Shown here: piece by piece, positions 1 through 62,952 of the stretch
How the letters are laid out: each line of letters begins with the position of its first letter
Position numbering within the stretch: position 1 is the stretch's first letter
Source: Acuticoccus mangrovi
GTDB lineage: Bacteria; Pseudomonadota; Alphaproteobacteria; Rhizobiales; Amorphaceae
Length of the DNA stretch: 62,952 nt
NCBI RefSeq assembly: GCF_016411865.1
Contig: NZ_JAEKJA010000022.1
Coordinates: 1-62,952 of the forward strand
Direction of reading: 5' to 3'
Notes under the pieces: generated by a model
Seen by the model: the letters and a program-made list of their open reading frames with translations, nothing else
Databases searched by the model: none
Told to the model about the DNA's origin: nothing
Translations under genes and position numbers: made by a program

Positions 1-289
1 TTCAGTCGGCGACCGGGTCAGTTTTCCAGCGGCGGCAACATTCCGGCCAGAGGCCGAAGCAGAGGACGCCGCGGAGGGCGAGTCCGGCCCGGCTGTCAGG
101 GATGCCGCGGAGTGATCCTCCGGCGTCGGGCTATGCGGATGGCTCCCAAATTAGTTTGCCCGAGCCCGCAGCGCCGGCGCGATCTGTCTCGCGTCGGCGC
201 TCACAGAGGAAGAGGAGGGCGGGGGTCTTCATGACGGGCTGAGAAGGCGAGGAGAGTGGCTCCTGACCGGCCCGTCACGGAGAACCATC
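1..289. other. Leader region before broken parB; no gene seen
   Basis: I see no convincing coding region or RNA gene in this stretch. It ends in CGGAGAACC just before the ATG at 290, which would serve as the ribosome binding site of the parB relic. It probably belongs to the same mobile or plasmid-derived segment as the genes that follow. Confidence 0.5.
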
Positions 290-1663
290 ATGGCCAAATC
301 CTAACCGATCAGTCTCAGCGCCTCGCGGGACATCCCCTTCAACAAGCTCGTGCTCAGCCAGGCGAACGTCCGCCGGATCAAGGCCGGCGTCTCGATCGAG
401 GAGCTTGCCGCGGACATCGCCCGCCGTACGCTGCTGCAGAGCCTGAACGTCCGGCCGGTGCTCGATGAGAGCGGCGCGGAGACCGGGATGTTCGAGGTTC
501 CGGCCGGCGGCCGCCGCTACCGGGCACTGGAGCTGCTGGTGAAGCAGAAGCGTCTCGCCCGGAGTGCCACGATCCCCTGCGTTGTCCGCACGGAAGGCCT
601 GGCGGAGGAGGATTCGCTCGCCGAGAATGTCCAGCGGGCACCGCTCCACCCGCTCGACCAGTTCCGCGCCTTCGTTGCGCTCAGAGAGAAGGGACAGAGC
701 GAGGAGGAGATCGCTGCCGCCTTCTTCGTCTCGGTCGCCATCGTCAAGCAGAGGCTGAAGCTTGCTGCCGTGTCCCCGAAGCTCCTCGACGTCTATGCCG
801 AGGACGGCATGACGCTCGATCAGCTCATGGCCTTCATCGACAACGACCTCGTGGTCGATGCCGACGAGGAAGTGTTTGATATGAACAACGGCTGCATCTG
901 CTGCACCGTCCGGGGCGATCCGATTCGTATCCTCGGCGGACTGATGAAGCGCGCGGACAAATTGGACGCGATCATTGTCGAGACCACGGGGCTGGCGGGT
1001 CCCGCGCCGGTGGCGCAGACCTTCTTCGTCGACCAGGATGTGGCTGACCGCACACGGCTCGACGCGATCGTGACGGTGGCCGACGCCGTGCATCTCGACG
1101 CTCAGCTCGGCGAACACCACGCGGCCGAGGAACAGATCGCTTTCGCGGACGTCGTCCTGCTCAACAAGACCGACCTCGTCGACAAGGACGGCCTCGGCCG
1201 AGTTGAGGATCGCATCAGGCGCATCAACCCCTACGCCAAGATCATCCGGACGGAACGATGCTCGGCGTCTCTCGACGAGGTGATCGGGCTCAATGCGTTC
1301 AGTCTTGACAGGGTGCTGGCGGTCGAGCCCGACTTCCTGACCTCTGATCACGACCACGAGCATGACGACGACGTAAAAAGCATCTCGCTGGTGTCGGAAG
1401 TGCCGCTCGATCTCGACAAGTTCCAGACGTGGTTCGGCCGGCTTCTCCAGACGCGCGGGCAGGACATCCTGCGCTCGAAGGGCATCCTCGACTTCAAGGG
1501 CGAGGCGGAACGCTATGTGTTCCAGGGCGTCCACATGTTGATGGACGGCGCGCCGATGGGGGCGTGGTCGAAGGGCGCCCGGCAATCGCGGCTGGTGTTC
1601 ATCGGCCGCAACCTTGACACGATGGGTCTCGAAGACGGGTTCGCCGCATGCCGGGCGGCGTAG
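290..1663 (+). pseudogene. Chimera of a ParB-family protein (front) and a COG0523/CobW GTPase (back)
   Basis: The first part (to about base 835) reads as a plasmid-type ParB/RepB partition protein, with SRDIPFNKLVLSQANVRR, the box EVPAGGRRYRAL, and SLAENVQRAPLHPLDQFR. At base 836 the frame passes straight into a COG0523 metal-chaperone GTPase at IDNDLVVDADEEVF. The metal motif CICC (893-904), the VETTGLAGP segment, NKTD and the His-rich loop DHDHEHDD are all present. The Walker A P-loop that should precede this point is absent, so GTP binding is very unlikely. The natural ATG at 290 has a good ribosome binding site but meets TAA at codon 5 (302-304). The next usable start is GTG at 350, which removes the conserved ParB N-terminus. 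I read this as a deletion fusing two genes, plus a nonsense mutation. An expressed chimera starting at 350 cannot be excluded. Confidence 0.8.
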
Positions 1664-2862
1664 CGACGGAAGCGGCGCGCCAAGACCCACGCCTGAGGGG
1701 CTTCGGAGAGACCCAGCTCCAACGTCAGGGCCTCACGCTCGACACCGGCGCACCGGTTACTGGTGCCATATCAACCGGCACGGCCGTCGCGGCGGGGTTC
1801 GGAGACGGCGTGGTGCGGTTCTTCCGTCCGGATAAACCACCAACGATCGTCGAAGCCCACGGCGGCGCCGTGTTGTGTCTTGCGACGGAGGCGGCATCGG
1901 GCGCCGTGCTCACGGGCGGCGACGACGGTCGGTTCCTACGCATTTTTCTGGACGGGACGATCGAAGAGATCGCGAGCTTCGGCACGCGCTGGGTGGATTG
2001 CGTCGCCACCGCCTCTGGTAGCATTGCCTGCACCTCGGGCCGCACAGCCTATGTCTGGTGTGCCGGCGACAGCACCCCGAGGACGTTCGAACACCCCTGC
2101 ACGGTCGGCGGACTTGCATTCGATGCAAAGGCTCGGCGCTTGGCCGTTGCGCATTAGGGCGGTGCGACTGTCTGGGAACGCGACGAACGCCGATGGAAGT
2201 CTTCAAAGCTCGTTTGGAAAGGCTCGCACGGCGCCATCGCGTTCAGCCCGGACAGAAAGTACTTGGTGACAGCGATGCAGGAGAACGCGCTGCACGGCTG
2301 GCGTCTGCGCGACAAGGCCGACATGCGCATGTCGGGCTACTCCGCCAAGGCAAAGAGCTTCGCCTGGGTCGGCAGTGCGCCCTACCTTGCGACATCCGGC
2401 TCCGACCAGGCGACCTGCTGGCCCTTCGACGGCAAAGGCGGACCCCTGGGGCGCCCGCCGTCTACCTGCGCCTACGGTGACAAACAGCTCTGCACGGCGG
2501 TCACAGGGCTGGTTGGGCATAACGGGGTCCTTGCCGGTTTCGCTGATGGCAGCGTACTCGCCGGGCGCTTGTCGACCGACAGCGCGTTGGAGGACCTTGT
2601 CGTTAAGGGATCCAGCGGATCGCCGGTCGCCGCACTCGCACTAACCCCCGAAGGTTGGCTTTTCGTCGGCGAAGAGTCGGGCGCACTCTTTGGGTTCGGC
2701 TCGGCGGAGACGAAGCGTGAGGAACCTCTTCGTGCGCCGTTCCGCTCCGGGCCGCGCCGGAATGGTCAAGGGCTGGGTGGCAGAGCGTTTCGGGCTTTCC
2801 GAAGCCGATCTGCTGACGATCGCGGAGCTTGCCTGTCACGAACCCGGCTGCCCGCCCATTGA
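1648..2862 (+). pseudogene. WD40-repeat protein interrupted by TAG
   Basis: The reading frame encodes beta-propeller-like repeats such as AHGGAVLCLATEAASGAVLTGG and later GAIAFSPDRKYLVTAM, without a signal peptide. It stops at TAG 2155-2157. The same frame then continues without a break through GGATVWERDERRWK and further propeller blades, so one point mutation probably split a gene of about 350 residues. The 3' end runs past the likely GTG start of the next gene (2717) and loses resemblance to a propeller after about 2715, so a second, frameshifting lesion near the end is possible. WD40 genes often sit next to COG0523 GTPases in rhizobia, which fits the upstream relic. The start at 1648 overlaps the end of the chimera by 16 bases. 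Confidence 0.72.
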
Positions 2863-2974
2863 AACCGTCGTGACAGTGCATGGGCACGATGGCGGGGACC
2901 GCATCTGGCGTATCCACAAATCGCTCGCCGAGATCGATGCCGGCGACATCGACGCGCTGGAGGCGGAGCGGTGA
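2717..2974 (+). CDS. Small conserved protein with C-x4-GCPPxET motif
   Basis: This 85-residue protein carries IAELACHEPGCPPIETVVTV, a Cys-containing motif found in short proteins encoded beside COG0523 GTPases in alphaproteobacteria; some databases label them nitrate reductase without support. No signal peptide or membrane segment is visible. I chose GTG 2717 because the residues from there (VRNLFVRRSAPG) look family-like; an ATG at 2690 in the same frame lies within the old WD40 end. Its stop overlaps the GTG start of the next gene (GTGA), so the two are probably co-translated. The function is unknown; the two cysteines could bind metal. Confidence 0.6.
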   Translation: MRNLFVRRSAPGRAGMVKGWVAERFGLSEADLLTIAELACHEPGCPPIETVVTVHGHDGGDRIWRIHKSLAEIDAGDIDALEAER

Positions 2975-3867
2975 ACGGAACGCCGCCGGCAAGACACGAC
3001 GAGACTTTCGAATGGGCCTGGGACGGCGTCGAGCTGTCCTGCGCTCTCACGCGCGAGGGAACGGGACCACGCGCGGTTCTTCTGCCGGCGCTGTCCTCGA
3101 TCGCTACTCGCGACGAGATGGCGCCTCTGCAGAGGCTTCTGGCAGCACGTTTCGAGACCGTTGCGCTAGACTGGCCTGGTTTCGGGACGACCGACAAGCC
3201 GCGCGTTGCCTGGACACCTGCGGCGATGGCGGCGTGGCTTGACCATGTTCTAAGCGCCGTCGTTCCGGATCCGGCCTTGATCGTCGCTGCAGGCCATGCC
3301 GCGGGATACCTTCTGCGGCATTTGGCTGACAATCCCGGTCGCTCACTGCATATCGTGCTGGTCGCACCGACCTGGCGCGGGCCGCTGCCGACGATGATGG
3401 GACGACGACCCAGCTGGCTTGCCTGCGTCCGGGCTGCCGTGGATATGCCGGTTGCCGGTCCGGCGCTCTACATGCTCAATTTGAACGATCTGGTGATCGG
3501 GCGGATGGCAAGGGGGCATGTCTACTCTGACCCGGGATGGCTTACCTTGGAAAGCTTGGCGGCCAAGCGCCATGTTGCGCGCGCCGCAGGTGCCCGCTTC
3601 GCCTCCGTGCGGTTCGTAACCGGTGCGCTCGATCCGTTCGATGTGGCGGACGACGCCCGTTCCGCCGCGGCGGCGATGCCGAAGGACCGTCTACAGCTGA
3701 TCTGGGGCGAGGAAACGCCCCGGAAATCAAAAACGGAAATGGAGGCGCTCGCAGCTGCGGCTAGCATCGCTCCGACCCTCCTTCCGCGCGGAAAACTCGG
3801 GCTGCATGAGGAATTCGCCAACGATGTCGCGCAAGTGATCCTAGGTCGCTTCGCCAATTCTGAGTAA
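2971..3867 (+). CDS. Alpha/beta hydrolase fold protein
   Basis: This 298-residue protein has the alpha/beta-hydrolase layout. ALDWPGFGTTDKP forms the oxyanion-side loop, VAAGHAAGYLLRHLA sits at the nucleophile elbow, FVTGALDPFD at the acid strand, and a late His is at GKLGLHEEF. The elbow reads GHAAG instead of GxSxG, so the usual Ser nucleophile is replaced by Ala at that position. Hydrolase activity is therefore doubtful, or the protein has diverged to another role. It is coupled to the small protein upstream by a GTGA overlap and is the last gene of the COG0523-WD40-small protein group. It is the only sizeable apparently unbroken gene of the island remnant. Confidence 0.75.
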   Translation: MNGTPPARHDETFEWAWDGVELSCALTREGTGPRAVLLPALSSIATRDEMAPLQRLLAARFETVALDWPGFGTTDKPRVAWTPAAMAAWLDHVLSAVVPDPALIVAAGHAAGYLLRHLADNPGRSLHIVLVAPTWRGPLPTMMGRRPSWLACVRAAVDMPVAGPALYMLNLNDLVIGRMARGHVYSDPGWLTLESLAAKRHVARAAGARFASVRFVTGALDPFDVADDARSAAAAMPKDRLQLIWGEETPRKSKTEMEALAAAASIAPTLLPRGKLGLHEEFANDVAQVILGRFANSE

Positions 3868-3963
3868 GGCAATTCGATTGTGAACGCGGGAAGATTCTGT
3901 CGGGGGGATCGACGGTAGCGCTCCGCCGACTCGAACCCCCGGGGCAGTGGCCTTCGCCGACCC
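3868..3963. other. Short spacer between converging genes
   Basis: This GC-rich spacer separates the end of the alpha/beta hydrolase from the end of the integrase relic, which runs on the opposite strand. No gene, terminator hairpin or RNA was recognised. Confidence 0.4.
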
Positions 3964-5022
3964 TTATGCTGCCTTTCGAGCGATCGCATGCAAGCCTTCC
4001 GGCCGAAGATGTGTATACCGGCGGAGCATCCTCCAATCTCGGTGACCCGTCACCAGTGCAACCTGCTCAATAGAAAAGCCGGCCTCAAACAAGCGGCTCG
4101 TTCCTTCATAGCGAAGCTCGTGGAAATAGAGGTCATCGATACGCAACGTACGACATGCTCGCCGAAAGGCAGTTCCGACCGATCGGCTATTGTAAGGAAA
4201 GATCCGTCCTACGTGCTGCTATGAAAGTTCGCCCTGCTCGTGAATAATTTCCGCAGCGTCGTAGCCGCTGACGTCTAACAGTGGTATGCGCTGGTTATTC
4301 CCGCTTTTTCTTCGCGGGTCTTTTCGATCACGGATGAGAAGCATCCGCTTCACGGGATCGAAGTCCGTCCATTCGACGCGGCATATCTCGTCCTGGCGCA
4401 TTGCCGTCGCGACAGCAAACCGAATAATCCGCCCCATTGGGATCTGCTGAAGCGGATTTGCGCCGAGTGTTGAGATTAGTTGGTCAAGCTCATCCTGAGT
4501 CGGTCGCCGATCACGCTCATCACCTCTTCCGACGAGTCCGAGACGCGTCAAGGCGATCCGTGCCTGCGAGACAGGCTCAGTCGAGAGGATCACGCCATGC
4601 ACAGCGGCGGCGTCTGAGAGGATCGTCTTGATGTATCCAATGTCGATACCGACCGCAACAGGACCCGCCCCCTCGCAGGCGCGGCCCTTTCCGAAATCTA
4701 TGACCCTCTGCCGGTCGAGATCGCCTAGGCGCACCCGGCCGAGCCGGCGCTCCAGCATAGCGAGACTCGCGGCCTTCGACCGACCGATGGGCTTGCCGAC
4801 TTCCTGGAGGTCTTCTCGGTGTAGACGTGTGAGATCGCCGAGTGTCTTGGCGCCATGGCCAGCGCAGGGGAGGGCAGGCTCGCCGCGATCAATCCGGCGC
4901 TCGATCTCGAGAGCCCATTCCTCCGCGTCCTTGCGGCGACGGAAGGTGCCGTTGACATATTTCCCCTTACGTCGCACCTGGACTGGCCAGGAACCAGACT
5001 TGAGCCGCGTGACGGTGGCCAC
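3964..5022 (-). pseudogene. dusA-associated tyrosine integrase interrupted by TAG
   Basis: The gene encodes a tyrosine recombinase. The N-terminal part (VTRLKSGSWPVQVRRKGKY) resembles the DNA-binding region of dusA-type integrases. The catalytic Arg209 is in ATAMRQDEI. A TAG at 4219-4221 ends the frame after residue 267. The same frame then continues cleanly to the TAA at 3964 and supplies the remaining catalytic residues: His301 and Arg304 (FHELRYEG), His327 (TGHRDW) and the nucleophile Tyr336 (RRYTHL). The full gene would be 352 residues and is broken only by this nonsense codon. A protein ending at the TAG would lack the nucleophile and be inactive. It points away from dusA and starts 111 bases from it, the usual position of an integrase at its own attachment site. 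Confidence 0.85.
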
Positions 5023-5133
5023 GACGTGTGCGCTCCGTGTGCACCCAGGCGTCGAACCGGGGCGAATAGCGTCGCGTCATGGCGTAGAAATGAGTGCACA
5101 CGACCCGACCTAACGATTTGATACTACTAAAAA
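5023..5133. promoter_or_regulatory. Divergent promoter region, integrase / dusA
   Basis: This 111-base spacer separates two diverging starts. Its dusA-proximal end (5117-5150) is strikingly AT-rich compared with the surrounding DNA, including TTTGATACTACTAAAAAATG. That suggests the island end supplies the promoter and start codon now used by dusA. No clear Shine-Dalgarno sequence precedes the ATG. Confidence 0.45.
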
Positions 5134-6147
5134 ATGAAATTATATCAACAACATACGATCGCCGTGGCGCCGATGATGGACTGGACCGATCGGCATTGCC
5201 GGGTGTTCCATCGGCGGCTCAATCCGGCGGTGCAGCTGTTTTCGGAGATGGTCACCGCCAAGGCGGTGATCCATGGCGACCGGGCGCGCCTCCTCGGCTT
5301 CAGCGCGGAGGAGGGGGCGCCGGTGCTCCAGCTCGGCGGCTCCGATCCGCGGGAACTCGCCGCCGCCTCCCGCATCGCCGCCGAATGGGGCTACGGCGAG
5401 GTGAACCTCAACGTCGGCTGCCCCTCCGATCGGGTGCAGGGCGGTCGCTTCGGCGCATGCCTCATGACGGAGCCGGCGCTCGTGGGCGACTGTCTCGCCG
5501 CAATGGGCGAGGGCGGGCTTCCCGTCTCGCTCAAGTGCCGCATCGGCGTCGACGATCAGGATACCGAGACCGCTCTCGACGCCGTTGCCGACGAAGCCGT
5601 CGCCGCCGGCGTCTCGGCGATCTGGGTGCATGCCCGCAAGGCGTGGCTCGCCGGCCTCTCGCCGGCGCAGAACCGGGACGTGCCGCCGCTCGACTATGAC
5701 CGCGTCCACCGTCTCGAGGCCCGCCTCGACATCTTCGTGGGCATCAATGGCGGGATCGCCGATGCCGCCACGGTGGCGCGCGAGCTCGCCGTCGTCGACG
5801 GGGTGATGATCGGGCGCGCGGCCTACCAGCGCCCGGGCCTCCTCGCCGAGCTCGCCGGCTACCGGGGGGAGGAGAGCTTCCGCCATCGCCTCGCCGTCGC
5901 CCGCTCCATGGCCGACTATGCCGAAGAGTGGATCGCCGCCGGTGGGCGTCTTGCCCATGTGGTACGCCACATGCTGGGGCTCTTTCATGGTGAGCCGGGG
6001 GCGCGTGCCTACCGCCGCACCCTCACGGTCGCCGGTCAGGCTCCGGATGCGGAGCCCGACCTTCTGAGGGCGGCTCTCGAGGCCATCGAGAGAGCCGCCG
6101 ACACTGCCGCCCGCCGCGCGGCCGAAAAGGATGCCATCGCCGCATGA
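5134..6147 (+). CDS. dusA: tRNA-dihydrouridine synthase A
   Basis: DusA is an FMN enzyme that reduces uridine to dihydrouridine in the D-loop of tRNA (U20/20a in well-studied members). The sequence shows [12 protein letters not shown] at residues 12-23, [11 protein letters not shown] with catalytic Cys96, the FMN-phosphate region GINGGI and a late GRAAYQRP. Its 337 residues are normal for the family. The first dozen residues ([10 protein letters not shown]) are coded by AT-rich sequence and differ from the rest in composition, as expected where an island has re-created the start. The gene therefore appears intact despite the insertion. Its stop overlaps the cobS start by four bases (ATGA), so cobS is probably translated from the same message. 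Confidence 0.95.
5150..5195. other. Candidate attachment junction inside the 5' end of dusA
   Basis: Composition switches from AT-rich to chromosomal GC-rich between about 5150 and 5165. The first conserved DusA residues ([13 protein letters not shown]) start right after the switch. Known dusA-targeting islands recombine in this early part of the gene and replace the first codons. The partner copy should lie left of base 1 and is not visible, so the exact crossover bases cannot be set. Confidence 0.4.
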
Positions 6148-6905
6148 TCCGCTGGCGCGACGAACTTGCCACCCTCCTCGCCTTCTACGCCCGCCTGCCA
6201 GCTCCCCCGCGCCGCCACGGCCTCGGGGTGGCCGACAGCGTCGGCATGCTGCCGATCGCGGCGGTCCTCGTCGCGCTGCCGGCGGCGCTGGTGCTGTGGC
6301 TGACGGCGGCGCTCGGGGCGAGCCCCTTCCTCGCCGCGGTTCTCGCCACCGCCACCCTCGTCGCCGTCACCGGCGCACTGCACGAGGACGGGTTCGCCGA
6401 CTGCGTTGACGGCTTCTGGGGTGGGGCGGTGGCGACGCGGCGGCTCGAGATCATGCGCGACAGCCGCATCGGCACCTACGGCGTGCTCGCGCTCGTCACG
6501 GTGGTGCTGATCAAGGTTGCGCTGCTTGAGAGCGCGCTCGCCGAAGGGCCGTTCCGGGCGGCGCTGATCTTCGTCGCCGCGGCCGTCGCGGGGCGTACGG
6601 TGGCGCTCTATCCCTGGGTGGGTCTGCCGAACGCCCGGGACGACGGGCTCGCCGTCGCCGCCGGCCGGCCGAGCACCGCCGCCTTCCGCCGTGCCCTCGT
6701 CCTCGCCGTCGTGGTGACGCTGGTGCTCGTCGGCTGGATCACACCGCTCGGCTTCATCCTCGGCGCCGTCGCGGCGGCGGCGGCGGCGAAGGGGGTGGCC
6801 TCGCTCGCCGACCGCCTCATCGGCGGACACACCGGCGACGTCATCGGTGCCGCAGTGGTCGCCGGCGATCTGGCATATCTTGCGGCGATCACTATCTGCC
6901 TCTGA
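6144..6905 (+). CDS. cobS: Adenosylcobinamide-GDP ribazoletransferase (cobalamin synthase)
   Basis: This membrane enzyme joins adenosylcobinamide-GDP to alpha-ribazole (phosphate), the last assembly step of vitamin B12. It is also called CobV in aerobic-pathway nomenclature. The 253 residues contain the family motif [15 protein letters not shown] and [10 protein letters not shown], followed by several hydrophobic helices (for example residues 40-60, 65-80, 110-125 and 185-225). The ATG overlaps the dusA stop. CobT, which makes its alpha-ribazole phosphate substrate, is two genes downstream on the same strand. I saw no cobalamin riboswitch in front. Confidence 0.95.
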
Positions 6906-6925
6906 GCGGGGAGGGGCGAGGAGCG

Positions 6926-7651
6926 GTGAAGAGGACGGCGTCACATCCTGCCGGCTGCGCCCGCCGCATCGCCCGCCATAGCGCCGTCGCGGCCGCCGCT
7001 CTGATGGTGGCGACGGGACCCGCCCTCGCCCAGTCGATCCCCACCATGGACATCGACAGCACCGCCCCCCAGGCGGTGAAGCTCGTGGTCCTCCTCGTCG
7101 TCTTCGTGGTGGTGCTGCTCTCGATGCGCAGCGTCCGCCTGCCGGAGATCGTCCGTACCTCTCTCTTCTGGCTCATCGCCATCGTCGCGCTCGTCGGCCT
7201 CTACGCCTACCGCGTACCGCTCCAGTCGGTGGGGCGCGAGGTGGCGGCGGTTCTCGTGCCCGGCGTCACCGTGCAGGACGGCGAGAGCGTGGTGGTGCGC
7301 CGCTCCTTCGGCGGCCACTTCGAGATCGAGGGGACCGTCGACGGCGCGCCGGTGCGCTTCCTGTTCGACACCGGCGCGAGCACCGTGGTGCTGTCCGCCG
7401 AGGACGCCGCCCGCGCCGGCTTCGATCCCGATGCGCTCGACTATCGCGTGCCCGTTGTCACCGCGGGCGGAATGACGGAGGTTGCCCCGGTGCGCCTTCC
7501 CGACATTGCGATCGGCGGGATCCGCATGGAGTCGGTGCGCGCGGCGGTCGCCCGCCCGGGCGAGCTCGACCGCAGCCTCCTCGGCATGAGCTTCCTCAAC
7601 CGCCTCTCCGGCTATGATGTGCGCCGCGACCGGCTGGTTCTAATTCCCTGA
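6926..7651 (+). CDS. Membrane-anchored retropepsin-like aspartic protease (TIGR02281 type)
   Basis: The 241-residue protein has an N-terminal signal-like stretch ending near ALAQ (about residue 36). Two hydrophobic helices follow (about 50-67 and 80-95). A single aspartic protease domain comes last, with the active-site triplet FDTGAS (Asp148) and the flap-side VVTAGGMTEVAPVRL. The family forms retropepsin-like homodimers; substrates in alphaproteobacteria are unknown. The GTG start at 6926 is preceded by GAGGAG at good spacing. It sits between cobS and cobT, a position that is recurrent in some relatives but has no known link to cobalamin synthesis. Confidence 0.85.
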   Translation: MKRTASHPAGCARRIARHSAVAAAALMVATGPALAQSIPTMDIDSTAPQAVKLVVLLVVFVVVLLSMRSVRLPEIVRTSLFWLIAIVALVGLYAYRVPLQSVGREVAAVLVPGVTVQDGESVVVRRSFGGHFEIEGTVDGAPVRFLFDTGASTVVLSAEDAARAGFDPDALDYRVPVVTAGGMTEVAPVRLPDIAIGGIRMESVRAAVARPGELDRSLLGMSFLNRLSGYDVRRDRLVLIP

Positions 7652-7684
7652 GCCGATCCTCGCAGAAAGGTTTACGCTGCCCCG

Positions 7685-8713
7685 ATGTCCCACTTCGACG
7701 CCGACGTCTCGCCCCTCGACGACTTCCGTGCACTCGCCCGCGCGCCGCGGCCCGACCATAGCGACGCGCTCGCGGCGACCCGCGCCCGCGAGGCGGCGCT
7801 GACGAAACCCGCCGGCTCGCTCGGCCGGCTCGAGAAGCTCGCCGAATGGCTCACCGCCGTGACCGGCAAGGCGCCTCCGACGGTGGATCATCCGCGCGTG
7901 GTGGTGTTTGCGGCGAGCCACGGGGTGGCCGAGGAGGGGGTATCGGCCTATCCCTCGAGCGTTAATGCCCAGATGCTCGCCTCCTTCCGCGACGGCAAGG
8001 CCGCGATCAACCAGATCTGCGCCGCCTACGGCATCGGCCTGTCCGCCTTCGACCTCGCCGTCGACATTCCCTCCGGCAACATCGCGGTGGAGGACGCCTT
8101 CGCCTCCGAGCGCGCCGCCGCCGCCACCATGGCCTTCGGCCTCGAAGCGATCGCCAACGGCGTTGACTGCCTCGCCCTCGGCGAGATGGGCATCGGCAAC
8201 ACCACTGTCGCCGCGGCGCTCTATGCGGCGCTGATCGGCGGCACGGCGGCGGACTGGTGCGGCGCCGGCACCGGCGTCTCGGGCGAGGCGATGGCGCGCA
8301 AGATCGCCGCCGTCGACAAGGCGCTCGCCCGCGTCGCCGGCGAGGAGGATCCGCTCGTCCTCCTGACGCGCATCGGCGGGCGGGAGATCGCGGCGATGGT
8401 CGGCGCGATTCTCGCCGCGCGCAGCCAGAAGGTGCCGGTGGTGATCGACGGCTTCGTGTCGACGGCCGCCGCGGCGGTCGCCTACAAGATCGCGCCCCAG
8501 GCGATCGACCATTGCCTATTCGCCCACCGCTCCGCCGAGGCCGCCCACGGCCGGGCGCTGGAGGCGATGGGGGTCAGCCCGCTCCTCGATCTCGGGATGC
8601 GGCTCGGGGAGGGCACCGGCGCAGCCCTCGCCATCGGCATCCTGCGGGCGGCGGCGGCCTGCCACTCCGGTATGTCGACCTTCGCCGAGGCGGGTGTCGA
8701 CGGCCCCGTCTGA
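7685..8713 (+). CDS. cobT: Nicotinate-nucleotide-dimethylbenzimidazole phosphoribosyltransferase
   Basis: The enzyme moves phosphoribose from nicotinate mononucleotide to dimethylbenzimidazole, forming alpha-ribazole phosphate for the lower ligand of B12. Diagnostic segments are TKPAGSLGRLEKLAEWL near the N-terminus, FAASHGVAEEGVSAYP, GEMGIGNTTVAAAL, and the catalytic Glu309 in MRLGEGTGAAL. The length of 342 residues is typical. It is named CobU in the Pseudomonas denitrificans scheme. Its 3' end overlaps the start of the next gene by 20 bases. Confidence 0.95.
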   Translation: MSHFDADVSPLDDFRALARAPRPDHSDALAATRAREAALTKPAGSLGRLEKLAEWLTAVTGKAPPTVDHPRVVVFAASHGVAEEGVSAYPSSVNAQMLASFRDGKAAINQICAAYGIGLSAFDLAVDIPSGNIAVEDAFASERAAAATMAFGLEAIANGVDCLALGEMGIGNTTVAAALYAALIGGTAADWCGAGTGVSGEAMARKIAAVDKALARVAGEEDPLVLLTRIGGREIAAMVGAILAARSQKVPVVIDGFVSTAAAAVAYKIAPQAIDHCLFAHRSAEAAHGRALEAMGVSPLLDLGMRLGEGTGAALAIGILRAAAACHSGMSTFAEAGVDGPV

Positions 8714-9365
8714 GGCCGGCGGGGTGCAGGCGGAGGCGCCCTCGCTCGATCGGCTGATGGCGGCGATCCACGCCTGCCGGGTCTGCCGCGAGGCACCCGA
8801 GAAGACGCCGCTGCCCCACGCTCCGCAGCCCATTCTGCAGGTCAGCGGCACCGCGCGCATCGTGATCTGCAGCCAGGCGCCCGGCAACATCGCCCACCAG
8901 AAGGGGGTGCCGTTCTACGACCCGTCGGGGGTGCGTCTGCGCGACTGGCTGGGGCTCGACGAGGCGACCTTCTACGACGCGAGCCGCATCGCGATCATCC
9001 CGATGGGCTTCTGCTTTCCCGGCTACGATCGCCATGGCGGCGACCTGCCGCCGCGCCCCGAGTGCGTCACCCACTGGCACGACCGGCTGTTCTCGATCCT
9101 GCCGGAGCTGCGCCTCTTTCTCGTCATCGGCAAATATTCGATCGCCTACCACCTGCCTGAGCGGCGGCGGGAGTCGCTCTGGGCGGTGGTGCGCGACTGG
9201 CGGGCGATCGCCGCGGCGACGGCGCCGCGCCCCCTCATCGTGCTGCCCCATCCCTCGTGGCGCAACAATGTCTGGATCCGCCGCAACCCGTTCTTCGAGG
9301 CCGAGCTTGTTCCGGCCTTGCGGCGGCACGTGGCTCGGGTGCTCGGCGAGGTTGGGGAAGGTTAA
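8694..9365 (+). CDS. Uracil-DNA glycosylase family protein
   Basis: The 223-residue protein shows the glycosylase fold motifs. CRVC lies near residue 29, ICSQAPGNIAHQKGVPFYDPSG is the water-activating loop region, and LPHPSWRNN is the HPS-type motif near the C-terminus. This groups it with the broad uracil-DNA glycosylase family (COG1573-like), possibly a DNA-repair enzyme. Some members of this group have no measured glycosylase activity. I chose the GTG at 8694, inside the end of cobT, because conserved sequence begins soon after; ATG 8757 is an alternative. It may be translated by coupling to cobT. Confidence 0.8.
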   Translation: MSTAPSEAGGVQAEAPSLDRLMAAIHACRVCREAPEKTPLPHAPQPILQVSGTARIVICSQAPGNIAHQKGVPFYDPSGVRLRDWLGLDEATFYDASRIAIIPMGFCFPGYDRHGGDLPPRPECVTHWHDRLFSILPELRLFLVIGKYSIAYHLPERRRESLWAVVRDWRAIAAATAPRPLIVLPHPSWRNNVWIRRNPFFEAELVPALRRHVARVLGEVGEG

Positions 9366-9482
9366 CCAAAATATAATCCCCGTGCCGGCTGCGGTGCTTT
9401 GTCGCTGGAAAAGTTCACTTATTCGGCAATAGATTGGTTGCACGGTGCGGCGACGTATCGGTGTTGAGAGTGGGAGAACGGG
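9366..9482. other. Intergenic spacer with likely promoter
   Basis: This 117-base spacer has locally AT-rich stretches (TTAACCAAAATATAATC at 9362-9378 and TTCACTTATTCGGCAATAGA further on). It probably holds the promoter of the secreted protein that follows. No RNA or repeat was recognised. Confidence 0.35.
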
Positions 9483-10037
9483 ATGAAGCGCCTGAAGACG
9501 GCAGAGGCCGTGCTGATGCTGGCGATGGCTGCGGCGACGCCGGCGCTCGCCCAGGAGACCACCGCGGCCGCCGGGGGCACCAGCATGTCGGACGTTCCGC
9601 CGGCGGCTCCCGTGACGGCGAACACCGAGCGCTTCTTCGTCGACACCCAGGTTTCGGACGTGTTCGTGGACGGCGACGTGACGGTGGCGCTGCTCGAACA
9701 GTCGCCGCTCAGCTCCTGTCCGTCCAACGAATATGTCTACGAGCGCTCCCGCCCCAAGTGGCTCTACGAGACCGGGCGCCTGATGGTGGCGCAGAAGCAG
9801 GCCGCGGTGATCCGCGTCTCGGTGACCTGCAAGGACGGCAATCAGGTGGTGAACGCGGTGCAGTTCCTGTCACCGCCGCCGGGCGCGGTGGCCCAGGCGA
9901 TGCCGCTCCGCTCACAGACGGTGCAGCAGCGCCAGCGCGCCCAGCCCGTGTCGATGCGCCCGCTGCCGGTTCCGGGCGGCGCCACCTACGCCGGCCAGTC
10001 GCGCGAGGAGATGGCCCGCACGATCCCGCTCCCCTGA
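9483..10037 (+). CDS. Secreted protein of unknown function
   Basis: I do not recognise this 184-residue protein. It begins with a clear signal peptide (MKRLKTAEAVLMLAMAAA, cleavage after ALAQ), so it is probably periplasmic. The middle contains a conserved-looking segment with two cysteines (LSSCPSNEYVYERSRPKWLY and SVTCKDGNQ), which could form a disulfide. The C-terminal third is rich in Pro, Gln and Arg and looks disordered. It stands alone, with the Lrp-type gene on the opposite strand downstream. GGGAGAACGGG precedes the ATG. Confidence 0.7.
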   Translation: MKRLKTAEAVLMLAMAAATPALAQETTAAAGGTSMSDVPPAAPVTANTERFFVDTQVSDVFVDGDVTVALLEQSPLSSCPSNEYVYERSRPKWLYETGRLMVAQKQAAVIRVSVTCKDGNQVVNAVQFLSPPPGAVAQAMPLRSQTVQQRQRAQPVSMRPLPVPGGATYAGQSREEMARTIPLP

Positions 10038-10058
10038 GGCGGCGGGCGGCCCGGCCGC

Positions 10059-10295
10059 TCAGAAGGCCTTGAAGGTGATGATGGTCTTGGTGTCGAGAAT
10101 GCCCGGGATCGAATGCACCTTCTCGTTCACGAAGTGGCCGATGTCGGCGTCCCGGTCGACATAGAATTTCACCAGCAGATCGTAGTCGCCGGCGGTGGAG
10201 TAGATCTCCGAGGCGATCTCGGCATCGGCGAGCGCGTTGGCGACCTCGTAGGCCCGCCCGAGCTGTGCTTTGATCATCACGAAAAACGGCGTCAT
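10059..10295 (-). CDS. Stand-alone Lrp/AsnC ligand-binding (RAM) domain protein
   Basis: The 78-residue protein matches only the C-terminal ligand-binding domain of Lrp/AsnC regulators: MTPFFVMIKAQLGRAYEVAN, AGDYDLLVKFYVD and a final TKTIITFKAF. There is no helix-turn-helix. Such single-domain proteins assemble into rings that bind amino acids or similar ligands; their partners are mostly unknown. The start at 10295 is set by GAGGAG seven bases upstream; longer versions in the same frame lack family resemblance. Its promoter should lie in 10296-10417, back to back with the TPP riboswitch transcript. Confidence 0.85.
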   Translation of the reverse strand: MTPFFVMIKAQLGRAYEVANALADAEIASEIYSTAGDYDLLVKFYVDRDADIGHFVNEKVHSIPGILDTKTIITFKAF

Positions 10296-10417
10296 CTCGT
10301 TCTCCTCGCACGCGGTGTGCGGCGCTGGCGGTGGCGCCGATGACCGCAACCTCCCAAGAAGCCGAAACTGCGCCTCGCCACAAGCCCTTGCTCCGAGGCT
10401 TCGCGCGCTTTAAGGGA

Positions 10418-10500
10418 AGCGGCTTCCAAGGGGGTGCCTTCGGGCTGAGAGGCAGGTGCCGACCCCATGAACCTGATCCGGGTCATGCCGGCGGAGGGAT
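10418..10500 (+). ncRNA. TPP riboswitch (THI element)
   Basis: The conserved THI-box pieces are present in order: GGGGTGCC, GGGCTGAGA, ACCC, TGAACCTGATCCGGGTCATG and the closing GCGGAGGGA. When thiamine pyrophosphate binds, the downstream thiamine genes should be switched off. The expression platform lies in the 125 bases before the thiM-thiE start and contains a tandem repeat described separately. No poly-U terminator is visible there, so control may act on translation or through Rho. Confidence 0.95.
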
Positions 10501-10514
10501 TGGATCATGCCACA

Positions 10515-10590
10515 TCATCGCGCCGAAGGGCGCCGACCAGATTACGCCGAAGGGCGCCGACCAGATCGCGCCGCAGGGTGCCCACCGCGT
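10515..10590 (+). repeat. Three 24-bp tandem repeats in the riboswitch expression platform
   Basis: A unit close to GCGCCGAAGGGCGCCGACCA plus four bases occurs about three times in a row; the first two copies are nearly identical and the third is diverged. Each of the first two copies can form a short hairpin (GCGCC, loop GAAG, GGCGC). The array lies between the TPP aptamer and the ribosome binding site of thiM-thiE. Confidence 0.75.
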
Positions 10591-10625
10591 GCCGATCGTC
10601 CCACGACGAGGGGAAGGGGGACGCC

Positions 10626-11990
10626 ATGGACGCGCTGACGCTGCCGTCTCGCCTCGACCGTCCCGCCCTCGCCGAGGCCATCGACGCGCTCTTGTCGCGG
10701 CGGCCGCGCATCCACGCGCTGATGTCACCGGTGGCGCAGCCGCTGTCGGCGAACATCGGCGCTGCGCTCGGCATCGACATCTCGATGACGATCGATGCCG
10801 AGGAGGTGCGGCCGATGGCCGCCGGGTCGGACGCGCTGCTCGTCAATCTCGGCATGCTGGAGCCGGCGCGGCGGGCGGGGATCCTGGCCGCGGTGGCGAC
10901 GGGACGGCCGTTCGTGCTCGATCCGGTGAAGGTCGACCGCGTGCCGGACCGGCTCGCGTTCGCCCGCGAGCTCCTGGCGCTCGGCCCGAGGGTGGTGAAG
11001 GGCAACGCCGGCGAGATGGCGGCGCTCGGGCCGCTCCCCGAGGGGACGGTCGCGGTGACGACGGGGGCGGTCGACACGGTGCGCCGGTGCGGCGGCGGCC
11101 CGGCGCTGCGGCTCGCCAACGGGACGCCACTCCTCGACCGCGTCATCGCCACCGGCTGCGCCACTGGGATGCTCATCGCCGCGATGCTGCCGGGCTCCCG
11201 CGACGCCTTTACCGCGGCCGTGGCGGGGCTCGGGCTGATGACGGTGTCGGCCGAGGCCGCCGCCGTTCGCGCCGCGGGACCGGGGAGCTTCGCGGCGGGG
11301 CTGATTGACGCGCTCGCCGCTGCGGACGGGACGGCCGTCGCCGCGGGTCTGCGCCTCGCGCCCGGGCCGCTCGATCTTCGCTGCTATCTGGTGCTCGGGC
11401 CGGACGTCGCCGATCCGGTGGGCCTCGTCCGCCGCGCCGTCGCCGGCGGCGTGAGCCTCATCCAGTGGCGCGACAAGGCCGGCAGCACCGCCGACCAGGT
11501 CGCCGCGGTGCGCCGCCTCGTCGCCGCGACCGACGTGCCGGTGCTCGTCAACGACCGCGTCGACGTGGCGCTCGCCGCCGGGGCCGCCGGGGTCCACGTC
11601 GGCCACGGCGATCTGACGTCGGCCGAGGCGCGCCGGCTCGTCGGCGAGGCGGCGATCGTCGGCCTCACCGTGCACAGCCTCGCGGAGGCCGACGCCGCGG
11701 AGGGTGCGCCGATCGACTACGCCTCCGTCGGCGGCGTCTACGAGACGATCAGCAAGAAGAACCCCAATCCGCCGATCGGCGTGGAGGGGTTCCGGGCGAT
11801 CACCGAGCGGTTGCGGCGGCATCGCCCGATGCCGGTCTGCGCCATCGCCGGGATCACCGCGGCGCGGGCACGCGAGCTCGTCGCGGCCGGTGCCGACGGG
11901 GTCGCGGTGATGAGCGCCATCACGCGGGCCGACGACCCGGCGGCGGCCGCCGCCGTCATCCGCGACGCGGTCGGGGAGGGGCGGTCATGA
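10626..11990 (+). CDS. thiME: Bifunctional hydroxyethylthiazole kinase / thiamine phosphate synthase (ThiM-ThiE fusion)
   Basis: Residues 1-245 form a ThiM domain with [15 protein letters not shown] near the start, [22 protein letters not shown] and the catalytic-site ATGCATGML (Cys178). Residues 249-454 form a ThiE domain with [33 protein letters not shown] and [17 protein letters not shown]. ThiM phosphorylates salvaged thiazole alcohol; ThiE couples the phosphate to HMP-PP to make thiamine phosphate. Joining them should channel the intermediate. The ThiM part is slightly shorter than stand-alone enzymes. ATG 10626 is chosen because GAGGGGAAGGGGG precedes it; an in-frame ATG at 10467 lies inside the riboswitch aptamer and is not a plausible start. 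The gene is controlled by the TPP riboswitch and coupled to thiD. Confidence 0.92.
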
Positions 11991-12784
11991 TCGCCCTCAC
12001 CATCGCCGGCTCCGATTCGGGTGGCGGCGCCGGCATCCAGGCCGACCTCAAGACCTTCTCCGCCCTCGGCGTCTACGGCGCCAGCGTGATCACCGCGATC
12101 ACCGCCCAGAACACCATGGGCGTCACCGGCGTCCACGCGGTGCCCGTCGACATGGTGGCCGCCCAGCTCGACGCCGTGCTCGGCGATCTCGACGTGCGCG
12201 CCATCAAGATCGGCATGGTCGCCGACGTGGACGTGATCGAATACCTCGCCGGCCGCCTCGCCGACGTCGCGATCCCGGTGGTGCTCGATCCGGTGATGGT
12301 CGCCGCTTCCGGCCACCGCCTGGTGCCGGTGGAGGCGGTGGCCGCGCTGCGGCGCGACCTCTTCCCCCGCGCCACCATCGCGACGCCCAACGTTCCGGAG
12401 GCGGCGGTGCTCCTCGGCGAGCCGCCGGCCGAGACCGAGGGGGAGATGCGCGACCAGGCCCGCGCGCTCGCCGCCGGCGGCACCGCGATCCTCCTCAAGG
12501 GCGGCCATATGACGGGCGCCGAGAGCGTCGACGTCCTTTACACCGACAAGGGCGTCGAGATCCTGACCTCGCCCCGCGTCGCGACGCGGAACACCCACGG
12601 CACCGGCTGCACCCTGTCGAGCGCCATCGCGGCCCACCTCGCCCGCGGCCTGCCGCTCGAAGCCGCCGTGCGGGCGGCGAAGGACTATATCTCGGCCGCC
12701 ATCGCCGCCGCCGACCGGCTCCACATCGGCCACGGCCACGGCCCGGTGCATCACTTTTACGCCTTCTGGCCGGACGAGGCCTGA
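11987..12784 (+). CDS. thiD: Hydroxymethylpyrimidine / phosphomethylpyrimidine kinase
   Basis: ThiD phosphorylates HMP twice to HMP-PP, the pyrimidine substrate of ThiE. The 265-residue protein shows [20 protein letters not shown] at the N-terminus, [20 protein letters not shown] and the ribokinase-type anion hole [14 protein letters not shown]. Its ATG overlaps the stop of thiM-thiE (ATGA), so the two are made together under the TPP riboswitch. With ThiM, ThiE and ThiD, this operon is a salvage set; no de novo gene (thiC, thiG) is in the window. Confidence 0.95.
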
Positions 12785-12876
12785 CCCGTCCCGCCGGCGG
12801 GCGGCCCATCGGAAAAATCCTGCGCATCGCCCACCCAGGGCGGGCTTTGAGCGCTATTGTGCGGTGCCGGCAGCCG

Positions 12877-12902
12877 GGAACTCCCTCGCGGTGGGCAACG
12901 TT
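12877..12902 (+). promoter_or_regulatory. Candidate EcfG general-stress promoter
   Basis: GGAAC (12877-12881) and CGTT (12899-12902) are separated by 17 bases. That matches the consensus of the alphaproteobacterial general stress sigma factor EcfG. It lies 45 bases before the 24-residue peptide gene and would drive the whole stress locus. Confidence 0.75.
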
Positions 12903-12946
12903 CTTCGGATAGCAGTCACTCAAATTTCAGTTCGGAAGGAACGCCG

Positions 12947-13021
12947 ATGCACAGCCTTATCTACCTCGTCGGCCTCGTCGTGGTCGTGCTTTTCATTTTG
13001 AGTCTGCTTGGCCTCGCCTGA
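12947..13021 (+). CDS. 24-residue membrane peptide
   Basis: The ATG at 12947 follows GGAAGGAACGCC, a good ribosome binding site, and opens a 24-codon frame. The frame begins MHSLIYLVGLVVVV and is almost wholly hydrophobic, so the product should be a single-pass inner-membrane peptide. Similar one-helix peptides of this size occur next to stress-induced membrane genes in rhizobia. It is the first gene after the EcfG-type promoter, 54 bases before the next start. The function is unknown. Confidence 0.7.
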   Translation: MHSLIYLVGLVVVVLFILSLLGLA

Positions 13022-13075
13022 CGCTTCCGCCGGACTTCAAGAATAACGACCCTGCAATGCTCAGGAGTTCACGAC

Positions 13076-13588
13076 ATGTCGACCAAAGATACCATTGAAC
13101 GGGAAGCGCGATCGGCCGAAGCGAAGATGTCCGAAGCCGCCCAGACCGTGAGAGAGCGCGCCGAAGCGGCGGCCTCCGACGCCCAGCGCGCCGCCCAGTC
13201 CTACGCTGAGGAAGGCAAGCGGACCGCGGCCGGCCACATCGCCGATTTCGCCAACGCCGTCCGCCGGGCCGGGGACGAGCTGTCCACCCGCGACCAGACC
13301 ATCGCCGCCCGCCTCGTCGGCGAGGCCGCCGAGGGTCTCGAACAGGTGGCCCAGTCGATCTCCGACACCTCGGTCGACGACATGGTCGGCTCGGTGCAGC
13401 GCTTCGCGCGGCGCAATCCCGGCGCTTTCGTCGTCGGCTCGGTACTCGCCGGGCTCGCCGTCGGCCGCTTTGTCAAAGCGACATCGGAACGCAGTCACGG
13501 GGCCGAGCCCACGCCCCAGTCGGCGTATGGTGCACCCACGAGTCAGCCGCCGCGCCCCGTCGCGCCCGGCCGACCGGCCATGAAGTGA
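13076..13588 (+). CDS. Amphipathic nutrient-deprivation-type membrane protein
   Basis: The 170-residue protein has an Ala/Glu/Arg-rich helical N-terminal half (EREARSAEAKMSEAAQTVRE) that could form a coiled coil. A single hydrophobic segment follows near residues 125-140 (NPGAFVVGSVLAGLAVGRFV), then a Pro-rich tail. This layout is that of rhizobial nutrient-deprivation-induced proteins and resembles the ribosome- and membrane-associated DUF883 family. It probably coats or anchors to the inner membrane under stress. It lies second in the EcfG-type locus, followed closely by the holin-X-type gene. The exact role is unknown. Confidence 0.75.
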   Translation: MSTKDTIEREARSAEAKMSEAAQTVRERAEAAASDAQRAAQSYAEEGKRTAAGHIADFANAVRRAGDELSTRDQTIAARLVGEAAEGLEQVAQSISDTSVDDMVGSVQRFARRNPGAFVVGSVLAGLAVGRFVKATSERSHGAEPTPQSAYGAPTSQPPRPVAPGRPAMK

Positions 13589-13595
13589 GGTGACC

Positions 13596-14054
13596 ATGAC
13601 CTACAATCCCAACCGCGGCGACCATCCGGGGCCGATGGCCGACACGCTCGCTCACACCCGCTCGGTGCCGGAGCTGATCGCCAAGCTCTTCCGCGACCTC
13701 ACCGACCTCTTCCGCAAGGAAGGGGAGCTGGTGCGGGCGGAGCTGAGCGAGAAGGTGACGCAGCTTCAGGTCGGCGTCGGCAAGATCGCCGCCGGCGGCA
13801 TCACCCTTCTCGTGGCGCTGATCGTGCTCGCCGACGCCCTCGTGGTCGCCGTCGCCGAGCTGATCGGCACGGTGGAGGTCTCCGACAACAACACCGGATG
13901 GGCTGCCCTCATCGTGGGTGGTGTGTTCGCCGCGATCGGCGCCTTCCTGGTGCGCAGCGGGACCACCGATCTCCACGTTGACAATCTCACGCCGGATCGG
14001 ACCGCACAGCAGATGCGCCGAGATGGCGAGCTCGCCAAGGAGCAATTACGATGA
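13596..14054 (+). CDS. Holin-X / phage-holin superfamily III-type membrane protein
   Basis: The 152-residue protein has a soluble amphipathic N-terminal part (SVPELIAKLFRDLTDLFRKEGELVRAEL) and two transmembrane helices (about residues 65-90 and 105-122). This is the layout of the actinobacterial holin-X family (DUF1469-like). Despite the name, chromosomal copies in alphaproteobacteria go with stress proteins and not with prophages. GAGGTGACC precedes ATG 13596; GTG 13590 is a possible earlier start. Its stop overlaps the ATG of the repeat protein that follows. Confidence 0.8.
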   Translation: MTYNPNRGDHPGPMADTLAHTRSVPELIAKLFRDLTDLFRKEGELVRAELSEKVTQLQVGVGKIAAGGITLLVALIVLADALVVAVAELIGTVEVSDNNTGWAALIVGGVFAAIGAFLVRSGTTDLHVDNLTPDRTAQQMRRDGELAKEQLR

Positions 14055-15787
14055 ACCGTCCCACGACCCAGATCGAACGCGAGGTCGAGGCCCAGCGCTA
14101 CGAGGTCGAGGAAACCCTCGACGCGCTCCGCGCCAAGCTCTCGACCGGCCAGATCATCGACAGCGTGACCCGCTCGCTGACGGGCGCGGGTCAGCACGGA
14201 AATGAGTTCATGAACAACCTCGGTCGTCAGGTGAAAGAGAACCCGTTGCCGATCGCGCTGACCGGCCTCGGTCTCGCGTGGCTGCTGATGAGTCAGAACA
14301 AGCCGAAGAAGTCCAATCTTCCGGTACCCTATCAGCCGCTGCCGAACGTACGCCCCTACGACTACGCCCGCTATCGGGCCGACGAGGCGCGCTACGGCGC
14401 CCAGTATGCGCTGGATCGGCTGAAGGCCGGCGCCTACGAGGCGCGCGACACGGCCCGCACGGCGGCGAACGCCATCTACGACGAGGCGATGTTCACCGCC
14501 GATGAGGCGAAGCACGGTCTCGCCTACGCCGTCGAGCGGCTCCGCAACGGCGCCTATGCCGCGTCCTCGAGCGCCGGCGACGGAGTGCGCTCCGCCTATG
14601 ATCGCGCCCGCTTCGCTTCGGACGAGGCGGCCCACGGCCTGAAATATGCCGCGGATCAGCTGAAGGCCGGCGCCTACCGGATCGAAGCGACGGCCGGCGA
14701 GGCCGCGGGGGTGATCTACGATCAGGCCCGCTTCGCCGCGGACGAGGCCAAGCACGGCGCCCAATATGCCGCCGAGCGGCTGAAGAGCGGCAGCTATGCC
14801 GCCTCCGCGAGCCTAGAGGCCGGCGCGCGTGCCGCCTACGACCAGGCCCGCTTTGCCGCTGACGAGGCCTCCCACGGTGTCGACTATGCCGTCGACAAGC
14901 TGAAGTCGGGCGCCTATCGGGTATCCGCGCTCGCGGCCGGTGCCGCGGGTGCGGCCTACGACCAGGCCCGCTTTGCCGCCGACGAGGCGCAGCACGGGGC
15001 CGAGTATGCCGCCGACCGGCTCAAGGCCGGCGCCTACGAGGTGTCGGATGCCGCCCGCGGCGTGGCCCGCGCCGTCTACGATCAGGCCCGTTTCGCCGCC
15101 GACGAGGCGAGCCACGGCGCCCGCTACGCCGTCGATCAGCTGAAGGCCGGCGCCTACAGCGTGCAGGACGGCGCATACCAGGTCGCCGACGTTCTCTACG
15201 ATCAGGCCCGGCTGATGGCCGACGAGGCGCGCCACGGCGCCGCCTACGTGAGCGACCGGCTGAAGAGCGGCGCCTACGCCGTGTCGAGCGCGGCGAGCCA
15301 GGCCTACGACAGCGCTTACGAGGCGGCGGCGGAGGCTGCTCACACCGCCAACGCCTACGGCCGGCGGGCGCGCCGCAATGTGGTGGACTTCATCACCGAG
15401 GAGCCGATCATCGCCGCCGCCATCGGGCTCGCGGCGGGTGCCGCGATCGGCGCGCTGCTGCCCTCCACCCGCCGCGAGGACGAGTGGGTCGGCCCCTATC
15501 GCGACAACCTGCGCGACGAGGCCTACGGCTACGCCACCGACAAGGTCCACCAGGCCGAAGAGGCGGCGGAGCACTCCTACGAGGCCGCCAAGGCGGAGGC
15601 CAAGAAGGAGGGGCTTATGCCCTCCGAGGACGGGCCGACGCTCGCCGAACGCGCCGAGAAGGTGGTGAAGGCGGCGACGGAAACCGCCGAGGCCGACCTC
15701 TCGGGCGAGGCCAAGGGCGAGGACGCGAAGGGTTCTGCCAAGAGCGCCCCGAAGCCGACGAAGGCGCCGGAGAAGGCCAAGGCCTGA
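14051..15787 (+). CDS. DUF3618 protein with eight 40-residue tandem repeats
   Basis: The 578-residue protein starts with a DUF3618 domain (TQIEREVEAQRYEVEETLDA, residues 6-25). A hydrophobic helix follows at about 72-87 (PLPIALTGLGLAWLLM). Residues 103-422 are eight repeats of exactly 40 residues built on YDQARFAADEA, then HGA, YA, DRLKAGAY and a variable Ala-rich linker, with a decayed ninth copy after them. A glycine-zipper helix (EEPIIAAAIGLAAGAAIGAL, 450-469) precedes a Lys/Glu/Ala-rich, LEA-like tail. I infer a helical rod fixed to the membrane at both ends, perhaps a shield or spacer under osmotic or desiccation stress. The DUF3618 family is normally short, so the repeat insertion is the odd feature. 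It is coupled to the holin-X-type gene (ATGA) and ends at a strong terminator. Confidence 0.88.
   Translation: MNRPTTQIEREVEAQRYEVEETLDALRAKLSTGQIIDSVTRSLTGAGQHGNEFMNNLGRQVKENPLPIALTGLGLAWLLMSQNKPKKSNLPVPYQPLPNVRPYDYARYRADEARYGAQYALDRLKAGAYEARDTARTAANAIYDEAMFTADEAKHGLAYAVERLRNGAYAASSSAGDGVRSAYDRARFASDEAAHGLKYAADQLKAGAYRIEATAGEAAGVIYDQARFAADEAKHGAQYAAERLKSGSYAASASLEAGARAAYDQARFAADEASHGVDYAVDKLKSGAYRVSALAAGAAGAAYDQARFAADEAQHGAEYAADRLKAGAYEVSDAARGVARAVYDQARFAADEASHGARYAVDQLKAGAYSVQDGAYQVADVLYDQARLMADEARHGAAYVSDRLKSGAYAVSSAASQAYDSAYEAAAEAAHTANAYGRRARRNVVDFITEEPIIAAAIGLAAGAAIGALLPSTRREDEWVGPYRDNLRDEAYGYATDKVHQAEEAAEHSYEAAKAEAKKEGLMPSEDGPTLAERAEKVVKAATETAEADLSGEAKGEDAKGSAKSAPKPTKAPEKAKA
14357..15316 (+). 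repeat. Eight in-frame 120-bp tandem repeats
   Basis: Each unit begins with a TAY Tyr codon, at 14357, 14477, 14597, 14717, 14837, 14957, 15077 and 15197, so the period is exactly 120 bases. Units 4 to 7 are the most alike (YDQARFAADEA), and units 1, 2 and 8 are more diverged. This suggests that the array grew from its middle. A decayed ninth unit starts at 15317. Confidence 0.95.
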
Positions 15788-15817
15788 CCCGCTCGGAGGC
15801 AGAGCGATCGGTGGAAC

Positions 15818-15840
15818 AAGGGGCGCTTCGGCGCCCCTTT
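15818..15840 (+). terminator. Rho-independent terminator after the stress operon
   Basis: A perfect nine-base stem (AAGGGGCGC / GCGCCCCTT) closes on a stable TTCG loop and ends in a short T run. It lies 31 bases after the stop of the repeat protein and separates this operon from the MscS gene. Confidence 0.85.
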
Positions 15841-15853
15841 CGTCGTCCTGGGC

Positions 15854-15878
15854 GGAACGCTTCGCCCTCCCGTGCGTC
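15854..15878 (+). promoter_or_regulatory. Weaker EcfG-like promoter before the MscS gene
   Basis: GGAAC (15854-15858) is followed after 16 bases by CGTC (15875-15878), one base off the CGTT consensus. It lies 42 bases before the MscS start, just after the terminator, so the channel may share general-stress control with the upstream operon. Confidence 0.45.
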
Positions 15879-15920
15879 GACTGAGTGGCGGTAACGCCGC
15901 AAGCCGGAACGGGAGACGAC

Positions 15921-17717
15921 ATGGCCACCAACGACACGGCGACCAAGACGAGGGCGAGCGGGATCGTGGCGCCACTTCTCTGCGCGATCGTCGCCTTCAT
16001 CGTCGCGATGTCCGGCGCGCGGGCCCAGGAGGCACCCGTCGCCTTCGAGGTGGAGACGCTGAACGCCGGCCTCGGCGCGCCGCCCGAGCGGCTCGACCGC
16101 TCGACTCCGCGCTCGGCGTTGGAGGGCTTCCGCCGCCTCACCGATCGCGGCGACTATGCGAGCGCCGCCCACCTTCTCGACCTCGACGGCATCGAGCCCG
16201 GCGAGCAGCGCGAGGAGGGAGCGCGCCTCGCCCGCCGGCTCGCCTACGTGATCGAGCGCAAGGTGCCGCTCGACTACGCCGCCATCTCCGACCGGCCCGA
16301 TGGCATGGACACCACCGGCAGCGACCGAGAGCCGATGGTGGGCGAGCCGCGCAAGAGCCTCCTTCTCGGCACCCTCGAGGTGGACCCGTTCGCCGTATCG
16401 ATCCGCCTCAACCGCATCGCCGCGTCGGGGGAGGCGCCGGTGTGGGTGTTCGCCCAGCAGACCGTCGACCACATCGACACGCTCTACGCCGCCTTCGGGC
16501 CGACGGAGTTCGAGAAGTGGCTGCCGAGCGGCCTCAGGAGCGAGGCGTTCTGGGGCATCCTGTGGTGGGAGCTCATCACCGTTCCCCTCATTCTCGCGGC
16601 CGTTGCGGCGATCGCCGTGTTTTTGTTCAAGCTCTTGAGCGCGCTCGCGGTGCGCGTGCCGGGGGAGGGGCTGAAGGCGGGCATCCGCCGCGCGCGTCTG
16701 CCCGTCATCCTGCTCGCCCTCGGCGTCTTCCTGGAGACGATCGTCTCCGCTCTCTTCGTGTTCTCCGCGCGCACCTCGCTGACGATCTCCACGCTGTTCT
16801 GGACGCTCATCGTCCTGGCGCTCGTCTACGGCGTGTCGCGGGTGCTCGACACGATCATCGACGTCACCTCCAACCGCTATCTCGCCACCATCGACGATCC
16901 CGGAAACACCAGCGCCCGGCGGTGGTATACCAACCTTTCGGCGGCGAAGCGCATCGGGGTGATGCTGGTGATCATCATTGGCCTCGCCGCGGCCTTCTCA
17001 TCGCTCAACGTGTTCTCGTCGTTCGGGCTGAGCCTCCTCGTCTCCGCCGGCGTGGCGACGGCGACGTTCGGCCTCGCGGCACAGGCGGTGCTCGGCAACA
17101 TCTTCGCCTCGCTGCAGCTCGCCCTCGCCAAGCCCATCCGCATCGGCGACGCCGTCTACTACGACGATCATTGGGCCTACGTGGAGCAGATCAACTACAC
17201 CTACGTGCAGCTGCGGACCTGGGACCAGAAGCGCTTCATCGTGCCGGTGAAGCACTTCGTGTCGAACCCCTTCGAGAACTGGACGATGGCCGACCCGCAG
17301 ATGATCCTGCCGGTGCACCTGACGCTCGACCACCGCACCGACGTGGACGCGCTGCGACGCATCTTCGAGGACTTCGCGCCGCGGGATCCCGACTGGCTGG
17401 CGGGAGCGGAGGCGAAGGTGCAGGTGATCGGCCAGGATAGCGAGGGCATCGCGGTGCGCTTTTACTGCAGCGCCGAGAACCCGACGGCGGCCTGGGACCT
17501 CCACTGCCGCGTGCGCGAGCGCCTCCTCGCCGAGATCGCGGCGATGGAGCAGCCCTCGATGCTGCCGCGCGATCGCGTGGCGCTGGTGGAGAACCCGCCG
17601 AGCCGCGGTGGCGCGGGTGCTCGCCGCGGCGGCCGGCCGGCGCACGAGGCACGGCGCGGCGGCGAGGCGGACGGCCCCGACGGCGAGGCGGTGGGGAGCG
17701 CCGAGGCCGCCGAGTAG
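15921..17717 (+). CDS. MscS-family mechanosensitive channel with periplasmic N-terminal domain
   Basis: The 598-residue protein begins with a signal or anchor helix (VAPLLCAIVAFIVAMSGARAQ). A soluble region of about 170 residues follows (presumably periplasmic), then several membrane helices. The MscS pore and beta domain start near LLVSAGVATATFGLAAQAVLG, with NIFASLQLALAKPIRIGD. The pore helix has the Gly/Ala packing typical of MscS. The C-terminal tail is disordered (GGAGARRGGRPAHEARRGG). Such channels release solutes on osmotic downshock. I chose ATG 15921 because CGGGAGACGAC precedes it; 15885 is a longer alternative. It follows the stress operon and its terminator. Confidence 0.92.
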   Translation: MATNDTATKTRASGIVAPLLCAIVAFIVAMSGARAQEAPVAFEVETLNAGLGAPPERLDRSTPRSALEGFRRLTDRGDYASAAHLLDLDGIEPGEQREEGARLARRLAYVIERKVPLDYAAISDRPDGMDTTGSDREPMVGEPRKSLLLGTLEVDPFAVSIRLNRIAASGEAPVWVFAQQTVDHIDTLYAAFGPTEFEKWLPSGLRSEAFWGILWWELITVPLILAAVAAIAVFLFKLLSALAVRVPGEGLKAGIRRARLPVILLALGVFLETIVSALFVFSARTSLTISTLFWTLIVLALVYGVSRVLDTIIDVTSNRYLATIDDPGNTSARRWYTNLSAAKRIGVMLVIIIGLAAAFSSLNVFSSFGLSLLVSAGVATATFGLAAQAVLGNIFASLQLALAKPIRIGDAVYYDDHWAYVEQINYTYVQLRTWDQKRFIVPVKHFVSNPFENWTMADPQMILPVHLTLDHRTDVDALRRIFEDFAPRDPDWLAGAEAKVQVIGQDSEGIAVRFYCSAENPTAAWDLHCRVRERLLAEIAAMEQPSMLPRDRVALVENPPSRGGAGARRGGRPAHEARRGGEADGPDGEAVGSAEAAE

Positions 17718-17718
17718 C

Positions 17719-18942
17719 TCAGTCCCGATCGGCGCGCGCCACCACCGCGTTGAGGAGCACGTTGGTCGCGTTGGTGGCGTGGGCCGGCGTGATGTCCTCG
17801 GCCTCGTTGTGGGTGATGCCGTCGATGCACGGGCTGAACAGGATCGCGGTGGGAGCGACGCGGCTCATATAGTAGGCGTCGTGGCCGGCCTGGCTCATCA
17901 TGTCCTTCTGGCTGAGGCCGAGGCCCTTCGCGGCCTGTCGGTAGAGGTCGACGAGGGCCGGGTCGAACCTCTCCTCGCCGTAGGTCCAGGTGCTCACCAC
18001 CTCCCATTTGACCTTCGCCTTCTCCGCTCCCTCGGCGATGCGGGCGAGGATCTCGTCGCGCATCCTGTCGGCGGCCTCGGTCTCGGGATGGCGCACGTCG
18101 ACCGTCAGCTCGGCGAAGCTCGACAGGATGCCGGGCTTGTTGGGCCAGGCGACGAGACGGGAGGCCGTCGCCTTGCCGAGGGGGGCATAGGCGTGGCCCA
18201 CCTCGTTGGTGGCGACGGCGCCGTAGGAGGCGCCGATGATGGCGTTCTTGCGCCGATCCATCGGCGTCGGCCCGGTGTGGGCGGTCTCGCCGGTGAAGCG
18301 GATGAGAAGCCCCCGGACGGCATAGCCCGCCGTCACCACGCCGATGTCGATGCCCTCGTCGTAGAGCTCCGGGGCCTGCTCGATGTGGAGCTCGAAGTAG
18401 GCGTCGACCGGCTTTCCCACCGGCGCCTCGCCGCGGTAGCCGATCGCCTCCAGCGCGTCGAGGAGGCGCACCCCGTCGTCGTCCACGCGATCGTAGAGCC
18501 AGTCGAGCGTCTCGACGCCGCAGAACACGGCCGACGCCATCATCGGCGGTGAGAAGCGGGCGCCTTCCTCGTTGGTCCAGTTCACCACCTCGATGGGCCG
18601 CTTGGGCACGTGCCCGAGGTCCTTGAGGGTGCGCAGCACTTCAAGGCCCCCGAGAACGCCGAGAATGCCGTCGAACCGGCCACCGGTCACCTGGGTGTCG
18701 AGGTGGCTGCCGATGAGCACCGGCGGGCCGTCGCTCGCCCCCTCCATGCGGACGAACATGTTGCCGGCGCCGTCCACCGTCACCGCGAAGCCGTCCTCGG
18801 CGGCCCAGGCCTTCAGCTGGTCGCGCACCTCGCCGTCCTCGGGTGTCAGGGTGAGGCGCTTCAGCCCGCCGGCGACGCCCGGCCCGATCTCGGCCGACCG
18901 CATGAGAGTTCGCCACAACCTGTCGGCGTTGATCGTCAGCAT
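17719..18942 (-). CDS. M20-family Zn-dependent hydrolase (carbamoylase / allantoate amidohydrolase type)
   Basis: The 407-residue enzyme shows the binuclear metal site of M20 amidases: GSHLDTQVTGGRFDGILG, NEEGARF, ELHIEQAPEL, and the late QAGHDAYYMSR. The dimerisation lid starts at TGETAHTGPTPMDRRKNA. Family members cut N-carbamoyl amino acids, beta-ureidopropionate or allantoate, releasing ammonia and CO2. The exact substrate cannot be read from the sequence. It lies 33 bases downstream of the agmatinase-like gene on the same strand; together they may free nitrogen from ureido and guanidino compounds. Confidence 0.88.
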   Translation of the reverse strand: MLTINADRLWRTLMRSAEIGPGVAGGLKRLTLTPEDGEVRDQLKAWAAEDGFAVTVDGAGNMFVRMEGASDGPPVLIGSHLDTQVTGGRFDGILGVLGGLEVLRTLKDLGHVPKRPIEVVNWTNEEGARFSPPMMASAVFCGVETLDWLYDRVDDDGVRLLDALEAIGYRGEAPVGKPVDAYFELHIEQAPELYDEGIDIGVVTAGYAVRGLLIRFTGETAHTGPTPMDRRKNAIIGASYGAVATNEVGHAYAPLGKATASRLVAWPNKPGILSSFAELTVDVRHPETEAADRMRDEILARIAEGAEKAKVKWEVVSTWTYGEERFDPALVDLYRQAAKGLGLSQKDMMSQAGHDAYYMSRVAPTAILFSPCIDGITHNEAEDITPAHATNATNVLLNAVVARADRD

Positions 18943-18958
18943 TCTTGGACCTCGGCGG

Positions 18959-18988
18959 GATCAGCGGGGGAGGGATCAGCGGGGGCGG
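18959..18988 (-). repeat. 15-bp tandem duplication containing the agmatinase stop codon
   Basis: GATCAGCGGGGG occurs twice, 15 bases apart (from 18959 and 18974, + strand). On the coding strand this repeats the end of the agmatinase gene, including its TGA, in the same frame. A second TGA (18961-18963) therefore backs up the first one (18976-18978). Confidence 0.7.
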
Positions 18989-20013
18989 AAGGGGACGAGG
19001 CTCAGGATTTCGAAGAGCATCTGAGCGCCGGCGTGGGCGGTGTTGGTCGTGGCGTCGTATTGGGGGGCGACCTCCACGACGTCACCACCGACGATGTCGA
19101 TGCCGGCGAGGCCGCGCAGGATCGCCTGCGCCTCGCGCGAGGTGAGGCCGCCGATCTCGGGCGTGCCCGTGCCGGGGGCGAAGGCGGGGTCGAGGCTGTC
19201 GATGTCGAAGGAGACGTAGGTGGGGCCGTCGCCCACCACCGCGCGGGCGCGGGCGACGACCGCGTCGAGGCCCATCGTCTCCAGCTCCTCGGCGTGGATC
19301 ACGCTCATGCCGCTCTCGTAGGAGAACTCCCAGAGATATTCGGAGGAGCCGCGGATGCCGATCTGGATGGTGCGGGAGGGGTCGAGCACGCCGTCGAGCA
19401 CGGCCTGACGGAACGGGCCGCCGTGGTGGAATTTGGTGCCGTCGAAGGGCCCGGAGGTGTCGCAGTGGGCGTCGATGTGGATCATGCCGACCGGCCGGGC
19501 GGCGCCGACGGCGCGCAGGGTGGGCAGGCTGATCGAGTGGTCGCCGCCGACGAAGAGGGGGAGGACGCCGGCCGCCACCACCTTCGCCGCCGCCGCTTCG
19601 ATGTCCTCGTGCGACTGGTCGAGGTTGAAGCGGCTGCGAAACGGGATGTCGCCGATGTCGGCGCAGGCGAGGTCGGTGCCCGGCACCGTCTTCAGGACGT
19701 GGTTGTAGGGGCCGATGCGCTCGATCGCGCGCACCGCCCGCGGGCCGAAGCGCGAGCCGTTGCGGTTGGTCACGCCGAGGTCCATCGGCACGCCCATGAG
19801 GGCGACGTCGAGGCCGGAAAGGTCCGGCGCGCTCCAATCCACCGGGCGGTAGGGCAGGGCGAGGAAGGTCGGCAGCCCCGCATAGGGGGCGACGCGGGTC
19901 CCGGCCGGGTTGAACAGCTTCTGGGCGACGGAAGCGAAGCCCTCGTCGTAGATCGTGCGCTCGTTCTCGCCACCGAAGCGGGCGTTGAGGGCCTCAAGCG
20001 CGGCCTTGTCCAT
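18976..20013 (-). CDS. Agmatinase / ureohydrolase family enzyme
   Basis: The 345-residue protein belongs to the arginase/agmatinase family. It has the di-manganese ligands in FVGGDHSISLPTLRA, HIDAHCDTSG and FDIDSLDPAFAPGTGTPE. These enzymes hydrolyse a guanidino group to urea. Agmatine, guanidinobutyrate or guanidinopropionate are possible substrates; residues do not settle which. ATG 20013 is chosen because it is preceded by GAGGACGAG and the family sequence (MDKAALEALNARF) starts there; the upstream in-frame extension is low-complexity. A separate promoter is likely in the 178-base gap 20014-20191. Confidence 0.9.
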   Translation of the reverse strand: MDKAALEALNARFGGENERTIYDEGFASVAQKLFNPAGTRVAPYAGLPTFLALPYRPVDWSAPDLSGLDVALMGVPMDLGVTNRNGSRFGPRAVRAIERIGPYNHVLKTVPGTDLACADIGDIPFRSRFNLDQSHEDIEAAAAKVVAAGVLPLFVGGDHSISLPTLRAVGAARPVGMIHIDAHCDTSGPFDGTKFHHGGPFRQAVLDGVLDPSRTIQIGIRGSSEYLWEFSYESGMSVIHAEELETMGLDAVVARARAVVGDGPTYVSFDIDSLDPAFAPGTGTPEIGGLTSREAQAILRGLAGIDIVGGDVVEVAPQYDATTNTAHAGAQMLFEILSLVPFRPR

Positions 20014-20191
20014 CAATCTCGTCCTCGTGGTGGTGAAGCTCCGCCTCTTCTCGCACCGACCGTGCCGTGTGGGCGCTCGGACGTCGCGTCCGGCCGCCTC
20101 GAACATCCATCGATCGGTCGCTCGAATAGACGCCGCGGCGAGAAGGTCCGTCAACCGCCGCGAGGCTTCGATCGCGGCGGCGAGCGACGGG

Positions 20192-21040
20192 TCAGCGCGA
20201 GGCGGTGGCCGCCGCCGTCGCGATCCCGGCCGCCGAGACCACCCGCGCCGTGACGGTGCCGTCGGCTCCGAGGGCGGCCTCGACGGTGATCGGCGTGCCG
20301 GCCGAAAGCGGTGAGAGGCCGCGATAGGCAAAGCGGGAGGGCAGAGCGCCGAGCCGCTGGACGGCGAGGTTCAGCATCAGCGTCGCCTGGATCGGCCCGT
20401 GCACCACGAGCCCCGGATACCCCTCGACGTCGCGGGCGTAGGGGAGATCGTAGTGGATGCGGTGGCCGTTGAAGGTCATTGCCGAGTAGCGGAAGAGGAG
20501 CGTCGTATCGGGGGTGAGCGACCAGCCTTCGGCGCCCGTCAGCGGCTCGGCCGGCGGCGGGGTCGGGGCGGGGGCGTCGGGGTCCGGATCCTCGCGGTAG
20601 ACGATGTCCTGCCGCTCGTCGACGAGGAGGCGCCCGTCGACGGCGTAGTGGTGGCGCACGGCGACGATCACCAGCGTCCCGGTGCGTCCGGACTTCACCT
20701 TGATGTCCTCGACGGTGCTGGTGCGCTCCACCTGATCGCCGACGGCGAAAGCGCCGTGGAAGGCGATCTCACCGCCCGCCCACATGCGCCGCGGCAGTCC
20801 CACGTTCGGCATGAAGATGCCGACGCGCGGGTGGCCGTCGCGGCCGAGATCGGCGGCGGGGGCGATGTCCGGCGACAGGCACCAGAAGATCCCGGCGGGC
20901 ACGTCGCCGGTCGCCTCGACGGGGGCGATCAGCGGGTCGAACGTGGCGCGGAACTCGGCGACCGTGCGGTCGGTGATGCGGTCCGTGCGGACGGTGCGGC
21001 GGCCGATCCAGTCGGCGAAGCTCGAGGGGTCGACGGTCAT
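20192..21040 (-). CDS. FAS1-like / MaoC-type acyl-CoA dehydratase (mesaconyl-C4-CoA hydratase-like)
   Basis: The 282-residue protein has an N-terminal hot-dog (FAS1-like dehydratase) region with MPNVGLPRRMWAGGEIAFHG. A C-terminal MaoC-like half has RYSAMTFNGHRIHYDLPYA and GLVVHGPIQATLML. NGHRIHYD is the hydratase active-site type (Asp/His). In Chloroflexus a protein of this kind hydrates mesaconyl-C4-CoA to citramalyl-CoA. The start overlaps the PrpD stop (ATGA), so the genes form one translational unit with the acyl-CoA dehydrogenase. The exact substrate is inferred only from context. Confidence 0.82.
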   Translation of the reverse strand: MTVDPSSFADWIGRRTVRTDRITDRTVAEFRATFDPLIAPVEATGDVPAGIFWCLSPDIAPAADLGRDGHPRVGIFMPNVGLPRRMWAGGEIAFHGAFAVGDQVERTSTVEDIKVKSGRTGTLVIVAVRHHYAVDGRLLVDERQDIVYREDPDPDAPAPTPPPAEPLTGAEGWSLTPDTTLLFRYSAMTFNGHRIHYDLPYARDVEGYPGLVVHGPIQATLMLNLAVQRLGALPSRFAYRGLSPLSAGTPITVEAALGADGTVTARVVSAAGIATAAATASR

Positions 21041-22365
21041 TGGATGTTGAGGAGGTTGGCGACGTCGCGCGCGGACAGATGGCGCACGCCGGTGACGTCG
21101 GCGTAGATGCGATCGGCGAGCTGTGCCCCGAGGAGGGCGCGGGCCTTGGCGAGAAGCCCCGCCTCGAGCTCGGCGGGCGGCATGGGGTCGGCGAGGTCGT
21201 GGCGCGTCGCGACCCGCTCGCCGTCGGCGAACACGATCTCGGCGTGGGTGTCGGTGTCCGACAGGGCGTCGTCGCCGCGCACCACCACGCGTTCCGCCAC
21301 CTGCTTCAGCGCCGGATCGCTGCACAGGGCGTCGCGGTAGGAGACGTCGGCGGCGGTGGAGATGTCGTTCATCACCATGCCGGCGAGGAAGGCGTAGGAG
21401 AACTTCACCTCCAGCCCGGTGCGCGGCGCCTTGATGTCGCACACCTTGAGCCAGCGCGGGTTCACCTGAACGTCGATCCGCTCCACCGTGTAGGGTGCGA
21501 AGTTGCGCGCTCGACGGGCCGACAGCAGCGCCTCGATCATGGCGTGGGTGCCGTGGCAGCAGGCGTGCAGCTTGTATTTGTTGTCCTCGAAGATGAAGCG
21601 CTCCGGCGGCGGATCGGCCCAGGCGCCGGGATCGGGCGGGGTGTCGGCGTGGGTCTCGTGGAAGCCTTGCGGGCCGTCGAGCCCGTCGTCGGCGGAGACG
21701 AAGCCGCGGGCGGCGAGGGCGGCGGCCTCGACGCCGTTCGAGGCGGCGATGCCGGCGTTGTAGGGCTTGCCCATGGTGCCGAACTGCGACTTGAGGCCCG
21801 AGGCGCGGGTCGCGACGAGGCTGATCGCGTTGCGCACCTGCGCCGGCGAGAGGCCGTAGAGGCGGGCGGCCGCCACCGTGGCGCCGAACGCCCCGGCGGT
21901 CGCGGTCTGGTGGAAGCCCTTCAGATAGTGGCCGCGGCCGAGCGATAGGCCGACGCGGATCGCGGCCTCGGCGCCCACCAGAAAGGCGTCGAGCACCTCG
22001 TCGGCCTCCGCCTCCACCTCTTCGCCCACGGCGAGGGCGGCGGGCATCACCCCCACCGAGAGGTGACCCACATGGGCGAAGTGGGTGTCGTCGTAGTCGA
22101 GGGCGTGGGAGATGGTGCCGTTGGCGAGCGCCGCGGCGCGGGCCGGCACCCTCTGGGCCGCGCCGACGACGGTCGCGACGCCGCGGCCGGCCTCGTCCAC
22201 CACATAGTCGCGGATCATGGCGGCGAGCGGCTCGCCGGCGCCGCCGCGCGCCACGACGATCCAGTCGAACAGCGAGAAGCGGGCGAGGCGGCGACCGGCC
22301 TCGGAGAGGGCGCCGGCGGGAAGCGCGGCGAGGGCGGCGAGGTGGTCGATGGCGGGTGTCGTCAT
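21037..22365 (-). CDS. MmgE/PrpD family protein
   Basis: The 442-residue protein carries family segments: ALANGTISHALDYDDTHFAHVGH, GFHQTATAGAFGATVAAARL, FGTMGKPYNAGIAASNGVEAA and the late VKFSYAFLAGMVMND. Known members dehydrate 2-methylcitrate, decarboxylate cis-aconitate (IRG1/CadA) or act on related tricarboxylic or branched acids. Many PrpD paralogues in catabolic operons have no assigned reaction. Here it is coupled to the FAS1-like dehydratase and lies eight bases after the acyl-CoA dehydrogenase. The ATG at 22365 is the natural start; the upstream extension lacks similarity. Confidence 0.88.
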   Translation of the reverse strand: MTTPAIDHLAALAALPAGALSEAGRRLARFSLFDWIVVARGGAGEPLAAMIRDYVVDEAGRGVATVVGAAQRVPARAAALANGTISHALDYDDTHFAHVGHLSVGVMPAALAVGEEVEAEADEVLDAFLVGAEAAIRVGLSLGRGHYLKGFHQTATAGAFGATVAAARLYGLSPAQVRNAISLVATRASGLKSQFGTMGKPYNAGIAASNGVEAAALAARGFVSADDGLDGPQGFHETHADTPPDPGAWADPPPERFIFEDNKYKLHACCHGTHAMIEALLSARRARNFAPYTVERIDVQVNPRWLKVCDIKAPRTGLEVKFSYAFLAGMVMNDISTAADVSYRDALCSDPALKQVAERVVVRGDDALSDTDTHAEIVFADGERVATRHDLADPMPPAELEAGLLAKARALLGAQLADRIYADVTGVRHLSARDVANLLNIQ

Positions 22366-22373
22366 ATCGGCCC

Positions 22374-23537
22374 TCAGTAGGACTTCGGCAGGCCCAACAC
22401 CCGCTCGGCGATGAAGGCGAGGACGAGGTTCGTGGAGATCGGCGCGATCTGATAGAGGCGCGTCTCGCGGAACTTGCGCTCCACGTCGTACTCCTCGGCG
22501 AAGGCGAAGCCGCCGTGCGTCTGCATGCACGCCTCGGCCGCCTCCCAGGAGGCGTCGGCGGCGAGCATCTTCGCCGAGTTCGCCTCCACCCCCGGATCCT
22601 TGCCGCCGTCGTACATCGCCGCCGCGCGGTAGACGATGGCCTCGGCCGCCAGCATGTGGGCGTAGGCTTTGGCGAGGGGGAACTGGATGCCCTGGTTCTT
22701 ACCGATCGGGTTGCCGAACACCACGCGCTCGCGGGCGTAGTCCGACCCCTTCTTGAGGAACCACTTGGCGTCGCCGATGCACTCGGCCGCGATCAAGATG
22801 CGCTCCGCGTTCATGCCCGACAGGATGTAGCGGAAACCCTTGCCCTCTTCGCCGATCAGCGCCGAGGCAGGGATCTCGACGTTGTCGAAGAACACCTCGG
22901 TGGTAGCGTGGTTGATCATGGTGCGGATCGGCTGGATGGTGATGCCGTTGCCGACGAGCTCGCGCAGATCGAGGAGGAACACCGACAGCCCGTCGGTGCG
23001 CTTGGCCACCTGGTCGCGCGGCGTGGTGCGGGCGAGGAGCAGCATCAGGTCGGAATATTCGGCCCGGCTCGTCCAGATCTTCTGGCCGTTGACGATGTAG
23101 CGGTCGCCGTCCCTCTTCGCCGTGGTCTTGAGCGACAGCGTGTCGGTGCCGCTGGTGGGCTCGGTCACGCCGAAGGCCTGGAGCTTCAGCGTGCCCTCGG
23201 CGATGCCGGGGAGGTAGGTGCGCTTCTGCTCCTCGCTGCCGTGGCGCAGCACCGTGCCCATCGTATACATCTGCGCATGGCAGGCGCCGGCGTTGCAGCC
23301 GGAGCGGTGGATCTCCTCCAGGATCACCGCCGCCGCGGTGAGGTCGAGCCCCGACCCGCCATATTCCTCGGGGATCATCGCGGAGAGGTAGCCCGCCTCG
23401 GCGAGCGCGGCGACGAAGTCGAGCGGATAGGCGCGGCGGGCGTCGAGGTCCCGCCAATATTCGCCCGGGAAGCGAGCGCAGACCTGGGCGACGCCCTCGC
23501 GGATGTCGGCGTAGTGGGCGGTGGGATCCTCGATCAT
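22374..23537 (-). CDS. Acyl-CoA dehydrogenase
   Basis: The 387-residue flavoprotein shows IPEEYGGSGLDLTAAAVILE, the FAD/substrate segment AFGVTEPTSGTDT, TSRAEYSDLML, and the C-terminal MQTHGGFAFAEEYDVERKFRE with the ending VLGLPKSY. It would oxidise an acyl-CoA to the enoyl-CoA, passing electrons to ETF. This subgroup (ending LGLPxSY) is typically encoded with CoA transferases, PrpD and MaoC-like genes in proteobacteria. Substrate is not evident; methylsuccinyl-CoA is one guess from the neighbours. GTG 23540 could also start. Confidence 0.88.
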   Translation of the reverse strand: MIEDPTAHYADIREGVAQVCARFPGEYWRDLDARRAYPLDFVAALAEAGYLSAMIPEEYGGSGLDLTAAAVILEEIHRSGCNAGACHAQMYTMGTVLRHGSEEQKRTYLPGIAEGTLKLQAFGVTEPTSGTDTLSLKTTAKRDGDRYIVNGQKIWTSRAEYSDLMLLLARTTPRDQVAKRTDGLSVFLLDLRELVGNGITIQPIRTMINHATTEVFFDNVEIPASALIGEEGKGFRYILSGMNAERILIAAECIGDAKWFLKKGSDYARERVVFGNPIGKNQGIQFPLAKAYAHMLAAEAIVYRAAAMYDGGKDPGVEANSAKMLAADASWEAAEACMQTHGGFAFAEEYDVERKFRETRLYQIAPISTNLVLAFIAERVLGLPKSY

Positions 23538-23658
23538 CACGGTCGTGTTTTGTCCTCGTTGGTATTGGGCGAGCCTATGGCAGCGCGCCGGCGCTCACTA
23601 GAGCGATGGATTGAAGCGGTGGTTTCACCTTTAGCGGCTATCGGTCCAAGCTATGGCC
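23538..23658. other. Spacer before the acyl-CoA dehydrogenase unit
   Basis: This 121-base gap lies between the end of the fumarase gene and the start of the acyl-CoA dehydrogenase, both read leftwards. It may hold a promoter. A weak LysR-box-like sequence (ATTG-N7-CTAT) is at 23564-23578 but lies very close to the start codon. Confidence 0.35.
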
Positions 23659-25293
23659 CTAGCCGAGCATGGTGGAGAAGAAGTCGTTGCCCTTGTCGTC
23701 GATGATGATGAAGGCGGGGAAGTTCTCGACGCGGATGCGCCAGACGGCTTCCATGCCGAAGTCGGCGTAGTCGATGAGCTCGATGGACTTGATCACGTCC
23801 TGGCCGAGGACGGCGGCGGCGCCGCCGATGGAGCCCAGATAGAAGCCGCCGTGCGCGGCGCAGGCCTCGCGCACGGGGCGGGCCCGGTTGCCCTTGGCGA
23901 TGGTGACGAGGCTTCCCCCCGCCGCCTGGAACGGCGGCACGTAAGGGTCCATGCGGGCGGCCGTGGTGGGGCCGAAGGAGCCGGAGGCGAAGCCCTCGGG
24001 CGTCTTCGCCGGTCCGGCATAGTAGATCGGGTGGTCGCGCATATAGGCGGGGAGTGGCTCGCCGGCGGCGAGCCGCTTGGCGAGCTCGGCATGGACGAGG
24101 TCGCGCGCCACGACCATGGTGCCCGACAGGAGCACCGGAGCGGCGACGGGGAGGGCGGAGAGCGCCGCCCGGATCTCCTCCATCGGACGGTCGAGATCGA
24201 TCGGGGTGGGGGTCGCCGCGGCGAGCTCGACGGTCGGCAGGAAGCGGGCGGGGTCGGTCTCGAGCTTTTCGAGCCACACCCCGTTGCTGTCGATCCGCCC
24301 CTTCACCTGCCGGTCCGCCGAGCACGACACGCCGATGCCGATGGGCAGGCTGCCGCCATGGCGCGGCAGGCGGACGACGCGCACGTCGTGGCAGAAATAT
24401 TTGCCGCCGAACTGGGCGCCGAGGCCGAGCTTGCGGGTGAGGGCGTGCACCTTGCGCTCCATCGCGAGGTCGCGGAAGGCGCGGCCGGTGATGTCGCCGG
24501 TGGTGGGCAGCGTGTCGAGGGCGCGGGTGGAGGCGAGCTTCACCGTCTTCAGCGTCTGTTCGGCGGAGAGGCCGCCCACGACGATGGCGAGGTGATAGGG
24601 CGGGCAGGCGGCGGTGCCGAGGGTGCGGATCTTCTCGTCGAGAAAGGCGAGGAGGCGGTCGGGCTCCAGCACCCGCCGGGTCTCCTGATAGAGGAAGGTC
24701 TTGTTCGCCGAGCCGCCGCCCTTTGCGATGAACAGGAAGTCGAGCGCATGCCCCGGCACCGCCTCCACGTCGATCTGGGCGGGCAGGTTGGTGCCGGTGT
24801 TCTTCTCCTCGTACATCGTCAGCGGCGCCATCTGCGAGAAGCGCAGGTTGCGCGTCTGCCAGACCCGGGCGATGCCGGTGCACAGGGCGTCGTAGAGGTC
24901 GCCGTCGACGAAGGCGCGGTCTCCCTTCTTGCCCACCACGATGGCGGTGCCGGTGTCCTGGCAGCTCGGAAACTGGGCGGCGGCGGAGATGACGGCGTTC
25001 TTGAGGAGCTCCATCGCCACGAAGCGGTCGTTGGGCGAGGCCTCCGGATCGTCGAGGATCGCCCGCACGCTTTCGAGATGGGTGGTGCGGAAGAGGTGGG
25101 AGACTTCGGCGAAGGCGACCTCGGCGAGCCGCGCCACCGCCTCCGGCGAGACCGTGAGGAGCCGGCTGCCGCGGAAGCGGCTCGCGGCGACGCCGCCGCG
25201 CGACAGGAGGCGGTACTCGGTCCCGTCGGGACCGAGCTGGAAGAGGCGCGCGAAGGCCGCCTCGCCGGAGATCTCAGATGGTACGCCCACCAT
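23659..25293 (-). CDS. Class I fumarate hydratase / mesaconase-type enzyme
   Basis: The 544-residue protein is an iron-sulfur class I fumarase. It has the cluster cysteines in [19 protein letters not shown] and [10 protein letters not shown], plus the swivel domain with [18 protein letters not shown]. Class I fumarases hydrate fumarate to malate. Several also hydrate mesaconate to citramalate, and sequence alone does not separate the two. The gene overlaps the upstream SDR by 20 bases, is the last of the liv unit, and sits among CoA-linked genes. A catabolic mesaconase role is therefore a reasonable inference, as is a plain TCA-cycle fumarase. Confidence 0.9.
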
Positions 25294-26023
25294 CCACCTC
25301 GAGGACCACGCCGGTCAGGAACTCCGCCTCGTCGCTTGCAAGGAACAGCGTGGCGTTCGCGATGTCCTTCGGCGTGCTCATGCGGCCGAGCGGAATGGTG
25401 GCGATGAACTTCGCCCGGTTCTCCGGCGTGTCGGGCACGCCCATGAACTGGCCGAGGAGGCCCGTCGCCCCCATCACCGGGGCCAGCGCGTTGACGCGGA
25501 TCTTGTCCGGCGCGAGGTCGACGGCGAGGGAGCGCGTCATGAGGTTCACCGCTCCTTTCGAGGCGTTGTACCAGGTGAGGCCGGGCCGCGGCCGGATGCC
25601 CGCGGTGGAGCCGATGTTGATCATGACTCCACTCCCCAGCGAGCGCCAGTGAGGCACCACCGCCTGGGTCATGTGGTAGATCGAATCGACGTTGATCGCG
25701 AACACCTTGCGGAAGGTGTCGTAGTCGGTGTCGAGAAGCGGCTGGTTCTTGTGGCTCCAGCCCGCGTTGTTCACCACGATGTCGAGGTGGTCGAAGGCGG
25801 CGATGGTCTCGTTGACAGTGTCGGCGACCTGGGCCCCGTCGGCGACGTCGCAGGTGAAGGCGACGGCCGCCTCGCCGATGGCGCCCGCCACCGCCTTCGC
25901 CCCCTCGCCGTTGAGATCGACGACGGCGACCCTCGCCCCTTCGGCGGCGAAACGCTCGGCGATCTCCTTGCCAAAGCCCGATGCCGCGCCGGTCACGAGC
26001 GCCGTCTTGTCCTTCAGCCGCAT
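25274..26023 (-). CDS. SDR-family oxidoreductase
   Basis: The 249-residue short-chain dehydrogenase has the classical motifs TGAASGFG (NAD(P) binding), NNAG, the catalytic Tyr-Lys pair in WYNASKGAV, and a FabG-like ending [12 protein letters not shown]. Asp in [10 protein letters not shown] suggests preference for NAD over NADP. The substrate is unknown. ATG 26023 is preceded by GGATGGAACG. An ATG at 26044 that overlaps the livF stop is possible and would add seven residues. The operon position, after livF and before fumarase, suggests it oxidises a hydroxy acid delivered by the transporter. Confidence 0.85.
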
Positions 26024-26040
26024 GGTCGTTCCATCCTTCG

Positions 26041-26751
26041 TCATGGTGTCGTTGCCGGCGAGGCCGGGTGCAGGGGGTCGGGCGCGTCCTCCGCGAGGGA
26101 GCCTTCGCGCATCTCGCCGCGCTCGACCACGAGGGCGCGGTCGGCGAAGCGGCGGAGCAGGCCGGGGTTCGATTCGGTGATGATCAGCGTGACGTCCGGG
26201 TCGTGGTCGCGCAGCGTCCTGAGCGCTTCGGCGTAGCGGCGGGCGAGCGCGGGGGCGAGGCCCTGGAAGGGCTCGTCGAGCATGATGAGGCGGGTGCCGA
26301 TCATCAGCGCGCGGCCGAGCGCGACCATCTTGCCCTGGCCGCCGGAGACCGAGCCCGCCGGGCGGCCGGCCATCTCCTTCAGCTCCGGCAAGATGGTGTA
26401 GACGCGGCCGAGGCGGCGCGTGGTCTCCTGCGCGGTGAGGCGGGCGACCTGCGCCGGCATGAGGATGTTCTCCTCCACCGTGAACGCGGAGAAGAGGCGC
26501 CGGTCCTCCGCCGCGTAGCCGATGCCGAGGCCGGGACGCTTGGCGGGCGGCAGCTTGGTGATGTCCTCGCGCAGGAAGCGGATCTCGCCCGTCATGTGGG
26601 TGAAGCCCATGATGGAGCGCAGCGTGGTGGTCTTGCCCGCCCCGTTGGCGCCGATCAGCGCCACCGTGTCGGAGGTGTTGATGAGGAAGCTGACGTCGCG
26701 CAAGACGCGCACGCCGCCGAGGGTCACCGTCACGTCGCGGAACTCGAGCAT
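26041..26751 (-). CDS. livF: Branched-chain-type ABC transporter ATPase (LivF)
   Basis: The 236-residue ATPase has Walker A GANGAGKTT, the signature VSGGQGKMVALGRAL, Walker B RLIMLDEPFQGL and the switch region ITESN, where the usual His is replaced by Ser. It powers uptake with LivG through the LivH/LivM channel. The start codon overlaps the livG stop (ATGA). The missing switch His is an oddity that could lower ATPase activity unless LivG compensates. Confidence 0.9.
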   Translation of the reverse strand: MLEFRDVTVTLGGVRVLRDVSFLINTSDTVALIGANGAGKTTTLRSIMGFTHMTGEIRFLREDITKLPPAKRPGLGIGYAAEDRRLFSAFTVEENILMPAQVARLTAQETTRRLGRVYTILPELKEMAGRPAGSVSGGQGKMVALGRALMIGTRLIMLDEPFQGLAPALARRYAEALRTLRDHDPDVTLIITESNPGLLRRFADRALVVERGEMREGSLAEDAPDPLHPASPATTP

Positions 26752-27503
26752 CAGACGGTCTCCCCGATCACGTCGCGGATGACGTCCGGATGGGAGAGGA
26801 TCTCGCCCGGCACGCCGCGGAACAGCACCTCGCCGCGGTTCCACACCGCAACCTCGTCGGCGAAGCGCTCCACGATGCCGATGTCGTGCTCCACGAAGAC
26901 GGCGGTCACCTTCGCCTCGGCGAGCGCCTTCGCGATGATGTCGAGGACCTCGAACTTCTCGGAGGAAGCGACGCCGGAGGTCGGCTCGTCCATGAAGAGG
27001 AGCTTGGGCTTCAGCGCCAGCGCCAGCGCGATGTCGATGAGCTTGCGCTGCCCCTCCGGCAGCTCCGACACCGGCCGGTCGGCGATGTGGGCGCAGCGCA
27101 CCATGTCGAGAAGATGCAGCATCTCGCCACGCTCGGGGATCGTCGCGATCGGGGTGAGGGGCGACCATCGCCGCGCCTGCGCGGCGGCGGCGATCAGGAG
27201 GTTCTCGATCACCGTGTGCTCGGTGAAGAGCTGCGGGATCTGGAAGGCCCGCGCCACCCCCATGCGCACCAGACGGCGCGGGGCGAGGCCCGTCACGTCG
27301 CGCCCGTCGAAGGTGACGCTGCCGCGATGCGGCTTCAGATAGCCGGTGCAGATGTTGAGGAAGGTGGTCTTGCCCGCCCCGTTCGGGCCGATGATGGCAA
27401 GGTTGTGCCCCTCGTGGATCTCGATGTTGACGTCGTCGGCCGCCACCACGCCGCCGAAGCGGATCTCGAGGCCCTTCGCGGCCATCAGGACCTTGCTGCT
27501 CAT
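26751..27503 (-). CDS. livG: Branched-chain-type ABC transporter ATPase (LivG)
   Basis: The 250-residue ATPase shows Walker A GPNGAGKTT, a LivG-type RAFQIPQLF segment, a signature-like PVSELPEGQRKLIDIALAL, Walker B KLLFMDEPTSG and the switch FVEHDIG. The signature reads ELPEGQ where LSxGxQ would be expected, as in some LivG proteins. It works with LivF, LivH and LivM in uptake of amino acids or other small organic acids. Its start overlaps the livM stop. Confidence 0.9.
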   Translation of the reverse strand: MSSKVLMAAKGLEIRFGGVVAADDVNIEIHEGHNLAIIGPNGAGKTTFLNICTGYLKPHRGSVTFDGRDVTGLAPRRLVRMGVARAFQIPQLFTEHTVIENLLIAAAAQARRWSPLTPIATIPERGEMLHLLDMVRCAHIADRPVSELPEGQRKLIDIALALALKPKLLFMDEPTSGVASSEKFEVLDIIAKALAEAKVTAVFVEHDIGIVERFADEVAVWNRGEVLFRGVPGEILSHPDVIRDVIGETV

Positions 27504-28483
27504 TCGGCCGCTCCCGGTGCGCGTTCGCTGTCGCCGGCGCCGCGGGGGCGCGCCGGCCCCACGAGGCGGTCCATCAGGCGCTGGTAGAGGCCGGTGACGC
27601 CGGAGGGGCCGAAGATGATGATGACGAGAAGCACGATGCCGAGCACCATCTGCCAGATGTCGGAGGCGAAGGCGGCGGCGTAGGTGCGCACGCCCTCGTA
27701 GATGAGCGCGCCGACGAAGGCGCCGGCGACGGAGCCGGAGCCGCCGAGGATCGCGATGAAGACGAATTCGCCGGAGCGCACCCAGTAGGCGTATTCGGGG
27801 GTGACGATCCCCTGCGCCACCGCCATCAGCGCGCCGCCGAGGCCGCACAGCGCCGCCGACAGCACATAGCCGCTGAGGAGGGTGGAGCGGGCCGAGACAC
27901 CGAGATATTCGAGGCGCACCTCGTTGGTCTTGATCGCCCTCAGCATGTTGCCGAGGGGCGAGGCGAGGTAGCGGTGGGTGCCCCAGGCGGCGAGCAGGGA
28001 GAGGACGAGGGCGCCGTAGAAGAGGATCGTCTCGAATTCGCCGCGCTCCAGGGTGAGGCCGACGACGGTCGGGCGCGGCACCTGCAGCCCGTCCGATCCG
28101 CCGGTGACGTAGTAGAACTTCTCGAGCAGCGCGAAGAAGATCATCGACACCGCGAGGTTCAGCATCGCGAAGAAGATGTAGCGGTAGCGCACCACGAAGA
28201 CGCCCACCACGAGACCCACCACCGCCGCCGCCGCGACGCCGGCGAGGAGGGTGGTGACGAGCTCGCCGCCGAACGAGCGGGCGACGCTCGCCGCGACGTA
28301 GGCCGACACGGCGAAATAGAGCGCGTGGCCGAACGAGACCTGCCCCGCCTGCAGCAGGACGATGATGCCGAGGACGGCGAGCCCCTTGGCGAAGGCGAGG
28401 GTGAGGAGGACCTGCGACGTCGGCGCGAGCACCGGCGTCACCGCGACGAGAAGGACGATGAGGGCGGGGAGAATGGAGCGCAT
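27500..28483 (-). CDS. livM: Branched-chain-type ABC transporter permease (LivM)
   Basis: The 327-residue membrane protein has about eight to ten hydrophobic helices and the LivM landmarks LLQAGQVSFGHALYFAVSAY, NLAVSMIFFALLEKFYYVTGGSDGL, AIKTNEVRLEYLGVS and GSGSVAGAFVGALI. It forms the channel together with LivH. The C-terminus is Arg/Pro/Ala-rich and probably cytoplasmic. It overlaps livG and follows livH by seven bases. Confidence 0.93.
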   Translation of the reverse strand: MRSILPALIVLLVAVTPVLAPTSQVLLTLAFAKGLAVLGIIVLLQAGQVSFGHALYFAVSAYVAASVARSFGGELVTTLLAGVAAAAVVGLVVGVFVVRYRYIFFAMLNLAVSMIFFALLEKFYYVTGGSDGLQVPRPTVVGLTLERGEFETILFYGALVLSLLAAWGTHRYLASPLGNMLRAIKTNEVRLEYLGVSARSTLLSGYVLSAALCGLGGALMAVAQGIVTPEYAYWVRSGEFVFIAILGGSGSVAGAFVGALIYEGVRTYAAAFASDIWQMVLGIVLLVIIIFGPSGVTGLYQRLMDRLVGPARPRGAGDSERAPGAAE

Positions 28484-28490
28484 CGCCGCC

Positions 28491-29396
28491 TCAGATCTTA
28501 CGCGTGTGGGCCATGCCGAAGAGGCCCTCCGGGCGGACGAGAAGCACCGCCAGCATGATGAGATAAGGCACGAGCACGTCGAGCTCGGGGGCGAGGTAGA
28601 CCGCGAAGGAGCGGCCGAGGCCGATGAGGAGGGCGGTGATCGCCGCGCCCTCGATGCGTCCGAGCCCCGCCGTCGCCACCACGGCGAAGGAGAGCACGAT
28701 CATGTCGGCCCCCATGCCGGGGATGACCGAGGTGGTGGCCGAGGCGAGCGCCCCGCCGAAGGCGGCGAGCGAGGCGCCGACCACGAAGGTCACGAGATAG
28801 ACGCGGTCGACGTTGACGCCGATGGCGGTGGCCGCCTCCCGGTCCTCCGTCACGGCGAGGATCAGCTTGCCGGAGAGGGTATGGCGCAGGAAGATGCGCA
28901 GCCCGACGAGGACGAGGATGGCGACCACCGGCAACAGGATGAGCTGGTAGGCGGTGTAGGTGATGCCGAGCACGTCGACCGTGCCGAGCACCATCAGGGC
29001 GGAGGATTCGAAGTAGGGCTGCACCCCCCAGACGAGCCGCTGCACGTCCTCCAGGATCATGAACACTGCGAAGGTCACGAGGATCTGCAGCACCTCTTCC
29101 ATGTCGTAGATCCGGCGCAGCAGCAGCTTTTCGACCGGGCCGCCGATGAGCCCGCCGATCAGCGCCGAGGCGATGATCATCATGGGAAAGGCGAGCCAGG
29201 GCGAATAGCCCGCCGCGACGATCGCCCCGACGGTGGAGGCGGTCGCGTAGGCGCCCATCGCATAGAACGAGCCGTGCGCCACGTTGAGGACGCGCAGCAC
29301 GCCGAAGATCAGCGTGAGCCCGACCGCCACCAGAAAGACCAGCGCCGCGTAGGCGATGCCGTCGAAGAAGGCGAGCGCGAAGAGTTGGAGGTTCAC
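28491..29396 (-). CDS. livH: Branched-chain-type ABC transporter permease (LivH)
   Basis: The 301-residue membrane protein shows the LivH landmarks GLTLIFGVLRVLNVAHGSFYA, AVTEDREAATAIGVNVDRVY and the late YLIMLAVLLVRPEGLFG. The helices suggest eight transmembrane segments. It pairs with LivM. A strong hairpin (29424-29445) separates it from the livK gene upstream, which probably sets a lower expression for the membrane parts than for the binding protein. Confidence 0.93.
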   Translation of the reverse strand: MNLQLFALAFFDGIAYAALVFLVAVGLTLIFGVLRVLNVAHGSFYAMGAYATASTVGAIVAAGYSPWLAFPMMIIASALIGGLIGGPVEKLLLRRIYDMEEVLQILVTFAVFMILEDVQRLVWGVQPYFESSALMVLGTVDVLGITYTAYQLILLPVVAILVLVGLRIFLRHTLSGKLILAVTEDREAATAIGVNVDRVYLVTFVVGASLAAFGGALASATTSVIPGMGADMIVLSFAVVATAGLGRIEGAAITALLIGLGRSFAVYLAPELDVLVPYLIMLAVLLVRPEGLFGMAHTRKI

Positions 29397-29423
29397 CCTG
29401 AAGCCACTCCGGTCGTTGGAAGG

Positions 29424-29445
29424 CCGCCGCCCGTTCGGGCGGCGG
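29424..29445 (-). terminator. Intra-operon hairpin between livK and livH
   Basis: A perfect ten-base inverted repeat (CCGCCGCCCG / CGGGCGGCGG) with a two-base centre lies in the 60-base gap. There is no T run. Such hairpins after a binding-protein gene commonly protect the upstream mRNA or attenuate the downstream genes. Confidence 0.6.
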
Positions 29446-29456
29446 CGGACGCATCG

Positions 29457-30746
29457 TCAGTCGGCGTAGGTCTTGGGCTCGACGCTGGCGACGAAATCGG
29501 GGCCGAGGGTCTTCAGCCACTCGATGGATTCCTCGCCCACCGGCGTCGTGATGTCCTCCGCGTCGAACAGCATGATGTCCTTCAGGATCGCGAAGCCGTA
29601 CTCGTCCGACTTGGCGGTGGTGCCGAGAAGCTGGTCCTCGAGGCCCTGATGGTCGTCGCGGATCGTCACCTCGTTGCCGAGACCCTGGAAGGAGAGGCCG
29701 TCCATGGCGTCGACCACCTGCTCGCGGTCGGGCCACTCGCCGCCGTTCGCCTCGATCGCCTTCGCATAGACCGCCTTCACCGCGGCGAGCGCCTGGCTCA
29801 TGTGGAAGACGGGATAGATCGGATAGGCGCCGGTCTTGTCGTGAAAGGCCTTCATGAAGTCGTCGAAGGCCGGGTCGCCCACCCGCTCGGGATGGAGGAA
29901 ATAGTGGTCGCCGCGCCCGCCGACGATGTGGCCGGGAGGCAGCGCCGAGCCGAGCCGCTGCAGCGAGCTTTCAGCAAGCGGCAGCACCAGCGTGGAGGTG
30001 TTGGTGAGGCCGCGTTGAGCCGCCTGGCGCACGAAGGTGTCGAGATCGCCGCCCCAGGAGGTCGACAGGATCACGTCCGGCCGCAGCGCCTGGAGGCGCG
30101 AGATCTCGGTGGAGAAGTCCGGCGCGCCGAACTTCGGGAAGAACTCGGCCACCACCTTCGCGTCCGGCTTCATCGCCTTCAGCGCGGTCTGGAAGATGTC
30201 CCAGCTGTCGCGGCCCCAGGCATAGTCCTGGTTGACGACGGCGATGGTGGAGAAGTCGGGCTTGGTCTTCAGGAGATAGAGAACGGTCGCGAGCATCTCC
30301 GGCGTGGCGTTCGCCTGGGTGCGGAAGACATAGCGGTAGTCGTTCTCCTCGAAGATCCGCTGGGTGCCGCAGTCCCACATGAGGTTCAAGACCTTGAGGT
30401 CCTCGGCGAGGGGGGCGAGCTGGTTGCAGTTGCCGGAGGAGATCGAGGCGAGCATCAGGTCGACGTCGACGTCCTCCACCAGGCGGCGATACTCGGACAC
30501 CAGCGCCTCGCCACCGGCACCCTCGTCGACATAGGAGGCGGCGATGGGCACGCCGTCGATGCCGCCGTCGGCGTTGATCTGCTCGATGATCATGTCCGCC
30601 GCGGCCTTGGCCGGCTCACCGAAGACCGACGCGGGGCCGGACAGGAAGGTGGTGATGCCGATCTTCAGTTCGTCCGGCTTGTCGGCGGCGAATGCTCCGG
30701 TCGCGGCGAACGCGATGGCGGCAGCGGCCATTCCAAGGGAACGCAT
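29457..30746 (-). CDS. livK: ABC transporter substrate-binding protein (LivK type)
   Basis: The 429-residue protein has a signal peptide (MRSLGMAAAAIAFAATGAFA) and a type I periplasmic-binding fold beginning ELKIGITTFLSGPASVFGEP. Later come MLASISSGNCNQLAPL, AVVNQDYAWGRDSWDIF and a C-terminal hinge. It captures the substrate for LivHMGF. LivK-type proteins in catabolic operons often bind ligands other than leucine, such as aromatic or short branched acids, and the CoA-linked neighbours support that here. It is the first gene of the unit, with a LysR-type box about 105 bases upstream. Confidence 0.9.
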   Translation of the reverse strand: MRSLGMAAAAIAFAATGAFAADKPDELKIGITTFLSGPASVFGEPAKAAADMIIEQINADGGIDGVPIAASYVDEGAGGEALVSEYRRLVEDVDVDLMLASISSGNCNQLAPLAEDLKVLNLMWDCGTQRIFEENDYRYVFRTQANATPEMLATVLYLLKTKPDFSTIAVVNQDYAWGRDSWDIFQTALKAMKPDAKVVAEFFPKFGAPDFSTEISRLQALRPDVILSTSWGGDLDTFVRQAAQRGLTNTSTLVLPLAESSLQRLGSALPPGHIVGGRGDHYFLHPERVGDPAFDDFMKAFHDKTGAYPIYPVFHMSQALAAVKAVYAKAIEANGGEWPDREQVVDAMDGLSFQGLGNEVTIRDDHQGLEDQLLGTTAKSDEYGFAILKDIMLFDAEDITTPVGEESIEWLKTLGPDFVASVEPKTYAD

Positions 30747-30798
30747 AGTCTCCTCCCGATGTCATTCTTGCGTGGCGTTGTTCCCACGCCATCGACCC

Positions 30799-30812
30799 AA
30801 GGCTAGCGCCTT
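30799..30812 (-). terminator. Possible weak terminator after the LysR gene
   Basis: AAGGC and GCCTT flank a four-base loop, about 50 bases after the LysR stop. The stem is short and no T run follows, so it could equally be a leader hairpin of livK. Confidence 0.3.
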
Positions 30813-30851
30813 CGGGGGCCGCCTTGTCCATATCCAATTGCGATCAGCGAT

Positions 30852-30866
30852 ATAGGTGTCGCTTAT
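30852..30866 (-). promoter_or_regulatory. LysR-type box upstream of livK
   Basis: ATAGGTGTCGCTTAT fits the T-N11-A LysR consensus (ATAG-N7-TTAT). It shares ATAGGTG with the box at 31850-31864 next to the CoA transferase. It overlaps the stop codon of the LysR gene and lies about 105 bases before livK. Confidence 0.55.
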
Positions 30867-31825
30867 GTCCCTCCCGTTGTCCGATGCCGGGCCTCCACCG
30901 GGGTCGCCTCCCAGATACCCCGCCTGACGAGATCCTCGATGACGTCGAGCGTCATGCGCTCCACCTCGAGGCCCGCCCGGCTGATGGGGCGCACCGGGTT
31001 GCGCACCAGATAGACGGGTCGCCTGAGCACCGGTTCGACGATGGGGGCGCTGACGAGCTGGCCGCTCGCCCGGAAGTCGTGCGCGGCGGCGGGCGAGAGG
31101 ATCGCCGCGCCGCTGCCGCGGGCGACCAGCGCCTTGATCTGGGTGAGGGCGTCCATCTCCAGCACCACGTTGAGGCGCACGCCGCTGGTGCGGGCGAAGC
31201 GGTCGATCATCGCCCGCAGCCCGTGATTGGGGGAGGGGAGGATGAGGTCGGTCGCCGCGATCTCCGAAAGCCGCGCCGGCTCGCCCGGCGGCGAGGAGAG
31301 GGGCCAGGCGTCGGGTGCGGCGAAGAGGTGCAGATCCTCCGTCATGACGAGCTGGGCCGTCGCGCCTCGCAGCTGGTCGGTCTCGTAGAGAATGCCGAGG
31401 TCGAGGGCGCCTTCGCGCAGCCAGTCGCGGATGAAGCCGCTCATCGCCTCCACCGCGCGCAGCGAGACGAGGGGCAGCGAGTGGCGCACCGTCTCGGCGA
31501 GCGGCACCGACAGCACCATGGAGACCGAGGAGGGCAGGCCGAACGACACCGGCCCCGACGTCACCGTGCCGGCGAGGCGCACCTCCTCCATCGCCCGGTC
31601 GGTGGCGGCGATGATCTCCCGCGCGCGGGCGACGAGGGTCTGGCCCGCGTCGGTGAGCGCCACCCCCTTCGGCGAGCGGATGAGGAGGGGGACGCCGAGC
31701 CGGTCCTCCATCTGCTTGACGAGCTGGGAGAGGGAGGGCTGGGCGATGCCGATCCGGGCCGCCGCCGCCGAGAGGGAGCCCTCTTCGGCGATCGCCACGA
31801 ACTGGCGCATCTGACGCGTTTCCAT
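30863..31825 (-). CDS. LysR-family transcriptional regulator
   Basis: The 320-residue protein opens with METRQMRQFVAIAEEGSLSA and the helix-turn-helix SAAAARIGIAQPSLSQLVKQMEDRLG. A LysR effector-binding domain follows (VSFGLPSSVSMVL). ATG 31825 is the family-consistent start; the upstream extension is not. It sits between the liv unit downstream and the divergent CoA transferase, with matching boxes at both promoters. I infer that it controls this whole catabolic block and senses a pathway intermediate. Confidence 0.92.
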   Translation of the reverse strand: METRQMRQFVAIAEEGSLSAAAARIGIAQPSLSQLVKQMEDRLGVPLLIRSPKGVALTDAGQTLVARAREIIAATDRAMEEVRLAGTVTSGPVSFGLPSSVSMVLSVPLAETVRHSLPLVSLRAVEAMSGFIRDWLREGALDLGILYETDQLRGATAQLVMTEDLHLFAAPDAWPLSSPPGEPARLSEIAATDLILPSPNHGLRAMIDRFARTSGVRLNVVLEMDALTQIKALVARGSGAAILSPAAAHDFRASGQLVSAPIVEPVLRRPVYLVRNPVRPISRAGLEVERMTLDVIEDLVRRGIWEATPVEARHRTTGGT

Positions 31826-31849
31826 GCCTGCCACCATAGGGAGACGGGT

Positions 31850-31864
31850 ATAGGTGCACGCTAT
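31850..31864. promoter_or_regulatory. LysR-type box between the LysR gene and the CoA transferase
   Basis: ATAGGTGCACGCTAT is an ATAG-N7-CTAT inverted repeat with T-N11-A spacing, the textbook LysR operator form. It lies 25 bases before the LysR start and 85 before the CoA transferase, so it can serve both autoregulation and activation of the divergent gene. Confidence 0.65.
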
Positions 31865-31948
31865 CACGCCTGAAAGAAATGGCTAGTTGCGCTCGCTCGC
31901 CGAGTGGCGATGCTTCGCACGATGGGATCAGCTTGGAATGGGTGGGTG

Positions 31949-33082
31949 ATGAAGGATCTCGAGGGCCTCCTGGTCGTTTCCGTGGAGCAGGCGGTGGCGG
32001 CGCCCTACGTGTCGGGCCGGCTCGCGGATGCGGGGGCGCGGGTGATCAAGGTGGAGCGGCCGGAGGGCGACCTCGCCCGCCGCTACGATGCCGCCGTGAA
32101 CGGCTCCAGCGCCTATTTCGTATGGCTGAACCGCGGCAAGGAATCGGTCTGCCTCGACCTCAAGAACCCCGACGATCTCGCCATCCTGACCCGGATGATC
32201 GACGAGGCCGACGTCTTCATTCAGAACCTCATTCCCGGCGCGCTCGCCCGCCTCGGCATCCCGGTGGAGGCACTGCGGGCGCGCAATTCGCGGCTGATCA
32301 CGTGCTCCATCTCCGGCTACGGCTCGTCCGGCCCGCGGCGCGACTGGAAGGCCTACGATCTCCTCATCCAGGCCGAGAGCGGCCTCTGTGCCATCAACGG
32401 TACCGAGGAGGGACCGGCGCGCGTCGGCGTCTCGGTGTGCGACATCGCGGCGGGGATGACCGCCTTTCAGGCGATCCTTCAGGCGCTCTACGCTCGCGAG
32501 CGCACCGGCGAGGGACGCGCCATCGAGGTCTCGCTCTACCACGCGATGGCCGACTGGATGAACGTGCCCTACCTGCAGCACCGCTACGGCCACCTCACCC
32601 CGGGTCGCGTCGGGCTGAAGCATCCGACCATCGCCCCCTACGGCGCCTACGAGTGCGCCGACGGCAAGTCGCTGCTGATCTCGATCCAGAACGAGCGCGA
32701 GTGGCGTCGCCTCTGCGCCGACGTGCTGGGCGACGCCGATCTCGCCGACCGGCCGGGATTTGCCACCAACATCGAGCGCGTCGCGAATCGCGCCGAGGTG
32801 GACCGCGTGATCGGCGCCGTCTTCGCCGCACGCGACCGGGCCGCGATGATGGCGCTCCTGGAAAAGGGCGGCATCGCCTTCGGTTGCCTCAACGATCTCG
32901 ACGATTTGCTCGTCCATCCCCAGAACCGCTACGCCACGGTTGAGACGGAGAGCGGCCCGGTGGAACTCCTCGCGCCGGCGAGCCGCGTGGTGGGGCGGGA
33001 GGACGACCTCGGCCCCGTACCGGCGAAGGACGAGCACGGCGCGACGCTGCGCGCCGAGTTCGCCGCCGCGAAGGTCGCCTGA
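31949..33082 (+). CDS. CaiB/BaiF-type (family III) CoA transferase
   Basis: The 377-residue enzyme shows LLVVSVEQAVAAPYVSGRLA, VIKVERPEGDLARRYD, YFVWLNRGKESVCLDLK, and the catalytic Asp in WKAYDLLIQAESGL. Family III enzymes move CoA between carboxylic acids through an Asp-linked intermediate; mesaconyl-CoA and succinyl-CoA types are included. ATG 31949 is preferred because conserved sequence begins there. It is transcribed away from the LysR gene and probably activates the substrate for the acyl-CoA dehydrogenase and dehydratase encoded on the other strand. Confidence 0.9.
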   Translation: MKDLEGLLVVSVEQAVAAPYVSGRLADAGARVIKVERPEGDLARRYDAAVNGSSAYFVWLNRGKESVCLDLKNPDDLAILTRMIDEADVFIQNLIPGALARLGIPVEALRARNSRLITCSISGYGSSGPRRDWKAYDLLIQAESGLCAINGTEEGPARVGVSVCDIAAGMTAFQAILQALYARERTGEGRAIEVSLYHAMADWMNVPYLQHRYGHLTPGRVGLKHPTIAPYGAYECADGKSLLISIQNEREWRRLCADVLGDADLADRPGFATNIERVANRAEVDRVIGAVFAARDRAAMMALLEKGGIAFGCLNDLDDLLVHPQNRYATVETESGPVELLAPASRVVGREDDLGPVPAKDEHGATLRAEFAAAKVA

Positions 33083-33111
33083 GGCGCGGGCGAGCGACCG
33101 CCGCCCGCGCC
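33083..33111. terminator. Hairpin between converging genes (CoA transferase / PfkB kinase)
   Basis: A perfect ten-base stem (GGCGCGGGCG / CGCCCGCGCC) with a nine-base loop starts right after the CoA transferase stop. It can act in both directions; there is no T run. Confidence 0.6.
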
Positions 33112-33136
33112 GGGATCCGGCCGCCGGGTGCGGCTT

Positions 33137-34069
33137 CTACGCGACGGGCTTTGAGGTGACGTCGGCGAGGAGGCGCCTCGCGTCCTCCGGCCGGCAGAGC
33201 TCGGTGTCGGGGGTGAGGATGGCGGCGGCGCCGGCCGCGACGCCCATCGCCACCGCGTCTTCGAGGCTCGCCCCGTGCGCGAGGCCGACGAGAAGGCCGC
33301 CGACCATGGAATCGCCCGCCCCCACGGCGCTGACGAGATCCACCGGCGGCGAGGTGTAGAGACGCGCCGCGTCGTCGCTCACGAGCAGCGCGCCGTCGGA
33401 GCCCAGCGAGATCAGCACGATCGTGCTGATCCCCTGTTCGATGAGGCGGCGGGCGGCGCCGACGCGGGCACCGTCGTCGGGAAGGGGGGCGCCGACGATG
33501 TCCTCGAGCTCGGTGATGTTCGGCTTCACCAGGAAGGCGCCGCGGCTCGCCTTCACCACCGGCGCCGGCCCGTCGACGACGAGCTTCGCCCCCGTCGCCG
33601 CCGCCCGCTCGGCGAGGGTGGCGAGGAAGCCGGCGGAGAGGCCGGAGGGCAGGCTGCCGCTCACCACCAGGAAGGGCGGCGCGGCGAGCGCGTCGACGGC
33701 GGCAAGCACCCGCTTCTCCTCCTCTGGCGAGATCGTCGGGCCGGGGAAGACGAAGCGATATTGATCGCCGCTCGTCGCCTCCGTCACGGTGAGGCTTTCG
33801 CGCGTGTCGGCCGCGATGGGGATCGGCTCGATCGGCACGCCCTCGTCCTTCAGGAGCTTAGAGAGGTGGTCGCCGTTGGGGCCGCCGGCCGTGAAGAGGG
33901 CGAGAGCCTCGGCGCCGAAGCGGGTCGCCACGCGGGCCACGTTGATGCCGCCGCCACCTGCTTGAACGTGGGGCTCGCTGCAGCGGATCTTCACCGTCGG
34001 CGCGATGCCGGGGGCGGTCGTCGAGACGTCGACGGCCGGATTCATGGTGATGCTTGCGATGGCGACCAA
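33137..34069 (-). CDS. PfkB-family hexose-phosphate kinase (1-phosphofructokinase / Pfk-2 type)
   Basis: The 310-residue kinase has TMNPAVDVST, the first PfkB motif region AGGGGINVARVATRFG, LVVSGSLPSGLSAGF, NITELEDIVG and the second motif with the catalytic Asp, VSAVGAGDSMVGGLL. Such enzymes phosphorylate fructose-6-P, fructose-1-P or tagatose-6-P. The start is taken as TTG 34069 because AAGGAG stands eight bases before it and the family begins at this point. It is monocistronic in this window and unrelated to its neighbours. Confidence 0.88.
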   Translation of the reverse strand: MVAIASITMNPAVDVSTTAPGIAPTVKIRCSEPHVQAGGGGINVARVATRFGAEALALFTAGGPNGDHLSKLLKDEGVPIEPIPIAADTRESLTVTEATSGDQYRFVFPGPTISPEEEKRVLAAVDALAAPPFLVVSGSLPSGLSAGFLATLAERAAATGAKLVVDGPAPVVKASRGAFLVKPNITELEDIVGAPLPDDGARVGAARRLIEQGISTIVLISLGSDGALLVSDDAARLYTSPPVDLVSAVGAGDSMVGGLLVGLAHGASLEDAVAMGVAAGAAAILTPDTELCRPEDARRLLADVTSKPVA

Positions 34070-34152
34070 GCGACTCACTCCTTGTTGTGCGGTTGTTATC
34101 GTTGGCCCCAATCCTGCCTAATGGTCAAAACCGGCGGGGGAGAAACGCGACG

Positions 34153-34938
34153 ATGCTTTGGGTGACGCGGCTCATCCGCCGCTTTCCGCGGCCCCTGTTC
34201 GGCCGCCACTACGTCGATGGACGGTTCGAGCACTCGCACCATCCGAGCGCGGTTAAGGCCCGCCTCGCGGCCCCGCTGCGCCCCTCCTACGCGGCGGACA
34301 GCATCTATGGCGGCTTCGACGGGACGGTGACGACATTCGCCATCGTCGCCGGTGTCGCAGGGGCGTCGCTGCCGACCTCGGTCACGCTGATCCTCGGCCT
34401 CGCCAACGTGCTCGCCGACGGCTTTTCCATGGCCTCGGGCGCCTATCTGTCGGCGAAGGCCGACGCCGACCGTTACGCCGAGCTGCGCCGCATCGAGGAG
34501 CGCCACCTCGCCCAGCATCCCGACGGGGAGCGGCTCGAGGTGCACGAGATCCTCGCCCACATGGGCCTGTCCGGCGACGCGCTCGCCTCGGCGACGCGCA
34601 GCATCACCGCCGACGACCGCCGCTGGGTCGACCTCATGATGCTCGGCGAATACGGCCTTGCCGAAAGCGGGCGCGACCCCTGGCGCGCGGCGATCGCGAC
34701 GTTCGGGGCCTTCCTCGCCTTCGGGATGGTGCCGCTCGCACCCTACGTGGTGGCCGCGCCCTCGCCCTTTCTCGCCGCGACCATCCTCACCGCGATCGCC
34801 TTTCTCGGCGTCGGCGCGCTCAAGGCGCTCCACGCGGGCCGGCCGCTCGTGCGCTCGGTGGGCGAGAGCCTCGCGATCGGCTCGGGAGCGGCGGGGCTCG
34901 CGTGGCTGGTGGGGTGGCTCCTCTCCGGCTTCGGCTGA
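34153..34938 (+). CDS. VIT1/CCC1-family membrane transporter
   Basis: The 261-residue protein starts with a short cytoplasmic segment and the family marker PSYAADSIYGGFDGTVTTFAIV, then ILGLANVLADGFSMASGAYLSA. A charged loop follows (AELRRIEERHLAQHPDGERL), then three further helices (VRSVGESLAIGSGAAGLAWL near the end). Relatives transport Fe(II) or Mn(II), often across vacuole or inner membranes. The loop is shorter than in rubrerythrin-fused forms, so no ferritin-like domain is attached. GGGGGAGAAACG precedes ATG 34153. No metal-responsive operator was recognised. Confidence 0.9.
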   Translation: MLWVTRLIRRFPRPLFGRHYVDGRFEHSHHPSAVKARLAAPLRPSYAADSIYGGFDGTVTTFAIVAGVAGASLPTSVTLILGLANVLADGFSMASGAYLSAKADADRYAELRRIEERHLAQHPDGERLEVHEILAHMGLSGDALASATRSITADDRRWVDLMMLGEYGLAESGRDPWRAAIATFGAFLAFGMVPLAPYVVAAPSPFLAATILTAIAFLGVGALKALHAGRPLVRSVGESLAIGSGAAGLAWLVGWLLSGFG

Positions 34939-35155
34939 CGGGCGCGGCGGAAGGGGCCATCGACAACGGCGCGCACGGCGTGCAAAACAGCATCAAAAGG
35001 GAACGCGACCGACGGTGGCTCTGCCGGCGACCAATACGCTCCATCGCAGCGGACGATGAGGCGGCATCGGCATGGCGCGCACCGCCGCGCTGCGCGAGTC
35101 GGCAAGCGGCGTTCCTGGCAGGGGAAGGCAACGTTCCGCGACACGGAAGGCGACG
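34939..35155. other. Spacer without recognised gene
   Basis: This 217-base stretch after the VIT/CCC1 gene shows no convincing reading frame, hairpin terminator or RNA gene. Confidence 0.35.
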
Positions 35156-35347
35156 GTGGTGGGGGACCTCGCTGTCGGTCAGGAGTATCGTGCGGTCGAC
35201 GAAGTCCGCGTGGTCTGGGTCGTCACCGGCCTCGTCCACGACGGCGACGTGACGTTCGTGTTGCTGTTGTCGAAGGACATGTGCCGCTTCGCCGAGGTTC
35301 GCGCCGAGGCGCTGCTCGACACCGGCCGCTTCGCCCGCGCCGTTTGA
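35156..35347 (+). CDS. Small hypothetical protein
   Basis: I do not recognise this 63-residue frame with certainty. It starts at a GTG preceded by GGAAGG and encodes GDLAVGQEYRAVDEVRVVWVV, then DGDVTFVLLLSKD, and ends LLDTGRFARAV. The pattern resembles short alphaproteobacterial proteins in which a beta-rich stretch comments on a residue pair and ends in a LLD-x-RRF-type motif. No signal or membrane helix is seen. A longer version from ATG 35072 is possible but its added part is low-complexity. Confidence 0.4.
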   Translation: MVGDLAVGQEYRAVDEVRVVWVVTGLVHDGDVTFVLLLSKDMCRFAEVRAEALLDTGRFARAV

Positions 35348-35352
35348 ACGCG

Positions 35353-35456
35353 TAGAGCGCGTCCCGCTCAAGTGGAGTCGCTTGGGCGGAAAACCGCGCT
35401 CGCATTCAACGAGATAGAGCGTCTTGTCCGGGCTCGATGAAGCGCGGGATGCTCTA
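35353..35456. repeat. Rhizobial-type intergenic palindromic element (two modules)
   Basis: The element begins TAGAGCGCGTCCCGC and ends GCGGGATGCTCTA, which are near-perfect inverted copies. Inside, module one pairs CCGCTCAAG with CTTGGGCGG around a short loop. Module two runs from TAGAGCGTC (35415) to GCTCTA. The CAAGTGGA-x-TCGCTTG core is the form seen in many copies across Hyphomicrobiales genomes. It lies just before the APH-AAA gene and may affect mRNA ends. Confidence 0.7.
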
Positions 35457-35478
35457 GGGGAGACAGGAAGGAGCCGCC

Positions 35479-37029
35479 GTGGCAGCCCCGGAACCGACGG
35501 ATGACGCTTGCCTCCAGCGCGAGGTGATCCGGTTTCTCGCCAGTCCGGCCGCCCATGGGGGCGAGACGCCAGAGCACAAGGAAACCCACCTCTCGCACGT
35601 CTTCCTGACCCGCGAGCGGGTGCTGAAGCTGAAGAAGGCGCAGGACTGGAGCGTTGTCGACTACTCGACCCTCGCCCAGCGCGAGCGCTTCTGCCGCGAG
35701 GAGCTGACGATCAACGCCCGCTTCGCGCCGGAGATCTACCGCGACGTGCGCGCGATCACCCGCGAGGGGGCGGGGTTCGCCCTCGACGGTCCCGGCGAGG
35801 TGGTGGACTACGTGGTGGAGATGGCCCGGTTCGACGACGCCGGCGAGCTCGACATCCTCGTCGACGACGGCACCATCACCGGCGAGCTGATCGACATGAC
35901 CGCGGATGTCGTCGCCGACATGCACCGCACCGCGCCCATCGTGCGGCGGCCGCACCAGAGCCGAATCGTCGCCGGCCTCACCCGTCAGCTCTCGCGCGAC
36001 GTCGCCGCCGCCGTCACCGAGGCGGAGGAAAAGGCCGACGTCGCGCTCTGGACGCACAAGGCGAGCGAGCGGCTGATGCGCGATGCGGCGCGGGTCGACC
36101 GGCGCGGCCGCCACGGCTTCGTGCGGCGCTGCCACGGCGATCTGCACCTTTCCAACATTTGCCTCTGGAAGGGGCGGCCGACGCCGTTCGACGCCATCGA
36201 GTTCTCCGAGGAGATCGCCGTCATCGACGTGCTCTACGACCTCGCCTTCGTGCTGGTGGATCTCGAGCATCGCGGGCGCGGTGACCTCGCGACCCGCCTC
36301 CTGTCGCGCTATCTCGCCGCGACGCGGGACTATTCGGGCCTCGCCGCGCTGCCCCTCTACAAGTCGCAGCGGCACATGGTGCGGGCGCTCACGGGGGCGA
36401 CGAAGGGCCGGCCCGTCGCCGACCACATCGCCGCGGCGCGGGCGATCGCCGAGCGTGCCGTCGCGCCCCACCTCTACGCCATCGGCGGGCTCTCGGGCAG
36501 CGGCAAGACCACCATCGCCCGCGCCGTCGCCCCGGAGCTCGGCGCCGTGGTGATCCGCGCCGACACCGTGCGCAAGCACATCTGGGGCGTCGCGCCGGAA
36601 GTTCATCTCGGCGCGGCCGCCTACGACGCGGTGACCACGGAGCGTGTCTATCGCCGCCTGCGCGTCGACGCGGCGCGGGCGCTGCGGGCGGGCAGCTCGG
36701 TGGTGCTCGACGCGACGTTCGCCGATCCCGCCGACCGGGCCGCCGTGCGCCGGCTCGCCAACCATCTCGGCGTGCCCTTTGCCGGCATCTGGCTGAAGGC
36801 GCCGCGGGCGATCCTCGCCGAACGCGTCGCCGGCCGCAGCGGTGACGCCTCCGATGCCGACGTCGCTGTCGTAGAGGCGCAGAGCCATCGCGACCTCGGG
36901 GCGATCGACTGGATCGACGTCGCGGCGAACGCGGAGCCCGACGAGGTGGCGATGGCCGCGCTCGGCTACCTCGCGCCGGTGGCGCGGACGGCACAGCGCC
37001 CGCCGCCGCGCCGTGGCGCACCGCGATGA
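35479..37029 (+). CDS. Bifunctional aminoglycoside-phosphotransferase-like / AAA (P-loop kinase) protein
   Basis: The 516-residue protein joins an APH-like domain with a P-loop domain. In the first (about residues 1-330) the catalytic Brenner motif CHGDLHLSNICLW and the metal-binding FDAIEFSEE are present. The second begins at YAIGGLSGSGKTTIARAVA (Walker A, near residue 340). It continues with VIRADTVRKHIWG and VVLDATFADPADRAAV. These fusions (COG2187 plus COG0645) are widespread but have no proven substrate; small-molecule phosphorylation is implied by both folds. It sits upstream of a universal stress protein but has its own spacing and probably its own promoter. The C-terminus ends in a Pro/Arg-rich tail. 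Confidence 0.85.
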   Translation: MAAPEPTDDACLQREVIRFLASPAAHGGETPEHKETHLSHVFLTRERVLKLKKAQDWSVVDYSTLAQRERFCREELTINARFAPEIYRDVRAITREGAGFALDGPGEVVDYVVEMARFDDAGELDILVDDGTITGELIDMTADVVADMHRTAPIVRRPHQSRIVAGLTRQLSRDVAAAVTEAEEKADVALWTHKASERLMRDAARVDRRGRHGFVRRCHGDLHLSNICLWKGRPTPFDAIEFSEEIAVIDVLYDLAFVLVDLEHRGRGDLATRLLSRYLAATRDYSGLAALPLYKSQRHMVRALTGATKGRPVADHIAAARAIAERAVAPHLYAIGGLSGSGKTTIARAVAPELGAVVIRADTVRKHIWGVAPEVHLGAAAYDAVTTERVYRRLRVDAARALRAGSSVVLDATFADPADRAAVRRLANHLGVPFAGIWLKAPRAILAERVAGRSGDASDADVAVVEAQSHRDLGAIDWIDVAANAEPDEVAMAALGYLAPVARTAQRPPPRRGAPR

Positions 37030-37053
37030 GTGCGTCACCAGACCTTACGAAGC

Positions 37054-37067
37054 TTGATCGAAATCAA
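37054..37067 (+). promoter_or_regulatory. Perfect FNR/FixK box before the universal stress gene
   Basis: TTGATCGAAATCAA matches the TTGAT-N4-ATCAA consensus on both arms. It lies 121 bases before the universal stress protein start, so low oxygen probably switches this gene on through an FnrL or FixK regulator. Confidence 0.8.
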
Positions 37068-37188
37068 TTCGCCCTTGCCGTCAGGCGCGTAGGAGGGGAA
37101 GAGGGGTCTGGCGCCGCCGCCGCGAGACCGGTTGATCTGCGGCGCTTCAGGGACGAATGCCGGCAGGGGCCGGCCAGGGAGAGCAAAC

Positions 37189-38061
37189 ATGGTGGCACGG
37201 TCGATACTGGCGGTCTTCAATGGGTATGATCACGAGCTGAGCGGTCTCAACACCGCCATCGCGCTTGCCAAGGCGAGCGGCGGCCACGTTCGCGTGCTCC
37301 ACGTCAACTCCATCGCCCAGTCCTACGCCGGCATCTTCGGCGAGGCGTCGGTGGCCGGCATGGGCTGGGAAGAAGAGATCGAGCGGCAGAACGAGGCGCG
37401 TCTCGCCAATGCCCGCAAGATGACCGAGGCCGTCGCCGAGCGCGAGGGGCTGACCTTGGACGCGACCGCGACGGAAGGGCCGAGCCTCTTCTTCGTCAGC
37501 CTGCGCAACGCCTACAACCGCACCCTCCTGCGCGAGCTGAGCCTCGTCGACCTCATCGTCACCTCGTCCGAGAAGGGGGTGGGGGACATCCTGTCCCAGT
37601 CGGTGACGGACCTCGCGCTGTTCTCCTCCCGCCGTCCGGTGCTGGTGGTGCGGCCGAGCGACAACGACGCCCCCGCCACCGTGACCGGCGCCCCCGCGGT
37701 GGTCGCCTGGAACGACAGCCCCGAAGCGATGCATGCGCTCGTCAACGCGGCGCCGCTCCTCGGCGAGGCCTCGCGGGTCCATCTCGTCACCACCGAGAAG
37801 GGGTCGGGTACGGAGGTCCCGGAGGACCAGAAGCTCGCGCTCGCCTATCTCGCGGCCCACGGCATCGAGGCGATGCTCCACGTGGTGGACACCGACGGTC
37901 GCCAGGCCGGCGAGGCGGTGCTCGCCAAGGCGAGCGAGCTCAGCGCCGGATATGTGGTGATGGGTGCCTACGGCCACAGCGTCCTGCGCGAATCGCTGGT
38001 GGGTGGTTTCTCCGAATATATGCTCGGCGAGTCCGATCTGCCGCTGCTCCTGAGCCACTGA
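37189..38061 (+). CDS. Universal stress protein (tandem-domain type)
   Basis: The 290-residue protein contains two UspA-like halves. The first starts MVARSILAVFNGYDHELSGL and includes LVDLIVTSSEKGVGDILSQS; the second starts APAVVAWNDSPEAMHALVNA and ends with the ATP-binding-type GAYGHSVLRESLVGG. These proteins bind ATP or are regulatory under starvation and oxygen limitation. CAGGGAGAGC precedes ATG 37189. The FNR box upstream makes micro-oxic induction likely. The gene appears monocistronic. Confidence 0.9.
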   Translation: MVARSILAVFNGYDHELSGLNTAIALAKASGGHVRVLHVNSIAQSYAGIFGEASVAGMGWEEEIERQNEARLANARKMTEAVAEREGLTLDATATEGPSLFFVSLRNAYNRTLLRELSLVDLIVTSSEKGVGDILSQSVTDLALFSSRRPVLVVRPSDNDAPATVTGAPAVVAWNDSPEAMHALVNAAPLLGEASRVHLVTTEKGSGTEVPEDQKLALAYLAAHGIEAMLHVVDTDGRQAGEAVLAKASELSAGYVVMGAYGHSVLRESLVGGFSEYMLGESDLPLLLSH

Positions 38062-38121
38062 GTGGGCTTCCGGGCCCTGCGGCACCCCCGCCGGGCCCGG
38101 CCTCGATCGGCGCGTGGCGAG

Positions 38122-38143
38122 CCGCCGGCTTTCGCGCCGGCGG
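38122..38143. terminator. Hairpin between converging genes
   Basis: An eight-base stem (CCGCCGGC / GCCGGCGG) with a six-base loop sits between the universal stress gene and the NCS2 permease gene, which end facing each other. It could terminate both; no T run follows. Confidence 0.5.
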
Positions 38144-38184
38144 ACGGATGATGGGCCGCAGCCTTTCGGCGGCGACCCAGCGCT

Positions 38185-39600
38185 TCATTCGGCGGCGGTG
38201 ACCGGCGCGACGGGGTTCTCCTCGTCCGTTGAGGCGGGGACGTGCGCCTCGCCCGGAAGCTCGTGCGGCAGCACGAGGTTGAGGACGATCGCGAGGAAGG
38301 CGCCCGGCAGGATGCCGGAGGCCAGCAGCACCTGCAGCGTCTCGGGCAGATATTGCAGCGCCTTCGGCTCGAGCTGTAGCCCGAGGCCGACGGAGAGCGA
38401 CACGGCGAAGATCACCATGTTGCGCCGGTTCCACAGGACGTCGGAGAGCATCTGCACGCCAGCCGCCGCCACCATGCCGAACATGACGATGACGCTGCCG
38501 CCGAGCACCTCGATCGGCACCGTGGAGATCAGCGCCCCGACCTTCGGCAACAGGCCGCAGATGATGAGGAAGATCGCGCCGAAGGTGACGACCATGCGGC
38601 TCATCACCCCGGTGATCGCGATGAGGCCGACATTCTGGCTGAACGAGGTGTTGGGGAGGGCGCCGAACACGCCGGCGATCGCCGAGCCGAGGCCGTCGGC
38701 ATAGGTCGCGCCGACGATCTCCTTGTCGGTCGCCTCGCGGCCCGCGCCGCCTTTGGTGATGCCGGACACGTCACCCACCGTCTCCACCGCCGACACGAAG
38801 GCCATCAGGCAGAAGCCCACGATGGCGCTGAGGCTGAAGGCGATGCCGTACTTGAAGGGGACCGGAACGGTGAAGACGCCGGCGCTCGCGACGTTGGAGA
38901 AGCTCACCATCCCCAATAGCAGGGCGAGGACGTAGCCGGCCAGCAGACCGATGAGGATCGCCGCGACCGACCAGATGCCGCGGGCGAAGAACTTCAGCCC
39001 CAGCGTCGTGACGATCACGGTGATGGCGACGAGCCAGTTGAGGAAGCTACCATATTCGGGCTGGCTCATCGCCGCGACGCCGCCGGCCGCATATTGGATG
39101 CCGACCCGCACCAGCGACAGGCCGATGAGGAGGACGACGAGGCCGGTGACGAGCGGCGGCAGGGCGAAGCGGATCTTGCCGATGACGGTGCCGAGCAGGC
39201 TGTGGAAGAGGCCGCCGACGACAACCCCGCCATAGAGCGCGGGAAGTGCATCGATGCCCTTGCCGGCGACGAGGGGGATCATGATCGGTAGGAAGGCGAA
39301 GCTCGTGCCCTGGACGATCGGCAGGCGCGCCCCGACCGGCCCGAAGCCGATGGTCTGAAACAGCGTCGCGATCCCCGCGAACAGCATCGACATCTGGATC
39401 ATGTAGATGAGGGCGGGGAAGTCCGGCGAGTTCGAGCCGAAGCCGAAGCCTGCCGCGCCGGCGATGATGATCGCCGGTGTGACGTTCGAGATGAACATGG
39501 CGAGGACGTGCTGGATGCCCAGCGGGATCGCCTGGGTCAGCGGTGGTGTATAGTTCGGATCACGCAGTTGCTCGGGAGTTCCGAGATAATGTGCTGTCAT
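38185..39600 (-). CDS. NCS2-family nucleobase permease (xanthine/uracil type)
   Basis: The 471-residue membrane protein has about 12 to 14 helices and NCS2 markers: VQGTSFAFLPIMIPLVAGKG, AFVSAVETVGDVSGIT, ALPNTSFSQNVGLIAITGVMSR with the QNxGxxxxTG signature, and EVLGGSVIVMFGMVAAAGVQM. It imports a purine or related nitrogen compound with a cation. ATG 39600 is preceded by GGAGAA. The racemase-like gene 139 bases upstream on the same strand suggests a hydantoin- or allantoin-like substrate, but that is inference. Confidence 0.9.
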   Translation of the reverse strand: MTAHYLGTPEQLRDPNYTPPLTQAIPLGIQHVLAMFISNVTPAIIIAGAAGFGFGSNSPDFPALIYMIQMSMLFAGIATLFQTIGFGPVGARLPIVQGTSFAFLPIMIPLVAGKGIDALPALYGGVVVGGLFHSLLGTVIGKIRFALPPLVTGLVVLLIGLSLVRVGIQYAAGGVAAMSQPEYGSFLNWLVAITVIVTTLGLKFFARGIWSVAAILIGLLAGYVLALLLGMVSFSNVASAGVFTVPVPFKYGIAFSLSAIVGFCLMAFVSAVETVGDVSGITKGGAGREATDKEIVGATYADGLGSAIAGVFGALPNTSFSQNVGLIAITGVMSRMVVTFGAIFLIICGLLPKVGALISTVPIEVLGGSVIVMFGMVAAAGVQMLSDVLWNRRNMVIFAVSLSVGLGLQLEPKALQYLPETLQVLLASGILPGAFLAIVLNLVLPHELPGEAHVPASTDEENPVAPVTAAE

Positions 39601-39739
39601 GAACGTTCTCCAGCCATCCAAAAAAGAATGGGTTGCGGGTTGCGGTCGGCGTGCGTCTCCCCGTCCGGCGGTCGCCGGCGGGGGTGGTAGAGATCGTCTG
39701 TCGGTGTCGCCGGATCGCTGAGGATCGTCGGCGATCCAT
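39601..39739. other. Spacer between the racemase-like gene and the permease
   Basis: The gap contains a perfect CCGGCG / CGCCGG hairpin and a GGATCGC / GCGATCC inverted repeat. These may stabilise or attenuate the message running from the racemase-like gene to the permease. Confidence 0.3.
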
Positions 39740-40477
39740 TCAGCGGCCGGGGCCGTAGAGCATTGCGGCGAGGGCGGCGGAAAGGCCGGTCCCCTCGCGT
39801 CCCGTGACGGGGGCCTTCGCGGATCCGCGGGGGAGGGCGAGGCCGGCGAGCATCGCGCAGAGCCGCGTGCCGCAGGTCACCCCGTCGAGGATCGGCACGG
39901 CGACTTCGCTCGCGAGCCCCTCGGCCATGCCGGCGAAGGCGGCGCCGCACAGCACCACCACGTCGGCCCCGTCCCGCTCGACAAGGCGCGTGATCGCCTC
40001 GTGAGCCGCCTCGCGCACCTTGTGAGGGGCGCCGTAGGCCTCGGCCGCGCGCGCCTTGGCGACCTCGATGCCGGCGACCCGCTCGCCCACCCCGTAGGAG
40101 GCGGCGAGCTCGCGATAAAGGTGCGGCGTGCCGAAGGTCACGAGGCCGATGCGGTCGCCGAGGAGGCTCGCCGTCAGGAGGCTCGCTTGGCTCATGCCCA
40201 CCACCGGGCAGGGCGCGACGTCGCGCAGCGCCGCGAGGCCGGTGTCGTAGGAGACGGCGATCAGCACCGCGTCAGCCGCCGCGTGGTGCTCGGCCAACAT
40301 GTTGAGGAGCGCGTAGGCGCCGATGACGTTCTCGACGCGGCTCTCGATGATCTTGGCACCGAAGGGCGCGGTGAGAGCGAGGATGTCCCACCCCTGCGGC
40401 AGCGCCGTCCGCGCGGCGGCGGCGCACAGCTCGGTCACGCCCGCGGACGTGTTGGCATTGAGGAGGAGCAATCGCAT
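39740..40477 (-). CDS. Asp/Glu/hydantoin racemase superfamily protein
   Basis: The 245-residue protein opens with LLLLNANTSAGVTELCAAAAR and TAPFGAKIIESRVENVIGAY, typical of the hydantoin/allantoin racemase branch. The usual first catalytic Cys (in ACFxDPGL) is replaced: the site reads IAVSYDTGLAAL. At the second site, normally LGCAGM, the protein reads VVLCGAAFAGMA, with a Cys shifted by one position. Standard two-base Cys racemisation is therefore uncertain. A decarboxylase- or isomerase-like reaction, or a lost activity, is possible. It is followed by the NCS2 permease and diverges from the sigma-54 TRAP operon. Confidence 0.75.
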   Translation of the reverse strand: MRLLLLNANTSAGVTELCAAAARTALPQGWDILALTAPFGAKIIESRVENVIGAYALLNMLAEHHAAADAVLIAVSYDTGLAALRDVAPCPVVGMSQASLLTASLLGDRIGLVTFGTPHLYRELAASYGVGERVAGIEVAKARAAEAYGAPHKVREAAHEAITRLVERDGADVVVLCGAAFAGMAEGLASEVAVPILDGVTCGTRLCAMLAGLALPRGSAKAPVTGREGTGLSAALAAMLYGPGR

Positions 40478-40594
40478 GGCGCGAGTCTGGACGCTCCGCC
40501 GCCCCCGGCAAAGCGCGAATTGGCGCCATTTTTTGTCTATTTTGCCAACAATACATGTTTAGATTGTCGACGATATTGAAGGATTTCATTCCAA

Positions 40595-40609
40595 CTATTT
40601 GAAAAATAG
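40595..40609. promoter_or_regulatory. Palindrome upstream of the sigma-54 promoter
   Basis: CTATTTGAAAAATAG is a perfect six-base inverted repeat around GAA, 13 bases before the -24 element. The surrounding 40530-40612 is AT-rich. It could bind the GntR regulator encoded in the operon or help DNA bending. Confidence 0.45.
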
Positions 40610-40622
40610 AAGTTTATCGCCG

Positions 40623-40638
40623 TGGCACTGCAATTGCT
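40623..40638 (+). promoter_or_regulatory. Sigma-54 promoter of the TRAP operon
   Basis: TGGCAC (40623-40628), five bases and TTGCT (40634-40638) match the -24/-12 consensus, with GG-N10-GC spacing. It lies 45 bases before the TRAP binding-protein gene. It needs an enhancer-binding activator, which is not encoded in this window. Confidence 0.8.
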
Positions 40639-40682
40639 TGGTGCCTCCGCAGGGGCCGGATGGCCGCATGGGGGGTGAAGCG

Positions 40683-41720
40683 ATGAAGCGACTGACGACG
40701 GCTGTACTGGTGGGAGTGGCGCTCGGCGCGGGTGTGGGTCCCGGCATGGCGCAGAATGTGCGCTGGCTCAGCCAGACGCAGCAGCAGCAGGCCCAGTATC
40801 CGGCCGAGGCCGCGGCGGTCGAGGCGGTCGGCGCCGCCGGCTTCGCGGTCGACCGCAACGAGTTCCAGGCTCTCGGCCTCAATCTCACCGACGCGCTGCG
40901 CCTTGCGGGCACTGGTGTCTTCCAGATCGTGTCGACCCAGGTCGGCAGCGTCGCCAAGGACGATCCCTTCCTGGAAGGCATCGACCTCATCGGCGTGTCG
41001 ACGGACATGGGCGAACTGAAGGACGCCGTCGAAGCCTATCGCACGGCCTTCAACGATCGCCTCGCCGAGCGCTTCGGCGTGAAGGCGCTCGCGATCTGGC
41101 CGTTCGGTCCCCAAGTCTTCCTGTGCAATCAGGAGATCAGCGGGCTCGCCGATCTCGAGGGGCTCAAGGTGCGCTCCTTCACCGCCTCGATGTCGACGCT
41201 TCTGTCGGAACTCGGCGCGACGCCGGTGACGCTCTCCTTCCCGGAGGTCTATCCGGCGCTTCAGCGCGGCGTCGCCTCCTGCGGCGTCACCTCGCCGACG
41301 TCGTCGAACACCGGCAAATGGCCCGAGGTCACGACCCACGTGATGCCCTTGTCGGTGTCCGGCTCGGTCCAGGCTCACCTCGTCAATCTCGCCTGGTACA
41401 ACGGCCTGCCGGCGGACAAGCGCGCCGCCCTCGACGCCGCGATGGCCGACATGGAGGCCGCCCTCTGGGAGCTCGCGACGAAGTCCAACGAGGACGCGCT
41501 CGCCTGCACCACCGGACAGGACTCCTGCCCCGGCGGCATCTACAACGTCTACGACAACACGCTCGTGCCGGTGTCGGAGGCCGACAAGGCGCTCGTCACC
41601 ACCATCGCCAAGGAAAAGATCCTGCCGGAGTGGGCCGAGCGCTGCACCGCGGCCTACCCGGAGTGCAAGACCATCTGGTCGCAGACCGTGGGTGCGGCGC
41701 GCGGGCTGTCGCTCGACTGA
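40683..41720 (+). CDS. TRAP transporter substrate-binding protein (DctP family), system 1
   Basis: The 345-residue periplasmic protein starts with a signal peptide (MKRLTTAVLVGVALGAGVGPGMAQ). It has the DctP markers LEGLKVRSFTASMSTLLSEL (substrate-binding Arg in KVRS) and TPVTLSFPEVYPALQRGVAS. The extra cysteines in CTTGQDSC and the late CTAAYPECK could form disulfides and are unusual for the family. The ligand is unknown, and the operon context suggests an organic diacid. ATG 40683 lies 45 bases after the sigma-54 promoter. Confidence 0.9.
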   Translation: MKRLTTAVLVGVALGAGVGPGMAQNVRWLSQTQQQQAQYPAEAAAVEAVGAAGFAVDRNEFQALGLNLTDALRLAGTGVFQIVSTQVGSVAKDDPFLEGIDLIGVSTDMGELKDAVEAYRTAFNDRLAERFGVKALAIWPFGPQVFLCNQEISGLADLEGLKVRSFTASMSTLLSELGATPVTLSFPEVYPALQRGVASCGVTSPTSSNTGKWPEVTTHVMPLSVSGSVQAHLVNLAWYNGLPADKRAALDAAMADMEAALWELATKSNEDALACTTGQDSCPGGIYNVYDNTLVPVSEADKALVTTIAKEKILPEWAERCTAAYPECKTIWSQTVGAARGLSLD

Positions 41721-41739
41721 CGCGATCGGGGCGCAAGTC

Positions 41740-42333
41740 GTGAAACAACCGCTCGTCATCCGCGGCCTCGATGGGCTCGCGACGCTGTGCGCGCTCCTCG
41801 CGGGCGTCGCGGTCGCCGTCCTCTCCGTGCTCATCGTGGTCGACATCGTGAGCCGCACCGCCTTGCGCTACTCGCTCCAGGGAACCGACGAGCTGGGCGG
41901 GTACACGCTCGCGCTCGTCGGTTCGCTGGGTCTGCCTTACGCGCTGATGCGACGCGGCCATCCCCGCGTCGACATCTTCCTGCGCCGCTTTCCGCGTCGC
42001 GCCCGTGCCGCGCTCCACGTCCTCGCCTACGCCGCGCTCGCGGGGTTCGCGATCTTCATGACCGTGCACGCCGTGGCGGAGCTGCGCACGACGCTCACCT
42101 ACGGCACCATCACCAACACGCCGCTCCAGACGCCGCTCGCCTGGCCGCAGGCGCTGTGGGTCGCCGGCACCGGCTTCTTCGCGCTGACGGCGAGCATCCT
42201 CACCCTCGACGCGCTGCGCCGCCTCTTCCTCGCCCCCGCCACCGTCGAAGCCGTCTACGGACCGCTCAGCGTGGAGGACGAGGTCGGCGAATATGTCGAG
42301 GACAAGCCCATGCTGCCGCGCTCGGAGGTCTGA
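41740..42333 (+). CDS. TRAP transporter small permease (DctQ family), system 1
   Basis: The 197-residue protein has four hydrophobic helices with family marks IVVDIVSRTALRYSLQGTDELGGY and MRRGHPRVDIFLRRF. It is the accessory membrane subunit. The start is taken as GTG 41740 with GGGG upstream; a longer version would begin inside the dctP end. The stop lies two bases before the dctM start. Confidence 0.88.
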   Translation: MKQPLVIRGLDGLATLCALLAGVAVAVLSVLIVVDIVSRTALRYSLQGTDELGGYTLALVGSLGLPYALMRRGHPRVDIFLRRFPRRARAALHVLAYAALAGFAIFMTVHAVAELRTTLTYGTITNTPLQTPLAWPQALWVAGTGFFALTASILTLDALRRLFLAPATVEAVYGPLSVEDEVGEYVEDKPMLPRSEV

Positions 42334-42335
42334 GG

Positions 42336-43640
42336 ATGCTCGACGTCACCGACGCGGCCTTCGGCTTCGTCCTCCTCCTCGGGCTGATGTTCATCGGCCT
42401 CCACATCGCGACGTCCATCTTCCTCGTCGCCGCCCTCGGCGCCTGGTGGTTCTTCGGCGATGCGATGTTCCGCCCCTTCGGCACCATGATGTGGGGGACG
42501 CTCAACAACTTCCTCCTGGTGGCGATCCCGCTCTACGTCTTCATGGGCGAGATCCTGGTGCGCGGCGGGGTGACGGAGCGCATGTACCGGGCGCTCGCCG
42601 ACTGGCTCAATCCGCTCCCCGGCGGCCTCCTCCACACCAACATCGCCGCCTCCTCGATCTTCGCGGCGATCTCCGGCTCGTCCGTCGCGACGGCGGCGAC
42701 CATCGGCACCGTCGCCTTTCCGGCCTTCCGCCAGCGCGGCTACAAGGAGGCCTGGGTGGTCGGCTCCGTCGCCTCGGGGGCGACGCTCGGCATCCTCATC
42801 CCGCCCTCGATCAACCTCATCATCTACGGCGCCATCACCAACACCTCGATCGGACGCCTCTTCACCGCCGGCATCCTGCCGGGGCTCCTGCTGATGACCT
42901 TCTTCATGGGGCTCATCATCGTCTGGTCGAGCCTCGACAGTTCGATCGCCGGCAAGCGCGAGAAGCTCGCCCCGTGGCCGGAGCGCCGGAAGCGGCTGAC
43001 GGACCTGTTGCCGCCGCTCGTCGTCTTCACCCTGGTGATGGGGTCGATCTATACCGGCTTTGCGACGCCCACCGAGGCGGCCGGCGTCGGCGCGGTGGCC
43101 GCGATGATCCTCGTCGCCTGCTACCGCTGCCTGACGCTGCGCCTCGTCCGCGACGCGATGCTCGCCACCGTCGCCACCACGGCGATGACGCTGCTGATCC
43201 TGGTGGCGGCCTTCTACCTCAACTTCGTGCTCGGCATTCTGGGCGTGCCGGCGGCGGTCTCCAGCGCCATCTCAGAGCTCGACGTGTCGCCCGCCTTGAT
43301 GATGGTGCTCCTCATCGTCCTCTACCTCGTGCTCGGCTGCTTCCTCGATGCGCTCGCGATGATGATCGCGACCATCCCCATCGTCTGGCCGGTGGTGCAG
43401 CATCTGGGGTTCGATGCGGTGTGGTTCGGCATCTTCCTCGTCCTGATGTGCGAGCTCGCCCTCATCACGCCGCCGGTCGGCATGAACCTTTATGTGGTCC
43501 AGAGCGTGCGGGGGCGGGGGTCGATCGGCACGGTGATCGTCGGCGTTCTGCCCTTCTTGGCGGCGATCCTCGTCCTCGTCGGGCTGACGATGGCCTTCCC
43601 GGGGCTCGTGAACTGGCTGCCGAGCCTCTTGCACGGATGA
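42336..43640 (+). CDS. TRAP transporter large permease (DctM family), system 1
   Basis: The 434-residue protein has about 12 helices and the DctM marks IPLYVFMGEILVRGGVTERM, ASSIFAAISGSSVATAATIG, GILIPPSINLIIYGAITNTS, YTGFATPTEAAGVGAV, and CELALITPPVGMNLYVVQ. It forms the sodium-coupled translocation path. It is tightly joined to dctQ and followed by the GntR gene. Confidence 0.93.
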   Translation: MLDVTDAAFGFVLLLGLMFIGLHIATSIFLVAALGAWWFFGDAMFRPFGTMMWGTLNNFLLVAIPLYVFMGEILVRGGVTERMYRALADWLNPLPGGLLHTNIAASSIFAAISGSSVATAATIGTVAFPAFRQRGYKEAWVVGSVASGATLGILIPPSINLIIYGAITNTSIGRLFTAGILPGLLLMTFFMGLIIVWSSLDSSIAGKREKLAPWPERRKRLTDLLPPLVVFTLVMGSIYTGFATPTEAAGVGAVAAMILVACYRCLTLRLVRDAMLATVATTAMTLLILVAAFYLNFVLGILGVPAAVSSAISELDVSPALMMVLLIVLYLVLGCFLDALAMMIATIPIVWPVVQHLGFDAVWFGIFLVLMCELALITPPVGMNLYVVQSVRGRGSIGTVIVGVLPFLAAILVLVGLTMAFPGLVNWLPSLLHG

Positions 43641-43719
43641 AGACGGTGCTCCAAGGCTGCTTGCCGTGTGTCGTGGATGGCGGTCGCCGCCGACCGGGCG
43701 CTTGCAGTATAGGGATTCG

Positions 43720-44454
43720 ATGACTGCCTCGGTTCGCTCCCGGCCTTCCACCAAGCGGCGCTTGCCGGCGCGCGCGCCGCAACGACCCGAGGACAGGGTG
43801 CGCGAGGAGATCCATCACGCGATCGCCGATGGTCGCCTGCCGCCCGGCACGCGGCTGCCGGAGGAGCACGTCGCCGAGGTGTTCGGCGTCAGCCGGGCGC
43901 GGGCGAGGGTGGCGCTGCAGGAGCTCGCCCACGACAAGGTGGTGGTGCTCGAGCCCAACCGCGGCGCCTTCGTCGCCAAGCCCTCGCCGGAGGAGGCGCG
44001 GCAGATCTTCGCCGCGCGTCGGCTGATCGAGGTGGCGCTGGCGCCCGCCGTGGTCGACAGCCTCGACGAGGCCGCTCTCGCCCACCTGCGCGCCCACGTA
44101 ACGCTGGAGCGGGAGACGGAGCTCGCGCCCAACCGCTATCGCGGCCTCAAGACGTCGCACGATTTCCACATGCAGGTGGCCCGCCTCGCCGGCAACAGCG
44201 TGGTGGAGGGCTTCCTCGCCGAGCTTCTCGTTCGCTCCGCGCTGGTGACGGCGATCTACGAGCGGCCCGGCGTGGAGCACTGCTCGCACGCGATCCACGC
44301 CCACCTCGTCGACATCCTCGAAAGGCGCGATGCCGACGCCTTTGGCGCCGCCCTGGCGGAGCATCTCGACGAGATCGAGACCCACCTCGACCTCGTCGAG
44401 CCGGTGGAGCGCGAGGTCGATCTCAAGACGCTGTTTCGATCCCCCCGCGGATGA
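43720..44454 (+). CDS. GntR-family (FadR subgroup) transcriptional regulator
   Basis: The 244-residue protein has the winged helix-turn-helix RVREEIHHAIADGRLPPGTRL and EEHVAEVFGVSRARARVALQEL. A helical FCD effector domain follows, with likely metal ligands in the SHDFHMQVARLAGN segment and the late EHCSHAIHAHLVDIL. It probably represses or tunes the TRAP operon in response to the imported acid. ATG 43720 is chosen for the usual domain length. It lies 79 bases after dctM and 16 before the AMDase-like gene. Confidence 0.9.
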   Translation: MTASVRSRPSTKRRLPARAPQRPEDRVREEIHHAIADGRLPPGTRLPEEHVAEVFGVSRARARVALQELAHDKVVVLEPNRGAFVAKPSPEEARQIFAARRLIEVALAPAVVDSLDEAALAHLRAHVTLERETELAPNRYRGLKTSHDFHMQVARLAGNSVVEGFLAELLVRSALVTAIYERPGVEHCSHAIHAHLVDILERRDADAFGAALAEHLDEIETHLDLVEPVEREVDLKTLFRSPRG

Positions 44455-44470
44455 CAGGAAAGGACGCCCC

Positions 44471-45202
44471 ATGACGCAGCGCCGCGTCGGCATGCTCACG
44501 CCATCGTCCAACACCGTGCTCGAACCCTATACGTCGGCGATGTTCGCACCGTTCGGCGAGACCGGCTCGGTGCACTATGCCCGCTTCCGCGTGGTCGAGA
44601 TCTCGATGTCGGCGGCCTCGCAGAACCAGTTCGCGCTCGATCCGATCCTCGAGGCCGCCGAGCGCCTCGCCGAGGCGCGGGTCGACCTGATCGCCTGGAA
44701 CGGCACGTCGGCAGGCTGGCTGGGGCTCGACACCGACCGCGAGCTCTGCGCCCGGATCGAGGCGGCGACAGGGGTGCGCGCCTTCTCCACGATGCTCGCC
44801 TACGACGAGCTGTGGCGGGCGATGGGGCTCTCCCGTCTTGGTCTCGTGACGCCCTACCTCGCGGAGATCCAGAACCGTATCGTCGCCAACTATGCGGGGC
44901 AGGGGGTCGAGGTCGTCGCCGAGGAGCACTTGGAGACGAGCGAGAACTTCACCTTCGCCGAGGTGACGCCCGAGCGCGTCGCAGAGCTGGTGCGCCGCGT
45001 GGCGATGGCAAAGCCGGAGGCGATCGCCATCATCTGCACCAACTTCCGCGGCGCGCCGCTCGCGCAGGCGCTGGAGGCCGAGACCGGCATCCCGGTGATC
45101 GACAGCGTGTCGGTGACGGCGGCGGCGACGATGCGCCTCGTCGGCCTCGACCCCAGCCGGGTGACGGGCTGGGGCAGCGTGTTCGCCCGCTTCGCCGGCT
45201 GA
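44471..45202 (+). CDS. Maleate isomerase / arylmalonate decarboxylase-like enzyme
   Basis: The 243-residue protein opens RVGMLTPSSNTVLEPYTSAMF, the mark of the maleate isomerase/AMDase branch of the Asp/Glu racemase superfamily. Maleate isomerase uses two Cys. Here the first site reads IAWNGTSAGWLG, with GTS where a Cys would be, as in arylmalonate decarboxylase (Gly74). The second site keeps Cys (IAIICTNFRGAPLAQ). This one-Cys pattern suggests a decarboxylase or non-racemising reaction on a malonate-like substrate. GGAAAGGACGCCCC precedes the ATG. It ends the sigma-54 TRAP operon. Confidence 0.82.
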   Translation: MTQRRVGMLTPSSNTVLEPYTSAMFAPFGETGSVHYARFRVVEISMSAASQNQFALDPILEAAERLAEARVDLIAWNGTSAGWLGLDTDRELCARIEAATGVRAFSTMLAYDELWRAMGLSRLGLVTPYLAEIQNRIVANYAGQGVEVVAEEHLETSENFTFAEVTPERVAELVRRVAMAKPEAIAIICTNFRGAPLAQALEAETGIPVIDSVSVTAAATMRLVGLDPSRVTGWGSVFARFAG

Positions 45203-45238
45203 CGGGCGGCGGCCGGCGGGGGCGCGCTCAGCCTGCGA

Positions 45239-45886
45239 TCAGGGCAGCGACAGGGTAGGGGTGTCGCGGCCGATCTCGACGGCCGAGGCGCCGGTGTCGG
45301 TCACGATCGTCGCCTCGATCTCCTGCGCGTTGGCGAAGATGTCGAAGAACGGGAAGGCGATCGCCTGAAGCTCGTCCGGATGGTCGCAGGCGAACTCGTA
45401 GCGGGCATGGAACTCGCTGTGCTCGCCATGCTCGTGCTCATGCTCGCCGTGCTCGTGCTCTTCCTCCTCGCCGTCGTGATCGTGCTCCTCGGCCTCGTCG
45501 GCATGCTCTTCATGCTCGTGGCTGTGGGCGGCGTGCTCGTCCGTGTCCGCATGGTCATGGTCGCCGGAATGGAGATGGGTGAGAACCTCCGCTAGCCGGC
45601 AGTGGGCACCCTCGTCGAGCACGAAGAGCTCTTCGGGGCGGGTGAACTGGCGGATGGCCGCCTCGACCGCATCCTTGTCCTCATCGCTCGTCGCTTCGTA
45701 CTCGAAGCCGACGATGTCCATGCCGGGAGACAGGAGGTTAAGCGTCATCTCGCCGCCCTCGATGGCGATTTCGAGGGTGCTGACGCCGTGGACGTGCGCG
45801 CCAAGCTCGCGGTGCTCCTGTGCGGCAGCAAAGTGCGTCATGGCGGTGAGGGCGGTTGCGGCGGACAGGATGAGCTTGATCGACAT
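45239..45886 (-). CDS. DUF2796 (ZrgA-like) periplasmic zinc-binding protein
   Basis: The 215-residue protein has a signal peptide (MSIKLILSAATALTAMTHFAAAQ). The conserved LGAHVHGVSTLEIAIEGG follows, then LLSPGMDIVGFEY. A long His/Glu/Asp-rich central loop (HDHDGEEEEHEHGEHEHEHG) would bind zinc. ZrgA-type proteins deliver periplasmic zinc under shortage. A Zur-like box lies 73 bases before the start and a Zur gene is next upstream. It ends facing the AMDase-like gene. Confidence 0.9.
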   Translation of the reverse strand: MSIKLILSAATALTAMTHFAAAQEHRELGAHVHGVSTLEIAIEGGEMTLNLLSPGMDIVGFEYEATSDEDKDAVEAAIRQFTRPEELFVLDEGAHCRLAEVLTHLHSGDHDHADTDEHAAHSHEHEEHADEAEEHDHDGEEEEHEHGEHEHEHGEHSEFHARYEFACDHPDELQAIAFPFFDIFANAQEIEATIVTDTGASAVEIGRDTPTLSLP

Positions 45887-45958
45887 GAAGGGCGTCCTCG
45901 GTCGTTTTGGGCCTAAGGGGAGCTGCGCTCCGGTCTATCCGTAGCGGTCCACGTCTCC

Positions 45959-45974
45959 ATGTACAATATAACAT
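45959..45974 (-). promoter_or_regulatory. Candidate Zur box before the DUF2796 gene
   Basis: ATGTACAATATAACAT has perfect ATGT/ACAT arms and reads ATGTTATATTGTACAT on the coding strand, close to the TGTTATA-type Zur operator. The AT-rich island stands out in GC-rich DNA. It should repress the zinc-binding protein when zinc is plentiful. Confidence 0.6.
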
Positions 45975-46023
45975 TTGTGACGATGGCCGATCATCTTGGA
46001 TCGGCTCCGCCGTTGCCTGCGGC

Positions 46024-46422
46024 CTAAGTGTCCGTGCGGCAGCGGGCGCAGTGGCCCTTGAGCTCGACCGTCGCGTGCTCGACGGCGAAGCCCACGCGCT
46101 CCGCCTGGTCGTCGAGCACCGCGCGCACGACACCGCCGTTCAGCTCTTCCGTGCCCTTGCACTGCGTGCAGATGGCGAAGACGGCGACGTCGTGCTGGTG
46201 GCCCGGATCGGAGCACGCGACGTAGGCGTTCATCGATTCGAGCCGATGCACCTGCCCCGTATCGACCAGCTGTCCCAGCGCCCGATAGACCGTCGGCGGC
46301 GCCGAGATGCCGTGCTCGCGCACGCTGTCGAGCACCTGATAGGCGCTCATCGGCCGGCCTGACGAGCGCAGCGCATCGTAGACCTGCTCGACATTTCGGC
46401 CGCCGGCTCGAGACCGCTTCAT
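46024..46422 (-). CDS. zur: Fur-family regulator, Zur type
   Basis: The 132-residue protein has the winged helix region VEQVYDALRSSGRPMSAYQV and ISAPPTVYRALGQLVDTG. Metal ligands are in SDPGHQHDVAVFAICTQCKG, with a second CxxC pair in HCARCRTDT at the C-terminus. The two CxxC pairs form the structural zinc site of Zur/Fur proteins. The genomic neighbour DUF2796 and its box support zinc sensing over iron. It is read in the same direction as DUF2796, 137 bases upstream. Confidence 0.85.
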   Translation of the reverse strand: MKRSRAGGRNVEQVYDALRSSGRPMSAYQVLDSVREHGISAPPTVYRALGQLVDTGQVHRLESMNAYVACSDPGHQHDVAVFAICTQCKGTEELNGGVVRAVLDDQAERVGFAVEHATVELKGHCARCRTDT

Positions 46423-46538
46423 CCTGATCCCCCGTCAATCGTCCCCGCAACCCATCCTATAGCAGATGGTTGTCGAAGTGAGGGCATGCCAGGGCGGAAA
46501 CCCGCGCCGGTCGGCGCGCAGGTGGAAACGCGCCGGGA
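46423..46538. other. Spacer between the Zur and phoX promoters
   Basis: This GC-rich stretch separates divergent genes. It must hold the Zur promoter; no clear Zur operator was seen near it. Confidence 0.3.
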
Positions 46539-46571
46539 CCGTCATTCGGCTGTTATGTTGTATAATTTAAT
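46539..46571 (+). promoter_or_regulatory. Pho box and promoter of phoX
   Basis: CCGTCAT-TCGG-CTGTTAT (46539-46556) is a direct repeat close to the CTGTCAT-N4-CTGTCAT Pho box, one mismatch in each half. TATAAT follows at 46561-46566 and TTTAAT at 46566-46571; the second fits Pho-promoter spacing better. PhoB would switch the gene on when phosphate is short. The bases TGTTATGTTGTA also resemble the Zur box of the neighbour. Confidence 0.65.
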
Positions 46572-46665
46572 TGCTCCTGTTCCAGAGTAGCCTGCCTGCC
46601 GCGGCCGGGTGCATCGATCTCCCGACCGCGGACGCCGGCTGCCTTTCCAGCAGGAGAGCATCGCC

Positions 46666-48642
46666 ATGTCGGCGCACAACGACTTCAAGACCAGCCTTCT
46701 CGAAGAGGCCGACGGGCCGGGCTCCAACCCGACCCAGAACCGCACCATGGGCGAGATCATCGCCGCCCGGTTCTCCCGTCGTGGCCTCCTCAAGGGCTCC
46801 CTCGCCGCCACCGCCATCACCGCCACCGTCAGCCCCATCGCCCTCATGGCGGCGAGCGAGGCGAAGGCGCAGGACGGGACGTCCGCCTTCAGCTTCTCCG
46901 AGGTCGCCGCCGGTGTCGACGCCGACCATCACGTCGCCGAGGGCTACGATGCCGACGTCCTCCTGCGTTGGGGCGACAAGGTGTTCGCCGACGCGCCGGA
47001 GTTCGATCCGACCAACCAGTCGAAGGAAGCGCAGGAGCGCCAGTTCGGCTACAACAACGACTTCGTCGGCTTCGTGCCCATCGACGGCTCGTCCGAGCAC
47101 GGCATCCTCGTGGTCAACCACGAGTACACCAACGAACACCTGATGTTCCCGGGCATCGTCACCATCACCGACGGCAAGCCGACCATCGCGCCGGCGGACA
47201 AGGCCCGTGTCGACATCGAGATGGCGGCGCACGGCGGCACCATCATCGAGATCCGCAAGGAAGACGGCCACTGGACGCCGGTGCTCGACGGCCGCCAGAA
47301 CCGCCGCATCACCGCGACCACCCCGATGGAGATCACCGGCCCGGCCGCCGGCCACGATCGCCTCAAGACGAGCGCCGACGCCACCGGCCGCGCGGTCTTC
47401 GGCACCCTCAACAACTGCGCCGGCGGCGTGACGCCCTGGGGCACCTACATCATGTCCGAGGAGAACTTCCACGGATACTTCCTCGGCGAGCTGCCCGAGG
47501 GCCATCCCGAGGCGGCGAACTACAAGCGCTACGGCGTGCCGGGCGGCTCCTACGAGTGGGGCAACGTCTACGACCGCTTCAACCTCGCCAAGGAGCCCAA
47601 CGAGCCGAACCGCTTCGGCTGGGTGGTCGAGGTCGACATCGAGGACCCGACGTCGACGCCGAAGAAGCGCACCGCGCTCGGCCGCTTCAAGCACGAGGGT
47701 GCCGAATCGATCGTCGCTCCCGGCGGCCAGGTGGTGTTCTATCTCGGCGACGACGAGCGCTTCGACTACGTCTACAAGTTCGTGACCGCCGGCACCTACG
47801 ATCCGCAGAACCGGGCCGCCAACCTCGACCTTCTCGACGAGGGCACGCTCTACGTCGCCCGCTTTGACGAGGATGGCTCCATCACGTGGCTGCCGCTCCT
47901 CCACGGTGAGGGTCCGCTGACCGCCGAGAACGGCTTCGCGAGCCAGGCCGACGTCGTCATCGAGACGCGTCGCGCCTCCGACCTCCTCGGCGCGACCCCG
48001 ATGGACCGCCCCGAGGACATCGAGCCGAACGGCGAGAACGGCCGCGTCTATGTGATGCTGACCAACAACACCAAGCGCAAGGAGGCGAACGCGGCCAACC
48101 CGCGCGTCGACAACGCGTTCGGCCACATCATCGAGATCGCGGAAGCGGACGGCGACTTCGCCGCCACGCGCGGCACCTGGGAGGTCCTCCTCCAGTGCGG
48201 CGATCCGTCGGTCGCCGAGGTGGGCGCCACCTTCTCCACGGCGACGACCGAGAACGGCTGGTTCGGCATGCCCGACAACTGCGCCGTCGACAGCGACGGG
48301 CGCCTCTGGGTGTCGACGGACGGCAACTCGCCGAAGGCCACCGGCCGCACCGACGGTCTGTGGGCCGTCGACATCGACGGTGCGGCGCGCGGCACCTCGA
48401 AGCTCTTCTACCGCGTGCCGGTGGGTGCCGAGATGTGCGGCCCGCGGCCGACGCCTGACCTCACCACGTTCTTCGTGGCGGTGCAGCACCCGGGCGACGG
48501 CGGCGACGACTGGGACGGGTTCGGCCGCCCGTCCTACTACGAGGATCTGTCGACCCGCTGGCCCGACTTCCGGGACGACATGCCGGTGCGCCCGTCCGTG
48601 GTCGCGATCACCAAGCGGGGCGGCGGCAAGATCGGCGCCTGA
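46666..48642 (+). CDS. phoX: PhoX-family alkaline phosphatase
   Basis: The 658-residue protein begins with a twin-arginine signal (SRRGLLKGSLAATAITA, residues 37-53) and belongs to the PhoX/DUF839 family. It has LVVNHEYTNEHLMFPG, NNCAGGVTPWGTYIMSEEN, RFKHEGAESIV, YVYKFVTAGTY and TFFVAVQHPGDGG. PhoX is exported folded and releases phosphate from monoesters using calcium and iron instead of zinc. The length is close to that of known members. A Pho box precedes it. The nearby zinc genes invite the idea that PhoX spares zinc, but that is inference. It ends at a hairpin shared with the SDR gene. Confidence 0.93.
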   Translation: MSAHNDFKTSLLEEADGPGSNPTQNRTMGEIIAARFSRRGLLKGSLAATAITATVSPIALMAASEAKAQDGTSAFSFSEVAAGVDADHHVAEGYDADVLLRWGDKVFADAPEFDPTNQSKEAQERQFGYNNDFVGFVPIDGSSEHGILVVNHEYTNEHLMFPGIVTITDGKPTIAPADKARVDIEMAAHGGTIIEIRKEDGHWTPVLDGRQNRRITATTPMEITGPAAGHDRLKTSADATGRAVFGTLNNCAGGVTPWGTYIMSEENFHGYFLGELPEGHPEAANYKRYGVPGGSYEWGNVYDRFNLAKEPNEPNRFGWVVEVDIEDPTSTPKKRTALGRFKHEGAESIVAPGGQVVFYLGDDERFDYVYKFVTAGTYDPQNRAANLDLLDEGTLYVARFDEDGSITWLPLLHGEGPLTAENGFASQADVVIETRRASDLLGATPMDRPEDIEPNGENGRVYVMLTNNTKRKEANAANPRVDNAFGHIIEIAEADGDFAATRGTWEVLLQCGDPSVAEVGATFSTATTENGWFGMPDNCAVDSDGRLWVSTDGNSPKATGRTDGLWAVDIDGAARGTSKLFYRVPVGAEMCGPRPTPDLTTFFVAVQHPGDGGDDWDGFGRPSYYEDLSTRWPDFRDDMPVRPSVVAITKRGGGKIGA

Positions 48643-48665
48643 GCGCGCCGCCGCATCACGCGATC

Positions 48666-48693
48666 GACCGTCGGGCGGCTCCGCCCGGCGGTC
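48666..48693. terminator. Long hairpin between phoX and the converging SDR gene
   Basis: A thirteen-base stem (GACCGTCGGGCGG / CCGCCCGGCGGTC, one G-T pair) with a two-base centre starts 23 bases after the phoX stop. It can terminate both strands; no T run follows. Confidence 0.65.
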
Positions 48694-48704
48694 TCCGCCC
48701 AATC

Positions 48705-48764
48705 CCAACGACCTAGATCCCAACGACCTAGATCCCGGCGACCTAGATCCCGGCGACGCCGATC
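48705..48764 (-). repeat. Four 15-bp tandem repeats carrying in-frame TAG codons
   Basis: The unit CCRRCGACCTAGATC is repeated from 48705 in steps of 15 (48720, 48735, 48750); the last copy is diverged and lies in the SDR coding end. On the coding strand each of the first three units holds TAG in the SDR frame, so three stop codons follow one another every 15 bases. Confidence 0.85.
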
Positions 48765-49465
48765 GTGAGGCCGCCGCAGACGAAGAGGGTCTGGCCGGTC
48801 ACGTAGCCGTTCTCCTCGGCGAGGAAGAAGCCGGCGGCGTTGGCGATGTCGTCCGGCGAGCCGACCCGGCCGAGCGGGATCGAGCGCTTCAGCGCCTGCG
48901 TCCGCTCGCTGTCGTCCGGGTTGACGGCGCGGAAGAGCTCGGTCGCGATCGGCCCCGGTCCGATGGCGTTGACGGTGATGTTGTGGGGCGCGAGCTCCAG
49001 CGCCCACACCCGCGTCATCGACAGGAGCGCGCCTTTGGTGCCGCCATAGGCCGTGCGCAGCTCCTTTCCGGTCGCCGCGCGGCTCGCGATGTTGACGATC
49101 CGTCCCCAGCCGCGCGCCTTCATCGAGCGGGCGGCGCGTTGGGCGCAGATCGTCGGGGCCACCATGTTGATGGGCACGAGGCGGTTGAAGTCGTCCGGCG
49201 TCGTGTCCTCCAGGCTGTGGGCGATCGCCCGTCCCGCGTTGTTCACGAGGCCGACGATGGCGAAGCGCCCGGCGATGTCGTCGAAGACGCGGCCGATCGT
49301 GTCGGCGTCCGACAGGTCGGCCTCGATGTAATGCGCGCCGGACGGCTCTGTTTCGGCCGCGCGGTCGACGTTGACGACGGCCCGACCGCGCGACAGGAGG
49401 TGCTGTACGATCGCGCGGCCGATGCCGTTGGAGCCGCCCGTCACCACGGTGACGTCTTGAAGCAT
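48743..49465 (-). CDS. SDR-family oxidoreductase (TRAP system 2 operon)
   Basis: The 240-residue enzyme has TGGSNGIG, NNAGRAIAHS, the catalytic Ser/Tyr/Lys run in NIASRAATG and AYGGTKGALLS, and FabG-like NAIGPGPIATELF. It likely oxidises or reduces a hydroxy- or keto-acid taken up by TRAP system 2. It is the last gene of that operon, 92 bases after the binding-protein gene. Its final codons and stop are part of the 15-bp repeat array. Confidence 0.87.
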   Translation of the reverse strand: MLQDVTVVTGGSNGIGRAIVQHLLSRGRAVVNVDRAAETEPSGAHYIEADLSDADTIGRVFDDIAGRFAIVGLVNNAGRAIAHSLEDTTPDDFNRLVPINMVAPTICAQRAARSMKARGWGRIVNIASRAATGKELRTAYGGTKGALLSMTRVWALELAPHNITVNAIGPGPIATELFRAVNPDDSERTQALKRSIPLGRVGSPDDIANAAGFFLAEENGYVTGQTLFVCGGLTIGVAGI

Positions 49466-49557
49466 CGCAATGTCCTCTCTTCTCGCCCCGGCCCGGACGT
49501 CGCGGACGCCGGCGGCCGGGGCGCCGAGCGGCGTCGCCGCCTGTGGGATGGCGGCGG

Positions 49558-50586
49558 TCAGGACCCGTTGGCGGTCTCGAGGATCACCTGGAGAAGCTCC
49601 TTGCCGGGCCGGCCGGCGGCCTCCTGCTCCTCCACCCAGCGGTCCCACACCGGGCGGGCGACCTTCTCGATCCACGGCGCCCGCTGTTCGTCGGTGTACT
49701 CGATCGCCACGAGCCCCGCGTCCTTGAAGATCGGGATCCACTTGGCGTCCGCGTCGTCCATCGCCTTCATGTTGAGGGCGTAGACCTCCTGCTTCACCTC
49801 CTCGATCAGCGTCTTGTACTGGTCGGGAAGGGCCGCCCACGCCTCCTTGCTGACGAAGATGTGCGCGTGGTTCACCCCGGGGTTGAGGTTCGCGGTGTAC
49901 CAGTCCGACACCTCGTGCAGCCCGTAGGCGCCGTGGGCATAGCTGAACGGGAAGGAGGCCGCGTCGATCACGCCGCGCTCCAGCGAGGTGTAGACCTCCG
50001 GCGGAGAGATCGAGCTCGACGAGGCGCCGAGCGCCGACATCGCATCGGCGAGGCCGCTCAGCGCGCGGATGCGCTTGCCGTTCCAGTCCTCGAGCTCGAT
50101 CGGCGGCTCGCCGACGCCCATGAACTCGAACTGCGGCACGAGCACCGTATAGAGGCGCTTCACGCCGAGCCCGTCCCATTCGGCCGCGGCCGCGGGTTGG
50201 GCGAAGTAGGTCTCGATGACCTTCTCGCGCGTCGGCAGGTCGGGGATCGGCAGGAAGGGAAGGTCGAGCCCCATCGCGATCGGGTTCTTGTCGGGCGAGA
50301 AGGCGGAGGAGTAGTAGGCCGCCTCGAAGGCGCCGATCTGCAGGCCGTCGAGGTTCTCGCGCGGGCCGGAGAGCTGGCCGCCGTAGAAGAGTTCCCAGGT
50401 GAAGCGCCCGTCGGTCCGCTCCGCGATGAGACGCTTGAAGTCCTCGGCCGGCTGGGTGAAGGCGCGCGGATTGCCCCAGAGCGAGACGTTCCAGGTCACC
50501 TTCGGCCCCTCGACCACCTCCTGGGCGGTTGCCCCGCCTGCCGTGAACACCGTCAGACAGGCAAAGGCGATGGTGCGCAGTTTCAT
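49558..50586 (-). CDS. TRAP transporter substrate-binding protein (DctP family), system 2
   Basis: The 342-residue protein has a signal peptide (MKLRTIAFACLTVFTAGGATAQ) and DctP marks: PAEDFKRLIAERTDGRFTWE, LEDWNGKRIRALSGLADAMS with the substrate Arg (RIRA), SSISPPEVYTSLERGVIDAA. The ligand is unknown; the ThDP enzyme in the operon suggests a 2-keto acid. It follows dctM by 25 bases, an arrangement with the binding protein after the permeases. Confidence 0.9.
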   Translation of the reverse strand: MKLRTIAFACLTVFTAGGATAQEVVEGPKVTWNVSLWGNPRAFTQPAEDFKRLIAERTDGRFTWELFYGGQLSGPRENLDGLQIGAFEAAYYSSAFSPDKNPIAMGLDLPFLPIPDLPTREKVIETYFAQPAAAAEWDGLGVKRLYTVLVPQFEFMGVGEPPIELEDWNGKRIRALSGLADAMSALGASSSSISPPEVYTSLERGVIDAASFPFSYAHGAYGLHEVSDWYTANLNPGVNHAHIFVSKEAWAALPDQYKTLIEEVKQEVYALNMKAMDDADAKWIPIFKDAGLVAIEYTDEQRAPWIEKVARPVWDRWVEEQEAAGRPGKELLQVILETANGS

Positions 50587-50611
50587 CGGTCGTTCCTCCC
50601 GTTTTGCTTTG

Positions 50612-51925
50612 TTATCCGGACATCTGGTTGGGCAGCCAAAGCACGATGTCCGGAATGAGGATGAGCAGAATCACAGTGACGACGTCCGCGATGAAGAAGG
50701 GGAAGGCGCCGCGGAAGATGGTGTTGACCGGAATGTCCGGCCGCACGCCGTGGACGACGAAGACGTTGAGCCCGATCGGCGGCGTGATGAGGCAGATCTC
50801 GGCCATCTTCACGAGGATGATGCCGAACCAGATCTCGTTGAAGCCGAGGCCGTCGATGGTCGGCAGCACGAAGGGCAGCGTCAGAAGCAGCATGCCGATC
50901 GCGTCCATGAACATGCCGAGGACCACGTAGACGAGCAGGATCCCGATCAGGATCACGTAGCGGTTGGCGTCGAGCCCCAGGACCCATTCGGCGATGTCGC
51001 CCGGCAGCCCGGTGAAGCCGAGGAAGCGCACGTAGATGAGCACGGCCCAGATGATCGCGAAGATCATCGCCGAGACCTGCGCCGTCTCGATCAGCGCGTC
51101 GCGCAGGTTGGCGAGGCGGAAGCCGGTCTTGAACACGCAGAAGACGAGCATGACGAAGGCGCCCGCCGCGCCGGTCTCGGTCGGCGTCAGCCAGCCCGAG
51201 TAGAGGCCGCCCAGAACGATCGCGATGACGAGGGCGATGCCGGCGAGGTTGCGCGTGGCGGCGAGTTTGCGCCGGAGCGTATAGGACTGCCCGACCGGCC
51301 CGAGCTCGGGCTTCAGGCGGAACAGCACCGCGATCGTCGCGACGTAGACGAGGGCGGACAGCGCGCCGGGGATGAAGCCGGCGAGGAGCAGCTTGCCGAT
51401 CGAGGTCTCCGCGATGATGCCGTAGATCACCAGGATGCCGCTCGGCGGAATGAGCGAGGCGAGCGTTCCGCCCGCGGCGACGACGCCCGCCGAGATCGAG
51501 ACCGCGTAGCCGGCGCGGATCATCTCCGGCAGCGCGATGCGGGTGAACACCGCCGACGTCGCGGTGCTCGCGCCGGACACGGCGGAGAAACCGGCCGTCG
51601 CCACCACCGTCGCGAGGGCGAGGCCGCCGCGCAGCTGACCCACCCAGATGCGGGCCGCCTCGAACACCTGACGCGTCATCCCCGCATAGAAGGCGAGGAA
51701 GCCGAGGAGGAGATACATCGGCAGGACGCTGAATTCGTAGGTGGCGGTCTTCGCGTAAGGGGTGAGGCCGGCGAGCGCCATCGCCGTGCCGAAGCCGCGC
51801 ATCGCCGCAAGCCCGGCGAACCCCACGAGGGCGGCCGCCACGAAGATGCGGACGCCGAGGCCGACGAGCGTCAGCAGCAGGACGACGCTCAGGACGCCGA
51901 GGATCGCTGGATCGGTGAGGCTCAT
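50612..51925 (-). CDS. TRAP transporter large permease (DctM family), system 2
   Basis: The 437-residue membrane protein shows VLPMYLLLGFLAFYAGMTRQVF, FSAVSGASTATSAVFTRIAL, LASLIPPSGILVIYGIIAETS, YSGWLTPTETGAAGAF and EICLITPPIGLNVFVVHGV, all DctM landmarks. It is the sodium-driven transport subunit. Its ATG overlaps the dctQ stop (ATGA), which fixes the start. Confidence 0.93.
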   Translation of the reverse strand: MSLTDPAILGVLSVVLLLTLVGLGVRIFVAAALVGFAGLAAMRGFGTAMALAGLTPYAKTATYEFSVLPMYLLLGFLAFYAGMTRQVFEAARIWVGQLRGGLALATVVATAGFSAVSGASTATSAVFTRIALPEMIRAGYAVSISAGVVAAGGTLASLIPPSGILVIYGIIAETSIGKLLLAGFIPGALSALVYVATIAVLFRLKPELGPVGQSYTLRRKLAATRNLAGIALVIAIVLGGLYSGWLTPTETGAAGAFVMLVFCVFKTGFRLANLRDALIETAQVSAMIFAIIWAVLIYVRFLGFTGLPGDIAEWVLGLDANRYVILIGILLVYVVLGMFMDAIGMLLLTLPFVLPTIDGLGFNEIWFGIILVKMAEICLITPPIGLNVFVVHGVRPDIPVNTIFRGAFPFFIADVVTVILLILIPDIVLWLPNQMSG

Positions 51926-52470
51926 TCGGTGACATCCTCGAGCGTGCGATGCGCCGGAAGGAGCGCCTCGGCGGCGGCGTCGGCCGGATCGCGGACGAGG
52001 CGCAGGTGGACGAGCGCGTAGAGGGCGAACCGGACGGCGAGGAGGGCGAGGCTCGCCGAGATCATCAGCTTCACCGGCCAGGTCGGTATGCGCAGGTCGG
52101 GGGTGTTGTCGGAGTAGGCGAGGGCACGCTCGAAGAACTGGTAGGCGCCGATGGAGAGCACCGCGCAGATGAACGCGCCGAGCCCCATCCCGGCCGCCTC
52201 GACGATGTGGCGGGCCCGCTGCGGCAGGGCGTCGACCACCAGCGGCATCCGCACGTGGGCGTTGCGCGTCAGGGCGCGCGAGATGCCGAGGATCGCGGCG
52301 AACGGCATCGCGAGGGTGATGAGGTCGAGCTGACCCCGGATCGGCGCGTTGAACAGGCCGCGCGCCAGGATCTCCGCGGTCGCGAGGGCGAGAATGACGG
52401 CGGTCGTGGCCGCCGCGATCCAGACGAGCACGGCCTCCACGGCACGCAATATGCGGTCGACGACTGCCAT
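51922..52470 (-). CDS. TRAP transporter small permease (DctQ family), system 2
   Basis: The 182-residue protein has four helices and the marks TAEILARGLFNAPIRGQLDL and ALTRNAHVRMPLVVDALPQRAR. It partners the large permease. It starts four bases after the stop of the ThDP enzyme, placing enzyme and transporter in one message. Confidence 0.88.
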   Translation of the reverse strand: MAVVDRILRAVEAVLVWIAAATTAVILALATAEILARGLFNAPIRGQLDLITLAMPFAAILGISRALTRNAHVRMPLVVDALPQRARHIVEAAGMGLGAFICAVLSIGAYQFFERALAYSDNTPDLRIPTWPVKLMISASLALLAVRFALYALVHLRLVRDPADAAAEALLPAHRTLEDVTE

Positions 52471-52474
52471 CGGA

Positions 52475-54220
52475 TTACACCGGCCTGTCGCCTTTGGTGA
52501 CCTTCAGCGTTCGGCTGTCGGCCGCGGGCAGCATCTTGGCGGGATCGCGCGTCACCACCACGTCGATCACCGACGGGCGGGAGCGCTCCTCGATCGCTTC
52601 GCGCAGCGCCGGGGCGAGGGCGTCGGGATCGTCGACGCGGATGCCGTGGCAGCCGAAGTCGCGCGCGAGCACCGCATAGTCCATCTCGATGAGGTCGCTC
52701 GACTGGTAGCCGCCATACATCGCGTGCTGCAGCGACTTGATGTAGCCGGAGGCGGCGTTGTTGACGATGAGGAGGGTGAACGGGGTTCCCACCCGCCGCG
52801 CCGTCTCGAGCTCGCCGATCACCATGTTGAAGCCGCCGTCGCCGGTGATCGCCACCACGGGCTGATCGGGCACGGCGAGCTGCGCGCCCATGGCGCCCGG
52901 CAGGCCGTAGCCGATGGAGGCGAAGCCGCGGTCGGCGAGGAAGCTGCGGCCGGCTTTCTTGGTGTCGTAGAAGAGGCCGGCCCAGTGGGCGGCGAAGCCG
53001 CCGTCGGCGATGAGCACGCTGTCGGCCGGCATCACCTCGTTCAGCTCGTTGAGCATCCGCCCCATGTTGATGGGGCTTTCGCTCGAGTGGAGGCGCTCGT
53101 GGGCGCCGTCGCGCCACTTCGCCATGCGCCGGCCGATTTCCATGACGTAGCCGGCCCGCTTCGCCCGCGCCGCGGCGGCGTCGCCGTGAAGCGCGGCGGC
53201 GAGGTCTTCGAGGCCGAGCCGTGCGTCGCCCACCAGCGGGTGGTCGGCGTGGGTGGTGCGGCCGATCTCCTCGGCCGTCACCTCCAGATGGATCAGCGGC
53301 GTGCGGTCGTTGAAGAGCTGAAAGCGCTTGGTGGCGATCTCGCCGAGCTTGCAGCCGACGACGATCAGGCAGTCCGAGGCTTCGATCAGCTCGTTGGCGA
53401 TGCGGGCGAAGCGGCCGAAGAGGCCGGCGGAGAGCTCGTGGGTGCAGGGGATCGCGCCCTTGCCGGAAAGGGTGTGGGCGACGGGGATCGCGTGCGCCTC
53501 GGCGAACGCCAGGAGGGCGGCGGTGGCGTCGCTGATGTGGACGCCGCCGCCGGCGAGGATGAGCGGACGCTCCGCACCCGCGATGAGTGCGGCGGCCTCC
53601 TCGATCGCCGTGCCGTCCGGCCGGGAGCGATAGGCCGGATAGCGGGTGGTCCTCGGGTCGATCCACAGGTCGTCGGCGTCGAAGTCGAAGGTGCCGTGCG
53701 CGACGTCCTCGGGAACGTCGACGACGACGGCGCCCGGCCGCCCCGAGGTCGCCACCGCGTAGGCGCGGCGCACGAGCTCGGGCACGCGGCGGGCGCTCTC
53801 GATGCGGATCACGTCCTTCACCGCCGGGCGCAGGATGTCGAGTTGGCGCGCCTCCTGCGTCATGTTCCGCCAGGAGTAGTCGCGGTGGGTGTCGCCCACG
53901 AAGACGATCTGCGGAATGCCGGCGTTGGTGCTCTCCACGAGCGCCGTCACGAGGTTGGTGGCGCCGGGGCCGAGCGTCGCGTCGCACACGCCGGGCTTGC
54001 CGGTCATCCGCGCCCACGCATCTGTTGCGAAGCAGCCGACGCGCTCGTCGTTGATGAGATGGTGGGCGAGATTCTTGCGCCGCACGGCGTCGTAGTAGGG
54101 CAGGAGCTGAAAGCCGCCCATGCCGAACATCGGGCCGACGTCCGCGCGCTCGAGGATCTCGACGATCGCCTCGCCGCCGGTGAGCGTGACGCTCGAGTTG
54201 ATGGGGACGGGAGCGTTCAT
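52475..54220 (-). CDS. ThDP-dependent enzyme, acetolactate synthase-like large subunit family
   Basis: The 581-residue enzyme has the ThDP-family layout. The catalytic-Glu region is LINDERVGCFATDAWARMTG, with ATLGPGATNLVTALVES after it. A central domain follows (ILAGGGVHISDATAALLAFA). The C-terminal cofactor motif is AITGDGGFNMVIGELETARRVG with LLIVNN. Relatives include acetolactate synthase, benzoylformate decarboxylase, oxalyl-CoA decarboxylase and sulfoacetaldehyde-type enzymes, so the reaction cannot be named. Being the first gene of a TRAP operon suggests it acts on the imported 2-keto or related acid. It diverges from the IclR gene. Confidence 0.85.
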   Translation of the reverse strand: MNAPVPINSSVTLTGGEAIVEILERADVGPMFGMGGFQLLPYYDAVRRKNLAHHLINDERVGCFATDAWARMTGKPGVCDATLGPGATNLVTALVESTNAGIPQIVFVGDTHRDYSWRNMTQEARQLDILRPAVKDVIRIESARRVPELVRRAYAVATSGRPGAVVVDVPEDVAHGTFDFDADDLWIDPRTTRYPAYRSRPDGTAIEEAAALIAGAERPLILAGGGVHISDATAALLAFAEAHAIPVAHTLSGKGAIPCTHELSAGLFGRFARIANELIEASDCLIVVGCKLGEIATKRFQLFNDRTPLIHLEVTAEEIGRTTHADHPLVGDARLGLEDLAAALHGDAAAARAKRAGYVMEIGRRMAKWRDGAHERLHSSESPINMGRMLNELNEVMPADSVLIADGGFAAHWAGLFYDTKKAGRSFLADRGFASIGYGLPGAMGAQLAVPDQPVVAITGDGGFNMVIGELETARRVGTPFTLLIVNNAASGYIKSLQHAMYGGYQSSDLIEMDYAVLARDFGCHGIRVDDPDALAPALREAIEERSRPSVIDVVVTRDPAKMLPAADSRTLKVTKGDRPV

Positions 54221-54547
54221 GCGGTCAGGCCCTCGAGGTTGCTTCGGCGATCGTCGTGGCGGGGTGCGCAGCCGCGCCGGCAAGGCGTTCGCGCGGCAGC
54301 GTCGTCGCTGGGGGAGCGGACGGTGTTCCCCGGTCGCCCGCGTGTCGCCGATCGATGCGCGTCAAGGCTTGGTCACCCCGGCGACGGTCCCGGCTCCTCA
54401 AAGCCGGCGCGGGGGTCACAACGCTGAGATCGGTGGCGGTGGGGGATTTCATTTCCGTTGACCGGATATTATTATCGTTTAGATGAAAATAATCTGCCAA
54501 CCGACGACCTGTCAACCATCCGCCAAGCGCGCCGAGACGAGGGCCGA
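54221..54547. other. Divergent regulatory region, ThDP enzyme / IclR gene
   Basis: This 327-base gap holds no gene I can support. The part nearer the ThDP enzyme is GC-rich and unremarkable. The part from about 54440 to 54500 is AT-rich and carries the palindrome listed separately, the likely operator for both genes. Confidence 0.5.
54468..54493. promoter_or_regulatory. 26-bp AT-rich palindrome, probable IclR operator
   Basis: The arms ATTATT and AATAAT close an inverted repeat of 26 bases in which TC/GA, T/A and TA/TA positions also match, giving nine of thirteen pairs. It lies 55 bases before the IclR start and within the divergent control region. IclR-family regulators usually bind one palindrome of this size. 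Confidence 0.65.
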
Positions 54548-55378
54548 ATGCCGAACGACCCCAGCAAACCCTCCGTGCGAAAGGGCGAGCACCAGAACAC
54601 CGCGCGCCTGGTGCTGGTGCTCGAAACGCTGATGGCGGCGTCGGTCGACGGGTTGCGGCTCATCGATGTGGTCGAGGCGTCGGGCCTCAGCGTGGCTGTC
54701 GCCCACCGCCTCCTCGCCGGCATGGTGGCCTATGGGCTGGTCGACCAGGACGCGGAGACCAATCGGTACTTTCTGGGGCTCAAGCTGTTGTCGCTGACGG
54801 CGGGGGCCACCGAGCGCCACGGCATCGCCCGCTGCGCCGAGGGGCCGCTGGAACAGCTCGCCAAGGAGACGGGCGACACGATCTATCTCAGCCTGCCGTC
54901 GGGCGACGATTCGGTGTGCGTCGACCGCCGCGAGGGCTCCTTCCCGATCCGCACATTGACGCTCAATCTCGGCGACCGTCGGCCGCTCGGCGTCGGCGGC
55001 GGCAGCATGGCGCTGCTCGCCTTCCAGGAGGACGCCTTCATCGCCGACATTCTCGCGCGCGACCGGGCGCGCCGGCAGAGCTACGGCATCGACGACGCGT
55101 GGCTCGAAGCGGCGCTGAAAGAGGCGCGTGCGCGCGGCTACACGATGAACGACGGGCGTCTCATCCAGGGGATGTCGGGCGTCGGCGTGCCGATCTGCCG
55201 GGCCGACGGGCGCGCAGTGGCGGCGCTCAGCCTCGCCGCCATCGCCGACCGCCTCGGCGGCGAGCGGCTCGCGTGGGTGGTCGGGCTCCTGAAGCAGGCG
55301 GCGGCGAAGATCGAGGCCGACGCCTCCGTCATCATCAACTCCCGGATCGCCAAGCGGGGGGCGACGAAAACGGCATGA
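54548..55378 (+). CDS. IclR-family transcriptional regulator
   Basis: The 276-residue protein has the winged helix (LMAASVDGLRLIDVVEASGL then SVAVAHRLLAGMVAYGLVDQ). The IclR effector domain follows, with TGDTIYLSLPSGDDSVCVDR, RRPLGVGGGSMALLAF and the late ISVP-like MSGVGVPICRADGRAVAALS. It probably represses the divergent ThDP-TRAP operon and itself. ATG 54548 is chosen because the operator palindrome lies upstream and the family starts a little later; an upstream in-frame ATG at 54458 would place the operator inside the gene. Confidence 0.88.
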   Translation: MPNDPSKPSVRKGEHQNTARLVLVLETLMAASVDGLRLIDVVEASGLSVAVAHRLLAGMVAYGLVDQDAETNRYFLGLKLLSLTAGATERHGIARCAEGPLEQLAKETGDTIYLSLPSGDDSVCVDRREGSFPIRTLTLNLGDRRPLGVGGGSMALLAFQEDAFIADILARDRARRQSYGIDDAWLEAALKEARARGYTMNDGRLIQGMSGVGVPICRADGRAVAALSLAAIADRLGGERLAWVVGLLKQAAAKIEADASVIINSRIAKRGATKTA

Positions 55379-55529
55379 CGCGACGCGCCGAAGGCTCTGG
55401 CCCGCGAGCCGCGCGGCGAGAGCGAGATCGACACCCCTCGCGCCCTTGGCGCGGGAGGGGGGCAACAAGAAGAATCGCGGCGCGATCGGTTCGCCGGTGG
55501 CGATCGTGACCATCCGAGGAGGAGCGGCG

Positions 55530-56546
55530 ATGGAAACCCGCAGTCTGGTTCTCGCCCGCCCGGAGCGGGACGCGGTGGAGCTCATGGTGCGTGAGCTTCC
55601 CGCCGTCGGTCCGGGCGAGGCGCTGGTGCGCATCCGCAAGGCCGGGATCTGCGGCACCGACCTGCACATCATCGGCTGGAACGCGTGGGCGCAGCGCGCC
55701 TATCGGCCACCGCTCGCGCTCGGCCATGAGCTGTGCGGCGACATCGTCGAGATCGGCGCGGGAGGCGAATTCGCGGTGGGCGACCGGGTGACGGCGGAGA
55801 CGCACCTTGCCTGCGGGACGTGCGACCAGTGCCGGCGCGACAGGGGCCATACCTGCGACAATCTCAAGACCTTCACCCGCCTAGGGCTCGGCGCGTTCGC
55901 CGACCTCGCCGTGATTCCGGTTCCGCTCCTGCGCCGCGTGCCGGCCGGCGTGTCGGACAGGGTCGGCGCGGCGATGGAGCCGCTCGGCATCGCGATCCGC
56001 GCCGTGGAGGCGGCCGCCGCGGAGGCCGACAGGCTGATGGTCAGCGGCTGCGGCCCGATCGGCCTCTTCGCGGTCGCCGCCGCGCGGGCGATGACCGGCG
56101 CCACCATCCAGGCCGTCGACCCGAGCGACGCCCGGCTCGACCTCGCCCGCATGGCGGGGGCGGACATCGCCTGTCGCCCCGAAGCGCTCGGTGAGCTCGC
56201 CGCCTGCGATGCCGTGATCGAGACGTCGGGCGTGCAAGGGGCGCTCGATGCCGCCTTCCGCCAGACGCGCAAGGGCGGGCGGATCGTCTATTGCGGCCTT
56301 CCCTCAGAACCCTTGTCGGTGGACGTGACGGGGCAGATCGTGTTGCGCGAGGTGGCTCTCGAAGGCGTCTATGGCCGCCACCTCACGCGGACGTGGCGGA
56401 CCATGAGCGACCTTCTCGAACAGGGCCTCGACATCGAGCCGCTGCTCACCGCCGAGCTGCCGATCGAGCGCTTTGGCGAGGCGCTCCGCCTCGCCCGCGC
56501 AGGCACCCACGGCAAGATCGTGTTCGATCTCTCGACCTCGCACTGA
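55530..56546 (+). CDS. Zinc-dependent medium-chain alcohol dehydrogenase (threonine/sorbitol dehydrogenase-like)
   Basis: The 338-residue enzyme has the catalytic zinc site in AGICGTDLHIIGWNAW and LALGHELCGDIVEIG. The structural zinc cysteines are in CGTCDQCRRDRGHTC, and the cofactor motif SGCGPIGLFAVAAA is present. It resembles L-threonine 3-dehydrogenase and sugar-alcohol dehydrogenases. GAGGAGGAG precedes ATG 55530. It follows the IclR gene on the same strand by 151 bases and converges with the SDR gene, so it may belong to either the keto-acid or the LigI-like pathway. Confidence 0.88.
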   Translation: METRSLVLARPERDAVELMVRELPAVGPGEALVRIRKAGICGTDLHIIGWNAWAQRAYRPPLALGHELCGDIVEIGAGGEFAVGDRVTAETHLACGTCDQCRRDRGHTCDNLKTFTRLGLGAFADLAVIPVPLLRRVPAGVSDRVGAAMEPLGIAIRAVEAAAAEADRLMVSGCGPIGLFAVAAARAMTGATIQAVDPSDARLDLARMAGADIACRPEALGELAACDAVIETSGVQGALDAAFRQTRKGGRIVYCGLPSEPLSVDVTGQIVLREVALEGVYGRHLTRTWRTMSDLLEQGLDIEPLLTAELPIERFGEALRLARAGTHGKIVFDLSTSH

Positions 56547-56571
56547 CGTCGACGCCGCTCCGTGGGCGGGA

Positions 56572-57369
56572 TCAGTCGCAGCGGACCGACATGCCGCCGT
56601 CGACGACGATCTCGGTGCCGGTGACGAAGCGCGCATCGTCGGAGGCGAGATAGAGCGCGGCGTTTGCCGTGTCGCGGCCGTCGCCCATGAAAGGGAGGGG
56701 AATGCGCGACTGGCGCTTGGCGAGGAGCGCCTCGACGTCACCGCCCTCCCGCTGGCCGGCGAGGCGCACTTCGACCATCGGCGTGTGCATCTGGCCCGGC
56801 ACCACGGTGTTGACGCGGACCCGGTGCGGCGCGAACTCCACCGCCGTCACCCGCGACATCTGGATGATCCCGGCCTTCGAGGCGGCATAGGCGACCTGCG
56901 CGGACCCGGTCCAGCGGATCCCTGACGTCGACGCCGTGTTGACGATCGAGCCGCCGCCCTGCTCCTTCATGACCGGCAGGACGTGCTTCATGGTGAGGAA
57001 GACGCTCGTCAGATTGTAGTCGATCTGCTTGCGCCAGGCCTCCTCCGAGAGGTCCACCGCGCCACCCTTCGCCGATCCGCCGACGTTGTTGACGAGGATG
57101 TCGACGCGCCCGAAGCGCTCGAGCGCGGTCGCCATCAGCGCTTCGATCGACGACGCGTCCATCACGTCGCAATGGGCGAGCGCGTAGGTGCCGCCGTCGG
57201 CCTCGATCAGCCGGGCGGTCTCTTCCATCGCGCTCTCGTTGATGTCGCAGGCCACCACCTTGGCGCCTTCGCGGGCGAAGAGGACGGCGGCCGCGCGCCC
57301 GTTTCCCCAGCCTGGGCCGACGGAGCCCGCACCCGTGATGATCGCTACCTTGCCGTCAAGTCGTCCCAT
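56572..57369 (-). CDS. SDR-family oxidoreductase (TRAP system 3 operon)
   Basis: The 265-residue enzyme shows TGAGSVGPGWGNGRAAAVLF, a glycine loop with a longer insertion than usual. It also has VVACDINESAMEE (Asp, NAD preference), NNVGGSAKGG, the catalytic AYAASKAGIIQMSR and GTEIVVDGGMS. It likely oxidises a hydroxy acid or sugar before the lactonase-like hydrolase, whose gene lies 14 bases upstream. It is the last gene of the operon. Confidence 0.88.
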   Translation of the reverse strand: MGRLDGKVAIITGAGSVGPGWGNGRAAAVLFAREGAKVVACDINESAMEETARLIEADGGTYALAHCDVMDASSIEALMATALERFGRVDILVNNVGGSAKGGAVDLSEEAWRKQIDYNLTSVFLTMKHVLPVMKEQGGGSIVNTASTSGIRWTGSAQVAYAASKAGIIQMSRVTAVEFAPHRVRVNTVVPGQMHTPMVEVRLAGQREGGDVEALLAKRQSRIPLPFMGDGRDTANAALYLASDDARFVTGTEIVVDGGMSVRCD

Positions 57370-57383
57370 GGAAGTCTCCGTCC

Positions 57384-58271
57384 TCAGGCAAAGCCGTAGA
57401 GGCGCGCGGGGTTGTCGACGAGAAGTCGCCGCAGGTGGTCGTCCGTCGGGGCGATCTTCGGCAGAAGGTCGACGAGCATCCCGTCGTCGGGCGGATCGCC
57501 CTTAAAGTTCGGGTGAGGGAAGTCGGTGCCCCACAGGACGTGATCCGGATGGTCCTCTACCAGAACGCGGGCGAAGCGCACGCCGTCGTCCCAGGGCGGG
57601 CCGTCGGCCGAAATGCGCTCCGAGCCCGATACCTTGACCCAGACGTGCTCCTTGTCGAGGAGACGGCGCAGCGCGGTGAAGGCGGGCTGGTCGATCCCGA
57701 GGCTCGCGTCGACACGCGCCATGTGGTCGATCACCACCGGCACCGGCATCTCGGCAAAGAGCGGCGCCATCTCCTCCATCCGCTCCGGCGCCAGATGGAT
57801 CTGCAGATGCCATCCGTGGCGGGCGAGGCGGGGGGCGAGCGCCCTCAACTCGTCGGGCGAGGCGCCGCCGGCGAGGTGGCCCATGTAGTTGTAGCGCACC
57901 CCGCGAAACCCTTGCCCGGTGAGACGGACGATCTCCGCGTCGGCGACGTCGGGCGGGAGCAGGGCGATGCCGAGATAACGGTCCGGGCGGGCGGCGATGG
58001 CGTCGGCGACGACCGCGTTGTCGAACCCATGGCAGCCGGACTGGACCACCACGCAGCGCTCGATGCCGAGCATGTCGTGCAGCGCGAACAGCGTCTCCTT
58101 GGGCGCGTCGCCGGGGGTGAAGGCGGCATCGGCGGCGAACGGAAACACCGCGGTGGGGCCGAAGACGTGGCAGTGGGTATCGGTGGCCCCCGCGGGCAGC
58201 CGCGTCGTCGGCCGGCTCGGCGAGGGATTATAGGTGATGGGGTTGGTGTTCATCGTGACGGACGGGCTCAC
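57384..58271 (-). CDS. Amidohydrolase of the LigI / lactonase group (COG3618)
   Basis: The 295-residue protein starts its fold at GATDTHCHVFGPTAVFPF (metal-type HxH) and continues with CVVVQSGCHGFDNAVVADA, VVIDHMARVD and the catalytic-Asp strand VLWGTDFPHPNFKG. LigI hydrolyses 2-pyrone-4,6-dicarboxylate; other COG3618 members are sugar lactonases. The neighbours (SDR, GST, CMD) fit either aromatic-acid or sugar-acid breakdown. The start is taken as GTG 58271, which overlaps the CMD stop; ATG 58253 is the alternative. Confidence 0.82.
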   Translation of the reverse strand: MSPSVTMNTNPITYNPSPSRPTTRLPAGATDTHCHVFGPTAVFPFAADAAFTPGDAPKETLFALHDMLGIERCVVVQSGCHGFDNAVVADAIAARPDRYLGIALLPPDVADAEIVRLTGQGFRGVRYNYMGHLAGGASPDELRALAPRLARHGWHLQIHLAPERMEEMAPLFAEMPVPVVIDHMARVDASLGIDQPAFTALRRLLDKEHVWVKVSGSERISADGPPWDDGVRFARVLVEDHPDHVLWGTDFPHPNFKGDPPDDGMLVDLLPKIAPTDDHLRRLLVDNPARLYGFA

Positions 58272-58813
58272 ATCTCAGGCGCGGCGGGGTCGGGGGCCGG
58301 CACTTCGAAGGCGGTGATCGTCATCGAGATCAGCCCATAGTAGCCGAGCACTCCGGTGAGATCGACGACGCCCTCGCGTCCGAGGGCGGCGACGGCGCGC
58401 GTCCACACCGGCTCCGGGACCCGCTTGGTGGCAAGGAGGGCGGTGGCGAAGGCGTAGGTCGCCGCCTCGTCCTCGGCCTCGAAGGGTGGCTCGGCGCCGT
58501 CGCGGATAGCCTCGACGATTGCGAGCGACAGGCCGGCCTTGAGGGCGTGCGGCTTGTGCGCCTGCCACTCATATTCGGCGGACCAGTGGCGCGCGGTCAC
58601 GAGGATCGCGAGTTCCGACAGGCGCGGCGGCAGCGAGGAATCGTAGCGGCAATAGCGGCCGAGCGCCTGGGCGTGGTCGGCGAGCTCCGGCCGCTCCAGC
58701 CAGACGGCGAGCGGACCGCGGACGCCGCCGCGTGGTCCGGAGGCGATCGCCTCGTAGACCTCCCGCTGACGGTCCGACAGGGTGGCGGGGTCGAGGGTGA
58801 CGACGCGGCTCAT
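58268..58813 (-). CDS. Carboxymuconolactone decarboxylase (CMD) family protein
   Basis: The 181-residue protein has the CMD helices VWLERPELADHAQALGRYCR and SELAILVTARHWSAEYEWQAH. The CxxC pair of AhpD-type peroxidase members is absent; the site reads SAEYEWQAH, as in true decarboxylase-like members. A thiol-peroxidase role is therefore unlikely. It is coupled by four-base overlaps to both the GST gene and the amidohydrolase gene, so its product probably acts with them on one pathway intermediate. Confidence 0.85.
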   Translation of the reverse strand: MSRVVTLDPATLSDRQREVYEAIASGPRGGVRGPLAVWLERPELADHAQALGRYCRYDSSLPPRLSELAILVTARHWSAEYEWQAHKPHALKAGLSLAIVEAIRDGAEPPFEAEDEAATYAFATALLATKRVPEPVWTRAVAALGREGVVDLTGVLGYYGLISMTITAFEVPAPDPAAPEM

Positions 58814-59424
58814 GCTGCATCTCCAAGAAGGTGGTCGGTCGCGGAAACGGCCGGTGCGGTGGCCGTGATCGCCTCCAGCCAGGCGACGAGACGCGGATAG
58901 GCCTCGCGCCAGGCGACGGGGCGACGCCAGTCGAGATAGCCGAGCGCGGCGACGAGGGAAATCGCCGGCGCGTCGAGACGGGTCATCGTCGCCGTCAGCG
59001 CTTCGGCGGCGGCGAAGGCGCGGCCGATCTTGCCGAGCTGATGGTCGATCCAGCGCTCGGAGTGGGAGACGTCGTCGCGAAAGCGGCCCTCGTAGACGAG
59101 AAGGAGGGCGGCGTCGGTGATGCCGTCGAAGAGGGTGACGTGGGTCTGCGCCACCGCCCGCGCCTCCGGGCTCGCCGGATAGAGCGCCGGCCCGCCGACG
59201 GCGTCGAGATATTCGACGATGGTGCGGCTGTCGTAGAGCACCGTGCCGTCGTCGAGGACGAGCGTCGGGATCTTCCCGAGCGGGTTCACCTTGCGCAGCG
59301 GATCGTTCGGATCGAGCGTGCTCGCGGGCACGATGGTGAGCTCGATCCCGAGTACGTGCGCCGCCATCCTCACTTTGCGGCCGAACGGCGAAGTGAGGGA
59401 GGAGTGAAGGACGAGCCCGCTCAT
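58810..59424 (-). CDS. Glutathione S-transferase family protein
   Basis: The 204-residue protein has a thioredoxin-like N-terminal domain with the Ser-type active site LTSPFGRKVRMAAH, NPLGKIPTLVLDDGTVLYDS with the glutathione-binding cis-Pro, and an all-helical C-terminal domain. GSTs in catabolic operons often do isomerisations or reductive steps with glutathione. It overlaps dctM and the CMD gene (ATGA on both sides), tying it to TRAP system 3. Confidence 0.88.
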   Translation of the reverse strand: MSGLVLHSSLTSPFGRKVRMAAHVLGIELTIVPASTLDPNDPLRKVNPLGKIPTLVLDDGTVLYDSRTIVEYLDAVGGPALYPASPEARAVAQTHVTLFDGITDAALLLVYEGRFRDDVSHSERWIDHQLGKIGRAFAAAEALTATMTRLDAPAISLVAALGYLDWRRPVAWREAYPRLVAWLEAITATAPAVSATDHLLGDAA

Positions 59425-60731
59425 CGCATCCGATCCGGCAGGAAGGTGGCGAGCTCGGGCACCGCGCACAGAAGAACCAGCATGACGAACCCGGCGATGA
59501 CGTAGGGGACGAGGCCGCGGAAGACGTCCTCCAGCGCGACGCGCCCGTCGGACGCCGCCTGCACGACGAAGCAGTTGATGCCGACGGGTGGCGTCACCGC
59601 GCCGATCTCGCACAGGAGCACCACGAAGACGCCGAACCAGATCGGGTCGAAGCCGAGCTTCATCATCACCGGGTGGGTGATCGGCAGCGTGATGGCGAGG
59701 AGGGCGGGCGCATCCATCATCATGCCGAGCACGAGGTAGACGGCGACGATCATGGCGACGACGACCCAGCGGTTGACGTCGAGCGTCGTCAGAAAGCCGC
59801 CCACGGTGTTGGCAAGGCCCGAGAGGGCAAGGAAGCGCGAGAAGATCAAGGCGCAGATGATGATCGCGAAGATCATCGCCGAGGTGCGGATGGTGTCGAG
59901 GAGCGTGCGCATCAGCGCGAGCTTGCGGAACGAGCGCAGCCGCACCAGCGCCAGGATCAGCGTGAGCATGGCGCCGACGCCGCCCGCCTCGGTGGGCGTG
60001 AAGACGCCGAGATAGAGCCCGGCGATGATCGCCACGATGATGAGGAGGAGGGGGCCGGCAAGGCGCAGCGACCAGAGCTTCTCGCTGAGTGTCGCGTCGG
60101 TCTGAAGGCGCGGGGCGAGGGCGGGTCGGCGCATCACCGCGATGTAGGTCGCGGCGCAGATGAGGATCGCGAAGACGACGCCCGGGATGAGGCCGGCGAT
60201 CAACAGGCCGCCGATCGAGGAGTTGGTGAGGATGCCGTAGACGACCACGAGTGCGCTCGGCGGGATCATCACCGCGAGCGTACCGGCGATCGCGATGGAG
60301 GCTGCGGCAAGGCTCTTGGCGTAGCCGCGGGCGAGCATTTCCGGCAGTGCGATCTTGGTGAAGACGGTCGCCGTGCCGACGGAGGAGCCGGACGCCGCGC
60401 CGAACGCGGCCGCGCCGATGGTGGAGGAGATCGCGAGCCCGCCGCGGATGCCGCCGAGCCACTTCGTCGCCGCCTCGAAGAGGTCGGAGCCGAGACCCGC
60501 GCGCATCGCGAAGAAGCCCATCAGGAGAAACAGCGGAATGACGCTGAAGTGGAAGGAGTGGGTGGTGTCGAAGAAGACCGTCGACAGGATGGAGGTGGCG
60601 GGGACGATGCCGACGAGGACCGTGAGGCCGACCGCGCCGACGAGGCCGAGCGCCACCATGACGTTGACGCCGAGGAGGATGGACGCGAAGAGCGCGCAGA
60701 CCCCGATGAGCCCGATGGTGAGGTTCGTCAC
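59421..60731 (-). CDS. TRAP transporter large permease (DctM family), system 3
   Basis: The 436-residue protein shows FSVIPLFLLMGFFAMRAGLG, AFGAASGSSVGTATVFTKIA, LAVMIPPSALVVVYGILTNS, YLGVFTPTEAGGVGAML and CEIGAVTPPVGINCFVVQAA. It is the sodium-coupled transport subunit. The GTG start at 60731 overlaps the dctQ stop (GTGA), which fixes it. Confidence 0.93.
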   Translation of the reverse strand: MTNLTIGLIGVCALFASILLGVNVMVALGLVGAVGLTVLVGIVPATSILSTVFFDTTHSFHFSVIPLFLLMGFFAMRAGLGSDLFEAATKWLGGIRGGLAISSTIGAAAFGAASGSSVGTATVFTKIALPEMLARGYAKSLAAASIAIAGTLAVMIPPSALVVVYGILTNSSIGGLLIAGLIPGVVFAILICAATYIAVMRRPALAPRLQTDATLSEKLWSLRLAGPLLLIIVAIIAGLYLGVFTPTEAGGVGAMLTLILALVRLRSFRKLALMRTLLDTIRTSAMIFAIIICALIFSRFLALSGLANTVGGFLTTLDVNRWVVVAMIVAVYLVLGMMMDAPALLAITLPITHPVMMKLGFDPIWFGVFVVLLCEIGAVTPPVGINCFVVQAASDGRVALEDVFRGLVPYVIAGFVMLVLLCAVPELATFLPDRMR

Positions 60732-61276
60732 AGGTGCTCTTCCTTCACAGCGTCCTCGTCGTCTGGCAGCTCGCCGACGAGAACCCCCACGGCGTCGATC
60801 AGAAACTGGATCGCGAGCGCGAGGAGGCCGACGAAGACGACGAATTTCACCGGCCAGATGGGAAAGCGGATGGCGCCCCACTCCTGCTCGTTGATGGTGT
60901 AGGAGCGCAGCGCGAAGTCGAACGCCCCCTTGGTGGCCCAGGCGAAGAAGACGAGCCCCAGCACCATCGCGAGGAACCGGACCGCCGTCCGCAGCCGGGC
61001 CGGCAGGCGCTGGGTGAGAATGACGACGTGGATGTGTCCGCCCTCATACTGCGTCAGCGCGAGCGACAGGAAGATGAGGATCACGAGGGCGGACTGGGTG
61101 AGTTCGAGCGTGCCGTCGATCGGCGCGTCGGCGATGGAGCGCAACAGAACGTTGGCGACCACGAGAAGCATCATGAGGAAGGTCACGATGCCGGCGAAGG
61201 ATCCCGCCACGAGGAGGGCCCACCCGTAGGCGGAGCGCACCCTCCCATAGGCCGATACGGCACGATCGTCGGTCAT
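60728..61276 (-). CDS. TRAP transporter small permease (DctQ family), system 3
   Basis: The 182-residue protein has four helices with marks VANVLLRSIADAPIDGTLEL and LTQYEGGHIHVVILTQRLPA. The C-terminal tail is acidic. It lies 17 bases after the binding-protein gene and overlaps dctM. Confidence 0.88.
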   Translation of the reverse strand: MTDDRAVSAYGRVRSAYGWALLVAGSFAGIVTFLMMLLVVANVLLRSIADAPIDGTLELTQSALVILIFLSLALTQYEGGHIHVVILTQRLPARLRTAVRFLAMVLGLVFFAWATKGAFDFALRSYTINEQEWGAIRFPIWPVKFVVFVGLLALAIQFLIDAVGVLVGELPDDEDAVKEEHL

Positions 61277-61293
61277 TGGAGCCCGTCAGGCGC

Positions 61294-62310
61294 TTACTTG
61301 AACTCGAGCTCGGCGACGATGGGGTCGGGATCGACGCCCAGCGCCGTCGCCCGCTCGATCCAGTCCTTGCGGACCTCCTGGATCCCCTCGTTCGCGGAGA
61401 GGGTCGCCATGTCCTCGGTCGACACGCCGGGGTCGATCACGGTCACGCCGAGCTCGCTCTCCCAGGCTTCGCGCACCGTGCTCTCGTCGTCGTCGAGCAT
61501 GTCGGCGTAGACGCCGAGATAGTCCTTGCCGAGCTGGTCGACGATGGCGCGCGTCTCCTCGTCCATTCCCTCGTAGGAGGCGAGGTTCATCGCGAGGAGG
61601 TGGCCGAAGGAGGCGCCGATCGGGTATTCGATGTAGTACTTCGCCACCTCGTCATACTTCCAGCCGCGGGCGAGCGCCGGCCCGATGGGAGTGCAGTCGA
61701 CGATGCCGCGCTCCAGCGCCTCGTAGGTCTCCGACGTCGCGATGGAGACCGGCGAGCCGCCGAGCGCCTCGATGAGCTTCGGATAGGCGAAGCCGTAGGA
61801 GCGGATGCGGCGGCCCTTGAAGTCGGCGACGCTCTCGACCGGCTCGGTGCACAGGATGCCGTAGCTCTCGAGCGGCCGGAACCCGACGGCCTTGATGCCG
61901 CTGTTGGCGAGCTCCTGCTCGAACTGCGGAATCTCGGCGTGCCACTTCTCCATCAGCTCGCCGATCTCGCGGGTGTTGTTCGGCTGGGGAATGAAGAAGC
62001 CGACCGCGTTGTTGAGCGGGAACTGATCGGGGAAGTAGGGGGTGATGATGTCGCCGAAGTCGCCGACGCCGGAGGCGAGGGCGGTCGGGATCTCGCGGGT
62101 GCCGGCGACGGAGCCGCCCCAGAAGACTTCGATGGTGTGCTTGCCGCCGGTGCGCTTGGCGAACTCGTCCACGAACCATTGGGTGGAGCGCTGCTGCGCG
62201 TCCCCCGCGCCTTGGGGCTTGAAGGTGATCCAGCGGTAGGTCTTGGCTTCGCTGGCGCCGACGGACAGGGCCAGCGCCGCAACGGCGACTGCCGCGCGCA
62301 AACTGTTCAT
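61294..62310 (-). CDS. TRAP transporter substrate-binding protein (DctP family), system 3
   Basis: The 338-residue protein starts with a signal peptide (MNSLRAAVAVAALALSVGASEA). DctP marks follow: QWFVDEFAKRTGGKHTIEVF, VADFKGRRIRSYGFAYPKLI with the substrate Arg, VSIATSETYEALERGIVDCT. The ligand is unknown; the downstream GST, CMD and LigI-like enzymes suggest an aromatic or sugar acid. It is first in its operon and follows a LysR gene on the same strand. Confidence 0.9.
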   Translation of the reverse strand: MNSLRAAVAVAALALSVGASEAKTYRWITFKPQGAGDAQQRSTQWFVDEFAKRTGGKHTIEVFWGGSVAGTREIPTALASGVGDFGDIITPYFPDQFPLNNAVGFFIPQPNNTREIGELMEKWHAEIPQFEQELANSGIKAVGFRPLESYGILCTEPVESVADFKGRRIRSYGFAYPKLIEALGGSPVSIATSETYEALERGIVDCTPIGPALARGWKYDEVAKYYIEYPIGASFGHLLAMNLASYEGMDEETRAIVDQLGKDYLGVYADMLDDDESTVREAWESELGVTVIDPGVSTEDMATLSANEGIQEVRKDWIERATALGVDPDPIVAELEFK

Positions 62311-62370
62311 GACATTCCTCCCGGGTGACCGTCCGCCGTGCGGACTTGTTTTCACGGACGTTAAAGACCG

Positions 62371-62392
62371 TGAGCGATAACACAAATGCTCA
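62371..62392. promoter_or_regulatory. Palindrome upstream of TRAP system 3
   Basis: TGAGC and GCTCA flank twelve AT-rich bases. The site lies 61 bases before the binding-protein start and just after the LysR stop, so it is the best operator candidate here. A GTCCGC/GCGGAC hairpin at 62331-62345 lies in the leader. Confidence 0.45.
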
Positions 62393-62431
62393 TTTCATAT
62401 GCAGACTATGCCGGGTCGGCATGGCCTCGGC

Positions 62432-62952
62432 TCAGCGCCACAGGCCCTTGGCGACGAAGTCGCCGGTGATGGCGACGATGAGATCGGTGACCGCGGAAAG
62501 GGTGGCGCGTCGGCTCGGATCGTTGCGCATGGCGACGACGAGGGTCCAGGTGATCTTGGGCTCGGTGATGATCGCCGCCTCCAGCCGGCCGAGCTGGATG
62601 TCGCCCACCACGGCGCCGTAGGTGAGGACGGTGTAGCCGTGCCCGTGGCGCAGCAGGGCGCGGAGCTGGCCGAGCCCGTCGACCCGCTGGACGATGTTGA
62701 GCTGCGTGTTGTGGTCGAGGGCGCGGTCGATGATGCCGCGGATGAAGTTCGGCCGGCTCGGCATGACGAGCGGCAGCCGGCTCGCCTCGCGCAAGGTCAC
62801 GTGGTCGCGGCCGAGCGTGCCGGCCTTGCCGACGATCCACAGGTGCTCGTCGAGCAGGCGCACGATGGTGATCTCGGGGTGGGGGGCGGGGTCGTGCATG
62901 ACAGCGATCGCCACCTCGCCGTTGACGATCATCCGCTCCAGCGTCTGCGAGA
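62432..62952 (-). CDS. LysR-family regulator, C-terminal part (runs off the window)
   Basis: The visible 173 codons match the effector-binding half of a LysR regulator: MIVNGEVAIAVMHDP, LLDEHLWIVGKAG, LPLVMPSRPNFIRGIIDRAL and LLRHGHGYTVLTYGAV. The DNA-binding N-terminus lies beyond base 62952. The operon of TRAP system 3 starts right after it on the same strand, so it probably controls that operon. The frame is open to the window edge with no break. Confidence 0.85.
   Translation of the reverse strand, partial: SQTLERMIVNGEVAIAVMHDPAPHPEITIVRLLDEHLWIVGKAGTLGRDHVTLREASRLPLVMPSRPNFIRGIIDRALDHNTQLNIVQRVDGLGQLRALLRHGHGYTVLTYGAVVGDIQLGRLEAAIITEPKITWTLVVAMRNDPSRRATLSAVTDLIVAITGDFVAKGLWR

Follow-up and report, generated by a model that had tools for sequence, protein, structure and literature searches.

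In E. coli, the yqjCDEK operon encodes YqjD (DUF883), YqjE (PF07332) and YqjK (PF13997), and sigma-S serves as a further stress regulator besides CsrA. CsrA represses the operon during growth, with relief on entry into stationary phase, as described in PMC10746276. According to PMC11302039, P. aeruginosa PA3040–3042 contains a DUF883 gene, a YqjE-like gene and a third gene in this order, and is controlled by AlgU, with induction under envelope stress and strong induction in stationary phase; in that account PA3042 is without a recognised domain, the operon is tied to biofilm, and no repeat rod is described. Overexpression of PA3040 or PA3041 did not inhibit growth, unlike that of E. coli YqjD and YqjE (PMC11302039), and functions within the family therefore differ. 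In Actinoplanes, DUF3618 genes adjoin Holin-X genes by locus tag (ACSP50_3381–3382 and 4921–4922), and both members of each pair were strongly upregulated on expression of the alternative sigma factor sigma-H (PMC11205660).

We compared these systems with a locus of Acuticoccus mangrovi lying in a stretch of 62,952 nucleotides (contig NZ_JAEKJA010000022.1; hereafter the window). The sequence-only reading knew of no described system with this make-up, a statement that the published relatives (PMC10746276, PMC11302039, PMC11205660) do not support. The locus resembles yqjCDEK in having a tail-anchored helical protein, directly followed by a PF07332 protein and then by an overlapping third gene. 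It differs in that the E. coli operon has no DUF3618, no repeats and regulators other than EcfG; the short YqjK is unlike DUF3618 by profile comparison (0.4%), and the helical protein, ndi, has a 37-residue tail past its membrane segment, whereas YqjD ends at its segment. In the Actinoplanes pairs, which belong to another phylum, DUF3618 carries the lower locus tag and no ndi is named alongside them in PMC11205660.

Layout and predicted control of the locus

The predicted order was recovered in the sequence, with pep24, ndi and the Holin-X and DUF3618 genes downstream of GGAAC-N17-CGTT and ending at a hairpin (Table 1), and with a four-base overlap (ATGA, 14051–14054) between the last two genes. 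The label "nutrient-deprivation-type" for the second gene found no Pfam or NCBIfam match at E 0.1, and ndi is used here as a working name only. The 24-residue reading frame behaves like a gene, because synonymous codon differences far outnumber non-synonymous ones (178 vs 25, summed over the 15 pairings of six orthologues and leaving out codon 1); orthologues were found in L047–L051 and a weaker one in L070. The terminator, described earlier as strong, has a 9-pair stem at 15818–15839 (-23.4 kcal/mol; z -3.5 with a 41-base cut, only -1.7 with a 51-base cut), and the terminator scan omitted the hairpin because its T run is three bases long. A similar hairpin followed by 6–7 T was present in the orthologous loci L047–L050, with an identical loop in two of the four (read by eye).

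Table 1. Features of the locus, in window coordinates
Feature	Position	Strand	Basis
EcfG-type promoter GGAAC-N17-CGTT	12877..12902	+	motif match; nine bases identical, six genus loci
pep24, 24-residue hydrophobic peptide gene	12947..13021	+	codon differences, orthologues
ndi, helical protein, one C-terminal membrane segment (residues ~115-133)	13076..13588	+	
Holin-X protein, two membrane segments	13596..14054	+	PF07332, E 1.4e-21
DUF3618 rod protein, 578 residues	14051..15787	+	PF12277, E 2e-6
DUF3618 domain	14063..14188	+	profile match
Rod N-terminal anchor NPLPIALTGLGLAWLLM	14240..14296	+	placed by eye
Eight 40-residue repeats, residues 103-422	14357..15316	+	
Rod C-terminal Gly-rich anchor, residues ~454-472	15410..15466	+	hydropathy
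Terminator hairpin AAGGGGCGC-TTCG-GCGCCCCTT, short T run	15818..15840	+	
EcfG-like site before mscS, GGAAC-N16-CGTC	15854..15878	+	
MscS-type channel gene, local companion outside conserved core	15921..17717	+	PF00924

Each of the nine bases of the promoter motif was kept throughout the six genus loci, compared with 36% identity in the spacer, 26% in the left flank and 38% in the right flank. The strict motif lay upstream in 7 of the 8 genus loci with the ndi–Holin-X–DUF3618 trio; this set includes a second copy in genome G006 (L071), which had neither the strict nor the relaxed form. Before ndi in 36 loci (8 from the genus and 28 others; ndi frames at E 1e-8, loci sharing identical 120 upstream bases merged, L090 of less than 300 bases excluded), the relaxed motif occurred in 20 in the sense direction vs 1 antisense and 1 reversed, and the strict motif in 9 vs 1 and 1. 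Sixteen of the 36 had no relaxed motif there, and outside the genus the strict form was rare (2/28; relaxed, 13/28). Across the whole genome the motif showed no enrichment worth naming (49 matches vs 41 in the control), and therefore the promoter case rests on conservation. The genome encodes NepR, PhyR and an ECF sigma factor around a two-way GGAAC-N16-CGTT site, and we named the ECF protein EcfG because it is placed beside NepR and PhyR. Both marks of an EcfG regulon, a GGAAC-N16/17-CGTT promoter upstream and PhyR, NepR and EcfG in the genome, were present. Judged from these sequences, predicted EcfG control of pep24-ndi-HolinX-DUF3618 is well supported, and so is the proposal of a single EcfG-type transcription unit; the promoter is conserved in position within the genus. 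The proposed roles in envelope stress and in osmotic or starvation survival are inferred.

The downstream gene encodes an MscS-type channel with an MS_channel beta domain (PF00924, E 5.9e-14). The window's own site before it is one base off consensus, and a separate EcfG-like site, as had been proposed, was supported by GGAAC-N16/17-NGT[TC], which precedes mscS in 4 of 5 loci of the genus (antisense 0/5, reversed 0/5; background 0.021 per 250 bp). Membership of mscS in the unit was not supported: the gene was downstream in 5 of the 8 genus trio loci (L071 being among those without it). Of two Bauldia copies one had it, and the remaining named loci showed none within the stretches covered. EcfG-dependent MscS in the general stress regulon is reported for Sphingomonas melonis and Sphingopyxis granuli, a likeness in regulation, with no link to a Holin-X/DUF3618 operon reported in these sources (PMC6599016, PMC7083833). 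MscS is a local addition, probably a co-regulated neighbour in most of the genus.

Conservation and relatives of the core genes

The search for the gene order elsewhere showed that the ndi-HolinX-DUF3618 core extends well beyond the genus. All three genes were present in 13 of 13 named loci and in 23 of 24 further loci, the latter fetched by the DUF3618 profile and so showing the surroundings of DUF3618 only (L087–L089, L091, L094, L100–L104 and L118 repeat earlier places, L113 and L120 are one place, and L117 and L123 are one cluster). Among the 28 best-scoring Holin-X loci of the phylum (L180–L207, from a longer list over the cut-off; L156 and the window's own locus, L012, are counted apart), 12 had a DUF883 gene alongside and 16 the ndi/DUF3618 pair. 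L156 had Holin-X and DUF3618 with no ndi within the stretch covered. The class search gave 11 new loci over the cut-off (L151–L159, L175, L176): five with the full trio, two without ndi, one with ndi and DUF883 without DUF3618, two with DUF883 only and one with Holin-X alone. A DUF883 match was found in 8 of 18 class-search loci below the cut-off and in none of the other 10. Holin-X lay within 500 bp after DUF883 in 16 of 25 places and 16 of 19 genomes.

Profile comparison aligned ndi with DUF883 at 95.8% (P 7e-9; reversed control 27%) and DUF3618 with DUF883 at 96.2% (P 2.5e-9; reversed control 4.8%), with column shuffles at most 0.3% in both cases and E-values that refer to one pair, not to a database. 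Smaller sequence sets scored lower (87.6% for ndi, 70.1% for DUF3618), and ndi directly against DUF3618 gave 1.5% with small sets and 81.2% with larger ones. The curated Pfam DUF883 and DUF883_C models did not match the window's ndi or DUF3618 up to E 0.1, and one of 13 ndi members matched DUF883 (E 0.049). By profile comparison with its controls and by hydropathy, ndi has the features of a remote, C-tail-anchored DUF883 relative as in YqjDE. These comparisons suggest that ndi and the DUF3618 domain are remote relatives of DUF883/YqjD.

The Holin-X protein and E. coli YqjE both belong to Pfam family PF07332 (E 1.4e-21 and 3.5e-21), though set directly against YqjE as one sequence the Holin-X protein scored only 0.8%. 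For the ndi profile a PDB sequence search returned only designed coiled coils (5e-4 to 5e-3), and for the Holin-X and rod profiles nothing. A second genomic Holin-X candidate (G000:C63:411796; 21.6 bits, below the cut-off) was set aside as LapA-type-like, behind an ihfB-like gene (by eye, from open reading frames).

The DUF3618 protein and its probable rod

The DUF3618 protein scored 30.6 and 28.4 bits against PF12277, above the curated cut-off of 24.9. The earlier description of 40-residue repeats was borne out, with eight units spaced at exactly 40 residues in the window and 3–9 units across six genus rods. The N-terminal anchor, which scores below the hydropathy cut used, has N64, P65, P67, W77 and L78 invariant in 11 sequences. 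The C-terminal anchor aligned with DUF883 at 94.6%, but we treated this link as weak because the reversed control also reached 68.6%.

The hydrophobic moment of the array peaked at 99 degrees, corresponding to 40 residues in 11 helical turns, and was equalled in 6 of 20000 column permutations; the other regular genus rods gave 2, 9, 32 and 100 of 20000 (the L047 rod, with one 36-residue step, was left out). Single repeats in 18-residue windows had moments no better than shuffles, and only the phase of the whole array stood out. On a helical wheel of 41 units, the non-polar face was 90% hydrophobic, Ala or Gly, and Gly14 and Gly25, both outside the pattern used to pick units, were invariant there; the constancy of Asp2, Asp9 and Glu10 is by construction, as the pattern fixes them. 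Since 40 residues make eleven helical turns, the array would present one Ala/Gly face, and its predicted fit to a helical rod is supported.

Candidate mechanism and alternatives

The reading we prefer, with a probability of about 0.5, is that the locus encodes an EcfG-switched inner-membrane stress module of the YqjD-YqjE type with a helical scaffold. EcfG, the alphaproteobacterial general stress sigma factor, would switch on pep24-ndi-HolinX-DUF3618. The rod may form a long alpha-helix (~48 nm for 320 residues if it runs without a break). Each end would be anchored in the inner membrane, and the helix would lie along the membrane or against partner helices via its Ala/Gly face. At growth stop or turgor change, the rod, ndi and the two-span Holin-X protein would together form a scaffold lending the membrane stiffness or order and perhaps, like YqjD, holding ribosomes. 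We infer this scaffold mechanism.

A rather unlikely alternative is ribosome hibernation or tethering, in which ndi binds ribosomes at the membrane like YqjD and the rod supplies extra docking sites. The alignment of ndi with DUF883 agrees with this. However, net charges are negative in ndi residues 1–112 (-5) and in the repeat array (-9), unlike in typical ribosome binders, and the part of ndi better kept relative to DUF883 is the anchor (93.3%, 32 columns) rather than the N half alone (74.6%, 82 columns).

Improbable, in our view, is that ndi and the rod act as LEA- or apolipoprotein-like protectants, mostly unfolded in water and forming amphipathic helices on dehydrating membranes. The Pfam apolipoprotein model was matched by 11 of 13 ndi members at E <=0.1 (best 1.9e-6; the window's own below the cut-off) and apolipophorin-III by 3 (E <=0.1; best 3.9e-5), and the Ala/Gly-rich face of the rod is weakly hydrophobic. 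Yet helical proteins of simple composition match apolipoprotein models readily, YqjD among them (0.0089). The regular 40-residue spacing with two invariant Gly columns in 41 units is tighter than in LEA repeats, and the anchors at either end of the rod speak for a fixed position.

It is very improbable that the genes are a phage-derived cassette for holin-driven lysis or secretion, to which the family name Holin-X and weak matches to phage families of unknown function (ndi 0.0065, rod 0.00086) might point. The Holin-X protein had no PHROG match at E 0.01, the four genes included no lysin by Pfam or NCBIfam, chromosomal YqjE is in the same family, and the gene order is kept across many genera; with neither the phage family match nor the lysin partner of a phage lysis holin, the protein probably does not serve as a lysis holin. 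That the genes are ordinary neighbours without joint function and the promoter a random match has a negligible chance, for although a single relaxed-motif match in 63 kb is expected at random (1.56), order and motif are conserved across genera and the antisense and reversed controls are near zero.

The stress-module reading admits a wider and more tentative extension, against which we would place the odds. DUF3618 proteins may act as inner-membrane rulers, helical, anchored at both ends and tunable in length, which with YqjD-like and YqjE-like proteins would form a general scaffold placed under its own stress regulator in each unrelated bacterium (EcfG here, AlgU in Pseudomonas, sigma-H in Actinoplanes, CsrA and sigma-S in E. 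coli). If the ruler idea is true, the 40-residue, eleven-turn unit would permit lengthening by whole steps without turning the packing face. The alphaproteobacterial ndi-HolinX-DUF3618 operon looks like a cousin of yqjDE with longer arms and a distinct third part. Together with the DUF883-like or ndi gene beside Holin-X in each of the 28 phylum loci above, this gives the family one frame, that of a stress-induced inner-membrane assembly, which the rod makes testable because rods of a single genus range in length between 3 and 9 units.

Gene order within and beyond the genus

The gene order on which the sequence-only reading had built, namely ndi (our working name for the gene of a tail-anchored helical protein), a Holin-X (PF07332) gene and a DUF3618 gene, recurred in seven of the eight genus genomes, the window's own counted, with two copies in G006, and the same operon was present on contigs of A. 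kalidii and A. yangtzensis. In the stretch examined of the eighth genome (G001, 89% complete), Holin-X lay directly 3' of thiD with no ndi and no DUF3618 match, and another Holin-X gene sat at a contig end. The thiD gene lay directly 5' of the operon in the window and at L050, L051 and L070, and about 3.6 kb ahead of it at L047; at L049 the operon was on the opposite side of the thiamine genes, and at L048 no thiamine genes were found within the stretch examined. MscS came next after the trio at five of the eight loci that carry it in the genus; of the two Bauldia copies, one was followed by MscS as well.

Layout of the operon and neighbouring features in the window
Feature	Position	Remarks
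TPP riboswitch RF00059	10420-10586 (with repeat)	68.5 bits; a 24-base tandem repeat (2.9 copies) follows directly
ORF resembling a ThiM-ThiE fusion, plus ThiD gene		downstream of riboswitch and repeat; named by eye
Whole operon	12877-15840	EcfG-type promoter to hairpin
Gene 1		24 codons; after EcfG-type promoter
Gene 2 (ndi)		170 codons
Gene 3 (PF07332, Holin-X)		before DUF3618 gene
Gene 4 (DUF3618)		578 codons; ATGA overlap with PF07332 gene
Hairpin		operon end, after DUF3618 gene
MscS-type gene	15921-17717	3' of operon

At L070, the DUF3618 protein had only 282 residues, 40-residue units were absent by the pattern used, and the EcfG motif came after a divergent 24-residue peptide. The cluster L075 (G013:C4) is a rearranged or doubled operon, in which DUF3618, ndi and Holin-X are followed by another rod-like gene. 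The 24-residue peptide was also seen in other families, at L046 (9313-9384) and L074 (6586-6657), about 1.6 kb before ndi or right after the last gene, so the peptide could be a small protein in its own right.

The trio was found at all 13 named loci L087-L099 (including Bauldia, Arsenicitalea, Mesorhizobium, Sulfitobacter and a Devosia MAG) and at 23 of the 24 loci L100-L123, both sets having been fetched by the DUF3618 profile and some loci repeating places already in other sets; at L117 and L122 a DUF3618 gene preceded ndi. With this profile, 18 of the 150 genomes sampled from the order gave a match; the distribution of the operon is thus wide yet patchy. A phylum search with PF07332 yielded matches in 72 of 200 genomes at E 0.001 (49 of 200 above the curated cut-off), and the 28 loci newly made from the best matches comprised 16 of the order ndi-HolinX-DUF3618 and 12 with DUF883 beside Holin-X, the yqjDE kind. 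The pattern was less clean at the 11 new over-cut-off loci of the class search: the trio was complete at five, ndi was missing from two, DUF883 replaced DUF3618 at one, two had DUF883 only and one had Holin-X alone. Among DUF883 places in 150 genomes, 16 of 25 had PF07332 next, within 500 bp (16 of 19 genomes). Four genomes (G175, G195, G198 and G270) carried both operon kinds. At L157 (G176), a possible link between the two, Holin-X was flanked on one side by an ndi-like gene, which also matched a DUF883 profile (8e-6), and on the other by a second gene resembling DUF883.

Promoter and stress regulators

The exact EcfG motif had 49 matches in the 5.46 Mb genome and the reversed pattern 41, so that one match by itself carries no weight; the case for the predicted promoter rests on conservation. 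In the window and the five genus loci L047-L051, GGAAC-N17-CGTT lay 66-72 bases 5' of the 24-codon gene, with all nine motif bases identical in the six loci versus mean pairwise identities of 36% in the 17-base spacer and 26% and 38% in the 30-base flanks. The seventh genus locus, L070, carried an N16 version 92 bases ahead of ndi; the search upstream of the eighth, L071 (G006:C258), a divergent second trio in the genome of L070 that also lacks the peptide and MscS, found no EcfG motif. Across 36 non-redundant loci, GGAAC-N16/17-NGTT occurred 5' of ndi in 20 in sense, one in antisense and one in the reversed control (strict form: 9, 1 and 1, respectively); with the eight genus loci left out, the sense counts were 13/28 relaxed and 2/28 strict. 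The NepR gene of the window's genome (C1:610128-610226) adjoins an ECF sigma factor and PhyR, and GGAAC-N16-CGTT can be read in both directions between NepR and PhyR. The EcfG motif is described as GGAAC-N16-CGTT in Rhizobium etli and Sphingopyxis (PMC3892343, PMC7083833) and as GGAAC-N17-20-GTT in Sphingomonas (PMC6599016).

Relationship to DUF883 and the repeat rod

We compared profiles built from 51 ndi, 43 DUF3618 and 35 DUF883 sequences. The ndi-DUF883 and DUF3618-DUF883 pairs scored 95.8% and 96.2%, compared with at most 0.3% for five column shuffles each and 27% and 4.8%, respectively, for reversed profiles. The C-terminal anchor of the rod (the window's DUF3618 protein) scored 94.6% against DUF883, which counts for little because its reversed control reached 68.6%. 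Curated Pfam DUF883 models gave no match to the window's proteins, so we do not file these as DUF883 members; on the profile comparison we regard ndi and DUF3618 as remote relatives. Both YqjE and the window's Holin-X protein passed the PF07332 cut-off comfortably, although the Holin-X alignment against the lone YqjE sequence scored only 0.8%.

Eight units at an exact 40-residue spacing occupy residues 103-422 of the rod. The hydrophobic moment of the array peaked at 99 degrees per residue, equal to 11 turns per 40 residues, and its size (0.353) was matched in 6 of 20000 permutations of unit columns. With one search pattern, L047-L051 contained 9, 9, 6, 3 and 6 units, all with a peak at 99 degrees; the permutation counts per 20000 were 100, 2, 32 and 9 for L048-L051, while L047, in which one spacing is 36 residues (ten turns), stood outside this test. 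The 99-degree peak also appeared in five homologues without such units, and amphipathicity in single 18-residue windows was no greater than in shuffles. Across 41 units, the non-polar face was 90% hydrophobic, Ala or Gly, Gly14 and Gly25 were invariant on the same side of the helix, and basic residues clustered along one flank; the constancy of Asp2, Asp9 and Glu10 carries no weight, as the search pattern set it. The array fits a continuous helix packed tightly on another helix or lying shallow on the membrane.

Published relatives and a proposed role

In the open-licence literature searched, we found neither this operon described for Alphaproteobacteria nor DUF3618 related to DUF883, nor, in searching not aimed at it, any account of the 40-residue array; the statement is limited to that literature. 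YqjD is described as a tail-anchored membrane protein that binds ribosomes, and overexpression of YqjD or YqjE as stopping growth (PMC10746276). Tethering of ribosomes by the operon products is a less likely rival of the scaffold reading given below, and so is LEA-like protection by them. The P. aeruginosa operon PA3040-3042 is reported to be under AlgU and induced by envelope stress, most in stationary phase (PMC11302039), and two DUF3618/Holin-X pairs of Actinoplanes are listed among genes that sigma-H raises strongly (PMC11205660). Common to YqjDE, PA3040-3042 and the Actinoplanes pairs is a stress or growth-phase regulator that drives a membrane-anchored helical protein together with its Holin-X partner. 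The operon products are most simply read as an inner-membrane assembly, produced when growth ceases or the envelope is under strain, in which the rod may act as a scaffold.
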